Origin: a virus
Length of the DNA stretch: 37,316 nucleotides
Virus record (IMG/VR): IMGVR_UViG_3300044904_000013
Location: 1 to 37,316 of that record
Reading direction: 5' to 3' (one strand)
Shown here: positions 1 through 37,316 of the stretch, one piece after another
How the letters are laid out: every line of letters begins with the position of its first letter
Numbering within the stretch: position 1 is the first letter of the stretch
Program-made: the position numbers and the translations under genes
The notes under the pieces: generated by a model
What the model was told of the DNA's origin: nothing
Databases searched by the model: none
What the model saw: only the letters and a program-made list of their open reading frames with translations

Positions 1-241
1 CGACGGGCTCACTGGACGCCTCCCTGCACATGAAACCGACCAAACTGGCCGTCCTTCTCTGGCCGCCACTCGCCGATGCCGGTGCCGAACCCGCCCGCGT
101 CGAGCATCGCCACGAGCTGTTCGGCCGAGACGATCCGCGCGTTGTACGTGATCGGAAGGTCGATCGACCATTCGGGGAACTCGCCGCGGTAGCGGATATC
201 GGCGGTATTGCCCTGGAGTCGCACCATGTCTTCGCGGGGCC
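1..241. repeat. Terminal direct repeat, left copy
   Basis: These 241 bases recur at the right end of the window, with one difference (G at 114, C at 37189). The difference is synonymous in the leftward gene that covers it (both codons are Leu). A gene that is cut at the right end is complete here, so the repeat most simply marks circular closure of a complete phage genome rather than two real terminal repeats. The mismatch could be a population variant or a read error. Confidence 0.9.
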
Positions 242-584
242 GCGGGTCGCCATTGATCCGCAGGAGATCGCCCTCGATGTGGAAGGCAGTTCGGGCGTCG
301 GTCATGACCATACCGAGGCCCTTTGCGCCGCGGATGGCCGCAGCCTTGACGCCGACCGCTGGGAAGCCGCAGCCGCCGTCTGGCAGCCGGTACAGCGATT
401 CCTCGTAATCACGCTCTGGGTTCTTGGCTTCCTTCGCTTGCGTGCCCTTCTTCATCTGTTTGTCGAGCATCATCTGCTTGGCCTTGTGCGACCAGGCATG
501 TGTGATGAGTGGGCTATCGCCCACGATCCGCACGGTGATGCGGCGCACGTCGATGCGCTCGGGACTGACCTGTACGGTTTCCAT
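9..584 (-). CDS. Conserved phage protein, RAMP/Cas7-like by motif
   Basis: A 191-aa protein whose start ATG (582-584) follows a GGGAG ribosome site. I recognise it as a widespread phage/prophage family with no function I can name. By eye it has features of the RAMP (Cas7-like, RRM-fold) superfamily. There is a first strand RITVRIVGDSPLITH near residues 14-28. A stretch GFPAVGVKAAAIRGA near residue 72 resembles the RAMP IPGSSLKGALR segment. A glycine-rich end GFGTGIGEWRPEKDGQFGRF resembles the C-terminal G-loop. Such proteins bind RNA as filaments; that role is inferred, not shown. It is the first gene of a leftward operon with a strong promoter. Its stop overlaps the GTG of the next gene (positions 37084-37087 in the right-hand copy). 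A 5-nt-periodic array follows that gene. Confidence 0.8.
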   Translation of the reverse strand: METVQVSPERIDVRRITVRIVGDSPLITHAWSHKAKQMMLDKQMKKGTQAKEAKNPERDYEESLYRLPDGGCGFPAVGVKAAAIRGAKGLGMVMTDARTAFHIEGDLLRINGDPRPREDMVRLQGNTADIRYRGEFPEWSIDLPITYNARIVSAEQLVAMLDAGGFGTGIGEWRPEKDGQFGRFHVQGGVQ

Positions 585-630
585 GCCCTGCTCCCGTGGT
601 GGTGGGTTCACATAATCCACCTCGGACCGG

Positions 631-659
631 AATCTACTACTCCCTATACCCGGTGTCAA
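631..659 (-). promoter_or_regulatory. Sigma70-type promoter of the leftward operon
   Basis: Read leftward, TTGACA (654-659) is followed after exactly 17 nt by TAGATT (631-636). The -35 is a perfect consensus and the -10 has four of six bases. Transcription would start near 624 and leave about 40 nt before the ATG at 584, with a ribosome site in that leader. It is the best promoter I can see in the window. Confidence 0.75.
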
Positions 660-664
660 GCGAC

Positions 665-1306
665 ATGACCGTTTCCCTTGCAATGCTGGTCCTCTCGCCA
701 CCGCTGGACAGACTCGCCGCGCTCGTCGAGTACGTCCGCCCGATCGTGAGCGAGACGGTGATCGTCACGGACGATCGCACGCCTCCGGGCGCCTGCGAGA
801 CGATGGCGGCGTGGCCCGGCGTGACGCTCGTGCCGTTCAAGTGGTGCGACGACTTCAGCGAAGGCCGCAACGCCGCGCTGCCCCACTGTCACGGCGATTG
901 GATACTGCACCTCGATCCCGACGAGATGCCGACCGCCGCCATGCTCGACTTCATCCGCACCGTTGACAGCACGCCGCAGGCCGACGTGGACTGGCAGGGC
1001 ACGCGCTACATGGCGCCGCGCGGCTACCTCTTCTTCACGAAGAACTTCTTCGACGGCAGGCAGGGTGCCGAGTGGGAAGAGCACTGGCACTGTCGCCTGT
1101 TCCGGCGCAATGCCGGGCTCTGGTACAAGCCGGTCCACGAGCAGGTGATGCTCGAGGCGATGCCGGAGAGCCGCACGCGCGGGACGCCGCTGCTCCCGAA
1201 GGCGCCGCGCGGCGCGTACTTGATCAACAGCCGCATGAATGATCCGAAGATCGACGAGGTGTACGCGGGCATCGGTGAGCGCGGGCGCTCAGGAGCGGTC
1301 GCATGA
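665..1306 (+). CDS. GT2-like glycosyltransferase
   Basis: A 213-aa GT-A fold glycosyltransferase of the family 2 type. It has an opening strand (SLAMLVLSPP), a VIVTDDRTP strand, the segment FSEGRNAAL that is typical of these enzymes, and a metal/sugar-nucleotide motif LHLDPDEMP (DxDE) near residue 85. The ATG at 665 is preferred over the upstream ATG at 596 because the conserved fold begins there. The ribosome site is weak. It is the first gene of a cassette in which every gene overlaps the next by ATGA. Its substrate is unknown. Inference: it helps modify a virion or host-surface glycan. Confidence 0.8.
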   Translation: MTVSLAMLVLSPPLDRLAALVEYVRPIVSETVIVTDDRTPPGACETMAAWPGVTLVPFKWCDDFSEGRNAALPHCHGDWILHLDPDEMPTAAMLDFIRTVDSTPQADVDWQGTRYMAPRGYLFFTKNFFDGRQGAEWEEHWHCRLFRRNAGLWYKPVHEQVMLEAMPESRTRGTPLLPKAPRGAYLINSRMNDPKIDEVYAGIGERGRSGAVA

Positions 1307-1572
1307 CGCACGATGAGCGCCTTGTGCTCTTCCGGGCCTATCTTCAGTCCGCATCGATCAAGCAAGCCGCCTACCGCTACGGCTACTCGCCGCAGACGGT
1401 CAAGAACGCGCTCTCCGCGTTGTACGCCGACCTGGACGTGCATTCGGCGGTCGAAGCGGCGGCCAGGCTCGGCTGGCTGAAGTTCCCGCCGCTGGATGTT
1501 CACCGCTGCGGGCTGGCGGGCACGTGTCGCCTGCCCCACGGCCACCGTGGGCCGCATAAGGTGGAGGCATGA
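1303..1572 (+). CDS. Small LuxR/GerE-type HTH protein
   Basis: An 89-aa protein. Residues about 15-55 read as a GerE/LuxR helix-turn-helix (SIKQAAYRYGYSPQTVKNAL followed by LYADLDVHSAVEAAARLGWL), including the TVKN of the recognition helix. The C-terminus carries HRCGLAGTCRLPHGHRGPH, a Cys/His motif often seen at the end of small actinophage proteins that may bind zinc. There is no receiver or sensor domain. It overlaps both neighbours by ATGA inside the glycosyltransferase cassette. It could regulate this cassette or late genes. That role is inference. Confidence 0.7.
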   Translation: MTHDERLVLFRAYLQSASIKQAAYRYGYSPQTVKNALSALYADLDVHSAVEAAARLGWLKFPPLDVHRCGLAGTCRLPHGHRGPHKVEA

Positions 1573-2654
1573 CGCTAGACGAGCGTTACGCCGTGCTCGA
1601 CGACGTGCTGGCAGGCAAGAGGCGCGCGGTCGTCTATCCCGCCGCGCGGATGGGCCGTCATGCGGCCCGCCGGCTTGCAGCAAGCGGAGTGCAGGTAGTG
1701 GCGCTGGGCGACAGGAGTGCATCGGGACAGACCCTTCTCGATGGCCTGCCCCTACGATCCCCAGCTCAGGTTGCCGAGATGCACCGTGAGGACGTGATCC
1801 TTGTCGCAAGTACGATGTATGACTCCGCCATCGTGCGGGACCTGACCAGCCGAGGGTGCGAGCACATCATCCCCGTCGGCTATCTCAACCGTCGTCTGCC
1901 TGACGTGTTCACGTCCCGGGAGTACAGCGGATCGTCGGAGGCGGTAACGGCCAGCCGATCCAAGATCGACACCCTGTCCGCGCTTCTAGCCGACGAACTA
2001 TCGTGTCGCGTGCTCATGGAAAAGGCGGAGTTCTACGTCGACCTCGACAAGCGCCGGCTGGAGAGCATCCGCAGCACGACGACGATCTACTTCGAGCCGG
2101 ACATCTACCCGATGTCCCATCATGAGGTGTTCGTCGATGGCGGGGCGTACATCGGGGATACGTTCGCGGAGTTCACACGGCGCACAAACGGGCGCTTCCG
2201 GTCTTATCTCGCACTCGAACCCGACGAGCAGAGTTTCGCGGCGCTGAAGATCGCCGCCGCTTCAGACGACCGGGTCACCGCCGTGCGGGCTGCTCTGGGC
2301 GAGCGGAGCACGGAGGGGCGCCTCCTCAGCACACATGGCGTCGATGCTCGGATGATGGCCGAGGATGAGCCGGGTGGCGATGCCGTCCCGATCATCAGTC
2401 TTGACGGCTATCTCCATGAACCACCGACGTTCATCAAGATGGATATCGAAGGTTCGGAAGCGGCGGCGCTCAGAGGGGCTGCTCAGGTGCTCTTGCATGG
2501 CGCGACTGCGCTAGCAGTCTCCGTCTACCACTATCCGTCCGATTTGTGGACAATCCCACTGCTTCTCAAACAACTCATGCCGTCCTGCCGTCTATTTCTA
2601 CGGCATTACACGGACGAGGTTGACGACACCGTTTGCTATGCGGTGCCAGCATGA
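1569..2654 (+). CDS. FkbM-family methyltransferase with N-terminal Rossmann-like domain
   Basis: 361 aa. Residues about 18-105 look like the Rossmann-type sugar/nucleotide-binding domain found in front of some FkbM proteins (VVYPAARMGRHAARRL, then GLPLRSPAQV and VILVAS). The C-terminal half is a SAM-dependent FkbM methyltransferase: motif I VFVDGGAYIGDTF near 188-199, acidic motif LALEPDE near 214, and the family signature FIKMDIEGSEAAALRGA near 288-304. FkbM enzymes usually O-methylate sugars or polyketide-like groups. With glycosyltransferases on both sides, methylation of a phage-made glycan is the likely role. It overlaps both neighbours by ATGA. Confidence 0.88.
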   Translation: MTLDERYAVLDDVLAGKRRAVVYPAARMGRHAARRLAASGVQVVALGDRSASGQTLLDGLPLRSPAQVAEMHREDVILVASTMYDSAIVRDLTSRGCEHIIPVGYLNRRLPDVFTSREYSGSSEAVTASRSKIDTLSALLADELSCRVLMEKAEFYVDLDKRRLESIRSTTTIYFEPDIYPMSHHEVFVDGGAYIGDTFAEFTRRTNGRFRSYLALEPDEQSFAALKIAAASDDRVTAVRAALGERSTEGRLLSTHGVDARMMAEDEPGGDAVPIISLDGYLHEPPTFIKMDIEGSEAAALRGAAQVLLHGATALAVSVYHYPSDLWTIPLLLKQLMPSCRLFLRHYTDEVDDTVCYAVPA

Positions 2655-3364
2655 AATATCTCATCTGGGCCTATGACTACTCGCACGCCTCGGCAGGGCC
2701 GAAGGCGCTGCACCGTCTCTGCCACGAGCTGACCGCAGCCGGGCAGAAGGCGTACATCGGCCAAGAATGGGCCACAAACCCCGAGTGGAACACGCCGACT
2801 CACGCCGCGCCGCTCGAGGGTGACTGGTGCGCGATCTACCCCGAGGTCGTGCCCGGCAACCCGTGGAACGCGCCGCGCGTCGCCCGTTGGGCGCTCAATG
2901 AGCCGGGACGCTGGGGCGGCGACAAGGTGTATCCGGTATCGGAGATGGTGTTCACGTGGGACCGCAAGTACCTCGCGAACGTGCCGATCCTCCAGACGCC
3001 GACGGTCGATCTTACCGTCTACTTCGACTGTCATGCCATACGGGCGGGCGCGCTGTACTTCGTCGGCAAAGGGCAGCGGGATCGGCTGCGCATCGACGGG
3101 GCGGCCACGGAGATCACGCTCGCCATGCGGCAGGACTCCCGCGTGCTGGCGGCGGCGCTCAACCGAGCCGAGATCCTGTACAGCCTCGACGAGCACACCG
3201 GCATGACGCAGCTTGCCCTGCTCTGTGGGTGCCCGGTGGCGATCGTACCGACCGGCCAGCGCTGCGAACCAGCCGGCTTCCTCGACGAGTACCTTGCCCT
3301 TGCGGCCGAGTTCCCGGCGCAGCTCGCGGCATTCATCGAGATCACACAGGGTGCAGCGGCATGA
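2651..3364 (+). CDS. Glycosyltransferase-like protein
   Basis: 237 aa starting at an ATG that overlaps the previous stop. The opening (MKYLIWAYDYSHASAGPKAL, then HELTAAGQKAYIG) resembles the first Rossmann half of GT-B enzymes, with the glycine-containing loop after the first strand. Near the end, ILYSLDEHTGMTQLALLCGCPVAIVP resembles the acceptor/donor region of family 4 enzymes, where the acidic residue is followed by a helix and CGxPV. No full EX7E motif is visible. Its place in the cassette supports a glycan role, but its substrate cannot be told. Confidence 0.6.
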   Translation: MKYLIWAYDYSHASAGPKALHRLCHELTAAGQKAYIGQEWATNPEWNTPTHAAPLEGDWCAIYPEVVPGNPWNAPRVARWALNEPGRWGGDKVYPVSEMVFTWDRKYLANVPILQTPTVDLTVYFDCHAIRAGALYFVGKGQRDRLRIDGAATEITLAMRQDSRVLAAALNRAEILYSLDEHTGMTQLALLCGCPVAIVPTGQRCEPAGFLDEYLALAAEFPAQLAAFIEITQGAAA

Positions 3365-4011
3365 TCTGCGCCGTCATCCCCACCCGCTACCATCCGCCAG
3401 AGCTGTTCCGGTTGCTCGCGGTCCTGTGGCAGGACGGCATCTGCACGCACCTGACGGTCGACGCCCACAAGAGCGATCACCGGATCTACCGGATGTGGAA
3501 CGTCGCCTGCGACGCTGCGCGAGGGCACGGCGCGAAACACATCGCCGTGCTCAATGACGACATCGAGATCATGCCCGGCACGGTGCCGCTCCTCGCACAA
3601 GCCTTTGAGCACAATGAACGGCTCGGCGTGGCATACCCGGATTTCTACAGCAGCTGGAGCTCGCTGCCTCGCAAGCCGATCGTCACGAGCACGACGGGCA
3701 TGTGGCCTTGGCCGGAACCCGGATCGGGGCTGACTGGGTTCTGTTTCGTCATGCGGGCCGATCTCCCCGTTCGCTTCGATGAGTCCTACCGCTGGTGGTA
3801 CGGGGATGGGCAGTTTGAGAAGGACGTGCGCGCGGCGGGCTACGTGGTCGGCCTCGTGCGCGGCGTGCCGTTGCGGCATCGTCTCCATCATTCCTCGGAC
3901 AGGGACCGGGTGACGTTCGATCCGCTGATTGAGCAGGACCGGATGGTATACGAGACGCGCTCGGGACTTCGGCCCGCTGTCCCATCTGGGATCGGGACGA
4001 GCTACCGATGA
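3361..4011 (+). CDS. GT2-like glycosyltransferase, paralog A
   Basis: 216 aa. It starts MICAVIPTRYHPPEL and carries the sugar-nucleotide/metal motif HIAVLNDDIEIMPG (NDD), followed by LGVAYPDFYSSW, LTGFCFVMRADL and WWYGDGQFEKDVR, in the order expected for a short GT-A glycosyltransferase. It is clearly paralogous to the next gene: both share IPTRYHPPEL, IYRMWN, VLNDD, TGFCFV and WYGD in the same order. The ATG at 3361 overlaps the previous stop. The C-terminal 35 residues are not matched in the paralog. Confidence 0.8.
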   Translation: MICAVIPTRYHPPELFRLLAVLWQDGICTHLTVDAHKSDHRIYRMWNVACDAARGHGAKHIAVLNDDIEIMPGTVPLLAQAFEHNERLGVAYPDFYSSWSSLPRKPIVTSTTGMWPWPEPGSGLTGFCFVMRADLPVRFDESYRWWYGDGQFEKDVRAAGYVVGLVRGVPLRHRLHHSSDRDRVTFDPLIEQDRMVYETRSGLRPAVPSGIGTSYR

Positions 4012-4601
4012 TCGCCGCCGTGATCCCGACCCGCTATCACCCACCCGAGTTGCGTGAGCTCCTGCGCGTCCTCGAGGGCGACGGCGTGCTACCGATCGTG
4101 CTGAACTCCGAGGATTACGGGCACCACATCTATCGCATGTGGAACGCGGGCGTGCGCCAGGCGCGCTATGCCGAGGCCGACTTCGTGGCCGTGCTCAATG
4201 ACGACGTGGCGATCAAGCCGCGCACGCTGCCATTCCTTGCCGGCGCGCTGATGGAAGACCCGTCGCTCGGCGTGGTCTATCCCGACGTGAACGCTTGCTG
4301 GTGCGACGGCTATGCAGTCGGGTCGGTAGTGCGCACGACGGGTTCGTGGGGTGCCGGTGGCATGACCGGCTTTTGCTTCGTCTTCGGCACCGACCTCGGC
4401 ATTCCGTTCGATGAGAGCTGGGGCCTGTGGTACGGCGACGATGCTTTCGAGGAGGCCGTGAGAGCGTCAGGGAAGGCCGTAGGGCGTCTCACGGGCGTGC
4501 CGGTGCGCCATACGCCGGAAGGTTCGTCATCGCGTGACATGGGGTATTGGAGACCGATCATCGAGGCGGACCGGGCGCGCTGGGAAGGGCTGCACGCATG
4601 A
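4008..4601 (+). CDS. GT2-like glycosyltransferase, paralog B
   Basis: 197 aa, a tandem paralog of the preceding gene. Its motifs are AAVIPTRYHPPELREL, HHIYRMWNAG, FVAVLNDDVAIKP (NDD metal motif), LGVVYPDVNACW, GMTGFCFVFGTDLG and LWYGDDAFEEAVRASG. The two copies have diverged well beyond recent duplication, which suggests different donors or acceptors. Overlaps of ATGA type on both sides place it in the same coupled message. Its sugar and target are unknown. Confidence 0.82.
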   Translation: MIAAVIPTRYHPPELRELLRVLEGDGVLPIVLNSEDYGHHIYRMWNAGVRQARYAEADFVAVLNDDVAIKPRTLPFLAGALMEDPSLGVVYPDVNACWCDGYAVGSVVRTTGSWGAGGMTGFCFVFGTDLGIPFDESWGLWYGDDAFEEAVRASGKAVGRLTGVPVRHTPEGSSSRDMGYWRPIIEADRARWEGLHA

Positions 4602-5848
4602 CGCGCATTCTCTTCCTCGGGGACAGCGCCGGGACCGGCTTCGGTTCGGTCACCAAGGATCTCGGCTTGGCGCTGATCGCGCTCGGCGAGGACGTGCGGT
4701 TCCTCTCGCTGAATGAGCAGGCCGGCGGCGACCTGCCGGAGCCGTTCGCAGGGCGCACGGCGATCCTCGACAACCCGAACGGCTGGCTGGCGGACCACGT
4801 GAACCCGGAGGTCGTGGCGCGGACCGTGGCCCGCATGGAGGGCATGTTCACGGGTTCGCTCTTCGAGGACGGCTGGGCGCCCGAGGCCGGGATCATCCTC
4901 GGCGATGTGGCCTCTGTGAAGATGAGCCCCGTCCCGCAGTTCATCCCCGACGGCTTCCCGGTGTTCCACTACGTTCCGATCGAAGGCGACGGCCTACCGC
5001 CGGCGTGGGCCGCCGTGTGGCGCAAGATGCGCCCGGTGGCGATGTCGCGCTTCGGTGCCGACGAGATCGCCCACATCTATCCGCAGCGGCCGCCCGTCGT
5101 CTACCACGGCGTCAACCCTGACGACTTCTGGCCGGTGAGCCAGAAACGCCCGATCTACCTCGAGACGGCGAAGGGCACGCGCAAGCTCCACTCCAAGGCG
5201 GACTGCAAGAAGCTCTTCGGACGGCCGGCCGACCGGCTCACGTTGCTTCGCACCGACCGCCATATGCCGCGCAAGATGTACCCCTCGCTGTTCCGGGCAC
5301 TCGGCCCCGTGCTGGCGCGGCATCCGAACGTGGACTTCGTGTGGCACTGCGCCACGCGCGACCAGGGCGGCGATCTCTCCGACGAGGTGAGCAAGTACGG
5401 CAAGATCGCCAGCCAGCTCTTCTCGTCGGGCTACCACGACCAGTACGGCGGGCTCGACCGTAAGCTGCTCAACGCGCTGTACAACGCGGCCGACATCTAC
5501 GTGTCCAACTCGTCGGAGGGCTTCGGGCTCTGCATCGCCGAGGCGCTGGCGTGCGGCGTCCCGGCCGTCGGTATCAAGTACAGCGCGGTGCCCGAGGTGA
5601 TCGGCCCGGCTGGTGTCACGGTCCCGATCTGCACCCGGATTGACAACGTGTACTCCCACTTCTGGGGCTGGGCCGACGAGGGCAAGTTTGGCGCCGCCGT
5701 CGAGTCGCTCGTGAATGACGCCGTACTGCGCACCGTGCTCGGTGCCAAGGGGCCCGGACACGTCGCCGCCAACTTCACATGGCCCGCCGCGGCCCTTCAG
5801 TTCCGCGACATGATCGCCGCAGCAGTCCCGCAGGAGGCGGCAGCATGA
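4598..5848 (+). CDS. GT4-like (GT-B) glycosyltransferase
   Basis: 416 aa, the expected size of a full GT-B enzyme. The N-terminal half starts MTRILFLGDSAGTGFGSVTK, a Rossmann strand with a glycine loop, and contains FHYVPIEGDGLPPAW. The C-terminal half carries NALYNAADIYVSNSSEGFGL, then CIAEALACGVPAVGI, the EX7E donor-binding motif of family 4 (Glu near residues 306 and 314). The ATG at 4598 overlaps the previous stop, and the stop at 5848 overlaps the first head-tail connector gene. This enzyme is therefore physically coupled to virion genes. Confidence 0.88.
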   Translation: MTRILFLGDSAGTGFGSVTKDLGLALIALGEDVRFLSLNEQAGGDLPEPFAGRTAILDNPNGWLADHVNPEVVARTVARMEGMFTGSLFEDGWAPEAGIILGDVASVKMSPVPQFIPDGFPVFHYVPIEGDGLPPAWAAVWRKMRPVAMSRFGADEIAHIYPQRPPVVYHGVNPDDFWPVSQKRPIYLETAKGTRKLHSKADCKKLFGRPADRLTLLRTDRHMPRKMYPSLFRALGPVLARHPNVDFVWHCATRDQGGDLSDEVSKYGKIASQLFSSGYHDQYGGLDRKLLNALYNAADIYVSNSSEGFGLCIAEALACGVPAVGIKYSAVPEVIGPAGVTVPICTRIDNVYSHFWGWADEGKFGAAVESLVNDAVLRTVLGAKGPGHVAANFTWPAAALQFRDMIAAAVPQEAAA

Positions 5849-6582
5849 CTACATCCCTCGCCGTCTCCGCTCAGGACGTCCGTGACTATCTCGGCCTCGA
5901 CATCTCGGGCAACTCGCGGTACACGGACGCCACGATCGGCTCCAATATCCGCGCCGCGCAGAGCAAACTCGAGAAGGACACGCACCGCTTCCTCGTCGAC
6001 CACGTGGGGCTCACGTGGGCCACCACGACGATGCTCGCGGCGCAGGTCGCCATCCCCGGCTTCCGCAACTTCACGACGGCGACGTTCGGCGGGACGATCT
6101 TGTCCGTGACGGTTCCCGGCGACGGCAATACGAGCCCGTCGGCGTGGGCGGTGCCCGACGATCTCAATACCGGGACGTTCGTCGCGCTCCAGTTTCGCCC
6201 GTGGCGCGCCGACTCAGAGATGCCGTGGTGGCTCGCGCTTGGCGGTCAGAACTCGTGGTTCGACCAGGCGGCGGACAACCCATTCGATCCACGCAACCGC
6301 GGCGGCGGCTACGCGTGGACGAGCATGCCGAATGACCTTGTGATCGTCGGCGACGCTGGCTGGGACTCGACGCTGCCGACCGATGACTACGGCGGCTACC
6401 CTTCGGCGTTCCTCCAGGCCGTCAAGGTGCTGGCCGGGTTCTATATCAAGCGCAGCGACGCGATCCTCGCCGACGTGGCGATCACGCCGCAGGGCGGCAT
6501 CCTCCAATACAGCCGCCTCCCCGATGAGGTGCGCGGGTTCATCGCCGACTTCAAGATCGGCAGTCAGGCGAGGTCAATGTGA
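5845..6582 (+). CDS. Head-tail connector / adaptor protein (gp6-like)
   Basis: 245 aa. The start MTTSLAVSAQDVRDYLGLDI is typical of phage adaptor proteins that dock under the portal. It is followed by TIGSNIRAAQSKLEKDTHRF and a C-terminal helical part AFLQAVKVLAGFYIKRSDAI. A beta-rich insert lies between them, making it longer than minimal gp6-like adaptors. The ATG at 5845 has an upstream GGAGG and overlaps the glycosyltransferase stop. Its place before HK97 gp10-like and tail terminator genes fits head completion. Confidence 0.7.
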   Translation: MTTSLAVSAQDVRDYLGLDISGNSRYTDATIGSNIRAAQSKLEKDTHRFLVDHVGLTWATTTMLAAQVAIPGFRNFTTATFGGTILSVTVPGDGNTSPSAWAVPDDLNTGTFVALQFRPWRADSEMPWWLALGGQNSWFDQAADNPFDPRNRGGGYAWTSMPNDLVIVGDAGWDSTLPTDDYGGYPSAFLQAVKVLAGFYIKRSDAILADVAITPQGGILQYSRLPDEVRGFIADFKIGSQARSM

Positions 6583-6722
6583 TCTGCTCACGCTGCGGCA
6601 AGCGCCGATCCCGCGTGGCGCACGTTCCGCTGCCGCTCACGGGCGAGCTCCGGGCGCTCTGCTTGCGCTGCTTCGCCCCGGTGTTCCTCGAGCACATGGG
6701 GCAGCTGGTCGCACATGGCTGA
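6579..6722 (+). CDS. 47-aa zinc-ribbon protein
   Basis: A GTG start overlaps the previous stop (GTGA), and the stop overlaps the next gene by 8 nt. The protein opens ICSRCGKRRSRV and later has LCLRCFAPVF, giving a CxxC - 25 residues - CxxC pair, the pattern of a small zinc ribbon. Its position between the connector and gp10-like genes is like that of tiny unnamed proteins in actinophage head-tail modules. The function is unknown. Confidence 0.65.
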   Translation: MICSRCGKRRSRVAHVPLPLTGELRALCLRCFAPVFLEHMGQLVAHG

Positions 6723-7257
6723 GGAGTACATCAAGGGGATGGCGCAACTCCGGGCACGGCTTCAGGCTGTCGGGGCGTCGGCGACGCACACCAAGATCCT
6801 GACGGCGGGGGCCGGCGCGGTCATCCGCGAGCAGAAGCTGCTGGCGTCCCGCTTCCGCCGTACCAGCTTCCTCGAGCACAGCATCCAGATCACGGACGCC
6901 AGCCCGACGAGCGTCACGATCAAGTCGCTAGCGCCATACTCCCGCTACGTCGAGGAGGGCACCGGCATCTACGGGCCGAAACACGCCAAGATCACGCCGA
7001 CCGCGAAGATGGCGCTGGCGTTCCACTCGCAGAAGGCGGGCGCTGAACGGTTCGGGATCAAGTACCGCCTCACCGGCGCGATGACCGCCGCGAGTGCCCG
7101 GCAGTACGGCGGTACGAACGCCGACATGGTGGTGGTGGCCTCCGTCAAGGGCCGACCCGCCACGCCGTACTTCTTCCCCGGCGCGCAGATCGGCATCCAG
7201 AAGACGGGCGGCGACCTCGCCGCCGTGATCGTCAAAGCATGGGATGAAGCGAAGTGA
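6715..7257 (+). CDS. HK97 gp10-like head-tail completion protein
   Basis: 180 aa. It starts with a helical part (GMAQLRARLQAV, then GAGAVIREQKLLASRF) and contains APYSRYVEEGTGIYGPKHAK, where YVEEGT is the typical HK97 gp10 segment. It ends KGRPATPYFFPGAQIG, the usual P-A-x-P-F/Y ending of this family, followed by a last helix. HK97 gp10 family proteins sit at the head-tail joint or tail completion ring. Position and length both fit. Confidence 0.82.
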   Translation: MAEEYIKGMAQLRARLQAVGASATHTKILTAGAGAVIREQKLLASRFRRTSFLEHSIQITDASPTSVTIKSLAPYSRYVEEGTGIYGPKHAKITPTAKMALAFHSQKAGAERFGIKYRLTGAMTAASARQYGGTNADMVVVASVKGRPATPYFFPGAQIGIQKTGGDLAAVIVKAWDEAK

Positions 7258-7886
7258 GCGGATCGGGCTGGCAGCCGTACTGGCTTCCCTCGCACACCTA
7301 TGTCCTCGGGGCCTACGTCCTGCCGACGACGTTCACGGGCTGGCTGTGGGTCTGCTCGCAAGCCGGGATCTCCGACGTGACTGAACCCGCGTGGCCGGCG
7401 GTGCCCGCTTCGAACCAGGCACCGATCACAGACAACACCGTCCAGTGGACGCTCACGACCGGCTGGCGGCAGGCGCTCCACGCTGGTCTCATCACGACGC
7501 TGACGAACTATCGCACGGCCAACCCGACGATCGTCCACAAGGTGGCGCACGTTCGCCCGTCTACGTTCTCCGGCGAAGTCCCGCTGTTCTATCTCGGGGC
7601 AATGGACGAGGAGGACACGCTGACGCAGGGCACGTGGAAGCGGCTCATCGAAGCCGAGGTGTTCTACGTGGACGTGCAGCCGGACCCCGAGCAGCTCGAC
7701 AACCGCGTCAACTTCGTCGTGGATACCGTCATGGACGCCCTCGCTGCGGCGTTCCACGCTGCCGATCCTCGCTCAATCATGGAGCCCCAAGTCCTAGTCG
7801 AACCCCGCGACTTTGACGAGAAGGGGGCGCTCTACGCGGCGGTCATGTTCAAAGTCAGGGGCTACATCACGGTAGGGCGGACATGA
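7254..7886 (+). CDS. Tail terminator-like protein with extra N-terminal domain
   Basis: 210 aa from a GTG that overlaps the previous stop. Residues about 70-210 have tail terminator features: LHAGLITTLTNYRT, then PLFYLGAMDEEDT, VFYVDVQPDPEQLDN, and a repeated strand order ending MFKVRGYITVG. Residues 1-65 resemble a small beta domain seen in tail and fibre proteins, rich in Trp with VLGAYVLPT, a cysteine strand and TEPAWPA before TDNTVQWT. Such a domain in front of a terminator is unusual. The terminator call rests on position and size more than on a signature. Confidence 0.6.
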   Translation: MSGSGWQPYWLPSHTYVLGAYVLPTTFTGWLWVCSQAGISDVTEPAWPAVPASNQAPITDNTVQWTLTTGWRQALHAGLITTLTNYRTANPTIVHKVAHVRPSTFSGEVPLFYLGAMDEEDTLTQGTWKRLIEAEVFYVDVQPDPEQLDNRVNFVVDTVMDALAAAFHAADPRSIMEPQVLVEPRDFDEKGALYAAVMFKVRGYITVGRT

Positions 7887-7908
7887 CGCCCAGAAAGGAC
7901 TAACGGCC

Positions 7909-8937
7909 ATGCCGTTGACTCCGATCGCAGGCGTCACCCGCCTGCGCGCGTTCCAGATGGGGATCGAGGGAACGTTCAAAACGCAAGTCCCCGCCACTCG
8001 GCGTATGCCGTGGTCCTTCGTCCCGGCGCTCGACCCACACTGGACGGCCTCGACTGCCGACACCGGCACGCTGGACCTCGCCATCGCGCCGTGGCGCCTC
8101 GCCTCCGACATCACCGGCGCCGTGTCCAACGCCGAGCTGTTCGGCGATGACGTGCCGACGATTATCTCGATGGGTGTCATGGGCGGCTTGGTCATCGGGA
8201 CCAGCGGCACGGCGAAGACGCTCACCGCGGTACCGGCTTCGACTTCGCAGGATGTCTTCGACACCTGGACGGCCGAGGCATACGACGACGCTACCGCCGA
8301 CTCGTGGGCGTTCACGGGCGGCATCCTCGAGAGTTTCACGCTGGACTACCCGCAGAACCTCGGGCCGATCCTGTTCGGCGGGACGTTCCGCTTCGCCAAG
8401 AACGCGCCGTACCCGGCCACGCCGACCGGCGCACTCAATGTCGACCTCGCTCCCGTGCCGATGTTCGCGGCCGACACTGAGGTCTATATCAACGACGCCT
8501 ACGGCGCCATCGAGACGACGAAGCTCAGCGACATCTTCTATGACTCGCAGATCAGCTACGTCAACAACATCGACGTCAAACGCTTCCAGAACGGATCGAA
8601 CTCTCGCTTCGAGGTCGCCAACTACGGCCGTGGCGAGCGCGTGATCCAGTGGACGGCGCAGGGCGCCAAGCAGACGGCATGGCTCAACGAGGCCGCAAAG
8701 TGGATCGACGCCAACCCGACCGAGCGCTTCTTCGGGATCAAAACGACCTCGCCGGTTCTGGCGTCGGTCGGCATCCCCTACTCGCTGGACTTCCGCTTCC
8801 CCGGCTACTGGCTGACGCGGGCGTGGACAACGGTGAACACGAACACGGCATTCCAGATGGTCTCCCATCAGGTCTACGATCCGACGCTCGGCTACGCCGT
8901 GTCGATCACTAGCGTCTCTAAGCGGGCGGCGCTATGA
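7909..8937 (+). CDS. Major tail (tube) protein
   Basis: 342 aa, the first gene after a short 22-nt gap, with AAAGGA eight to thirteen nt before the ATG. The order between tail terminator and tail chaperone genes is the classic place of the tube protein. The start TPIAGVTRLRAFQMGIEGTF, followed by a repeated beta pattern and DVKRFQNGSNSRFEV, fits a two-domain tube protein. It contains SPVLASVGIPY, a peptide found again in frame in the unrelated gene at 25606-25869. Confidence 0.75.
   Translation: MPLTPIAGVTRLRAFQMGIEGTFKTQVPATRRMPWSFVPALDPHWTASTADTGTLDLAIAPWRLASDITGAVSNAELFGDDVPTIISMGVMGGLVIGTSGTAKTLTAVPASTSQDVFDTWTAEAYDDATADSWAFTGGILESFTLDYPQNLGPILFGGTFRFAKNAPYPATPTGALNVDLAPVPMFAADTEVYINDAYGAIETTKLSDIFYDSQISYVNNIDVKRFQNGSNSRFEVANYGRGERVIQWTAQGAKQTAWLNEAAKWIDANPTERFFGIKTTSPVLASVGIPYSLDFRFPGYWLTRAWTTVNTNTAFQMVSHQVYDPTLGYAVSITSVSKRAAL
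8749..8780 (+). repeat. 32-bp identity with 25681-25712, copy 1
   Basis: These 32 bases inside the tail tube gene are identical to 25681-25712. Both copies are read in the same frame and give the 11 residues SPVLASVGIPY. Flanking bases and flanking proteins are unrelated. The two genes lie about 17 kb apart. Confidence 0.9.
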
Positions 8938-9518
8938 GCGAGCCCATCGCGGTTCCCGTCCGTGAGGGGGCGTGTCCTTGTCCGGGCACGCCCCACACGG
9001 GGGAGATCGTCTACCTCCGGCAGAACGTGTCCGTTGCGCTTGGGACAGCGGCGACGAACGTCTCGCAGGCCGTCATGAATGAGTATCTTGAACTGCATCC
9101 CGACACCCGCGCCCGTCTCATGGATGCGGCAGATCAGAATGACAAGATCAGGGAGCTGGCGAAAGCCACGCTCCCCGACGCCACGGCGGGGCTCGCCGAG
9201 GTCTACCTCGAGTACGGGATCGTGGGTTGGACATTCACCGACGCGCAAGGCAAGCCGCGCCAGATCACGCCCGAGACGATCGCCGAACTCTTGCCCTGGG
9301 ACGAGGGTGGAATGGAGGTGGGAGAGCGAGCCGACACGCTGTACTCGGATCGGATCTTCGCCCCTTTAGCCCGAAGGTCTGCGAGGTTATCGCCGCCTGG
9401 GCCGACGGAACCACCGACGTCTCCGATCCCGCTCTCTGGGCACAAGCGCCCGAAGCGCTCCAAGCGATCCTCGCAGACCGAAACGGCTGGGAGGCCGTCC
9501 GCGGTCCGGGCGAGCTAA
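8934..9518 (+). CDS. Tail assembly chaperone, zero-frame product (gpG-like)
   Basis: 194 aa. It starts with an ATGA overlap after the tube gene and has a cysteine-containing N-terminus, then a helical core (MNEYLELHPDTRARLMDAAD, later ITPETIAELLPW). It lies between tube and tape measure genes, which is the chaperone position. A CCCTTTA slippery site at 9362-9368 lets ribosomes move to the -1 frame. Without slippage, translation continues for 50 low-complexity Pro/Ser/Arg codons to 9518. That is longer than usual for a gpG-type stop and suggests the zero-frame tail is not a conserved domain. Confidence 0.75.
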   Translation: MSEPIAVPVREGACPCPGTPHTGEIVYLRQNVSVALGTAATNVSQAVMNEYLELHPDTRARLMDAADQNDKIRELAKATLPDATAGLAEVYLEYGIVGWTFTDAQGKPRQITPETIAELLPWDEGGMEVGERADTLYSDRIFAPLARRSARLSPPGPTEPPTSPIPLSGHKRPKRSKRSSQTETAGRPSAVRAS

Positions 9519-9652
9519 CCTGGCATGAGGCGAACTTGAGCCTGCAAGTCGCAGCCGAGAAACAGGCGGGCTTCCGCATGCGTGAGCGTGCCCGCGTGCT
9601 CCGCGCGCAGGAAGACGCCGCCTACGGCGCGCTGAAAGGGGCGCTGGAATGA
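8934..9652 (+). CDS. Tail assembly chaperone, -1 frameshift fusion (gpGT-like)
   Basis: Slippage by -1 at 9362-9368 joins 145 zero-frame codons to 94 codons of the -1 frame, giving a 239-aa fusion that ends at 9652. The added part begins SPKVCEVIAAWADGTTDVSD, is helical, and ends RARVLRAQEDAAYGALKG. Its stop overlaps the tape measure ATG by ATGA. Two chaperone products in a fixed ratio, made by frameshifting just before the tape measure gene, are a hallmark of long-tailed phages. The -1 frame open region has no convincing start of its own. Confidence 0.75.
9362..9368 (+). promoter_or_regulatory. CCCTTTA -1 ribosomal frameshift site
   Basis: The zero-frame codons are GCC-CCT-TTA, so the heptamer C-CCT-TTA fits X-XXY-YYZ exactly. 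After the shift the tRNAs re-pair with CCC and TTT, and the reading continues AGC-CCG-AAG in the -1 frame. I did not find an obvious strong stem just after it. Confidence 0.8.
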
Positions 9653-11982
9653 TCGGTGAGACGGCGCAACTCATCACCGAACTGCTCCTCAAGGATCAGC
9701 TCAGCGGAGGCGTGTCTTCCGCCGATAGCAAGCTCGGCGGTCTCAGCACCACGGCCGGCAGGGCAACCGGGTCGACTTCCCTCCTCTCGCGCGGGCTCTC
9801 CGGAGTCGAGGGCGCGGCCAAGAAGGTCGGCGGGGCGCTGGAGCACGCCGGGAGTCAGATCAGCGGCCTCATCTCGAACATGGGCCTATTCGCAGGCGGT
9901 GCCGGGCTGCTCGGTATCGCCGGCGCCATGGAGCAGTCCGTCTCGAAGGTCGAGGCCGTCGGCAACGCCGCGCTGGCGCTGAGCCAGAAGACTGGCCAGT
10001 CGGTCGAGTCGATGTCCGCGTTGCTCGCCGTCACCAATAAGCTCGGCATCTCCGAAGACAGCGTTTCGACGATCGGCGGCATGTATGAGAAGACGGTTGG
10101 CAAGCTCGCCGAGACGACGGCCGCAGCGACCAAGGTACAGGCCAGCGCGCACACGCTTGCCCTAGAGCAGCAGAAGACCGATCTACAGGCGGTCGGCGCT
10201 AAGACCACGCTGATCGATAAACTCATCACCGAAGCGAAGGCACAGGACAAACTCAACGCCTCGCAGTCTAGCACCCTCGCCCCGGCCAACAAGCTCGTCG
10301 CCCTACAGAACCTTTACGGGGTCACGCTGACCGACAACAAGGGTCAGGCGATCGGCTTCTCTGACGCGCTGCTCAACGTGGCCGACTCTTATACCAAGGC
10401 CACCAGCGCAGCCGACAAAGCAAAGGTGGCGGCGCTCGCCTCGCAGGTCTTCGGCCGCGGCTACCAGACGCTGACGCCGTACCTCTCGCTCGGCCGGCAG
10501 GGCATCCTCGACGCACAGGCCGAAGCGGCGCAGATGGGCGAAGTCCTCACCGCGCAGAACGTGGCGCAGCTCGCCCAGCTCCGAGACACGCAGCGGGCGT
10601 GGAACGCCACGCTGTCCGGGCTGGAGATCCAAGCCGGGCTGACAATCATCCCGATGCTCACCGACATCGGCAACGCGGCGAACAAGTACCTCGCTGACCC
10701 GACGAACCGCGCCTCGCTCCTCGGTGCGCTGACGTCTGTCGAGAACATCGCCGCGTCAGTAGCAGGCGCGGTAGGTGGCATCTTCGGAACCATCGCCGGC
10801 TGGTGGGGCAAGTTGCCTGGCCCGCTCCAAGAACTCCTCATTGGCGGTATCGTCGCAAACAAAGCAGCGGGCTGGCTATTCGGTGGGTCGCCGCTCAAAG
10901 CCGTGGCGAGTGGGGCGGCGGGCATCATCGGGAGCTTGCTTGGCAAGGTGCCCGGCGTTGGCGCCGCGGCTGATGCGGCGCTCGGCGTCACGCACGTCTG
11001 GGTTGACAACATGGGTGTGGGTGGACTCGGTGGTGGACTCGCCGGTGCCGCAGAGAGCGCAGCCGCACCGGCTGCCGCTGGGGCCGTATGGACCGGGGCA
11101 GCGGGACTCGCGGCGGGAGCAGCGACAGTCGCCGCACCGCTGGCCATCGGCGCCGTTGCCGTCAACCAGTACATGAACACGTCCAACCAGGCTGACGCCA
11201 TCGCCTCACAGACGGGCGACTTCGTGAAGACGGCCACGCTTGCGCAACTCGAGGCGGCGCGGAAGGCGACGGGAGACGCAGCGCAACAGCTCATCGGCCA
11301 GTGGTGGAACCCGTTCGCCGCGGCGGCTCAAGGCGGCCTTCAGAAGACGCTTGACGAGATCAACACCGCTATCGAGGCGAGGCTGGTGCAGGCTGACAAG
11401 ATCGCGGAGAACGCGGTTCCGGCCCCGACGCAGGCGCAGGCCAACGCTTTCCGGCGTGGCGAGCGCGGCACGATCCAGGGCGGCACGAGTCTCAGCGGGC
11501 AGCTTGCCACGTTGTTATCCGGCGGTGGCGCGATCGGGGCAGGTGCAGCGGCGAAGGCCGACGCACTCGCCTCCGTCTTCAAAGAGAGCACGGGGCCCTC
11601 GCTGGTATCGATGAACGGCGCGCTGAAGGATCTCAAGGCGCTATACCAGCGCTACCTCTCGCAGGGGGACACGCGGCTTGCCGCGACGATCAACGGCGAC
11701 ATCTCCTCGCTCAAGGCGCGCGTCGATGCCGTGACGGCGGCGATCAAGTCGAAGCAGTTCACCGTTCAGCAGATCACGACGGCGCAGACGATCTACCGAC
11801 AGGGCGAGCGCGGCGACGTGGTGGTGCCCAAGATCACATCGTCTGGTGGATCGGGCGGCAACGTCGGCGGGGACGCCTATCCCGTCAAGGTCAACGTCAC
11901 CGTGAGCGCACGTCAGAACCAGACGGCGAACACCTTCCAGACGCGCTGGGGGCCGACGCCGGTCATGCAGGGCGCGCAGTAG
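9649..11982 (+). CDS. Tape measure protein
   Basis: 777 aa, the second longest gene of the window and directly after the chaperone pair. It starts with LLLKDQLSGGVSSADSKLGG, has Gly/Ala-rich hydrophobic segments (near residues 80-100, 365-390 and a long one near 430-510), and long helical parts between them, as expected for a protein that fills the tail tube and sets its length. At about 0.15 nm per residue it would specify a tail near 115 nm, so a siphovirus-type tail. No peptidoglycan-cutting domain is recognisable. Confidence 0.9.
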   Translation: MIGETAQLITELLLKDQLSGGVSSADSKLGGLSTTAGRATGSTSLLSRGLSGVEGAAKKVGGALEHAGSQISGLISNMGLFAGGAGLLGIAGAMEQSVSKVEAVGNAALALSQKTGQSVESMSALLAVTNKLGISEDSVSTIGGMYEKTVGKLAETTAAATKVQASAHTLALEQQKTDLQAVGAKTTLIDKLITEAKAQDKLNASQSSTLAPANKLVALQNLYGVTLTDNKGQAIGFSDALLNVADSYTKATSAADKAKVAALASQVFGRGYQTLTPYLSLGRQGILDAQAEAAQMGEVLTAQNVAQLAQLRDTQRAWNATLSGLEIQAGLTIIPMLTDIGNAANKYLADPTNRASLLGALTSVENIAASVAGAVGGIFGTIAGWWGKLPGPLQELLIGGIVANKAAGWLFGGSPLKAVASGAAGIIGSLLGKVPGVGAAADAALGVTHVWVDNMGVGGLGGGLAGAAESAAAPAAAGAVWTGAAGLAAGAATVAAPLAIGAVAVNQYMNTSNQADAIASQTGDFVKTATLAQLEAARKATGDAAQQLIGQWWNPFAAAAQGGLQKTLDEINTAIEARLVQADKIAENAVPAPTQAQANAFRRGERGTIQGGTSLSGQLATLLSGGGAIGAGAAAKADALASVFKESTGPSLVSMNGALKDLKALYQRYLSQGDTRLAATINGDISSLKARVDAVTAAIKSKQFTVQQITTAQTIYRQGERGDVVVPKITSSGGSGGNVGGDAYPVKVNVTVSARQNQTANTFQTRWGPTPVMQGAQ

Positions 11983-13791
11983 ATGGGCCTCACCGTCACC
12001 TACTTCAGCCCGGCGACGCCCGGCGTTGCGTCGTGGTCCGTCGATCTCACGGACTACGTTCGGCTCGGCACGATCGCGGGTGTGGTGGACGAGGCGGAGC
12101 TCGGCGCAGTCGCCGTCGGCTCGCTGCTCTTCGACGATGTAGACGGCACGCTCGGCCATGCCGGCGACGCCATCACGGGGCTGAAGCAGCTCTTCCTCGA
12201 TGAGACGGCGGCGCCGAACGGCTCCAACCGGCTCTGGACGGGCTACATCGGGCAGCGTCACTATCAGCGCGGCACTGACTCGCTGCGCACCGGAGTCATG
12301 CGCAAGATCGACGTCGATCTCGTGGACATCAATTCCTTCCTGAGCTTCCGCGAGTTCTCACCCGTCGCGATCGACGCCACCTCGTCATTCGTGCGGCCAG
12401 CCGAGACGGACATACAGCGAATACAGGCATTGCTCGCCGTCGACTTCCTCAGCGACACGCTGTACGACGAGGGGCTCGTCGAGACGACTGGCGGCGTGGC
12501 GATGGACGCCGCCGACTACAGCCAACAGAAACCGCTCGACGTACTCAATGAATGTGCACAACAAAGCGGACGCAATTTCTTCGTGACCTACAACGAGGCT
12601 ACGGGCCACTACCAGCTTTTCTATCACTTCAACGACGACGCGATATTCGACTCGCCGCTGCGGATCAGCAACGTGCTCGCCGACGTGGACGGCGTGACGA
12701 CATTTGCGCCAGAGCCCGACGCCGAACTGGTGCGTAACCCGGACCGCGTCGTGTCTCGGGTATTCTTGCCGTTCAACGGTTCCAACTCACCCGCCGTTCG
12801 GACACGGCCACAGAACGCCTGCAACTACGCTTGGCGGGATGCCTCCGCGCCATCATCGAACGTGAAGACGCTGGCGATGGCGAATGTCCGCGCCGACCGC
12901 TACCTAGTCGAAAACAGCACAGAGGATGACCGGATCACCTGTACGCTCAGGGCGATCCCCGCAGCGCAGGTGACACAGATCAAGGCCGGGCAGCGTGTCT
13001 CCTGCAAGTTCAGCCACATGCCGAACGGTTCGAACGCGACATGGGGGCCGGACTTCCAGTGGTGCCGGGTGCTCAATCGCAGCGTCATGGCGAACGAGCT
13101 AACGAATGTCCTGTACAACATGCGGCTCGAGTTGACTCCGATCACGTCTTTTACATGCCCTGCGGATGCCCCTTGGGGCAGCCCAGTCGCGCCGGAGTTC
13201 TTCGGTGCCCGGTGGACGATCACGGCCCCCGGGGGAATCGGCGACTTCCCTCCGATCTGGCCCGACCCCGGTTCCGTGGAAATCTCTACGAGCTACGTCG
13301 CTGCGACTCCCCGTTCGAACGTCACGCAGACATACGTCGGAACGCAGCTCATAAGCGTGCCCGGTGACGGCTACATTTCCGGCCCGGTCGGCGTGTATGG
13401 AACGCCCTGCGATGGATCGGGCTTTGGGATGGGCGAAGGCGTGGCGGATGTAAGCCAAACGATGTCGGCCGAGTTGCGCGCCGATCTCGGATCGCCTGCG
13501 CGCATTTGCATGTTCATCGTCGGGCCAGTTTCCCGTGATGACGGGGACGGCTTCCCTTGGACGTGGAATGTCAGTGCGAGCAACAATGGGACCACGTGGA
13601 CGGTGATTGCAGATGACGCAGCCATCTTCGCCGCGCAGGTTCCGGGGACGGAGAACCTGCGATCGCCCGCTCTCTCGCCGCCGGCGGCGTATCGCTACTG
13701 GCGGCTCTATGGCGAGAAGTACGTGCTGGATGTCCATTACTTCGGCAGTCGTCCCTTCGCCGGGATCGGCTTCTACGCTGAAACGCCATGA
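11983..13791 (+). CDS. Minor tail / tail-tip hub protein with C-terminal discoidin-like domain
   Basis: 602 aa starting directly after the TAG of the tape measure gene. The N-terminal two thirds fit a tail-tip hub or distal tail type protein: VDLTDYVRLGTIAGVVDEAE, then LLFDDVDGTLG, PLDVLNECAQQSGRNFFV and repeated strand patterns. The last about 150 residues contain WTWNVSASNNGTTWTVIAD and AAYRYWRLYG. This is the pattern of a discoidin (F5/8 type C) carbohydrate-binding fold, where WxVxxSNNGxxW and YRYWRL are typical. Inference: this part contacts a host surface sugar. Confidence 0.72.
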   Translation: MGLTVTYFSPATPGVASWSVDLTDYVRLGTIAGVVDEAELGAVAVGSLLFDDVDGTLGHAGDAITGLKQLFLDETAAPNGSNRLWTGYIGQRHYQRGTDSLRTGVMRKIDVDLVDINSFLSFREFSPVAIDATSSFVRPAETDIQRIQALLAVDFLSDTLYDEGLVETTGGVAMDAADYSQQKPLDVLNECAQQSGRNFFVTYNEATGHYQLFYHFNDDAIFDSPLRISNVLADVDGVTTFAPEPDAELVRNPDRVVSRVFLPFNGSNSPAVRTRPQNACNYAWRDASAPSSNVKTLAMANVRADRYLVENSTEDDRITCTLRAIPAAQVTQIKAGQRVSCKFSHMPNGSNATWGPDFQWCRVLNRSVMANELTNVLYNMRLELTPITSFTCPADAPWGSPVAPEFFGARWTITAPGGIGDFPPIWPDPGSVEISTSYVAATPRSNVTQTYVGTQLISVPGDGYISGPVGVYGTPCDGSGFGMGEGVADVSQTMSAELRADLGSPARICMFIVGPVSRDDGDGFPWTWNVSASNNGTTWTVIADDAAIFAAQVPGTENLRSPALSPPAAYRYWRLYGEKYVLDVHYFGSRPFAGIGFYAETP

Positions 13792-14525
13792 AAGTCGCGA
13801 AGTTCGACGCCAACTGGACGCAGAAGCTCACGGATACCACGCTGTCGCAAGGTGGCGGTGTTTCGGCAGACACCGGGAACAGCGGGAGCGGTGGCGGTGG
13901 GGGTGGCGCGCCGAGCGGGGCTGCTGGCGGCGACCTCGCGGGGAGCTACCCCGACCCAACCGTCGCCGGCATTCAGGGCACGCCAGTCGATGCGCTGCCC
14001 GCCGACGCCACGGAGTACCTCGACGGGACGGGGCACTGGACGACGCCCGCCGGATCGGGCACCGGCTACGTCACGAACATCGACGGTGGTAAGGAAGTCA
14101 TCAACACCGTTGCCGTTTCGGGGGCCACGCCGATCTGCGACCTCTCACTCGGCAACGTGCAGGATGTCACGCTCACCGCCGACGCCACGTTCACCTTCAG
14201 CGGCGCCACGGCGGGCGTCTTCTGTTCCTTTGAGCTGTTCCTACGGCAGGATGGCACGGGCGGCTGGGTGACGACGTGGCCCGGCTCCGTCGTCTGGCCG
14301 GGCGGCACTGCGCCAACACTCAGCACCACGCCGTCCACCGTGACGGTGCTCGCGTTCGGCAGCGAGGATGGCGGCACGACGTGGTACGGCTTCCCGTCGC
14401 ACAGCGGAGGCGGATCGTCAAGCGGCGCGGGCGAACTGCTGATCTCCGATACGCCGAGCACGCCGCTTGTCTTCGCTGACATCCTTCAGAACGAGGCGCA
14501 AACGGATCTCGTTTACGGCGGATGA
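13788..14525 (+). CDS. Tail fibre-like protein
   Basis: 245 aa, ATGA overlap with the previous gene. After a glycine-rich linker it carries GGDLAGSYPDPTVAGIQGTP, a segment I recognise from many phage fibre proteins as the start of a trimeric repeat. It then has ATEYLDGTGHWTTP and a compact beta domain with an aromatic end (TVLAFGSEDGGTTWYGF). A second glycine/serine linker precedes the end NEAQTDLVYGG. It is followed by a leftward HNH gene, so its downstream neighbour was probably the fibre gene now at 15068. Confidence 0.72.
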   Translation: MKVAKFDANWTQKLTDTTLSQGGGVSADTGNSGSGGGGGGAPSGAAGGDLAGSYPDPTVAGIQGTPVDALPADATEYLDGTGHWTTPAGSGTGYVTNIDGGKEVINTVAVSGATPICDLSLGNVQDVTLTADATFTFSGATAGVFCSFELFLRQDGTGGWVTTWPGSVVWPGGTAPTLSTTPSTVTVLAFGSEDGGTTWYGFPSHSGGGSSSGAGELLISDTPSTPLVFADILQNEAQTDLVYGG

Positions 14526-14535
14526 TGATGCGATG

Positions 14536-15030
14536 CTACCAACTCCAGCTGCGCACGACGTGGTAGATCTGCGCTCGCGTCACTCCGTACTCGGCAGCGA
14601 GGGCCGAGGTACTGCGTTGCGGTTCGCCACGCTTTGGGCGCCCGATCGGAGCGGGCACCCATCTGGCGCGTATATCAGCGACCTGCTCGATCGTCAACTT
14701 CGCATGGGCATTCCGTTCGCCCTTTGCTCCAGCGGATCGGCCCTTCGCCACGCGATCAGCGACGTTCGTAGCATTGTCTCCGAGGAAAAGATGATCGGGA
14801 CGGACGCACGGCGGGTTGTCGCAGGTGTGGAGAACCTGTCGCCCGATTGGGATCGGACCATATGTCAACTCCCAGGCGACGCGGTGGGCGTTGAGGTCCG
14901 TTCTCTTGGGACTCTGAACACGGATGCGCCCGTAGCCGTCTTGGCTGCGATTGGCCGTCCATATCCAGCAGCCCTCCGACTTGTCAACGTGGCGCCAAAA
15001 ACGGATGAAGAGCGGCTCATGCCTTGCCAT
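14536..15030 (-). CDS. HNH homing-type endonuclease
   Basis: 164 aa on the opposite strand, inside the tail fibre module. Residues 21-33 read CWIWTANRSQDGY, and 68-83 read HTCDNPPCVRPDHLFL. This is the HNH_3 fold with catalytic His 68 and zinc/HNH residues Cys 70, Cys 75 and His 80. A C-terminal helix-turn-helix (NAHAKLTIEQVADIRARW, later ALAAEYGVTRAQIYHVV) resembles the DNA-binding tails of homing endonucleases. The ATG at 15030 is chosen because an extended -10 box lies 6 nt upstream. The free-standing, opposite-strand position is typical of an inserted mobile endonuclease gene. Confidence 0.88.
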   Translation of the reverse strand: MARHEPLFIRFWRHVDKSEGCWIWTANRSQDGYGRIRVQSPKRTDLNAHRVAWELTYGPIPIGRQVLHTCDNPPCVRPDHLFLGDNATNVADRVAKGRSAGAKGERNAHAKLTIEQVADIRARWVPAPIGRPKRGEPQRSTSALAAEYGVTRAQIYHVVRSWSW

Positions 15031-15036
15031 GGGAAC

Positions 15037-15045
15037 AGCATAACA
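15037..15045 (-). promoter_or_regulatory. Extended -10 promoter for the HNH gene
   Basis: Read leftward, TGTTATGCT gives an extended -10 (TGn) plus TATGCT (four of six). It lies 6 nt before the ATG at 15030, so the mRNA would be leaderless. No convincing -35 is visible, which is usual for extended -10 promoters. Confidence 0.5.
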
Positions 15046-15067
15046 GATTACCGAAAGGTGGTGTGCT

Positions 15068-15907
15068 ATCACTAAGGCCAGCGACAATCTCTACCCCAGC
15101 GTCCTCCTCGTCGAGACGGCCGGCGCCTCCGTTGGCACCCCCAGCGGCGGCGATCAGCGTCTCTTTGTGGATACGGATCACCTTGCCAAGCTCAAGAACT
15201 CGAGCGCCGTCGTCACGGCCATCGGCGCTGGCAGCTCCCTCGAAGTCAAGGATGGCACGGGTACGCCGGACGTGACCGGCGTCGTCAAGATGACCTTCCC
15301 TAATGGCGCGGTCACCGACGATGGCAGCGGCGCCGTGACGATCGCCGGCGGCGGCGGCGGCGGCGGGGCGCTCGTCCTTCTCGAACAGCACACGGCGGCG
15401 ACGTCGGCCTCACTCGACTTCACAACCTGTATCAGTAGCACTTACGACGAGTACATGATCGAGATCCTCGCCATCGTACCGGCGACCAATGCTGCGGCGC
15501 TGTACCTCGAAATGGGGACCGGGGGCGGTCCGTCGTGGGATACGACCGCGGCCCACTATTCGTGGCAGTCGTGGCGTTTCATCCCAGATGGTAGCAACGG
15601 CTTTGCCGGCGATGCTTCGGCTGCCGAGATCATCATCGACGGCAATGGTGGCGTGGAGGGTATCTCCAGCGACGCCGCGTATGGCGGACTCAGCGCCAGT
15701 TATCGCCTCTTCAATCCCAACAGCGGAACGGTGTACCCGACCATCTTCGGAAACTCGGTGGTCTACAGTGCAAACCCTGCCATCGACGCCTGCGTCACGG
15801 GGGGAAGGTACATCCAGACGACGGTCATCACGGGTCTCCGTTTCATCATGTCCTCGGGCAACATCGCCACGGGCACGATCCGGATCTACGGGATCGCCAA
15901 GGTCTAG
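15068..15907 (+). CDS. Tail fibre-like protein with probable non-ATG start
   Basis: The reading frame contains ITKASDNLYPSVLLVETAG followed by SGGDQRLFVD before the first ATG at 15167. That opening is strongly conserved in phage fibre proteins, so the gene must begin upstream. The frame is open back to 15044. The only position with a good ribosome site (AAAGGTGG, 15054-15061) is ATC at 15068, giving 279 aa with a non-standard start. After a run of seven glycines there is a beta domain (LDFTTCISSTYDEYMIEILA onward) ending in IRIYGIAKV, a typical fibre/receptor-binding end. The HNH gene ends 37 nt upstream and may have changed the start region. Confidence 0.6.
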   Translation: MTKASDNLYPSVLLVETAGASVGTPSGGDQRLFVDTDHLAKLKNSSAVVTAIGAGSSLEVKDGTGTPDVTGVVKMTFPNGAVTDDGSGAVTIAGGGGGGGALVLLEQHTAATSASLDFTTCISSTYDEYMIEILAIVPATNAAALYLEMGTGGGPSWDTTAAHYSWQSWRFIPDGSNGFAGDASAAEIIIDGNGGVEGISSDAAYGGLSASYRLFNPNSGTVYPTIFGNSVVYSANPAIDACVTGGRYIQTTVITGLRFIMSSGNIATGTIRIYGIAKV

Positions 15908-15954
15908 CGGCGAAAGGTACCCCAGCGGGCGACGAACGGCCTACAGGATGGCGC

Positions 15955-15983
15955 TTGACAAGTTATAACCGGCGCGCTAGGCT
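15955..15983 (+). promoter_or_regulatory. Promoter of the XRE-type regulator, with palindrome
   Basis: TTGACA (15955-15960), 17 nt, then TAGGCT (15978-15983). The ATG follows 9 nt later, so transcription would begin about 3 nt before it and the message would be essentially leaderless. The spacer holds a perfect 8-bp palindrome, GTTATAAC (15962-15969), placed where a repressor could block RNA polymerase. Confidence 0.7.
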
Positions 15984-15992
15984 TTCACGGCG

Positions 15993-16205
15993 ATGGACAC
16001 GCATACCGCGCCACTCCGTACCGGAGGCCGCGCCTGGGGGCCTGAGCGGGTCAAACTCGGCCTGAGCCTCAACCGCCTCGCCAAGCTCTCCGGGGTCAAC
16101 AAGGCGATCCTCTCGCAAGCCGAGAATGGCCGCCTCATCCCCAGCGGTCCCGAGTGGACGGCCGTGATGGACGCCCTCGCCCGCGCCAAGGAGGGCACCG
16201 CATGA
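15993..16205 (+). CDS. XRE-family HTH regulator
   Basis: 70 aa. Residues about 24-56 form an XRE/Cro-type helix-turn-helix (LGLSLNRLAKLSGVNKAIL, then SQAENGRLIPS). There is no C-terminal oligomerisation or cleavage domain, so it is Cro- or small-repressor-like rather than a full CI. It opens the early rightward gene series and has its own near-leaderless promoter with a palindrome. Inference: it controls its own promoter and the early genes downstream. With no integrase in the genome it need not be a lysogeny repressor. Confidence 0.8.
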   Translation: MDTHTAPLRTGGRAWGPERVKLGLSLNRLAKLSGVNKAILSQAENGRLIPSGPEWTAVMDALARAKEGTA

Positions 16206-16315
16206 GCACCACCGACTATGCGTTGGCCGTCGCCATCGCCGTCATCTCCCTCTTCGTGCTCACCGCCGTCCTCTCGGCGTGGCTGCGCCTCGCCAACCCG
16301 CGGCATCTTCGATGA
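16202..16315 (+). CDS. 37-aa single-span membrane peptide
   Basis: The ATG overlaps the stop of the regulator gene (ATGA), and the stop overlaps the next ATG. After six polar residues it has one hydrophobic helix (ALAVAIAVISLFVLTAVLSA) and ends WLRLANPRHLR, with positive charges on the presumed inner side. The function is unknown. Several similar one-helix peptides occur in this phage. Confidence 0.55.
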   Translation: MSTTDYALAVAIAVISLFVLTAVLSAWLRLANPRHLR

Positions 16316-16437
16316 CCGCCGCCGAGCGCTACGTCGACACCCTGCGCCGCCAGCTGCGCCGCGCCATCTTCATCGGCGACTACCTCGGGGCCATGTGGCT
16401 CCGCCAGCGCTACTACCGAGCCATTCGGGGCCGCTAA
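16312..16437 (+). CDS. 41-aa basic helical protein
   Basis: The ATG overlaps the previous stop. The protein is helical and Arg/Tyr-rich (RYVDTLRRQLRRAIFIGDYL, then LRQRYYRAIRGR). I do not recognise a family. Its size and charge would suit a nucleic-acid- or protein-binding peptide, but nothing shows this directly. Confidence 0.5.
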   Translation: MTAAERYVDTLRRQLRRAIFIGDYLGAMWLRQRYYRAIRGR

Positions 16438-16472
16438 GAACCCGACCGTGGGGCATCACGGGAAGGAGAGAC

Positions 16473-16670
16473 ATGGAAAGCACGCAACGCCGCTGCCACG
16501 TCGCAGGCTGCGAGCGCAAGCCGGAGTTCAGTTGGGCGCGCTGCCGGGAGCACAACGAGGAGTGGCTGCTCGCGACGTTCCGGCCCTACGTGGAACTCCG
16601 GGACCCCGCCAACCGACCGGAGCCGAAGATCGACGAGCTGGAACTGCGGGCGCTGTATGGCGATCGCTGA
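16473..16670 (+). CDS. Small Cys/His protein
   Basis: 65 aa with a strong ribosome site (GGAAGGAG) before the ATG at 16473. The N-terminus has CHVAGCERKPEFSWARCREH, a CxxxxC...CxxH arrangement that may bind zinc and resembles short HNH/zinc tails of phage proteins. The stop overlaps the exonuclease gene by 14 nt, so the two are probably translated together. The function is unknown. Confidence 0.65.
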   Translation: MESTQRRCHVAGCERKPEFSWARCREHNEEWLLATFRPYVELRDPANRPEPKIDELELRALYGDR

Positions 16671-17448
16671 CCGCGCCGCCGTCCTCGGGCTGACCCGCAC
16701 CCCGAAGCACATCTATACGTGGCGAGAGGGCACGTTTGACAGCGGGCCGCTCCCGGGCGTCACCAGCATCATTGGGATGATTGACAAGAGCGGGCCCCTC
16801 GTGGGCTGGGCAAAGCGCGAGACAGCCGCCTGCGCCGTCCGCAACCTGGACATGCTCGCCACCATGCGGGCAACGGGCGGCCTCGCCGCCGCGGTCAACT
16901 GGCTGAAGGCCATCCCTGACTACCAGCGCAACACCGCCGCCGACATCGGCACGCGGGTTCACGCGCTGGCAGAGTCCATCGCTAAGGGACTGCCGGTCAC
17001 GATGACCGACGAGGAGCGTCCGTTCCTCGCGGCGTTCCAGCGGTTCCTCGACGAGTGGAAGCCGACCTACCTGGCAACGGAGCAGATGGTCGCCAGCCTG
17101 ACGCATCGCTACGCCGGGACGCTCGACGCGATCACTTTCATGGCGGGCGACACGTACATACTCGACGTGAAAACCGGGACCGGCGTCTACCCCGAGACCT
17201 CGCTGCAGCTCAGCGCCTATGCCAACGCCGAGTTCGCGGGAAACGCCGGCGACACGACGCGGTACACGCTGCCTAGGATCACCGCCCACGCCGTCCTGCA
17301 CCTGCGACCAGAAGGGTACGAAGTGGTCCCGTTCAACGTCGAACCGCGCACTTTCGAAGCCTTCCTTCAGGCCCGCGCGCTCTACGAATGGCGCGAGACG
17401 GAGGCCAAGGCAATCATGGGAAATCCGCTCGGGAGGGCAATCAAGTGA
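16657..17448 (+). CDS. PD-(D/E)XK exonuclease, RecB/Cas4-like
   Basis: 263 aa with the ordered motifs of RecB/Cas4-type phage exonucleases: GTRVHALAESIAKG (His 102), TEQMV (Glu 142), AGTLDAIT (Asp 157), then YILDVKTGTGVYPETSLQLSAY with Asp 170, Lys 172 and Gln 184. This is the PD-(D/E)XK core, where Asp and the DxK pair hold the metal. Such enzymes resect DNA ends for recombination or replication. No partner annealing protein is recognisable next to it. It lies early in the rightward accessory series. Confidence 0.85.
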   Translation: MAIADRAAVLGLTRTPKHIYTWREGTFDSGPLPGVTSIIGMIDKSGPLVGWAKRETAACAVRNLDMLATMRATGGLAAAVNWLKAIPDYQRNTAADIGTRVHALAESIAKGLPVTMTDEERPFLAAFQRFLDEWKPTYLATEQMVASLTHRYAGTLDAITFMAGDTYILDVKTGTGVYPETSLQLSAYANAEFAGNAGDTTRYTLPRITAHAVLHLRPEGYEVVPFNVEPRTFEAFLQARALYEWRETEAKAIMGNPLGRAIK

Positions 17449-17711
17449 GCGGGCCGCGACGGTTCGCCGCGCTCTATTGGATCAACCGCGAACTTCTCGA
17501 CAGTGACCCCGACTTTCGAGCCGAGGCGCGGCGGGACATTGAGGCGAGGTTGAGCGTGCCCCTGAAAGGACCGCGCGGTGGACAGTATGAAGGCTTCGGC
17601 GAGATCAAGTGGAGCGAAGAACCCGCTGAGGGCTACCGCGCGGATGGCGCCTACATCAAAGGCAAGCGATGGGCGAAGTACGTTCGTCCGCAAAGGGAGG
17701 CAACAGCATGA
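17445..17711 (+). CDS. Unknown 88-aa phage protein
   Basis: The GTG start overlaps the exonuclease stop (GTGA). The N-terminal half is helical and charged (FAALYWINRELLDSDPDFRA, then EARRDIEARL). The C-terminal half has aromatic/glycine strands (GGQYEGFGEIKWSEEPAEGY and YIKGKRWAKYV). No family is recognised. Its place between an exonuclease and a zinc protein suggests a DNA-metabolism accessory role, which is inference. Confidence 0.6.
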   Translation: MSGPRRFAALYWINRELLDSDPDFRAEARRDIEARLSVPLKGPRGGQYEGFGEIKWSEEPAEGYRADGAYIKGKRWAKYVRPQREATA

Positions 17712-18094
17712 CCGCCGACGACCGCACCGCCGTCGCGCTGTTCGAGCGCATTGCCACGGCGTTGGAACGCAGTGCCACCGCGCAGGAGCAGATGGCGCTG
17801 GACGCCATCCCCGCCGATGCGCTGCCCACCGGGGAGCCGCCGCTGCCCACGCCGCCGCCCGACATGGTGATCTTGTCCAGCGGCGCGGCAAACGCGAGCA
17901 CGACCACCGCACCCCTGCCGCCGGTCGTGGCACCACAGTACCAGTTCACCGGGCCCTCAGCCTTCTGCCCCGTTCACCGTGTTCCGTGGAAGACGGTGCC
18001 GGCGGGAGTTTCGAAGAAGACGGGCAACGCCTACAGCGCCTTCCTCGCGTGCCCGGAGCGTGGGTGCAACGAGAAGCCGCAGGCACCGCGATGA
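17708..18094 (+). CDS. Protein with C-terminal zinc-ribbon-like domain
   Basis: 128 aa. The N-terminus is a short helix (AVALFERIATALERSATAQE), followed by a Pro/Ala linker. The last 45 residues read FCPVHRVPWKTVPAGVSKKT, then YSAFLACPERGCNEKP, giving CxxH...CxxxxC. This is a small metal-binding domain I have seen at the ends of actinophage proteins near recombination genes. The ATG at 17708 follows AAAGGGAGG and overlaps the previous stop. Confidence 0.65.
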   Translation: MTADDRTAVALFERIATALERSATAQEQMALDAIPADALPTGEPPLPTPPPDMVILSSGAANASTTTAPLPPVVAPQYQFTGPSAFCPVHRVPWKTVPAGVSKKTGNAYSAFLACPERGCNEKPQAPR

Positions 18095-18445
18095 GCGACG
18101 ACGCTGACCGCGTTCTCTCGCTGCTCCGCAAGGCCAGCGCCACGCAGCCTGACATCGCCTTTGCGCTGGGCATCACGATGCATCACGATCCGCAAGGTGC
18201 AGGAGGCCATTCAGGAGCTGCGCCTCGCAGGGCATCCCATCGTCACCAGCGGAAACGGTGTCCGGCTTGCGCCGTGGGCCATCGATGTCGAGATGTGCGC
18301 CGACGCCCTCCGGCGGCGTCTCGCTCACCAGTACCTGACGCTGCGCGCCATGCGAGCGACCGCGCGGCGGATGCGCGATCAGGAGGCGGCGGCGCTCCAC
18401 GCAACGCTCTGGGACCTGACGCCATTCGGTGTGGTGACGGCGTGA
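18091..18445 (+). pseudogene. Winged-helix protein broken by a 10-bp duplication
   Basis: The first frame reads MSDDADRVLSLLRKASATQP then DIAFALGIT. The matching continuation IRKVQEAIQELRLAGHPIVT then SGNGVRLAPW lies in the +1 frame. Between them GCATCACGAT is present twice in tandem (18170-18179, 18180-18189). Removing one copy restores ALGIT-IRKVQEAI in one frame and gives a complete winged-helix protein with the usual helix-turn-helix followed by a beta wing, then a helical tail to 18445. As given, the gene is frameshifted. The cause could be mutation, a phase-variable tract or an assembly slip. Confidence 0.75.
18170..18189 (+). repeat. Tandem 10-bp duplication
   Basis: GCATCACGAT occurs twice with no gap. 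Ten is not a multiple of three, so the duplication shifts the reading frame of the winged-helix gene exactly at the loop between its first two helices. Confidence 0.9.
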
Positions 18446-18582
18446 CCCGCAACCAAGCGCACAAGGGGCCGTACCTTCCGCCGGAGGAGCCGCAGCGCAG
18501 CCTCGCCACCTGGCTCCTCGTGGCGGCGATCATCGTCGTGTTCATCGGCGTGTTTGTGCTGCGCCTGCTGGTGCCGCGATGA
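18442..18582 (+). CDS. 46-aa single-span membrane protein
   Basis: A GTG start overlaps the stop of the winged-helix frame (GTGA), and the stop overlaps the next ATG (ATGA). A polar start with PYLPPEEPQRS is followed by one hydrophobic helix (TWLLVAAIIVVFIGVFVLRL) and a short basic end. It has the form of a small membrane peptide or a minimal holin-like protein. No function can be assigned. Confidence 0.6.
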   Translation: MTRNQAHKGPYLPPEEPQRSLATWLLVAAIIVVFIGVFVLRLLVPR

Positions 18583-18812
18583 GCACCGAGGCCGGGAAAG
18601 AGTTGCTGTGGAGCGGCTACCACCGGCATAGCGCCCCCCTCGTGCTCGGGGACATGATCGCCGCTATCGAAGCGGAGGCCCGCGCCGCCGTACTTCGCGA
18701 GCTTCGCGAGGAGGTGGCGGAGATGGCGGGCGAATTTAGGTGGACTCCGAACGCCACGCTGTTCATTGCCCGTTTCCTCACTGCGATAGATCGCAGGCTC
18801 GGCGATGACTAG
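18579..18812 (+). CDS. Unknown helical protein, paralog of 21768-22079
   Basis: 77 aa. It shares a layout with the gene at 21768: a start STEAGKELLW (STEVGRKHVDW in the other), the core AIEAEARAAVLRELREEV (AIEAETRRTVLTELRAEV), and the end LTAIDRRLGDD (LAAIDRALE). The central helix is amphipathic and could form a coiled coil. The ATG overlaps the previous stop. The last 22 bases of its coding end are repeated at 19059-19080. The function is unknown. Confidence 0.65.
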   Translation: MSTEAGKELLWSGYHRHSAPLVLGDMIAAIEAEARAAVLRELREEVAEMAGEFRWTPNATLFIARFLTAIDRRLGDD

Positions 18813-19005
18813 GCGAACCCGCGCTCAGGCGCGCCTGCGGCTAGAGATATGGGACTACGCTCGCCGCTACCTAAACGTTAAGCGTCTGCCGCCCGAAGTC
18901 GTCCGGCTTCTCAATGAGGTCTACGATCGCCCCGAGTTGCCGCTGTACGTCGGCCAGCTTCGGACCCTGCTGGACCCCTACCGAAAGCCGTGGTGGGGAC
19001 TATGA
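18805..19005 (+). CDS. Unknown 66-aa basic helical protein
   Basis: The start overlaps the previous gene by 8 nt, and the stop overlaps the next ATG by 4 nt. The protein is rich in Arg and Leu with alternating helices (ARLRLEIWDYARRYLNVKRL, then PEVVRLLNEVYDRPELPLYV). It ends KPWWGL. I do not recognise a family. It lies within a block of small duplicated genes. Confidence 0.55.
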   Translation: MTRRTRAQARLRLEIWDYARRYLNVKRLPPEVVRLLNEVYDRPELPLYVGQLRTLLDPYRKPWWGL

Positions 19006-19082
19006 GCGAACTCCTCGAGCTCGTTTTCGCGGCGCCCGACGCCATCCACGCCGCAATCGATCGCAGGCTCGGCGATGACTGA
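19002..19082 (+). CDS. 26-aa peptide, probable truncated paralog
   Basis: A tiny frame starting with an ATGA overlap. It opens MSELLELVFAAPD and ends AIDRRLGDD, the same nine residues that end the protein at 18579-18812. The shared 22 bases (18789-18810 and 19059-19080) end in GATGACT, so in both places a following gene starts at the same ATG. It looks like the two ends of a paralog joined by a deletion. Translation is plausible by coupling, but a function is doubtful. Confidence 0.4.
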   Translation: MSELLELVFAAPDAIHAAIDRRLGDD

Positions 19083-19371
19083 ACGCATCCAGCGCCGACG
19101 GACAAAGGGCTGGCGGATGCCCGAAGGGGCGATCTACGTCGGACGGCCGACGCGGTGGGGCAACTCGTGGAAGATTGGCGATCGCGAGTTCCGCGGCGTG
19201 GTTCTCGACGGCTCGACGGTGGTCCTAGCCTATCGGGACAACCTCGGGGTCATGTCAGACGACGAACTGGCCGAATGGCTCGCCCCTCTTCGTGGTCATG
19301 ATCTCGCCTGCTGGTGTCCCCTCGATCAGCCGTGCCATGCCGACGTTCTCTTGGAGTTGGCAAATGGCTGA
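19075..19371 (+). CDS. DUF4326-family protein
   Basis: 98 aa with the marks of the DUF4326 family: PEGAIYVGRPTRWGNSWKIG near residues 16-35 and HDLACWCPLDQPCHADVLLE near the end, where CWCxxxxxCHAD is the likely metal or catalytic motif. This family is common in phages and bacteria and has no settled function. It overlaps the previous peptide by 8 nt, and its end overlaps the short leader-like frame at 19364. Confidence 0.85.
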   Translation: MTERIQRRRTKGWRMPEGAIYVGRPTRWGNSWKIGDREFRGVVLDGSTVVLAYRDNLGVMSDDELAEWLAPLRGHDLACWCPLDQPCHADVLLELANG

Positions 19372-19420
19372 ACTCCTCGAGCGTGGACGGCAAACCTCCG
19401 CCCCGCCGAGCTGCAACTAG
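19364..19420 (+). CDS. 18-aa leader-like peptide before the replication gene
   Basis: An ATG inside the end of the DUF4326 gene opens an 18-codon frame ending in TAG at 19418-19420. Its coding part contains the 5-prime arm and loop of a strong inverted repeat whose 3-prime arm holds the ribosome site of the next gene. Ribosomes reading this frame would open that structure. It begins MAELLE, close to MSELLE of the 26-aa peptide at 19002, with a shared 13-base stretch. Its existence as a peptide is inference. Confidence 0.4.
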   Translation: MAELLERGRQTSAPPSCN

Positions 19421-19429
19421 AGGTTTGCC
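19389..19429 (+). promoter_or_regulatory. Inverted repeat hiding the ribosome site of 19433
   Basis: GGCAAACCTC (19389-19398) and GAGGTTTGCC (19420-19429) are perfect 10-base complements with a 21-nt loop. The likely ribosome site GAGG (19420-19423) of the gene starting at 19433 is inside the 3-prime arm, so the folded RNA would keep it closed. There is no T-run after it, so a terminator is less likely. Confidence 0.7.
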
Positions 19430-19432
19430 ACC

Positions 19433-19963
19433 ATGCGAGTCCGCCTCATCCGCCCCGCATACTGGACGGACGCCGATCTGCACACCCGGTTGACCGCTGA
19501 GCAACGCGAGTTCTACATCGGCCTGTGGATGGAGTCGGACGACGCCGGGTTCGTCGCCTGGGACGTGGACCGTATCGGCGCCGAGCTCTTCCCGTTCGAG
19601 GTATTGGACTGGCGTCGGGTTCACATTCCGGCGTTCCTCGAGGCGATTAAGCCGCACGCCTGCCTGCTCGAATGCGGGGCGCACGTCTTCATCCCTACCC
19701 TGAGCCGCCACCAGTCACCACCGAAGCCCAGCTTCTCTAACCGGAAGGCACATGAAGCCTGCATGCTCCACGTGGCACCAGCGGGTACCAGCGGGGGCCA
19801 CGTGGAGCCAGCGGGTACCAGCACGGGAAGGGAAGGGAAGGGAAGGGAATATGAAGGGGGTGCGCGCGGCGCGACGTTGGAAGAGCTTGGAGTGCAGCGA
19901 CCGGCTGCCGTTGTAGGTTTTCACCCCGTCCCGAAGCCTCCACCTTCTTCGAGGAGGAAGTGA
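19433..19963 (+). CDS. Replication-initiator-like winged-helix protein
   Basis: 176 aa. The start RLIRPAYWTDADLHTRLTAE followed by REFYIGLWMESDDAGFVAWD and RIGAELFPFEV is typical of the N-terminal winged-helix domain of phage replication/replisome organiser proteins. This is followed by HVFIPTLSRHQ and PKPSFSNRK. The middle encodes a 10-residue tandem repeat (HVAPAGTSGG, HVEPAGTSTG) and a Gly/Arg/Glu stretch that correspond to DNA repeats at 19768-19849, a possible origin inside the gene as in lambda O. The C-terminus looks unstructured, with no helicase-loading domain seen. Confidence 0.65.
   Translation: MRVRLIRPAYWTDADLHTRLTAEQREFYIGLWMESDDAGFVAWDVDRIGAELFPFEVLDWRRVHIPAFLEAIKPHACLLECGAHVFIPTLSRHQSPPKPSFSNRKAHEACMLHVAPAGTSGGHVEPAGTSTGREGKGREYEGGARGATLEELGVQRPAAVVGFHPVPKPPPSSRRK
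19768..19849 (+). repeat. Iteron-like repeats, candidate replication origin
   Basis: Two 30-bp direct repeats (19768-19797, 19798-19827) each begin with the palindrome CCACGTGG and contain CCAGCGGGTACCAGC with a GGTACC palindrome. They are followed by five perfect GGGAA pentamers (19825-19849). Paired iterons next to a skewed purine tract, all inside a replication-initiator-like gene, are what a lambda-type origin looks like. There is no AT-rich segment next to it, which weakens the case. Confidence 0.5.
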
Positions 19964-20229
19964 TGACCGTAGACCTCGAACTCTGCACCGATGGATTCCA
20001 CTCTGACGAGTGTCCCGGCTGCGGCTTGACCGCCGATGAACGCGACGATCCAGCGAACGAGACCAACTCCGCAATGAACTTCGGAGAAGGAGTCGCCTCG
20101 GAGAGAAAGAGGATCGCCGAGGCCGTGTGGGGGCTGCATCCGGGCACGGGCCCAGCGGCAGCTCGTGCGTTTCGCGCCGCCGTCCTCGCCATCATCGAAG
20201 GGAAGACGGAGGCATTGGGCAATGGTTGA
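19963..20229 (+). CDS. Small zinc-motif protein
   Basis: 88 aa. GGAGG lies 5 nt before the ATG at 19963, which is preferred over the GTG three bases upstream. The N-terminus reads ELCTDGFHSDECPGCGLTAD, a C...CxxC pattern suited to zinc. The rest is helical (ERKRIAEAVWGLHPG, then AARAFRAAVLAIIEGK). The C-terminal helix resembles those of several other small proteins in this region. The function is unknown. Confidence 0.6.
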   Translation: MTVDLELCTDGFHSDECPGCGLTADERDDPANETNSAMNFGEGVASERKRIAEAVWGLHPGTGPAAARAFRAAVLAIIEGKTEALGNG

Positions 20230-20548
20230 CCTCGGAGCCCTCGCAAAGCTGCTGGACTCGCTCATCGAAGGCTGTGCCCCTGGGCCGTGGCATGGCGTCC
20301 AGAGCGGCGACCGGGCAGTCTACAGCTGGTGGTTGGACAACGCGTTTGGAGATTCGTCATTCCCGGGCCCGGATGATGTGGCGGCGATGTTCAACGCCCT
20401 TCCCGCGCTGGTCCGCGTGGCGCTGGCTAGCAGAGCTTACATCGTAGCCCTTGACCGTTGCCTAGACCCTGACGACCTCGACTACACGACGGACGGCCTA
20501 GAAGATGCCGAGGTTGCCTTTCGGGACGCCCTCGCGGAACTCGCCTGA
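20222..20548 (+). CDS. Unknown 108-aa acidic protein
   Basis: Starts at an ATG overlapping the previous gene by 8 nt. It has a helix with LAKLLDSLIEGCAPGPW, then SGDRAVYSWWLDNAFGD, and a long helix NALPALVRVALASRAYIVAL. It ends in an acidic helical segment (DAEVAFRDALAEL). The GPW segment followed by a Pro-Asp-Asp-Val-Ala-Ala-Met-like region resembles small phage proteins of the ead/Ea22 type, but I cannot name a family with confidence. Confidence 0.6.
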   Translation: MVDLGALAKLLDSLIEGCAPGPWHGVQSGDRAVYSWWLDNAFGDSSFPGPDDVAAMFNALPALVRVALASRAYIVALDRCLDPDDLDYTTDGLEDAEVAFRDALAELA

Positions 20549-21162
20549 TGAGCGACCATATGACCCCGGCTGATCTGCTGAAGATGGCCGAAGAGCGGTT
20601 GACGCAGAATCTGTCCGCCTTTCCCTGGTCCGGCGCCGACTCCTCCGCCACCGTGAACGTCACGACGCGGCGGAAGTGTCGGCGGCATGCCTTTCAGGTA
20701 CTTCTGTCGGATGGCCGAAACCGCTGCGCGTTTTGTTCGGCAATCGAAAACCCCACCGTATCCCACATCAATCGCAACAACCGCAAGCGCGGCAACCGCA
20801 CTTCCCACGACCTCGCCACCTACCTCGTCGGCCGCAACGTGGAGGCGCTGAAGGAGCCGTGGGACGTGGAAGCCTGCGGCGCCCGCATCCAGTCCAAGCG
20901 CCTGGCGCAGCGCCCGTCCATCGCCGCCATCGTCGGCCTCATCGAGTACATCCCGATGGACGCCTACAAGTGTCGGGCGCTCTATTGGGTCGGTGCCGGT
21001 CAGCGTGTTTCATCGGGGCGCATCTTCATGCTCGAAGAGGAGTGGATCGACGAGTACGGCTGGCGGGCAACGCCGCCCGACGGCGCCGTCGTCCACGTCG
21101 GCCGCGCCTACATCCTCGAGCTCCCCGTGGCGACGTTCCGCGAGATTAGGGGGGTAGGATGA
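20548..21162 (+). CDS. Zinc-motif protein with possible nuclease core
   Basis: 204 aa starting with a one-base overlap. Residues about 41-62 hold RRKCRRHAF and then CAFCSA, a Cys/His cluster. Next come RNNRKRGNRTSHDLATYLVG and PWDVEACGARIQSKRLAQRP. In this family the DVE...IQSK stretch has the spacing of a PD-(D/E/Q)XK nuclease (Asp, then QxK), and the preceding HDLATYL helix fits. The last third (MLEEEWIDEYG and YILELPVATFREI) looks like a small partner domain. The nuclease call is inference from motif spacing. The N-terminal cluster is also seen in the gene at 22076. Confidence 0.55.
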   Translation: MSDHMTPADLLKMAEERLTQNLSAFPWSGADSSATVNVTTRRKCRRHAFQVLLSDGRNRCAFCSAIENPTVSHINRNNRKRGNRTSHDLATYLVGRNVEALKEPWDVEACGARIQSKRLAQRPSIAAIVGLIEYIPMDAYKCRALYWVGAGQRVSSGRIFMLEEEWIDEYGWRATPPDGAVVHVGRAYILELPVATFREIRGVG

Positions 21163-21320
21163 GCGTCGTGCTCGACATCGAACCGACCACCGCGCATCGG
21201 TTCGCCCGTCCCGACGCCGATCCCCGCCTCGGTTGGACGCGCTGCGGTATCCGCTTCGCATGGGCCGAGGCGCGCAATCGGTGGGCGCGGCTGGCGCGCT
21301 GCAGGGCGTGCTGGTCATGA
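21159..21320 (+). CDS. 53-aa protein, Trp/Arg-rich
   Basis: ATGA overlaps on both sides. The sequence is Arg/Trp/Ala-rich (RLGWTRCGIRFAWAEARNRW, then ARLARCRACWS), and the CRACW end could be part of a metal site. No family is recognised. It is kept because its ends fit the overlap pattern of its neighbours. Confidence 0.5.
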   Translation: MSVVLDIEPTTAHRFARPDADPRLGWTRCGIRFAWAEARNRWARLARCRACWS

Positions 21321-21418
21321 CCCCCCGCGCCTGGTTCTTCAGCTTCCTCTTCGCCGGCATCCTCTGGGTGCTGATCGGTGTCTCTCTCGCGGTGCTCGCT
21401 AGCGTGGTTCTGCGATGA
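21317..21418 (+). CDS. 33-aa single-span membrane peptide
   Basis: Overlaps both neighbours by ATGA. Almost the whole peptide is one hydrophobic helix (WFFSFLFAGILWVLIGVSLA, then VLASVVLR) after a short start MTPRA. The function is unknown. It resembles the one-helix peptides at 16202, 18442 and 27885. Confidence 0.6.
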   Translation: MTPRAWFFSFLFAGILWVLIGVSLAVLASVVLR

Positions 21419-21657
21419 CCCGCCTGTACCGGAAGCGTCCGCGTAAGCCGTCCTGCTCGCTCTGCCGGCGAGGTTGGGGTGAGGCGGCCGTTCTGCACTT
21501 CAGCCTGACCAGGATGACATACAAGGAAGACGGCCAGATGACGATGCGGGGAGCCGGGGCGATTGACCTGTGTGAGCCCTGCTGGATCCGGGTCACGGTG
21601 GCTGCGCGCATCCGTCGATCGCCCCGACGGGATCGCGTTGCGGGGGCGATTGCATGA
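21415..21657 (+). CDS. Zinc-ribbon protein
   Basis: 80 aa with a basic start and CSLCRRGWGEAAVLHF, then IDLCEPCWIRVTVAARI. These two CxxC pairs about 34 residues apart, with beta strands between them, fit a zinc ribbon. The ATG overlaps the previous stop. Such proteins are common in actinophage early regions and have no assigned function. Confidence 0.7.
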   Translation: MTRLYRKRPRKPSCSLCRRGWGEAAVLHFSLTRMTYKEDGQMTMRGAGAIDLCEPCWIRVTVAARIRRSPRRDRVAGAIA

Positions 21658-21740
21658 CCACCGGCCTCGCCGTCGTGGGTTCGACTTCGCGCCGCCCTCG
21701 CCGCGCCGACCGAGGAGAAGCGGCACTTTGCGGGGGATGA
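21654..21740 (+). CDS. Possible 28-aa peptide
   Basis: A short frame with ATGA overlaps at both ends. It opens MTTGLAVVGSTSRRPRRADR and has no recognisable feature. It is listed because without it the run of coupled genes would be interrupted. Coding potential is not otherwise supported. Confidence 0.3.
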   Translation: MTTGLAVVGSTSRRPRRADRGEAALCGG

Positions 21741-21838
21741 TGACCCGTGAAACCATCGAGATGCGCTGTGAGCACGGAAGTCGGGCGGAAGCACGTCGAC
21801 TGGCTCATGCAGGCCAATGTGCCCAACTTCACTGGTGA
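21737..21838 (+). CDS. Possible 33-aa peptide
   Basis: Starts with an ATGA overlap (MMTRETIEMRCEHGSRAEAR) and overlaps the next gene by 71 nt in another frame. The long overlap speaks against it. It could instead serve only to carry ribosomes to the GTG at 21768. Confidence 0.2.
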   Translation: MMTRETIEMRCEHGSRAEARRLAHAGQCAQLHW

Positions 21839-22079
21839 GAGGTACCGGCGCATCTTCCAGAACGGTGTAGACGCCATCGAAGCCGAAACCCGCCGTACCG
21901 TACTGACGGAACTCCGCGCGGAGGTTGGGGAGCTGACTACACCGGATGATGAGGCGCACTCCGACTCTATGGCGTGGACGACCGACGAATTCTGGGTGGA
22001 CGGAGAAGCCTATGTTCGACTCGCCGCCGTCCTCGCCGCCATCGACCGGGCGCTGGAGGCGACCGAGGAGAAGCCATGA
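21768..22079 (+). CDS. Unknown helical protein, paralog of 18579-18812
   Basis: 103 aa from a GTG, chosen because STEVGRKHVDWLMQA then aligns with the start of its paralog. The core AIEAETRRTVLTELRAEVGEL is amphipathic. An insert of acidic and aromatic residues (DDEAHSDSMAWTTDEFWVDG) is absent from the shorter paralog. The end AYVRLAAVLAAIDRALE matches again. The stop overlaps the next ATG. The function is unknown. Confidence 0.65.
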   Translation: MSTEVGRKHVDWLMQANVPNFTGERYRRIFQNGVDAIEAETRRTVLTELRAEVGELTTPDDEAHSDSMAWTTDEFWVDGEAYVRLAAVLAAIDRALEATEEKP

Positions 22080-22537
22080 GTGACCTACCGTGGACGACCG
22101 GCGACGACCCGGCGACCCGCAACGGGGCACGCGGCAGGCGGAAGTGCGTCCCCCACCAGTGGCCGAAGCCGGCCGGCTCCTGCCCTTGCCTCAACGAAGC
22201 GTGCCCGGCCGGGCCGGAGGAGCACGAGCACTGCCTCCACTGCAACGCGGTCAAGCATCCCGCCGTCATCCGGCGGAACCACAACAACGACAAGAGGGGC
22301 GGCTGGTTCGAGCGGTGGCTGACCAAGCGCGTCCCCAGCTGGCGCGGTGTCGGCCATTCAGCGGTGAACATCCGCAAGACGGAGTGCTTCAGGGGTCACC
22401 CCTTCACTCCCGAGAACACCATCATCCGCGGCAAGGGCGAGCGGCTGTGCCGAACCTGCGATCGCTTGTGGCAACGGGCCAATCGCTGGCGGTACCCCGC
22501 TGAACGATATCCCAGGAAGTCGGGGGCGGCGGGATGA
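22076..22537 (+). CDS. HNH-like zinc protein
   Basis: 153 aa. The N-terminal half carries RRKCVPHQW, then CPCLNEACPAGPEEHEHCLHC and RRNHNNDKRGGW, a Cys/His-rich region like that in the gene at 20548. The C-terminal part CFRGHPFTPENTIIRGKGER, then LCRTCDRLWQRANRWR, is the zinc-binding half of a phage HNH-type nuclease family (CxxGHPF ... CRxC). A clear catalytic HNH His is not obvious, so it may bind DNA only. It overlaps both neighbours by ATGA. Confidence 0.65.
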   Translation: MSDLPWTTGDDPATRNGARGRRKCVPHQWPKPAGSCPCLNEACPAGPEEHEHCLHCNAVKHPAVIRRNHNNDKRGGWFERWLTKRVPSWRGVGHSAVNIRKTECFRGHPFTPENTIIRGKGERLCRTCDRLWQRANRWRYPAERYPRKSGAAG

Positions 22538-23052
22538 TCCGGCGCGTCGGCTGCGTGGTTCTGGTGCTGCTCTCGCTCGCCTTCTTTGCCGGCCTGCTCC
22601 TGACGGCGCAGACGGTCGGCGTCGAGGCATGGCACGACTCGGCGTTGCCGCAGTCAGCGTTCGTGGCGATTAGGAGCGCCGGCACGGAGTGGCCTTCGGG
22701 ACACGCACTCCTGGCGCTCCCTCAACCACGAAAGGAGGTGCGCTCTGTCCGACTACCCGTCGGTTCCGTTAGCGCGGCCCCGTCAGCCCATTTCGACTCC
22801 TCGATGCTGACGGGGCTTGCCTCCTGGTGGGACATCGGCAGCGGCCTGTACGCCGCTCTCCCGGGCTACGTCGCCGGGACGCACGTCACCGTTATCGTCT
22901 GCGCTGGTTCGCGCTGTCTCACGCTCCCCGTGGTCACGAGCTGCCAATGCCTAGTCGGGACGGCGAGTGCCCGCATCATCGACTTGTCCCGCGACGCATT
23001 CGCCCGGCTCGCGCCGCTCTCGCAAGGGCTAGTGGAGGTGACGATCCCATGA
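22534..23052 (+). CDS. RlpA-like exported double-psi beta-barrel protein
   Basis: 172 aa. Residues about 6-26 are a hydrophobic signal or anchor (GCVVLVLLSLAFFAGLLLTA). From about residue 93 the sequence fits the RlpA double-psi barrel: LASWWDIGSGLYAAL, VAGTHVTVIVCAGSRCLTLP, SCQCLVGTASARIIDLSRDA, then FARLAPLSQGLVEVTI. The IDLSxxAFxxLxPLxxG end is characteristic. RlpA proteins bind or cut peptidoglycan glycan strands. Here it may help lysis or superinfection exclusion. The usual catalytic Asp before SCQC is not evident, so enzymatic activity is uncertain. Confidence 0.75.
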   Translation: MIRRVGCVVLVLLSLAFFAGLLLTAQTVGVEAWHDSALPQSAFVAIRSAGTEWPSGHALLALPQPRKEVRSVRLPVGSVSAAPSAHFDSSMLTGLASWWDIGSGLYAALPGYVAGTHVTVIVCAGSRCLTLPVVTSCQCLVGTASARIIDLSRDAFARLAPLSQGLVEVTIP

Positions 23053-23163
23053 CCACCCGCGACACTCCCGAGGCCGCGCTGGCTGCGGCGCTGTTCGCGT
23101 GTGACGATCCCATGCCCATCCGCGACACCCCCGAGGCCGCGCTGGCTGCGGCGCTGTTCGCGT
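23038..23163 (+). repeat. Tandem 63-bp in-frame duplication
   Basis: Copies 23038-23100 and 23101-23163 differ at only three bases. The unit covers the gene start, so the protein begins with two copies of a 21-residue block containing RDTPEAALAAALFA. A related block opens the next gene (RDTPEAALKRAMYA). Confidence 0.9.
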
Positions 23164-23543
23164 ATAAGCGTCCGTCGAGTTGGCCGACGTGGGACGAGTA
23201 CCAATCGGCGATGGGCCAGGCTGTCCGAGAGTTATGGCTACAGGAAGCTCGCAATCTCCTCGCCGTCATGCCCGACTGGACGTTGGTGCCGAAGGATGGC
23301 TGGAAGATGGTTCCAGAGGAGGATGGCGACCCGTACAACCCAGAGGCCGAGATCGCCCGGCTGCGGGCGGCGTTGGAGGCCATCGAGACGGGCCGTGCCG
23401 CTGGCAAAAAACGGCGCCCCTCCGGGGCCGAATGGCCCGGGGTCGTGTCCGGCGGCTCGTCCGCCGCCTCGGTGTCGTGGTGCCCGACGTGTCAGAGATA
23501 CCACCCCGACGGAGCCTGCATCGGCCCGAAGGTGACGCCATGA
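23049..23543 (+). CDS. Unknown protein with duplicated N-terminal block
   Basis: 164 aa. The first 42 residues are two copies of MxxRDTPEAALAAALFA. Then come SWPTWDEYQSAMGQAVREL, a segment DWTLVPKDGWKMVPEEDGDP, a coiled-coil-like helix EAEIARLRAALEAIETGRAA, and a C-terminal CPTCQRYHPDGACIGP metal motif. Its ATG overlaps the RlpA-like stop. The second ATG (23112) could also serve as a start, giving a one-copy form. The helix and the WTLVP segment recur in the next gene. The function is unknown. Confidence 0.65.
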   Translation: MTTRDTPEAALAAALFACDDPMPIRDTPEAALAAALFAYKRPSSWPTWDEYQSAMGQAVRELWLQEARNLLAVMPDWTLVPKDGWKMVPEEDGDPYNPEAEIARLRAALEAIETGRAAGKKRRPSGAEWPGVVSGGSSAASVSWCPTCQRYHPDGACIGPKVTP

Positions 23544-24052
23544 TCGGTGTGAGGCCTGCGATGACTGACACCCGCGACACTCCCGAGGCCGCACTCAAGC
23601 GGGCGATGTACGCCGCGTCTGTTCGCGGTCCGACGACGAATGCCTCTGCTGAGGTCGCTCTCGCATCGCTCACTCACGACGGCTGGACGCTGGTGCCGGT
23701 CTGCGGCGAGCCCGTTGATCTATACGAAGTCCCCGGAGGCCCATTCGAGCCCTGCGTCAAACCTCGCGCGCATGACGGGCCGCACGATCCGTCGTGGAGC
23801 GGCGACGTGATCGCTCGCGGAATCGAGTTGGCCCGCCAGCAAGCGGCCGAGATCGCTCGGCTGCGGGACGCCCTGTGGGCGTTGGGCAACTTCACGGCAG
23901 ACAAGGACGCCGAGTCAATCCGTCGGTTCGCCTGCGCCGCCCTCGCCCTGCAGGAGGCCATCGTCCATCGCTGTAACTGCCCCGAGAGCGGCACGTCGGG
24001 GTCGTGCCCGTTTCATGACAACTCGACCATAGCCTCGAGCAAGGAGGAGTGA
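23540..24052 (+). CDS. Unknown protein, modular relative of the previous gene
   Basis: 170 aa. It contains TRDTPEAALKRAMYAASVRG, SLTHDGWTLVPVCGEPVDLY, a motif KPRAHDGPHDPSWSG, and helix QQAAEIARLRDALWALGN, in an order that parallels the previous protein. The end has CNCPESGTSGSCPFHD. The ATG at 23540 overlaps the previous stop; an inner ATG at 23561 sits at the module start and is an alternative. The function is unknown. Confidence 0.6.
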   Translation: MIGVRPAMTDTRDTPEAALKRAMYAASVRGPTTNASAEVALASLTHDGWTLVPVCGEPVDLYEVPGGPFEPCVKPRAHDGPHDPSWSGDVIARGIELARQQAAEIARLRDALWALGNFTADKDAESIRRFACAALALQEAIVHRCNCPESGTSGSCPFHDNSTIASSKEE

Positions 24053-25275
24053 TGCCAACCTACGCAACTACCGCAGCTCTCAACGCCGAGATCACGGCGC
24101 GCAAGGCCGGCGACACGGCCGAGGCGTCGATCCGCGCCGCCGCCGTCACCGCCGAAGGGCAGGCACGGCTTGCGGCCGACGTCGCGCTCGGCGGTCGCGT
24201 CAGCACACTGGAGGCCAGCATGACAAACGCGATCCTGCGAGTCGCGGCGCTCGAGGCGCACTTCACGCCGCCCGCGCCCCCGTCGCTCACGCGGCCATTC
24301 GCGGCACCCGTGACGACGCGCACCGTGCCCTTCCCGCCGTCTATTGACGCCACGGGCGCAACGGATATCGCGGCGGCCCTGAACGCCTTCATCGCTGGCG
24401 TGCCGAACGGCTCGATCATCACGGCTGGCGGGCCATCGGCGATCTACCTAGCGTCTACGGCCGTCGTGCTCGACTCCCGGTCGAACATCATCACCGACTG
24501 GCAGGGAGCCAAGCTACAGTCGGCCGGAGGGTACGTCGAGGCGAACAGCCTGATCCAAGCCTTCGGCGCGTCCGACATCGCCATTCGCAACCTGAAGGGC
24601 GTCGGCGGTAGCCCGACGCCGGGCGTGCAAATCTCCGGCCACGAGGGAGCGCACGGCATCCGTCTCGTCGGGGGGACGCGCATCGAGATCGACACTTGCG
24701 ACATCTCGAATACCTACGGGGACGCCGCGAACACCGACTACTGGACGGACGGCGTGTGGATGCACGGCTGCAATGACCACGGCACGTCGCGCTGCGGGTT
24801 CGCCGTCCTGTCTGGCAAGAATATCCTGATCGAGGCCAACATCTTCGCCTATAACGCGGGCATGGTCCTCGACATCGAGCCGTATGAGGCAGCCGGCGGC
24901 GCGGACACCGTGACGTTCCGCAACAACACATCGACCTGGCAGGGTGCCAGCAACGATCCGTCGCAGCCTTACCGGTCCGAGGACTGGTTCTTCGCCGCCA
25001 ATCAGGCGTTCGGCGGGACGCTCGGCATCCACAACATCATCGTCAGCGGGAACACGCTCCTGCACGGCTCATTCAAATGTGAGCTGGTCCTACCCGGCAC
25101 CGGCCTGCGCTTCACGAACGTGGCGCTCACCGGCAACACCTCTCCGACTGCGATGGCCGGCCCGGCGCTCGTCTTCGCCCACATCGATGGGCTCACGATC
25201 ACGGGGAACGTGCAGCCGCTTTCCTCGGGTAGCCTCGCGTCGATCACGGATTGCACTGGCGTCGTCGGTCCGTGA
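24052..25275 (+). CDS. Beta-helix tailspike-like protein
   Basis: 407 aa with AAGGAGGAG just before the ATG. Residues 1-70 are an Ala-rich helix (AEITARKAGDTAEASIRAAA, then TLEASMTNAILRVAALEAHF) likely to trimerise. From about 100 onward the sequence has the turns of a right-handed beta-helix: SNIITDWQGAKLQS, ASDIAIRNLKGVGG, TRIEIDTCDISNTYGD, KNILIEANIFAYNAG, HNIIVSGNTLLHGS and LTITGNVQPL. It is pectate-lyase-like, as in tailspikes that bind or cut host polysaccharide. It lies far from the tail genes, in the accessory block, which suggests separate acquisition. Confidence 0.75.
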   Translation: MPTYATTAALNAEITARKAGDTAEASIRAAAVTAEGQARLAADVALGGRVSTLEASMTNAILRVAALEAHFTPPAPPSLTRPFAAPVTTRTVPFPPSIDATGATDIAAALNAFIAGVPNGSIITAGGPSAIYLASTAVVLDSRSNIITDWQGAKLQSAGGYVEANSLIQAFGASDIAIRNLKGVGGSPTPGVQISGHEGAHGIRLVGGTRIEIDTCDISNTYGDAANTDYWTDGVWMHGCNDHGTSRCGFAVLSGKNILIEANIFAYNAGMVLDIEPYEAAGGADTVTFRNNTSTWQGASNDPSQPYRSEDWFFAANQAFGGTLGIHNIIVSGNTLLHGSFKCELVLPGTGLRFTNVALTGNTSPTAMAGPALVFAHIDGLTITGNVQPLSSGSLASITDCTGVVGP

Positions 25276-25300
25276 ATGGATCGCTGAAGGGAGTTTGAAC

Positions 25301-25609
25301 ATGAGCAAGGTGACACCGGGAGCGCTGAAAAGCCCCGTGACGGCTTTCTCGCTGGTCCTCGCCACGCAGGCTCTCGACGCGCTCGGCGTCGTGCTGGCGA
25401 CGGGGCACGGTCACGAGGCGAACCCAATGATGGCGGCGCTGCTCTCGGTAGGCGCTGGGCCGATGCTCCTCTCCAAGATGGGCGCCGCCGTCGTGGTGGC
25501 GGTCGGCGCGGCCTACCTGTCCCGGTACTGGCGGTCGGTCCCCGCCATGATCGGGCTCGTGGGCTGCGTCGGCTGTCTCTCGGCGCTGCTTGCGGTGGTG
25601 GGCGTGTGA
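25301..25609 (+). CDS. Membrane protein, DUF5658-like, three spans
   Basis: 102 aa with GAAGGGAG upstream of the ATG. It has three hydrophobic helices (TAFSLVLATQALDALGVVLA; GPMLLSKMGAAVVVAVGAAY; PAMIGLVGCVGCLSALLAVV). The pattern ALDALGVVLATGHGHEANPM followed by a Lys in the second helix resembles DUF5658-type proteins. It could serve as a holin. It lies just before the lysis-like cluster but is separated from it by 350 nt. Confidence 0.6.
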   Translation: MSKVTPGALKSPVTAFSLVLATQALDALGVVLATGHGHEANPMMAALLSVGAGPMLLSKMGAAVVVAVGAAYLSRYWRSVPAMIGLVGCVGCLSALLAVVGV

Positions 25610-25869
25610 GTTGGCTAGTTGATCCGAAAACCCGCGAGCCGCTTCCGGCCATGCCGACCGACATCGACCTGTTGAAGCGATCGCCGGTTCTGGCGTCGGT
25701 CGGCATCCCCTATGGCCCGGCTCGTCATCCGGCTAGCGAATGGGCCTTCGAGCGGGACGCGTCAGGCGTCCCGGTTCGCATGGTGTGGTGGGAATGCACC
25801 TGCCCAATCCACCGGCCCGAGATTGAGGCAGCGAACGCCGCCATTCGCGAGCGTGACCGGCAGCTATAA
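25606..25869 (+). CDS. Unknown 87-aa protein carrying a tail-tube peptide
   Basis: The GTG start overlaps the previous stop. The protein has LVDPKTREPLPAMP, then SPVLASVGIPY, ASEWAFERDASGVPVRMVWW and ECTCPIHRPEIEAANAAI. The CTCPIH motif may bind metal. The block SPVLASVGIPY is encoded by 32 bases identical to part of the tail tube gene. The rest of the two proteins is unrelated. No family is recognised. Confidence 0.6.
   Translation: MSWLVDPKTREPLPAMPTDIDLLKRSPVLASVGIPYGPARHPASEWAFERDASGVPVRMVWWECTCPIHRPEIEAANAAIRERDRQL
25681..25712 (+). repeat. 32-bp identity with 8749-8780, copy 2
   Basis: Identical to 32 bases of the tail tube gene and read in the same codon phase. See the finding on this pair. 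Confidence 0.9.
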
Positions 25870-25899
25870 GACTCATTCGCGGGGCCAGCGACCCGCCGC

Positions 25900-25937
25900 G
25901 CTGGTGAGCACTTGCGCAGCTGGTGAGCACTTGCGCA
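25900..25937 (+). repeat. Two tandem 19-bp repeats before the lysis-like genes
   Basis: GCTGGTGAGCACTTGCGCA is repeated twice without a gap in the 87-nt space between genes. Each copy contains the palindrome TGCGCA. They end 7 nt before a -10-like box, so they may be operator or activator sites for the promoter of the next gene. Confidence 0.75.
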
Positions 25938-25944
25938 GTGGGTG

Positions 25945-25950
25945 TAACGT
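25945..25950 (+). promoter_or_regulatory. -10-like box for a leaderless message
   Basis: TAACGT fits the TANNNT pattern and lies 6 nt before the GTG at 25957. No -35 consensus is present at 16-18 nt. The tandem 19-bp repeats occupy that place and could bind an activator. Confidence 0.4.
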
Positions 25951-25956
25951 AGCCCC

Positions 25957-26127
25957 GTGGACGGCGCAACGCCTCTCGGCTTCGGCGTGCACTTCCACGA
26001 CCCCGGCGGACCAACCCGCGTGAATGCCCTCCGCGTTCCGCCACGCCCGGTGAACGGTCGGATAATGGCCGGGCACTACTCGGAAAACCCCCAATGCCGA
26101 ACGCCCGATTATGAGCGGCATCCATGA
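25957..26127 (+). CDS. Unknown 56-aa protein
   Basis: A GTG-started frame that begins DGATPLGFGVHFHDPGGP and ends AGHYSENPQCRTPDYERHP. The stop overlaps the next ATG (ATGA), and the start follows a -10-like box without a ribosome site, so it would be read from a leaderless message. It is His/Pro-rich and not recognised. Calling it a gene rests on these boundary features. Confidence 0.5.
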   Translation: MDGATPLGFGVHFHDPGGPTRVNALRVPPRPVNGRIMAGHYSENPQCRTPDYERHP

Positions 26128-26297
26128 GCGAACGTCCCCCCATTCACCAGTACGATCACCCGATCACCCGATTTGAGCATGACGACTTGAAAGAACGCGT
26201 CAGGGTTCTAGAGGCGAAACTCGACCGGATCACGTGGCTCGTGATCGCCACGCTCGCCACGACGGTCGCCGACCTTGTGCTCAAGATACGGCCATGA
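26124..26297 (+). CDS. Coiled-coil/TM protein, XhlA-like
   Basis: 57 aa, ATGA overlaps on both sides. A polar start is followed by a heptad-like helix HDDLKERVRVLEAKLDRITW that runs into one hydrophobic span (LVIATLATTVADLVLKI). This is the form of XhlA/haemolysin-type phage proteins, which act with a holin at the membrane during lysis. It is directly upstream of a peptidase gene. Confidence 0.65.
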   Translation: MSERPPIHQYDHPITRFEHDDLKERVRVLEAKLDRITWLVIATLATTVADLVLKIRP

Positions 26298-26980
26298 CTG
26301 ACGTTCGGCTCGGAGCAAAGCCAAGTCCGCCCGACGCGCTGGACTACCCGTTCTCCATGCTCACGCCGGTCAAGCCGCCGATGCCGGCCAAGATCGCGCC
26401 GCTGCCGGCTCCGCTCAATCAGGGCCAGACGGGGACGTGCGTGGCGAACGCGATCACGGGCGCCGCGTCTGTCCTGTTCTACCGCAAGGTCGGCAAGTGG
26501 CTCTTCAACGAGCACTCGGCGCTCGATCTCTACATCATGGCGACGGGTGACGCGTCGCTCGAGCAGGGCACCTATCCGCGTCTCGTCCTGAAGTTCGCCC
26601 AGAAGACTGGCATCCTTGGCACGGACGGCAAGCGGTACAAGATCGGCCCGTACCATTCGCTGCTCCCGTCTACGAACCCGCAGTTCGCCATCGAAAACGC
26701 GATCGGCGTGCTCGACCTGCCCGTCATCGTCGGGATGAACTGGCCCGAGGATTGGATGGGAACCGGCGCGCCGACGCTGCCGGATCCGCCACCCGGCGAG
26801 CCGGCCGCCGGCGGTCACTGCATCTTCCTGTGGTCTTACGCGATGGTCGGTTCGCCGCTGCGCGTGGACGACAACCTCCAGAATTCCTGGGGGCCTACGT
26901 TTGGCAAGGGCGGGCGTGCCTACGCTGGCGCCGCCATCTTGACAGGCCGAGCCTTCGACCTGTGGACATTCTCGGTCTAG
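26294..26980 (+). CDS. Papain-like (C1A) cysteine peptidase, candidate endolysin
   Basis: 228 aa with all parts of a C1A peptidase: oxyanion Gln 43 and catalytic Cys 49 in NQGQTGTCVANAITG, catalytic His 175 in AAGGHCIFLWSY, and Asn 197 in NLQNSWGP. There is no propeptide or signal, so it would act in the cytosol or be released by a holin. Its place between a coiled-coil/TM protein and a holin-like protein suggests a lysis peptidase that cuts cell-wall or envelope peptides. C1A enzymes are rare as endolysins, and no cell-wall-binding domain is seen, so another role is possible. Confidence 0.8.
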   Translation: MTDVRLGAKPSPPDALDYPFSMLTPVKPPMPAKIAPLPAPLNQGQTGTCVANAITGAASVLFYRKVGKWLFNEHSALDLYIMATGDASLEQGTYPRLVLKFAQKTGILGTDGKRYKIGPYHSLLPSTNPQFAIENAIGVLDLPVIVGMNWPEDWMGTGAPTLPDPPPGEPAAGGHCIFLWSYAMVGSPLRVDDNLQNSWGPTFGKGGRAYAGAAILTGRAFDLWTFSV

Positions 26981-26991
26981 GAGGGCATCGC

Positions 26992-27222
26992 GTGAACTGG
27001 CTACTCAATCTCTGGGGCAGCGAACCCGTCGTCATCACCGGCATCGTCGGTGCGGTGATCGGGCTGCTCGTCAGCTTCAACGTCGGCATCAACCCGCAGC
27101 AGATCGCTGCGGTCGACGCCGTGATCGTGGCAATCGGTGTGCTCATTGCGCGGTCGCAGGTGACAAGCTCGGCGACCCAAGCCAAGTCCACCGGGACGGC
27201 CCTCAACCCCCCGAAGTCCTGA
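26992..27222 (+). CDS. Holin-like membrane protein
   Basis: 76 aa from a GTG with AGGAGGG upstream. It has two hydrophobic spans (VVITGIVGAVIGLLVSF, then AVDAVIVAIGVLIARSQVTS) joined by NVGINPQQIAA. This matches the small actinophage holins, in which the second span ends in an Arg/Ser turn and a polar tail follows. It comes directly after the peptidase gene. Confidence 0.72.
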   Translation: MNWLLNLWGSEPVVITGIVGAVIGLLVSFNVGINPQQIAAVDAVIVAIGVLIARSQVTSSATQAKSTGTALNPPKS

Positions 27223-27236
27223 ACAGGAGAACTCAG

Positions 27237-27518
27237 ATGGCAGATACGCTCGTCTTCGGAACCCCGCGCCCCATCCTCGTCGACGGCCGCAATCCGTTCG
27301 CCGATGAGACGATCACCGTCGGCCCCGATCTCGTCGTGGCCGCAGCGGATGAGAACGGCGTCGTCCTCGTCTCCGTCGCCGACGGCGTCGCGGATGCCTC
27401 GACCGACACGATCACGGTGCAGCCCGGCAGCGAGGACGTGAACCGCACCGCCGGTAGTGACGACATCACGATCAGCGTTCCCGTCGTGGCGACGCCTCTG
27501 GTCGTCACACTCGGATGA
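27237..27518 (+). CDS. Unknown beta-rich protein
   Basis: 93 aa with ACAGGAGAA before the ATG. It is rich in Val, Asp and Thr and seems all-beta (PILVDGRNPFADETITVGPD, later VLVSVADGVADASTDTITVQ). It ends VVATPLVVTLG, nearly the same as TPLAVTLG in the protein at 27712, so the two may share a small domain. It may be a minor virion protein. No family is recognised. Confidence 0.55.
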   Translation: MADTLVFGTPRPILVDGRNPFADETITVGPDLVVAAADENGVVLVSVADGVADASTDTITVQPGSEDVNRTAGSDDITISVPVVATPLVVTLG

Positions 27519-27715
27519 TAGTGAAGGCACTCCGAGCGAAGGCACTCCGAAAGCTTAGGAATGATAGAGCGGTGACAGTTAGAGAGGTCACCGCCGACCA
27601 CGTCTTGCCTAGAGATCGGGGTGAACGCGTTCACGACTTGACGCGCAACTGTTGGTGTCAGCCGCGGATTGAGTACAGGGAAGCTCACTTTATTCACAAT
27701 CGGAGAAAGCCATGA
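27515..27715 (+). CDS. Conserved small phage protein
   Basis: 66 aa, ATGA overlap at the start and overlap with the next ATG at the end. A basic helical start is followed by TADHVLPRDRGERVHDLTRN, CWCQPRIEY and HFIHNRRKP. The HxLxxxCWCxP...G/xVIHN pattern recurs in short phage proteins next to head and lysis genes. It may bind metal through CWC and His. The function is unknown. Confidence 0.65.
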   Translation: MIVKALRAKALRKLRNDRAVTVREVTADHVLPRDRGERVHDLTRNCWCQPRIEYREAHFIHNRRKP

Positions 27716-27888
27716 CCGCAGAGGTCGTCGTCACCCAGACGGCGGATGGCTGGGACGTTCACATCACGAAAGCGGATGACGTCGTGGTGCGCACCGTCGG
27801 CAAGCGCATCACCGTGGCGATCGTGCCCGACGAGGCAGAGACGCCGCTCGCTGTCACGCTCGGCACGGCGGAGACGGTGACGACATGA
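27712..27888 (+). CDS. 58-aa beta-rich protein
   Basis: ATGA overlaps on both sides. It reads EVVVTQTADGWDVHITKADD and later RITVAIVPDEAETPLAVTLG. The last part matches the end of the protein at 27237. A small all-beta fold is likely. No function can be given. Confidence 0.5.
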   Translation: MTAEVVVTQTADGWDVHITKADDVVVRTVGKRITVAIVPDEAETPLAVTLGTAETVTT

Positions 27889-27980
27889 GCGGCGCGCCGA
27901 CGTGGGTGTGGTGGCTCGTGGGGCTGCTCGTCATCCTCGCCGTGCTCTACCTGCTCGGGATCAGGGTCCACGTCGGATGA
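27885..27980 (+). CDS. 31-aa single-span membrane peptide
   Basis: ATGA overlaps on both sides. After MSGAP it is one hydrophobic helix (TWVWWLVGLLVILAVLYLLG) with a short basic end. It may belong with the membrane proteins of the lysis region. The function is unknown. Confidence 0.55.
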   Translation: MSGAPTWVWWLVGLLVILAVLYLLGIRVHVG

Positions 27981-28102
27981 GCATGTACCGACGGGTCACG
28001 ATGTACGTCCACGATATCGTCGCCACGGTGCTTGTCACGGCGATCATCGCTGGGCTCATAGGGATGCTGTTCGGTTCACTCTTGCAGAGATGGCTCGGAT
28101 GA
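27977..28102 (+). CDS. 41-aa single-span membrane peptide
   Basis: ATGA overlap with the previous gene. Start MSMYRRVTMYVHDIV, then one hydrophobic helix (ATVLVTAIIAGLIGMLFGSL) and an end LQRWLG. The amphipathic start and single span would suit a small holin or antiholin. That is inference from shape only. Confidence 0.55.
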   Translation: MSMYRRVTMYVHDIVATVLVTAIIAGLIGMLFGSLLQRWLG

Positions 28103-28126
28103 CTGGCCTGCCGCAGCTGCCCGGAA

Positions 28127-28148
28127 GCCCGCCTCCGTCACGGCGGGC
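28127..28148 (+). terminator. GC hairpin before the terminase genes
   Basis: GCCCGCC (28127-28133) and GGCGGGC (28142-28148) pair perfectly with an 8-nt loop. It lies between the membrane peptide genes and TerS. No T-run follows, so it would be a weak or factor-dependent terminator. A possible 20-codon frame (28099-28161) runs through it and is not listed as a gene. Confidence 0.4.
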
Positions 28149-28169
28149 ACTAAGCCTGTGAGCAAGTAG

Positions 28170-28598
28170 ATGCCGGAACGGCGGCGCTACACGAAACGGC
28201 AGAAGGTGACGGCTGTCATGGCCGCCGAGATGGTCAACCCATCCGCCGCCGCTGAACAGACGGGCATTCCGCGCACGACTCTTCTGCGTTGGATGGCGAG
28301 CCCCGAGATGGACGCTCTGCGTCACAAAACCCGCGAGGAGATGGCCGAAGACGCGACCCGCCTCGCTCACCTCGCTTACGCTGCGTTGTCTCGCAAGATC
28401 ATGGCTGGCGAGATAGAGGGTCGCGATCTCGTGATGGCTTACGGTGTCGCTACTGATAAGTCGCAGCTCCTGAGCGGCGCAGCCACGACGCGCACCGAGC
28501 GCCGCGACCTGACGGCGAACCTCAGCGACCACGAGAAGGACGCACTGACCGACGCTATCGACGCCTTCCTGAAGGACGCGGACCGTGTGGACGCTTGA
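28170..28598 (+). CDS. terS: Terminase small subunit
   Basis: 142 aa directly before the large subunit and overlapping it by 14 nt. The N-terminus holds a helix-turn-helix (KRQKVTAVMAAEMVNPSAAA, then EQTGIPRTTLLRWM), the usual DNA-binding part that recognises the packaging site. The middle is helical (ATRLAHLAYAALSRKIMAGE) and would build the ring. The end LSDHEKDALTDAIDAFLKDA is acidic. The assignment depends on position and architecture. Confidence 0.8.
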   Translation: MPERRRYTKRQKVTAVMAAEMVNPSAAAEQTGIPRTTLLRWMASPEMDALRHKTREEMAEDATRLAHLAYAALSRKIMAGEIEGRDLVMAYGVATDKSQLLSGAATTRTERRDLTANLSDHEKDALTDAIDAFLKDADRVDA

Positions 28599-29850
28599 GC
28601 AGGCGCCCGCTCTGCGAGTGATCCGTGCCGAACTCGGCCCGGCGTTCGTCAACGATCAGCAGCGCGCTTTCATGCGCAGCACGGCGAGCGAGGTGCTGTA
28701 CAGCGGAGCGTTCCGCGCCGGCAAGAGCCGCATTGGCTGCGAGAAGGCCTACGCGCTGGCGCGGCGCTATCCCGGCATCCCCATCGGCATCTTCCGCAAG
28801 ACGGCAGCGAGCCTCGCGGCGTCCACCGAGCGCACGCTGCTCCACGACGTGATCCCGCGCAGCGAGATTGTGAAGAGCAACCGCACAGAGCGCTGGTACG
28901 AGCTGGCGAACGGCTCGCGCATCTGGCTGTTTGGCCTCGACCCTGATCCGATTACCGGACTTCCCTCCAAGGTCGGTTCGGTGGAACTCGGCTGGGCGTT
29001 CGTCGACGAGGCCGCGGAGTGCGCCAAGTCTGACTGGGTGATGGTCAAGGGCCGGCTGAGTTGGCCTGGCATCGGCTACCACCAGATCGCCGCGGCGACG
29101 AACCCGGCGAGCCCGAAGCACTGGCTGAAGGTGCGCTTCACACCGCCGACCGCCGATCGCGTGTACCTGCATGCCAGCACGTTCGACAACCCGGCGTTGC
29201 CTTCCGACTACCTCGCGGATGCTCGCAGCGGCGTCGACGACTACTTCAAACGCCGCTACGTGCTCGGTGAGTGGGTCGGCGCCGAAGGGATGATCTGGCA
29301 GCTGCCCGACGCGCAGGTCATGCACCGCGAGGGTCCGTTCAAGCGCGTGGTGGCCGGCGTGGACTGGGGCTTTGTCCACGCCTTCGCCTGCGAGGTCATC
29401 GGGCAGAGCGGCAGCGGGCGTCTCTCGGTGGTGCGCGAGGTCTACGCCAAGGGTGAGCTGGTTCGCGACATCATCCCGGCGCTGCTCGACATCGCTAAGG
29501 CATACCCCGGCATCGTATTCCACGCCGATCCGAGTGAGCCCGCGTACATCGCCGAGTGCCGCTCGGCCGGGCTGAAGATGACCGCGGCGCGCAATGACGT
29601 GAACGATGGCATCCAGGCCGTGTCCGTGGCGATCAATGACGGGCTCACCGTCGACCCGTCATGCTCCGGGCTGCTCGGCGAGATGCCGGGCTACGTCTGG
29701 CAGCAGGACCGCAACGGCATGAAAGAGAAGCCGATCGAGATCAATGACGATGCCTGCGACGCGCTGCGCTACGGCGTGATTGCCTTCGCGCCGGACCCCA
29801 ACAACCCGTGGGCGACGATCGCCGGCAAGTCTGCGAGCGCCGAAGCATGA
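28585..29850 (+). CDS. terL: Terminase large subunit
   Basis: 421 aa from GTG. ATPase: Walker A GAFRAGKSR (41-49), Walker B LGWAFVDE (135-142), coupling motif ATNP (171-174). Nuclease (RNase H-like): Asp 260 in AGVDWGFVHAF, Asp 315 in HADPSEPA, and Asp 388/389/392 in INDDACDALRYG. Both motor and nuclease parts are complete. It pumps DNA into the prohead and cuts it. The end abuts a leftward gene pair (29853-30344) rather than the portal gene. Confidence 0.93.
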   Translation: MWTLEQAPALRVIRAELGPAFVNDQQRAFMRSTASEVLYSGAFRAGKSRIGCEKAYALARRYPGIPIGIFRKTAASLAASTERTLLHDVIPRSEIVKSNRTERWYELANGSRIWLFGLDPDPITGLPSKVGSVELGWAFVDEAAECAKSDWVMVKGRLSWPGIGYHQIAAATNPASPKHWLKVRFTPPTADRVYLHASTFDNPALPSDYLADARSGVDDYFKRRYVLGEWVGAEGMIWQLPDAQVMHREGPFKRVVAGVDWGFVHAFACEVIGQSGSGRLSVVREVYAKGELVRDIIPALLDIAKAYPGIVFHADPSEPAYIAECRSAGLKMTAARNDVNDGIQAVSVAINDGLTVDPSCSGLLGEMPGYVWQQDRNGMKEKPIEINDDACDALRYGVIAFAPDPNNPWATIAGKSASAEA

Positions 29851-29852
29851 CG

Positions 29853-30089
29853 CTAGATCGGCCAATCACATTGCTTACGGAAGCCAAGGCCACGAAACGG
29901 AGGGAAGCCCGCGTAGCCCAAGTCCACGGCTGTTCCGCCGTGGATGGTGCAACCATCCGATCCGAAGCGCCACAAGTAACCCTGCCGATGGCAGACGGGG
30001 CATTCTTCCGTTCCTTCGGCACCGTCGCGCCAATCGACTTCGACCGGGGGATCGCCGATATCCCCCATGCCGGCATATCGAGTCATCAT
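29853..30089 (-). CDS. Zinc-motif protein in leftward pair
   Basis: 78 aa on the opposite strand. GAGGAA lies before its ATG, 3 nt after the stop of the upstream leftward gene. It carries ECPVCHRQGYLWRFGSDGCT, then IHGG, so CxxCH...C...H could bind zinc. Its TAG lies 3 nt from the TerL stop. Placement in a tight two-gene leftward operon with a clear promoter supports it over the rightward open frame across the same DNA. The function is unknown. Confidence 0.65.
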   Translation of the reverse strand: MMTRYAGMGDIGDPPVEVDWRDGAEGTEECPVCHRQGYLWRFGSDGCTIHGGTAVDLGYAGFPPFRGLGFRKQCDWPI

Positions 30090-30092
30090 CGT

Positions 30093-30344
30093 TCACTTCC
30101 TCGTGTTCACCTTGCGCAGGATGGCGTCGCGCTGAGCTTGAGCACCGGCGACAGGCCACCCCTGGCGCTTGCTGAAGGCTTTCTCGATCTCCTGCAAGTG
30201 CGCGGATGGCTTGACCAGTGCTCCAAGCGTGCCCCACGGTCCTGGCGTCCACGTTCCGATCGGGCGCCCGTTGACGGTTACGATCGTCGGCTCATCGAGA
30301 CTGGGATAACGGTTGCGGAACTCAGTGCTGGGCATCTTTTCCAT
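30093..30344 (-). CDS. Phd/YefM-like small protein
   Basis: 83 aa. The ATG at 30344 is chosen because a promoter -10 box ends 7 nt upstream, giving a leaderless mRNA; two earlier in-frame codons would lie inside the promoter. The N-terminus MPSTEFRNRYPSLDEPTIVT, then VNGRPIGTWTPG, resembles the Phd/YefM antitoxin fold (xTEFRNRY..., VTVNGRPIG). The C-terminal half is helical and basic (HLQEIEKAFSKRQGW). Phd-type proteins repress their own promoter, and inverted repeats overlap this one. The downstream zinc protein is not a recognisable toxin. Confidence 0.65.
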   Translation of the reverse strand: MEKMPSTEFRNRYPSLDEPTIVTVNGRPIGTWTPGPWGTLGALVKPSAHLQEIEKAFSKRQGWPVAGAQAQRDAILRKVNTRK

Positions 30345-30351
30345 GTACGGG

Positions 30352-30380
30352 ATTGTACGCGCTTGTTCGGGCTGGTACAA
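30352..30380 (-). promoter_or_regulatory. Promoter with inverted repeats for the leftward pair
   Basis: Read leftward, TTGTAC (30375-30380), 17 nt, then TACAAT (30352-30357; five of six). The ATG follows after 7 nt. GCTTGT (30361-30366) and ACAAGC (30377-30382) form an inverted repeat across the -35 and spacer, and two GTAC boxes flank the -10 (30345-30358). This fits an autoregulated operator. Confidence 0.65.
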
Positions 30381-30382
30381 GC

Positions 30383-30532
30383 ATGACCACCGTCGAGCGC
30401 TACCTTGAAGCCGCCTACGCGCTGATTGTCGCCGCCGCCGCGTGGGTGTACCCGCCCGCCGCGCTCGGCGTGGCCGCCGTCTTCCTCATTGCCCTGGCTG
30501 TCGTCGCTGATCGGCGCGAGGTGAAGTCGTGA
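30383..30532 (+). CDS. 49-aa membrane protein
   Basis: The protein has two short hydrophobic parts (AAYALIVAAAAWVYPPAALG, then VAAVFLIALAVVA) and ends DRREVKS. Its ATG lies directly beside the leftward promoter, so how it is expressed is unclear. A 36-bp part of it (30429-30464) is copied at 30833-30868, inside the rearranged stretch before the portal gene. The function is unknown; it may be holin-like. Confidence 0.55.
   Translation: MTTVERYLEAAYALIVAAAAWVYPPAALGVAAVFLIALAVVADRREVKS
30429..30464 (+). repeat. 36-bp segment copied at 30833-30868
   Basis: This part of the membrane protein gene occurs again, identical, 404 bases downstream between the two copies of the 59-bp repeat. It supplied the filler of that rearrangement. 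Confidence 0.9.
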
Positions 30533-30789
30533 CTCCTCGAATGCTCGTGACCGTAGATCGGGATCTCGATGACTCAGCCTTTGACCGCTTGCGCCGAGAT
30601 ATCACGGAATGGCGGGAGCACGGCAAGGCGCTCGTGATCGTCGCTGAGGGCATCCACGTTGCCGTCGAACAGGCGGATGGATCATGGGTTCGTGTCTGTC
30701 ATGGGCACACGGTGGTTGGGGTTGATCCTCAAGCTCATGATCTGATGGTCGAGAGTCGTGACGACATGCTAGCGATGTGGCAGTCATGA
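30529..30789 (+). CDS. Unknown 86-aa protein before the portal gene
   Basis: The GTG overlaps the previous stop. The protein looks like a small alpha/beta fold (RMLVTVDRDLDDSAFDRLRR, then HGKALVIVAEGIHVAVEQAD, then VRVCHGHTVVGVD). It ends DDMLAMWQS, and the coding bases for this end are repeated at 30869-30903 before the real portal start. Its stop overlaps an abortive copy of the portal start. No family is recognised. Confidence 0.6.
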   Translation: MTPRMLVTVDRDLDDSAFDRLRRDITEWREHGKALVIVAEGIHVAVEQADGSWVRVCHGHTVVGVDPQAHDLMVESRDDMLAMWQS

Positions 30790-30927
30790 GCATCTACGTT
30801 CCGCCGCGCAGCTGTATGTCGCGAACCAGCGATCGCCGCCGCCGCGTGGGTGTACCCGCCCGCCGCGCAGTCGTGACGACATGCTAGCGATGTGGCAGTC
30901 ATGAGCATCTACGTTCCGCCGCGCAGC
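30754..30927 (+). repeat. 59-bp direct repeat around the portal start
   Basis: Copies 30754-30812 and 30869-30927 are identical. Each holds the end of the upstream gene and the first codons of portal (MSIYVPPRS). Between them are 20 bases of other sequence and the 36-bp copy from 30429. The first portal start (30786) runs into a stop after about 33 codons; the second (30901) opens the full gene. Confidence 0.9.
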
Positions 30928-33606
30928 GTTGAGCCGATGAAGGCTGGTCCGATCGGCCCCGGCGCCGGCGTGCTCATGACTGAATACCTCATGCCGATGA
31001 TGCTGGCGACGGACCCGCAGCGGAAAATCCGCATGGCGCTGAAGCTCGGGCAAGAGGTGTCGTGGATCAGGGCGGCGGAGCGCGTGATCAGCGGCAAGAT
31101 CGGTGGCGACCCCGACCTGCAGGGTGCCGTGCAGTGGCGCCTCGAAGACCCCGACGGCGAGATCATCGACGAGGACTACGATGGCGACAAGCGCGCGATT
31201 GACGCCTACTTCCTTGTCTCGCAGCCGATCCACTTCATCGACGCTGAGGTGCCCGACAGCGACAAGCAGGTGACCGTCGCCGAGTACCAGGGCCAGCTCT
31301 GGGAAGTCACGTCACGGCACATGGGCCTCGCCGGGCAGGGTTACTGGTTCCTCGACTCGCTCAACGCGTTCGGCGTTCCGCAGGCCATCCTCTACGTCCG
31401 CCCGGACCGCCTGTTCCCTGACATGGATGACGCGGGCAATCTCACCGGCTGGTTCCTCGATCCCAAGAACGGCAACCCGAAGACGGGCATGCACCTTGAT
31501 CTCAAAGAGATCATCCAGTTCCCGCTGGAGACGCCGACCGACGGCTTTATCTCGGCTGGCCTCGTCGAGTCCGCTATCCTGAAGATGCAGCTCAACACGG
31601 CGATTGATCGCCACCTCGGGTCGATGATCGCCACGGGCGGCCGGCTGTCGGGCATGTTCGCGCCGAAGGGAGCCGCGATCGAAGACGACGGCACGTGGGA
31701 TCAGCTCGTGCGCGACATGCGCAACCTGTCCGAGCAACCCGACGCTGCGAAGCGCGTGCAGCTCATGCGCGCCCCGATGGAGTACACCCGCACGCAGGCC
31801 ACCATCCAAGAGATGGCCGTCATCGACCTCATGACGAAGAACCGCGATGATCTCCTGGCGCTGTGGGGCGTGCCGCTGTCGCAGGTCGGCGGCGCTACGC
31901 CGTCAGGGCTGAACAGCGGCGATGTGCGCAAGTACGACGAGGCAGCGTTGTGGCAGAACGCCGTCGTGACGCGCCTCGTGCCGATCAAACAGCGTATCCA
32001 GCGTCGTCTCCTGCATCTGTACAAGCCGATCCTCGGCTGGGAGCCGAAGCTAGTCCTTGAGATCCCCGAGTTCGACGATGACTCGCCGAAGTACGACAAG
32101 GTGCAGAAGGCGCAGTTCATCGCCTTGCGCAACAAGGAACGCCGCGGGATGCTCGGCTTTGAGCCGTTCGGCCCCGACGTGCTCGGCACCACCGGGCAGC
32201 CGCTCGACGACGAGATCTGGATGCCGATCGCGATGATGCCGTCCGCGATGGCCGCGGCGCCGGACTCCGGCCAGTCGTTCAACAACATGGTGATCGTCGC
32301 AGCCGGCGCAGGCGGCGCAGGCGCCACCGGGCAGCCCGCCACAGGCGCGCAGAGCGGCGCAACGCCGGCGAGTGGCATCCCTGACAAGGGGCCAGAGAAG
32401 CCGTCGCTTTCGGCCGTTTCGGCGGGCAGCGCGCAGGTTCCCGCGGGCGGCGCTGGCGCAACGCTGAAGGCGAAGGTCGTGGACGGGCCGGACGTGGTGC
32501 GCGCCGTCATGGCAGCACTGAAGAAGCAGTGGCCCGCGAAAGAGCTAGAGATCGTGAAACAGGGCAAGTGGAAGTTCTACCCTGCCTTCCCCATGAAGAA
32601 GATCAACGCTGCGCGCCGCCCGATCGCCCGCAACCCGAAGATCGTCGCTGACGTTGAGGCCGTGCTCGCCATCGGTGCCCCGATTGCGCCGATCACGATC
32701 ATCCACACGAAGCGCATCGGGAAGCCCGGCTATGAGCCGATTGACGGGTGGCATCGCGAGGGCGGTGCCGACCACCAGGGGCTGAAGACGATCCCCGCCT
32801 ACGTCGGCGAGGGCAGCGACGAGTGGACGAAGGCCATGATCGCCTTCGATGACGACATCCCGACGCCGCCCGACTCGGCAGCCGACGAGGAGCCGGCGGA
32901 CGACACGGAGGGCAAGGCGCAGACATCATTCCGCCGGAGCCTCGAGGTGCGCGTGACGCCGCAACTGCAGCGCAGCGTGACGCAGGTGCTCGACGATCAA
33001 CGGCGCTCGATCGCCGTTCGCGTCCGCTCCATGTATGACGCGATCAAGGCGAACCCGCGCGACACGACGATCTGGTGGCCCAAGGGTTCGTGGGACGCGC
33101 GGCTCGCCGACGCGCTGAAGCCGACGCTGGCTGACGTCGCGGAGAGCGTGCGCACCCACGTGACGACGACGTTCAAGCCTGTGTCCACCACGAAGGCGAG
33201 CGTCCTGCCGAAAGCGGTGGAGCACGTCCTGACACGCGGCGCTGCGCGGGTCACCGGGATCAACGAAACGACGCGGGCCGGGATCGCTGCGCTCGTGGAG
33301 AAAGGCATCGATGACAGCCTGACGCCAGTCGAGCTCGGCGATGCCGTCGCGGCGTGGTCCGGCTTCGACGAGTACCGCGCCGAGATGATCGCCCGCACCG
33401 AACTTATGGACGCCTACAACGCCGCCGCGCTCGGCTCCTATGGCGAGCTGGGCGTCGAGATGGTGGAGGCAATTGACGGCGACGGCGACCAAGAGTGCAT
33501 CGACCGTGTAGCGCGCAATCCATACACACTTTCCGACGCCGACGCTGAGGAAGACCATCCGAACGGCACGCTGGACTGGGTACCGGCTGCCACCCAAGGA
33601 GCTTGA
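30901..33606 (+). CDS. Portal - ParB-like - MuF fusion protein
   Basis: 901 aa. Residues 1 to about 430 are a portal protein (HIDAEVPDSDK-like stem region, LDLKEIIQFPLETPTDGFI, ATIQEMAVIDLMTKNRDDLL, ALWGVPLSQVGG). After an Ala/Gly/Pro linker, about 510-640 reads WKFYPAFPMKKINAARRPIA, then IAPITIIHTKRIG, YEPIDGWHREGGADHQGLKT and IPAYVG. This is the order of a ParB-like (ParB/Srx) domain with its IDGxHR core. From about 680 onward a helical region leads to ARTELMDAYNAAALGSYGEL, GVEMVEAIDGDGDQECIDRV, the MuF-type end. The ATG at 30901 is the second of two duplicated starts. Confidence 0.8.
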   Translation: MSIYVPPRSVEPMKAGPIGPGAGVLMTEYLMPMMLATDPQRKIRMALKLGQEVSWIRAAERVISGKIGGDPDLQGAVQWRLEDPDGEIIDEDYDGDKRAIDAYFLVSQPIHFIDAEVPDSDKQVTVAEYQGQLWEVTSRHMGLAGQGYWFLDSLNAFGVPQAILYVRPDRLFPDMDDAGNLTGWFLDPKNGNPKTGMHLDLKEIIQFPLETPTDGFISAGLVESAILKMQLNTAIDRHLGSMIATGGRLSGMFAPKGAAIEDDGTWDQLVRDMRNLSEQPDAAKRVQLMRAPMEYTRTQATIQEMAVIDLMTKNRDDLLALWGVPLSQVGGATPSGLNSGDVRKYDEAALWQNAVVTRLVPIKQRIQRRLLHLYKPILGWEPKLVLEIPEFDDDSPKYDKVQKAQFIALRNKERRGMLGFEPFGPDVLGTTGQPLDDEIWMPIAMMPSAMAAAPDSGQSFNNMVIVAAGAGGAGATGQPATGAQSGATPASGIPDKGPEKPSLSAVSAGSAQVPAGGAGATLKAKVVDGPDVVRAVMAALKKQWPAKELEIVKQGKWKFYPAFPMKKINAARRPIARNPKIVADVEAVLAIGAPIAPITIIHTKRIGKPGYEPIDGWHREGGADHQGLKTIPAYVGEGSDEWTKAMIAFDDDIPTPPDSAADEEPADDTEGKAQTSFRRSLEVRVTPQLQRSVTQVLDDQRRSIAVRVRSMYDAIKANPRDTTIWWPKGSWDARLADALKPTLADVAESVRTHVTTTFKPVSTTKASVLPKAVEHVLTRGAARVTGINETTRAGIAALVEKGIDDSLTPVELGDAVAAWSGFDEYRAEMIARTELMDAYNAAALGSYGELGVEMVEAIDGDGDQECIDRVARNPYTLSDADAEEDHPNGTLDWVPAATQGA

Positions 33607-33607
33607 C

Positions 33608-34657
33608 ATGGCGAAAGACCCGAACGTCGGCGGTGGCCGGGATCGCACGAAGATCCCGAAGTCGAACTTCGTCTTCCCTGAGGATGCTCCCGATGGCGGC
33701 TTCCCCGTCGTCACGGCGGGCGACGTGTCCGACGCCGTGAGCTCGTGGGGCCGCTACAAAGGCCCGCACACCTTCGACGAGTTCAAGGCGCGCCTGACGG
33801 CGCTTGCCAAGCGGCTCGGGTTTGCCTCGTCGCTGCCGGCCGCTTGGAAGAGCGGTAATAAGAAGGCCGGCGATCTGAAGGCCGAGCCGATGGACTCGGG
33901 GCAGCTCGATCGTTGGCTCGGCGGCAAGATCCCGCGACGCATCCTCATGCTGCCGTTCGGCGGCAAGCTGAAGGCTGAACTCTGGGGTTATCCGCCGGAC
34001 GACGTGGGCCGCGATCTCGATGGCGATTACGCCGACAAGGCGACGGACATCTACGGGCCGTTCCCCTCGCTGCGCGCGTCTCGCGATCGGCTCGTCGACT
34101 GGCACCACAATGACTGGGGCGTCGAGGCCGTTGATCCGCGCGCCTCGCGGATGAAGGGTGCGATCATCGGAAAGGCCGTGATCGATCCGCAGCCCGAAGA
34201 CGATGGCTACTGGGCCGACTGGTGGGCCAACGCCGGCGAGGCGCGTCTCGCGCTCGTGGAACGCCTCGAGCGGCTCGGAACGCACCTATACGGCAGCACG
34301 CAGGCCGTCAAGTCGGCCATCGTGCGCAGCGCGATCGGGCATCTCGACGTGTGGCCGATCTTCCGTCACACGATCTCCACATCTCCACAGAACACCCTCG
34401 CCGTGGTGCCGCCGCTGAAGGCGCTGCTCGCGGCGGACATTCCCGATGATGTCGGATACGCCGCCGTGAAGGCAGCGCTTACCGGCTTCGACGCGGCGCA
34501 ACGCTTGGGCAAGAGCTCTCCGAACGGCGGTTCCGGCTTCCGTTCAGATGGTGACCGCTCCGGTACGGCGCGCGCCAGCAAGGCAGAAAGGAAGGCTGCC
34601 GCCCTGGCGCTCCAGTTCATGGAGCGGTACCAGGCTCGGCATCAGGAGACACCGTGA
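33608..34657 (+). CDS. Prohead protease-like / scaffold protein
   Basis: 349 aa with GGAG before the ATG. The part GQLDRWLGGKIPRRILMLPF, DGDYADKATDIYGPFPSLRA, RLVDWHHNDWGVE, AIIGKAVIDPQPEDDGYWAD and LGTHLYGSTQAVKS resembles a capsid protease domain of serine type, with His in WHH and Ser in LYGSTQAV as candidate active residues. The N-terminal 90 residues (SAVSSWGRYKGPHTFDEFKA-like) are a separate small domain. The C-terminus is charged and helical, like a scaffold. It lies directly before the capsid gene. Confidence 0.65.
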   Translation: MAKDPNVGGGRDRTKIPKSNFVFPEDAPDGGFPVVTAGDVSDAVSSWGRYKGPHTFDEFKARLTALAKRLGFASSLPAAWKSGNKKAGDLKAEPMDSGQLDRWLGGKIPRRILMLPFGGKLKAELWGYPPDDVGRDLDGDYADKATDIYGPFPSLRASRDRLVDWHHNDWGVEAVDPRASRMKGAIIGKAVIDPQPEDDGYWADWWANAGEARLALVERLERLGTHLYGSTQAVKSAIVRSAIGHLDVWPIFRHTISTSPQNTLAVVPPLKALLAADIPDDVGYAAVKAALTGFDAAQRLGKSSPNGGSGFRSDGDRSGTARASKAERKAAALALQFMERYQARHQETP

Positions 34658-36141
34658 GCAAGAAGGACATGAAGGCCATCCTCGCGCAGATGCGTGAGCT
34701 GGCGAACCGCGAGGATGCGGCAACGAAGGAAGGCGACGGTGGCCGCAAGGCCGAGGCGGCAGACGGCCGCGCAGCCGTCGCCAAGCAGTTCGTCGCTGCC
34801 GACACCGAGAAGCTCGGTGACGAGATCAAGAAGGGACGCAAGGCTTCCACAGAGCAGCGCGTCGAGGAACTGACGAAGTTCCTGTATGACAAGCGCAAGG
34901 GATCGAAGGCCGCGCTCGTCGGGCCGGGGAAGTCGCTTCAGTCCGGCATGTTCGGGAGCCGGATCAAGGGCAACTCGGCCGGCGTTCGCCCGGTCGCTGC
35001 GCTCAAGGCCAGCTTCCAGAACTACCGCGCCGGCGAGTTCATCGCAGCCTACGCCGGTGCCAAAGGCTACCTGACCGACTGGCGCGACACCGAAGTCGAG
35101 ATGGCGGCCAAGGCCAAGCTGAATGAGTTCGCCCTGTGGGCGGGGCCGCCGGATCGCTCCAGCGCGCTCCTGCTCATCGGCGGCGACGGCAAGGCTACGC
35201 TGGGCACCAGCGGCGCTACCGGCGGCTACGTGCTTCCGAATAACCTGGTCGACTCGGTTATCAAGCCGAACGTCCAGCAGGCCATCTATCCCACGCTGGG
35301 CGTCCGCGTCATCGGCGGCGTCGCAGTTCGTGGAGTCGATCAGCCGTACCGCACCGGGGCTCCGGCGCGGGCGCAGTTCGCTGACTGGGGATCCAGCAAG
35401 CAGCTCGTCGACGAGGCCTACGGGTCGTACACCGCGACCCTCGGCACGCTCGCCAAGATTTACGACGTTGGCAAGCAGTACCTCAGATTCTCCGCAGGAA
35501 GTGCCGAGCAGGACGTGATGGACGAGCTCACCAAGAGCTTCGCCCTCGCGGAGAACTACGCGATCATCGCCGGGCCGGGTACCGGCGCAGTCACGCCGGG
35601 CGTCAACGACCCGACGTATGGCCTGTACACCGCGCTCGTGGCGGGTGCGGCGACGTACACCAGCGCCATCGCCGCTCCGTCGAACGCGACACTCGTCGGC
35701 TCGTTCGCCGCGGGCCTCCAGACTGCCTCCGCAGCGCTGCGGGTTCGCAGCCGGGCGCCGTCCGGCTGGGTCGTGGACGCGACCACCTTCTCCACCGTTA
35801 TCGCCCAGGGTACCGACGCGGCGGGCTTCTTCGTGAACCCGGCCGGCGGCCCGACAGGCTTCCGCATGACCGACAGTGGTCAGCTCACCTTCTGGGGTGT
35901 CCCGATCTTCTTCGACTCGAACCTCGGCACGAACGCGACCACCAAGATCGCGATCGGCGGCGAATGGGACAGCCTCAAACTCTATCGCGGCATTGAATTT
36001 CGGATTGACAGCAGCGACGTTGCCGGGACGCGCTGGGACCAAAACTTGGTCGGCTTCCGCGGCGAGGAAGAGATCGGCATCCATGCAGGAAGCGCGGTTT
36101 CGGTCGGCGCCTTCCAGCTTCTGACTGCGGCAATCGCGTAG
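34654..36141 (+). CDS. Major capsid protein, HK97 fold
   Basis: 495 aa from a GTG that overlaps the protease-like gene. Residues 1-90 are a charged helical region (KKDMKAILAQMRELANREDA, then KKGRKASTEQRVEELTKFLY), as in the delta domain that acts as an internal scaffold. After about 165 the capsid fold follows: TSGATGGYVLPNNLVDSVIK, IYPTLGVRVIGGVAVRG, GSAEQDVMDELTKSFALAEN, and the end FRGEEEIGIHAGSAVSVGAF. The TGGYVLP and closing strands are typical of phage capsids. The delta domain would be removed by the protease. Confidence 0.88.
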   Translation: MSKKDMKAILAQMRELANREDAATKEGDGGRKAEAADGRAAVAKQFVAADTEKLGDEIKKGRKASTEQRVEELTKFLYDKRKGSKAALVGPGKSLQSGMFGSRIKGNSAGVRPVAALKASFQNYRAGEFIAAYAGAKGYLTDWRDTEVEMAAKAKLNEFALWAGPPDRSSALLLIGGDGKATLGTSGATGGYVLPNNLVDSVIKPNVQQAIYPTLGVRVIGGVAVRGVDQPYRTGAPARAQFADWGSSKQLVDEAYGSYTATLGTLAKIYDVGKQYLRFSAGSAEQDVMDELTKSFALAENYAIIAGPGTGAVTPGVNDPTYGLYTALVAGAATYTSAIAAPSNATLVGSFAAGLQTASAALRVRSRAPSGWVVDATTFSTVIAQGTDAAGFFVNPAGGPTGFRMTDSGQLTFWGVPIFFDSNLGTNATTKIAIGGEWDSLKLYRGIEFRIDSSDVAGTRWDQNLVGFRGEEEIGIHAGSAVSVGAFQLLTAAIA

Positions 36142-36160
36142 TCTAGCGGATAGTGAAAGG

Positions 36161-36198
36161 AGGCCGGACGTGATGCAGACACTGCACCCATCCGGCCT
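36161..36198. terminator. Two-part hairpin between convergent genes
   Basis: AGGCCGGA (36161-36168) pairs with TCCGGCCT (36191-36198). Inside, TGCAG and CTGCA pair around a 3-base loop. The outer stem has 8 bp, the inner stem 5 bp, and 5 and 4 unpaired bases lie between them. It starts 19 nt after the capsid stop. Read leftward it closes the pentamer array and is followed by CCTTTC. It could end transcription from either side or fold the 3-prime end of the array RNA. A true T-run is missing. Confidence 0.65.
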
Positions 36199-36560
36199 CT
36201 ACCTGCCCTGCGTTGCCCCGCCCGGCCAAGCCAGGCCTTACCAAGCCGCTCCGTGCCCAGCCTCGCCCCACCTGCCCGACCTTGCCGTACCTTGCCGTGC
36301 GTTGCCCCGCCCAGCCTCGCCATGCCAAACCGTACCGCGCCTGCCGAGCCTCGCCACGCCTAGCCTCACCCTGACGGGCCTACCATACCAAACCAGCCCG
36401 GCCATACCACACCCTGCCGCACCGCGCCTTGCCCGGCCCAACCAGACCCCGCCTAGCCCAACCCCGCCTGACCTGCCTCGCCAAGCCGTGCGCTACCCTG
36501 CCGAACCCAACCTAACCGCGCCCGGACATGCCCTGCCTGAACCCGCCTTGCCTTGCCCGG
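36196..36560 (-). repeat. Degenerate 5-nt-period array, (NNNGG)~74 on the transcribed strand
   Basis: On the + strand a CC pair recurs about every 5 bases for 365 bases. I count about 74 units, most exactly 5 nt, seven of 4 nt and two of 6 nt, with only five imperfect pairs (CG or AC). The three bases between pairs vary widely, so this is not a copied microsatellite; what is kept is the step. Read leftward the RNA is GGNNNGGNNN..., starting 5 nt after the stop codon of the gene at 36566. This is the content of the only gene-free stretch over 300 bases in the window. Confidence 0.92.
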
Positions 36561-36565
36561 CTCGC

Positions 36566-37087
36566 TCAGTGAAGAGCGATGATCGCCTCATTGGCAGTGG
36601 CGAGGGCTTGGACGGCGAGCATGATGCGCGCGACCTCGCCGCGCTTGTGCCCGGTAGTGCGAGCGACCTCGAGGAGTTCGGCAACGCGGCGTTGCGCCGA
36701 CGCGAGATCACGCTGCGCCTCAGCGAGCGCCGAGAGGTAGCGGTCGGGCATCGTGACGATCTTGGAAAGCGGCTGGTAGTCGCCCTCGCCGGCCGTCTCG
36801 GAACTAACGTGAACGTACATGGACTCGGCCGGATGATCGTCGATCATGACCACGACCGCGCGCACGAGGCGTCGAGCCTGTTCGAGTCGCAGTTGGTGCG
36901 CCGCCGTCACATCGTCCCACTCGAAGAAGGGATGCAACGGCGCGTCGGCGGCTTCTGCCTCGGCGACGATGGCCTCGGACTTGAGCGTGCCCTGCTCGGC
37001 GCGGATGCGTTCGAGTTCGGCAGCGACGGCCGCGGCGTCACCGTGGAAGCGGCTGCCCTCGCGGAACTGGTAGACCGACGGGCTCAC
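36566..37087 (-). CDS. Conserved phage protein of unknown function, second gene of leftward operon
   Basis: 173 aa from a GTG that overlaps the stop of the RAMP-like gene (GTGA), with GGGAGG upstream. It opens SPSVYQFREGSRFHGDAAAV and has PLHPFFEWDDVTAAHQLRLE followed by QARRLVRAVVVMIDD, then MYVHVSSE and a long helix LSALAEAQRDLASAQRRVAE. I recognise this as a family shared by many phages and prophages, but I know no function. The helical halves and a central beta segment are all that can be seen. The pentamer array begins 5 nt after its stop. Confidence 0.75.
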   Translation of the reverse strand: MSPSVYQFREGSRFHGDAAAVAAELERIRAEQGTLKSEAIVAEAEAADAPLHPFFEWDDVTAAHQLRLEQARRLVRAVVVMIDDHPAESMYVHVSSETAGEGDYQPLSKIVTMPDRYLSALAEAQRDLASAQRRVAELLEVARTTGHKRGEVARIMLAVQALATANEAIIALH

Positions 37088-37316
37088 TGGACGCCTCCCT
37101 GCACATGAAACCGACCAAACTGGCCGTCCTTCTCTGGCCGCCACTCGCCGATGCCGGTGCCGAACCCGCCCGCGTCGAGCATCGCCACCAGCTGTTCGGC
37201 CGAGACGATCCGCGCGTTGTACGTGATCGGAAGGTCGATCGACCATTCGGGGAACTCGCCGCGGTAGCGGATATCGGCGGTATTGCCCTGGAGTCGCACC
37301 ATGTCTTCGCGGGGCC
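37076..37316. repeat. Terminal direct repeat, right copy
   Basis: The same 241 bases as at the left end, with C at 37189 in place of G at 114. It joins the leftward gene of the right end to its start at the left end. Confidence 0.9.
37084..37316 (-). CDS. RAMP/Cas7-like protein, right-end partial copy
   Basis: The C-terminal 77 residues of the gene at 9-584, cut by the end of the contig. This copy shows the GTGA junction with the next leftward gene. It is not a second gene; it is the overlap of the circular sequence. Confidence 0.85.
   Translation of the reverse strand, partial: PREDMVRLQGNTADIRYRGEFPEWSIDLPITYNARIVSAEQLVAMLDAGGFGTGIGEWRPEKDGQFGRFHVQGGVQ

What the first reader, a model, noticed from the sequence alone, without database searches (positions are those of the whole stretch)
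36196..36560. A 365-nt array of about 74 degenerate NNNGG pentamers
Seen: a CC pair on the + strand (GG on the transcribed - strand) about every 5 nt for 365 nt, with only a few 4- or 6-nt units and five imperfect pairs, while the other three bases vary freely. Conserved spacing with variable filler means selection on the 5-nt step and on the GG, not a recent microsatellite. As RNA it is also an unbroken series of two-layer G-quadruplex motifs (GGNNN x4). I have an unreferenced memory of similar GGNNN tracts in other phages; no function is known to me.
Basis: partly seen in the sequence, partly recalled or inferred. Interest (0 to 1): 0.9.

Follow-up and report, generated by a model that had tools for sequence, protein, structure and literature searches.

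The report
Phage guide-RNA array of GGYNN repeats
This phage carries a long run of five-letter GGYNN repeats beside a CRISPR-like protein gene; it matches the recently described VIPR system, in which the two variable letters of each repeat jointly spell the DNA address of a rival virus.

Summary
On the minus strand, window 36196-36557 is about 72 pentamers GGYNN: GG, a pyrimidine (67 of 70 five-base units), two free bases. It follows the stop of a leftward two-gene operon. Across the contig's joined ends the first gene is a RAMP-fold protein matching the solved "SUSP1 Vipr protein" (profile E 1e-36; Csm3-like model); the second is a small partner, phrog_15946. So this is a guide (vrRNA) array of the VIPR system (2026 preprint PMC13142463). 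The link runs both ways: 91 of 120 loci found by DNA pattern alone carry Vipr; 76 of 94 loci found by Vipr carry the array, none on the opposite strand. I reproduced the one-base-skip code in relatives: guides match prophage portal, capsid and tail-fibre J genes with the skipped base at codon position 3. Long arrays are divided by the tetramer GGCA every 9-13 steps (261 of 330 spacings; random 61±7), and a decoded match stops there. GGCA is not in the preprint's main text; its supplement was unreadable. No target was found for the window's own guides.

The parts
36196..36557 (-). GGYNN guide (vrRNA) array, about 72 pentamers, read leftward from 36557
36474..36477 (-). GGCA tetramer (guide delimiter), unit 17
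   Evidence: delimiter role
36395..36398 (-). GGCT tetramer, possible altered delimiter
36381..36384 (-). GGTA tetramer, possible altered delimiter
36342..36345 (-). GGCA tetramer, unit 44
36277..36341 (-). 13-unit guide module between two GGCA (NN code GCxACxTTxATxGAxTGxGGxAAxACxAAxACxAAxCG)
36273..36276 (-). GGCA tetramer, unit 58
36203..36272 (-). last guide module, 13 units plus a closing GGCA(G); such a GGCAG is the last unit of 27 of 75 distinct complete related arrays
36160..36199 (-). hairpin directly 3' of the array (outer stem GAGGCCGGA/TCCGGCCTC), candidate 3' tail or terminator; outer stem shared with relative L129
   Evidence: folded within window 36140-36210, -36.8 kcal/mol, z -5.2
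36566..37087 (-). partner (vap-like) gene, phrog_15946, 173 aa
   Evidence: homologues in 108 of the 214 fetched loci scanned
9..584 (-). vipr gene (phrog_4652, RAMP fold), 191 aa with the ATG chosen here; lies at the window's left end but is next to the partner gene across the contig's joined ends
37076..37316 (.). copy of window 1-241 (240 of 241 bases); shows that the contig closes on itself; holds the 3' part of vipr

Best explanation
The array is a guide-RNA (vrRNA) array of a VIPR system. A leftward transcript runs vipr - partner gene - array - hairpin. The Vipr protein, a Cas7/Csm3-like RAMP, is inferred to polymerise on the RNA, one subunit per pentamer, holding each GGY and presenting each NN. 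The NN pairs of one guide together read double-stranded DNA with one skipped base per step (NNxNNxNN...), so that the skipped base can sit at the codon wobble position, and binding represses the target gene of a competing phage. In this subfamily the guides are strung together without spacer RNA, each closed on its 3' side by the tetramer GGCA. Shown here: sequence anatomy, gene-array association and orientation, fold, and, in relatives, the skip rule and the guide boundary. Inferred from the preprint and homology: RNA production, complex formation and repression by this phage. Not found: the window's own targets.
For: Protein: profile of 56 homologues hits PDB 36pp_D 'SUSP1 Vipr protein' at E 1e-36; window protein alone 4.6e-6; AlphaFold pLDDT 94.4, best PDB folds Csm3/type VII RAMPs, Foldseek E 2.4e-6, Z 11.4, rmsd 3.1, 151 aligned. 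Association: 91 of 120 pattern-found loci have Vipr, 90 of 91 on the array strand; 76 of 94 Vipr-found loci have an array, 76 same strand, 0 opposite; 0 arrays in locally shuffled non-array DNA. Code: 4,236 ten-unit queries against fetched loci gave 0/13/1/1 matches at one mismatch for skips 0/1/2/3 (none exact) and 20/67/30/29 at two; the 13 are 7 independent guide-target pairs. Methylobacterium guide (L209): 7 of 111 genus genomes at up to one mismatch, one exact, reversed-pattern controls 0, in homologous ORFs and in codon phase, the one scanned being central tail fibre J; in the exact case 9 of 9 units match between two GGCA and hardly any outside. Rhizobium (L211): two guides hit one prophage, 20 of 22 bases in portal and 16 of 16 in capsid, at skip 1 only. 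Clostridial guide (L219): 32 places in 27 of 300 genomes, reversed-pattern controls 4, in-phase ones in DUF2800 genes. Turnover: against L129 the vipr DNA is 511/576 identical, but the array matches at 182 of 257 aligned bases with many gaps and shares one clear module.
Against: None of the window's guides found a target: six exact 9-unit scans of the viral collection and two 10-unit patterns in 50 related records at up to 3 mismatches gave nothing. The window's modules (16, 15, 2, 7, 13, 14 units by mechanical parse) are less regular than those of relatives, and several units are imperfect, so the array may be partly decayed. 18 of 94 Vipr-found loci show no array of 12 or more units, and 29 of 120 pattern-found loci show no Vipr in the DNA held; one such array, L051, is a plain repeat of four pentamer types. 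Not every genome hit is meaningful: 3 of 6 exact hits of the 8-unit Rhizobium module lie in ORFs that do not look like phage structural genes, and some Clostridial two-mismatch hits are out of codon phase; a second Methylobacterium module gave only one hit at two mismatches. No promoter-like site was found near the operon. No RNA data exist here.
Confidence: 0.93

Rival explanations
1. A structural or regulatory G-rich RNA or DNA tract (two-layer G-quadruplexes, R-loop or pause element) that needs only the GG spacing.
For: GGNNN x4 recurs along the tract; the G-rich strand is the sense strand of vipr in 76 of 76 Vipr-found arrays.
Against: Does not explain the pyrimidine at position 3 (67 of 70), the GGCA punctuation, the tie to a RAMP protein, nor gapped matches to prophage genes with the wobble base skipped.
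Confidence: 0.03
2. A decayed microsatellite: an old pentamer repeat whose filler has drifted.
For: Repeats of a few pentamers do exist in such scans (L051 has four pentamer types).
Against: GGY kept while positions 4 and 5 approach 2 bits in dozens of contigs; the array turns over faster than the neighbouring genes; filler reads as codons of phage genes in relatives.
Confidence: 0.01
3. A VIPR locus that is no longer active in this phage: the array is a relic with lost delimiters.
For: Irregular modules and imperfect units; no target found.
Against: Open, full-length vipr and partner genes, regular last two modules of 13 units, hairpin outer stem shared with L129.
Confidence: 0.15

Closest known systems
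VIPR (Viral Interference Programmable Repeat), PMC13142463, e.g. Escherichia phage SUSP1 and Pseudomonas fulva prophage (type II)
   Same: Vipr RAMP homologue, minimal locus with one accessory gene, phage-borne, GGY/NN tandem repeats, one-base-skip targets in competing phages (preprint main text; here).
   Different: The preprint's main text describes vrRNAs of 9-16 repeats each with a 3' tail; here 72 units run on with only tetramers between guides and one hairpin at the end. It also mentions staggered arrays with overlapping vrRNAs in a supplementary figure that I could not read; these may be the same thing.
Type III CRISPR backbone subunit Csm3 / Cas7 RAMPs
   Same: Fold of the Vipr model; filament on a guide RNA with periodic skipped bases (recalled, and stated in the preprint).
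   Different: No CRISPR repeat-spacer array in the tract, and only 2 of every 5 guide bases are read.
Mycobacterium phage Saal gp51, Gordonia phage UmaThurman gp39 and ODay gp19 (annotated 'hypothetical protein')
   Same: Same Vipr subfamily (44-46% identity) with GGCA-punctuated arrays beside it.
   Different: Array upstream of vipr in Saal; different phages and hosts.

Membership tests
VIPR | Vipr protein of RAMP fold | tested here: met
VIPR | RNA-coding tract of alternating GGY and variable NN next to vipr, same strand | tested here: met
VIPR | small accessory (vap) gene in the locus | tested here: inconclusive
   phrog_15946 partner is conserved, but which vap it is, or whether it is one, could not be checked; its model has no clear PDB match (best E 0.16)
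VIPR | 9-16 repeats per guide | tested here: inconclusive
   relatives: 9-13 steps in 261 of 330 spacings; window modules 16, 15, 2, 7, 13, 14
VIPR | structured 3' tail | tested here: inconclusive
   strong hairpin, outer stem shared with one relative; pseudoknot and generality not tested
VIPR | targets read with a one-base skip | tested here: inconclusive
   met in relatives, no target for the window
VIPR | vrRNA expressed and bound by Vipr | not testable with these tools
   needs RNA sequencing and pull-down
CRISPR-Cas | long near-identical repeats with spacers at the locus | tested here: not met
   tandem repeat scan finds only two weak 10-base rows inside the tract
CRISPR-Cas | cas gene operon beside the array | tested here: inconclusive
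   the two flanking proteins have no Pfam, PADLOC or NCBIfam match; not every window protein was scanned
microsatellite | near-identical units | tested here: not met
   38 different pentamers among 70 five-base units

The most novel reading that the evidence does not exclude
VIPR has a 'comma' grammar: in a large phage subfamily one transcript carries many guides in a single unbroken GGYNN tract, each closed by the tetramer GGCA, which breaks the five-base register so that each RNP or each target match stops there. That would be a tail-less, multi-guide array distinct from the tail-per-guide vrRNAs described in the preprint's main text.
Probability: 0.5. Interest if true: 0.75.

Novelty: new member of a known kind. 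Interest (0 to 1): 0.6.

Why it matters
It turns an unexplained repeat into a readable guide array and gives an independent, purely computational confirmation of the VIPR skip code. The tract can be found by pattern in metagenomic phages, so phage-phage targeting networks can be read directly. The GGCA delimiter, if new, tells where to cut long arrays into guides, which any target search needs.

Tried and rejected
Tried and led nowhere: target search for the window guides in the viral collection (the pattern includes the closing GGCAG as its last unit, so it was probably too strict) and in 50 related records. The local search of all arrays also found none for the window array at up to 2 mismatches in 10 units. 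The first local search, 12 units and fewer loci, showed only background. Rfam: no RNA family in the window or in seventeen related loci apart from one tRNA in L211; no hammerhead at the gathering score. Partner protein: no PDB relative by sequence or clear fold match, so its role is open. PADLOC and NCBIfam do not know either protein. The phage's host could not be inferred: the listed terminase matches are about 32% identical, the capsid protein has no match. Paper searches for other reports of GGY/NN repeats or pentanucleotide RAMP systems returned only PMC13142463 as relevant in their listings.

Rows dropped before counts: alignment A1 used 56 of 65 hits (left out L015, L016, L024, L030, L033, L054, L065, L070 and the window's partial second copy); A2 used the window and 49 partner sequences, out of 109 hits in 108 loci. 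One search left out queries with fewer than five different NN pairs and masked arrays plus 15 bases each side. In one search the GGCA count is over all 83 Vipr-found arrays, the spacing test over 79 distinct ones; one search uses 75 distinct arrays not cut by a locus end.

Full report
What is there. The minus strand of window 36196-36557 is a run of pentamers GGYNN. CC on the plus strand recurs at lag 5 in 61 pairs against 24.0±4.0 in dinucleotide shuffles. Of 70 five-base units, GG is nearly fixed, position 3 is C 45, T 22, A 3, and positions 4-5 are free.

Surroundings. The window repeats its first 241 bases at its end with one difference, so the contig closes on itself. Read across the join, a leftward operon runs vipr (9-584, its 3' part again at 37084-37316), a 173-aa partner (36566-37087), then the array and a hairpin (36160-36199; the stretch 36140-36210 folds at -36.8 kcal/mol, z -5.2). 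On the plus strand lie terminase, portal and capsid genes, the capsid gene ending at 36141, so the array sits between convergent genes.

What the neighbour is. In the 80 listed loci a homologue of the window's protein phrog_4652 was found in 63, and in all 120 in 91, 90 of the 91 on the array's strand. The reverse search, from the protein, gave 80 viral and 14 genome loci; 76 of these 94 hold an array, all on the gene's strand, 70 with the nearest array downstream. A profile of 56 members matches PDB 36pp_D, named SUSP1 Vipr protein, at 1e-36. The AlphaFold model (pLDDT 94.4) matches Csm3 and type VII RAMP subunits. This led to the preprint PMC13142463. I read its text from title to references and passages, figure legends among them; the supplement could not be read. 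It describes VIPR: Vipr, a RAMP, with vrRNAs of alternating GGY/NN that read dsDNA by their NN pairs with one skipped base, acting against competing phages. The window is a member.

Code. With arrays masked, 4,236 ten-unit queries from 257 arrays were compared with the fetched loci, both strands. No match was exact. At one mismatch there were 0, 13, 1 and 1 matches for skips of 0, 1, 2 and 3 bases; at two mismatches 20, 67, 30 and 29. The 13 come from 7 guide-target pairs, one of which (from L120) hits vipr genes in several other loci. In whole genomes, a 9-unit guide of the Methylobacterium sp. Leaf108 locus (L209) matches 7 of 111 genomes of its genus at up to one mismatch, one exactly, reversed controls 0. 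All seven lie in phase with the codons, skipped base third, in ORFs of similar sequence; the one scanned is central tail fibre J. A Clostridial guide (L219) matches 32 places in 27 of 300 genomes at up to two mismatches, controls 4. Of its 12 sites whose DNA was fetched, those in phase read like the one scanned, a DUF2800 protein; others are out of phase or antisense and may be chance. Two Rhizobium leucaenae guides (L211) hit one prophage: portal 20 of 22 bases and capsid 16 of 16, at skip 1 only, next best 14 and 12. The four other modules of that array that were tested have no outstanding match in that stretch. A second Methylobacterium module gave a single hit at two mismatches.

Punctuation. 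Among 590 four-base units in 83 Vipr-found arrays, 432 are GGCA, while GGCA opens 17.8% of the five-base units. Distances between successive GGCA fall in 9-13 units for 261 of 330, random placement 61±7. The last unit of 75 distinct complete arrays is GGCAG in 27, background 2.7%, as if the last guide too is closed by GGCA. In the exact Methylobacterium target, 9 of 9 units match between the two GGCA; of the units shown outside, two match. I conclude that GGCA probably closes each guide. The word GGCA does not occur in the preprint's main text; the preprint mentions staggered arrays with a supplementary figure that could not be read. In the window the rule is only partly visible: GGCA at units 17, 44 and 58, plus GGCT and GGTA.

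Evolution. The nearest relative, L129, has Vipr 97% identical in protein and 511 of 576 bases identical, partner 408 of 522, but its array matches at 182 of 257 aligned bases within a 371-column alignment. One module is clearly shared, the rest replaced, while the hairpin's outer stem is kept although the sequence beyond differs.

Limits. No target was found for the window's own guides, no RNA data exist, the partner's role and the VIPR type are open, and the host is unknown.

Noticed in passing
L120 array at 2780-3309, first units; targets L010, L016, L020, L030, L087, L121: One guide reads, with wobble bases skipped, conserved codons near the 3' end of vipr genes in at least six other loci at one mismatch in 20 (and its own at two): a guide that looks directed at rival VIPR systems.
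   Followed up: partly
L219 array, units 54 and 126: Two near-identical guides in one array fit the same DUF2800 motif but differ where target proteins may differ (A/S, Y/F), as if tracking two alleles.
   Followed up: partly
L223 (Mycobacterium phage Saal gp51), L224 (Gordonia UmaThurman gp39), L225 (ODay gp19): Isolated phages carry Vipr homologues annotated as hypothetical, with GGCA-punctuated arrays: convenient laboratory models.
   Followed up: partly
window 1-241 and 37076-37316: Contig ends overlap by 241 bases with one mismatch, so the genome is probably complete and circularly permuted.
   Followed up: yes
window 596-2654: Glycosyltransferase- and FkbM methyltransferase-like genes lie between the capsid and the tail genes.
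   Followed up: no
L047, L071, L076, L045: Arrays in which position 3 is T almost throughout (e.g. 74 of 74 in L047), unlike the C-rich majority.
   Followed up: no
L045 3331-5059: Eight short arrays of 14-17 units in a row; no ribozyme family found at the gathering score.
   Followed up: partly

What the first reader, a model, noticed from the sequence alone, without database searches (positions are those of the whole stretch)
36196..37316. Possible RNA-protein module: RAMP-like gene, partner gene, pentamer-array RNA, closing hairpin
The leftward operon has a strong promoter, two coupled genes, then the array 5 nt after the second stop, then a two-part hairpin. Everything needed for one roughly 1.5-kb transcript ending in a periodic RNA is in a row (across the circular junction). 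A Cas7-like filament contacts RNA at regular steps (6 nt in CRISPR complexes), so an RNA with a fixed 5-nt step would be a natural ligand. The array could be a scaffold, a decoy or a regulator. This linkage is inference.
Basis: inference. Interest (0 to 1): 0.9.

Follow-up and report, generated by a model that had tools for sequence, protein, structure and literature searches.

The report
Phage VIPR guide-RNA system targeting capsids
This phage carries a VIPR system, a recently described relative of CRISPR in which a Cas7-like protein uses five-letter-repeat guide RNAs, and two of its guides spell out the capsid gene of sister phages, so it probably silences competitors.

Summary
The window is a circular phage genome. 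Its leftward operon encodes a Cas7/Csm3-fold protein (AlphaFold2 pLDDT 91; fold Z 11.3), a coupled partner gene, and about 75 GGYNN pentamers. A profile of the first gene's family hits PDB entry 36pp, 'SUSP1 Vipr protein' (E=1.5e-40). That leads to a 2026 preprint (PMC13142463) describing VIPR systems: Vipr protein, vap gene, and guide RNAs (vrRNAs) of alternating GGY/NN whose NN pairs read DNA with a one-base skip. So this is a new member of a known kind.

Added here: (1) arrays lie on the vipr strand in 146 of 146 loci, found from either the gene or the array. (2) GGCA|GGY four-nucleotide steps split the array into guides. (3) Decoded by the one-base-skip rule, two adjacent guides match the major capsid gene of sister phages (23/26 and 20/26 bases; all of the top 10 loci for each), with skip bases at wobble positions; the phage's own capsid fits worse. 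(4) The cassette sits beside the capsid gene; that slot is empty in a relative 89% identical in DNA and holds a divergent Vipr in another.

Most likely function, inferred: silencing of competing phages.

The parts
9..584 (-). vipr gene, 191 aa, RAMP (Cas7/Csm3-like) protein, phrog_4652
   Evidence: profile hit to PDB 36pp SUSP1 Vipr E=1.5e-40; AlphaFold2 pLDDT 91; fold matches Csm3/Cas7; phrog_4652
36566..37087 (-). partner gene (candidate vap), 173 aa, phrog_15946, GTG start overlapping the vipr stop
   Evidence: conserved companion of vipr in most loci; model pLDDT 88, no significant fold match
36204..36562 (-). GGYNN pentamer array (vrRNA guides)
36474..36562 (-). guide segment A (17 NN, four imperfect GGY), target unknown
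   Evidence: no target above control
36395..36473 (-). guide segment B (15 NN), target unknown
   Evidence: exact 9-unit scan gave only chance hits
36381..36394 (-). short segment C (2 NN) between two 4-nt steps
36342..36380 (-). segment D (7 NN), target unknown
   Evidence: no target above control
36273..36341 (-). guide segment E (13 NN), matches the major capsid gene of sister phages, 23/26 bases in L235 and 21/26 in G059
36204..36272 (-). guide segment F (13 NN), matches a second site in the major capsid gene of sister phages, 20/26 bases
36160..36199 (-). two-part hairpin at the array's 3' end; shared boundary with the converging capsid gene
   Evidence: dG -33.1, z -5.2; near-identical hairpin in G058
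631..659 (-). sigma-70-like promoter TTGACA-17-TAGATT
34654..36141 (+). major capsid gene of the carrier, neighbour of the cassette and homologue of the targeted gene
   Evidence: phrog_10 major head protein E=4e-20; own sites match guides E and F only 13/26 and 17/26

Best explanation
It is a VIPR system. The operon is transcribed leftward across the circle junction into an RNA that encodes Vipr and a candidate Vap and ends in an array of guides. By analogy with SUSP1 VIPR, Vipr subunits would bind successive GGY triplets and leave the NN pairs to base-pair with double-stranded DNA, with one unread target base per pair. In this phage the guides are joined head to tail and separated by a 4-nt GGCA step. 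Guides E and F address two sites, about 590 bp apart, in the major capsid gene of sister phages. The likely outcome is transcriptional silencing of a competitor's capsid gene while the carrier's own diverged capsid allele is spared. Shown here by sequence: Vipr family and fold, the array, its linkage and strand, the decoded capsid matches, the occupied and empty slot. Inferred: expression, RNA processing, binding and silencing. For segments A to D the target is unknown.
For: Profile match to SUSP1 Vipr E=1.5e-40. Model pLDDT 91 with top fold matches all Csm3/Cas7. GGY/NN array with conserved GGY and free NN. Same strand as vipr in 146 of 146 loci; array-only search recovers vipr in 85 of 120 contigs and 36 of 50 whole records; capsid-sampled control loci almost never have either. 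Published mechanism: GGY/NN vrRNAs, 1-nt skip, repression of competing phages (PMC13142463). Decoded guides: E 23/26 and F 20/26 in capsid genes; all top 10 loci are capsid for each under skip 1, against 0-2 under skips 0, 2, 3 and a mean of 0.5-0.8 in shuffles. A 20-base gapped E pattern has only two matches in the whole viral collection, both capsid genes. Skip bases fall on codon position 3. Own capsid matches less, 13/26 and 17/26. Empty slot in an 89% identical relative.
Against: No expression or binding data for this phage. Only two of five guide segments have a recognisable target, and neither match is perfect, so the actual target phage is not in the collections. F alone is only modestly significant in the smaller test (P 0.02-0.04). 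The 20-base E pattern was relaxed at the two units that mismatch the G059 site, so one search is not fully independent. Assignment of the partner to a published vap class and of the system to one of seven types was not possible.
Confidence: 0.9

Rival explanations
1. The array works as DNA, for example as a replication or recombination site or a single-strand-binding site, and its position beside the RAMP gene reflects a DNA-binding role of that protein.
For: The G-rich strand is strongly biased, and in two loci (L032, L036) an SSB-like gene lies near.
Against: Strand is always that of vipr, position varies between 5' and 3' of the gene, and arrays sit after a terminator and before a ribosome site in L032. 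NN content encodes capsid sequence. The published relative makes small RNAs that co-purify with Vipr.
Confidence: 0.03
2. The module is a VIPR system, but the capsid matches of guides E and F are coincidence or codon-composition artefacts and the real targets are elsewhere.
For: Matches are imperfect and other segments give nothing.
Against: Top 10 loci for both guides are all capsid sense strand, at the same site in each, with skip 1 only; dinucleotide-order shuffles, which keep composition, do not do this. Collection-wide pattern hits are both capsid.
Confidence: 0.06
3. The array is a protein-binding decoy, scaffold or attenuator RNA (TRAP-like) without target-coding content.
For: Pentamer spacing of triplets resembles (G/U)AG-NN sites of TRAP (own knowledge).
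Against: The fold is Cas7/Csm3, not TRAP. The spacer bases carry capsid sequence.
Confidence: 0.02
4. The array is part of a translated repeat protein.
For: An open frame runs through it on the plus strand (36170..37108), and in Gordonia phage UmaThurman the array is annotated as a gene.
Against: Units of 5 nt with 4-nt steps shift the frame repeatedly, and the plus-strand frame is antisense to the partner gene.
Confidence: 0.01

Closest known systems
VIPR of Escherichia phage SUSP1 and Pseudomonas fulva prophage, type II (PMC13142463; PDB 36pp)
   Same: Homologous Vipr (E=1.5e-40 by profile), a two-gene operon, GGY/NN guide RNAs on the same strand, phage-borne, targets in competing phages read with a 1-nt skip
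   Different: Guides here are concatenated and separated only by 4-nt GGCA steps rather than lying as separate RNAs of about 100 nt with a structured tail; the decoded target is the capsid gene of sister phages; the Vipr sequence is distant (single-sequence E=4.6e-6)
CRISPR-Cas type III backbone subunit Csm3 / Cas7
   Same: Fold of the RAMP protein (Z 11.3, rmsd 3.5 A, 150 residues), filament-type RNA binding by analogy
   Different: No CRISPR repeats found at the locus; guide pairing is gapped; single RRM-type protein
TRAP RNA-binding attenuation protein sites (own knowledge)
   Same: Triplets at a pentamer spacing
   Different: Unrelated fold, no guide function

Membership tests
VIPR | Vipr protein of the RAMP fold | tested here: met
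   Profile match to SUSP1 Vipr E=1.5e-40; model matches Csm3/Cas7; conserved glycine-rich G(x)GxGEWRPEKDG motif
VIPR | Minimal operon with a vap accessory gene | tested here: met
   Coupled second gene present and conserved across loci; which vap class it is could not be tested
VIPR | vrRNA of tandem GGY/NN repeats next to vipr | tested here: met
   About 75 units beside the operon, NN near-uniform; same-strand linkage in 146 loci
VIPR | Targets read by NN pairs with a 1-nt skip, mostly at wobble positions | tested here: met
   Met for segments E and F only; A, B, D without target
VIPR | Targets lie in competing mobile elements | tested here: met
   Capsid genes of sister phages; no Vipr match in the G059, G060 and G061 records
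VIPR | vrRNAs are transcribed and bound by Vipr | not testable with these tools
   Needs RNA sequencing and pull-down
VIPR | Assignment to one of types I-VII | tested here: inconclusive
   Main text gives too little on the types; supplement not readable here
CRISPR-Cas type III | CRISPR direct repeats with unique spacers at the locus | tested here: not met
   Only degenerate pentamers at the locus; no Rfam CRISPR family in 36000-37316
CRISPR-Cas type III | Cas7/Csm3-type RAMP fold | tested here: met

The most novel reading that the evidence does not exclude
A distinct VIPR architecture in which guides are concatenated and delimited by 4-nt GGCA steps, carried in a dedicated slot beside the capsid gene and used to silence the capsid gene of sister phages that have the same slot empty or filled by a different VIPR.
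Probability: 0.55. Interest if true: 0.65.

Novelty: new member of a known kind. Interest (0 to 1): 0.55.

Why it matters
It supports, from sequence alone and in uncultured phages, the one-base-skip code of a newly described RNA-guided system. It adds a natural target class, a structural late gene of close competitors, that the main text of the describing preprint does not mention. The empty, occupied and replaced slot beside the capsid gene offers a clean case for how such guide cassettes move and how carriers avoid self-targeting. The GGCA step gives a practical rule for cutting continuous arrays into guides so that many metagenomic arrays can be decoded.

Tried and rejected
Pfam, NCBIfam and PADLOC gave no credible family. 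Rfam gave nothing relevant (one sub-threshold mir-1421 match on the hairpin). Three paper searches by repeat or RAMP wording missed the VIPR paper; the name of the PDB entry led to it. Exact 9-unit patterns for E and F found nothing in viral contigs, and B found two homologous sites whose flanking units all mismatch, so chance. An all-against-all target search over 207 loci gave little above shuffled background. Arrays of L009, L011, G058 and L014 gave no target above control in the sequences at hand. The amino-acid-level decoding score was poorly normalised between reading phases and is not relied on. A terminator 3' of arrays is not general: 12/56 and 15/81, against 4 and 11 for random stretches. 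Partner protein: Foldseek best E 0.26, and VIA matches cover only the C-terminal helices at Z up to 8.8, within background for helices, so no fold assignment. The VIPR type could not be assigned.

Full report
The observation. The window is a virus record of 37,316 bases whose last 241 bases repeat the first 241 with one mismatch, so the leftward operon reads across the junction. Gene 1 (9..584, minus, 191 aa) overlaps gene 2 (36566..37087, minus) by GTGA. A TTGACA-17-TAGATT promoter sits at 659..631. Directly after the gene 2 stop come about 75 pentamers GGYNN on the minus strand, 36562..36204. G, G and Y are kept in 70, 72 and 73 of 75 units, while the two N positions are close to uniform. 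A chain score for GG at 5-nt steps is 51, against at most 10.8 in 500 dinucleotide shuffles and at most 5.0 elsewhere in the window. The array is interrupted by 4-nt steps, GGC(A/T)|GGY.

Linkage. Of 80 viral loci with a gene 1 relative (45-97% identical, GC 0.44-0.71), 61 have an array above threshold, all on the same strand, 56 starting after the vipr start and 5 before it. Conversely, a pattern of GGY at 5-nt steps alone found at least 120 contigs; 85 hold gene 1 within the fetched stretch and 36 of 50 whole records hold it, again all on the same strand. Among loci sampled by capsid similarity and not fetched for their Vipr, only the G058 record has a Vipr match and none has an array above threshold. 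Isolated phages also show the arrays: Mycobacterium phages Brocalys and Saal, Gordonia phages ODay and UmaThurman, a cyanophage, and Felixounavirus TP1.

Identity. A profile of 42 relatives matches PDB entry 36pp, SUSP1 Vipr protein, at E=1.5e-40 (single sequence 4.6e-6). The AlphaFold2 model (pLDDT 91) matches Csm3/Cas7-type subunits throughout the top ranks (Foldseek; VIA-align Z 11.3, rmsd 3.5, 150 residues). The name leads to PMC13142463, a 2026 preprint describing VIPR: a Vipr RAMP, a vap gene and vrRNAs of 9-16 YNNGG repeats. According to that paper, the NN pairs recognise double-stranded DNA with one skipped base per pair, skip bases mostly fall on codon wobble positions, targets are competing phages and satellites, and reprogrammed complexes repress transcription. 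Seven types exist, some with staggered arrays; the main text does not allow the type of this system to be assigned.

Decoding this array. Across all loci the 4-nt step is mostly GGCAGGC or GGCAGGT and recurs most often every 44-64 nt, the length of one published guide. I therefore cut the window array at these steps into segments A (17 NN), B (15), C (2), D (7), E (13) and F (13). Under the 1-nt skip rule, E best matches the major capsid gene of two sister phages, 23/26 bases in L235 and 21/26 in G059. F best matches another capsid site, 20/26 in four sister phages. On 36 capsid-bearing loci, all of the ten best-matching loci are the capsid sense strand for E and also for F under skip 1, against 0-2 under skips 0, 2 and 3; 150 shuffles of dinucleotide order give means of 0.8 and 0.5 (maxima 7 and 6). 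In a smaller set of related phages no shuffle of 300 reached E's score, while F's was reached by 2-4%. A 20-base gapped pattern for E, with the two units that mismatch the G059 site freed, has two matches in the whole viral collection, both capsid. Skip bases lie at codon position 3, and the decoded peptides resemble capsid motifs such as ATFIDWGTTKTN and the GEW..(F/L)KL(F/Y)RG stretch. Both matches begin at the first unit after a GGCA step, and the last NN before the next step mismatches in nearly all listed sites, which supports the step as a guide boundary. The carrier's own homologous capsid sites match only 13/26 and 17/26.

The slot. In the window the cassette lies between the capsid gene (stop at 36141) and the gene starting near 660 (listed ORF 596). 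In L217, 89% identical over 3.3 kb up to the capsid stop, the next gene follows at once. In G061 the gap is about 5 bp, and in G059 it is about 260 bp with a small ORF. In G058 the same slot, in the same orientation, holds a divergent Vipr (E about 1e-8) and its own pentamer array, ending in nearly the same hairpin as the window. G059 and G060 have other hairpins right after the capsid gene, so the closing hairpin may be the capsid terminator rather than a vrRNA tail.

Interpretation. The module is a VIPR system. The most likely role is silencing of the capsid gene of sister phages that enter or reside in the same host. The host may be a Chloroflexota lineage, judged from one capsid relative in a Chloroflexi MAG (weak). 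Expression, processing and silencing are inferred from the published relative. Targets of A, B and D remain unknown. The partner protein has no significant fold match.

Noticed in passing
L211:6577-6900 (Gordonia phage UmaThurman gp40): The annotated hypothetical protein gp40 translates to a repetitive R/G/A/Q/W-rich peptide because it lies over a GGYNN array; probably a spurious gene call.
   Followed up: partly
L224:6990-8560 (record G058): The slot between the capsid gene and the next gene, where the window has its VIPR cassette, holds a divergent Vipr and a short array in the same orientation.
   Followed up: partly
L089-L208: 35 of 120 contigs with strong GGYNN arrays show no Vipr match in the fetched stretch, and 14 of 50 whole records show none; they may be fragments, distant Vipr types or orphan arrays.
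   Followed up: partly
L045:1570 onward, against L052, L058, L069, L076: One guide run of L045 matches, under the 1-nt skip, a similar place in four other Vipr-bearing phages; possibly VIPR targeting VIPR.
   Followed up: no
L032:4857-4936 and L032:6052-6150: Arrays on both sides of vipr; the upstream one lies between a terminator-like hairpin and a ribosome site, and an SSB-like gene follows downstream.
   Followed up: no
L057, L058, L069 downstream of the partner gene: Arrays in which many units carry GT or GC in place of GG, a degenerate or related consensus that simple GG scans miss.
   Followed up: no
L214:5300-5510 and 6705-6900 (Felixounavirus TP1): Several short pentamer blocks up- and downstream of the vipr homologue in a well-known coliphage genus.
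   Followed up: partly
window 23038-23163: Two tandem 63-bp copies, 95% matched, inside a coding region.
   Followed up: no
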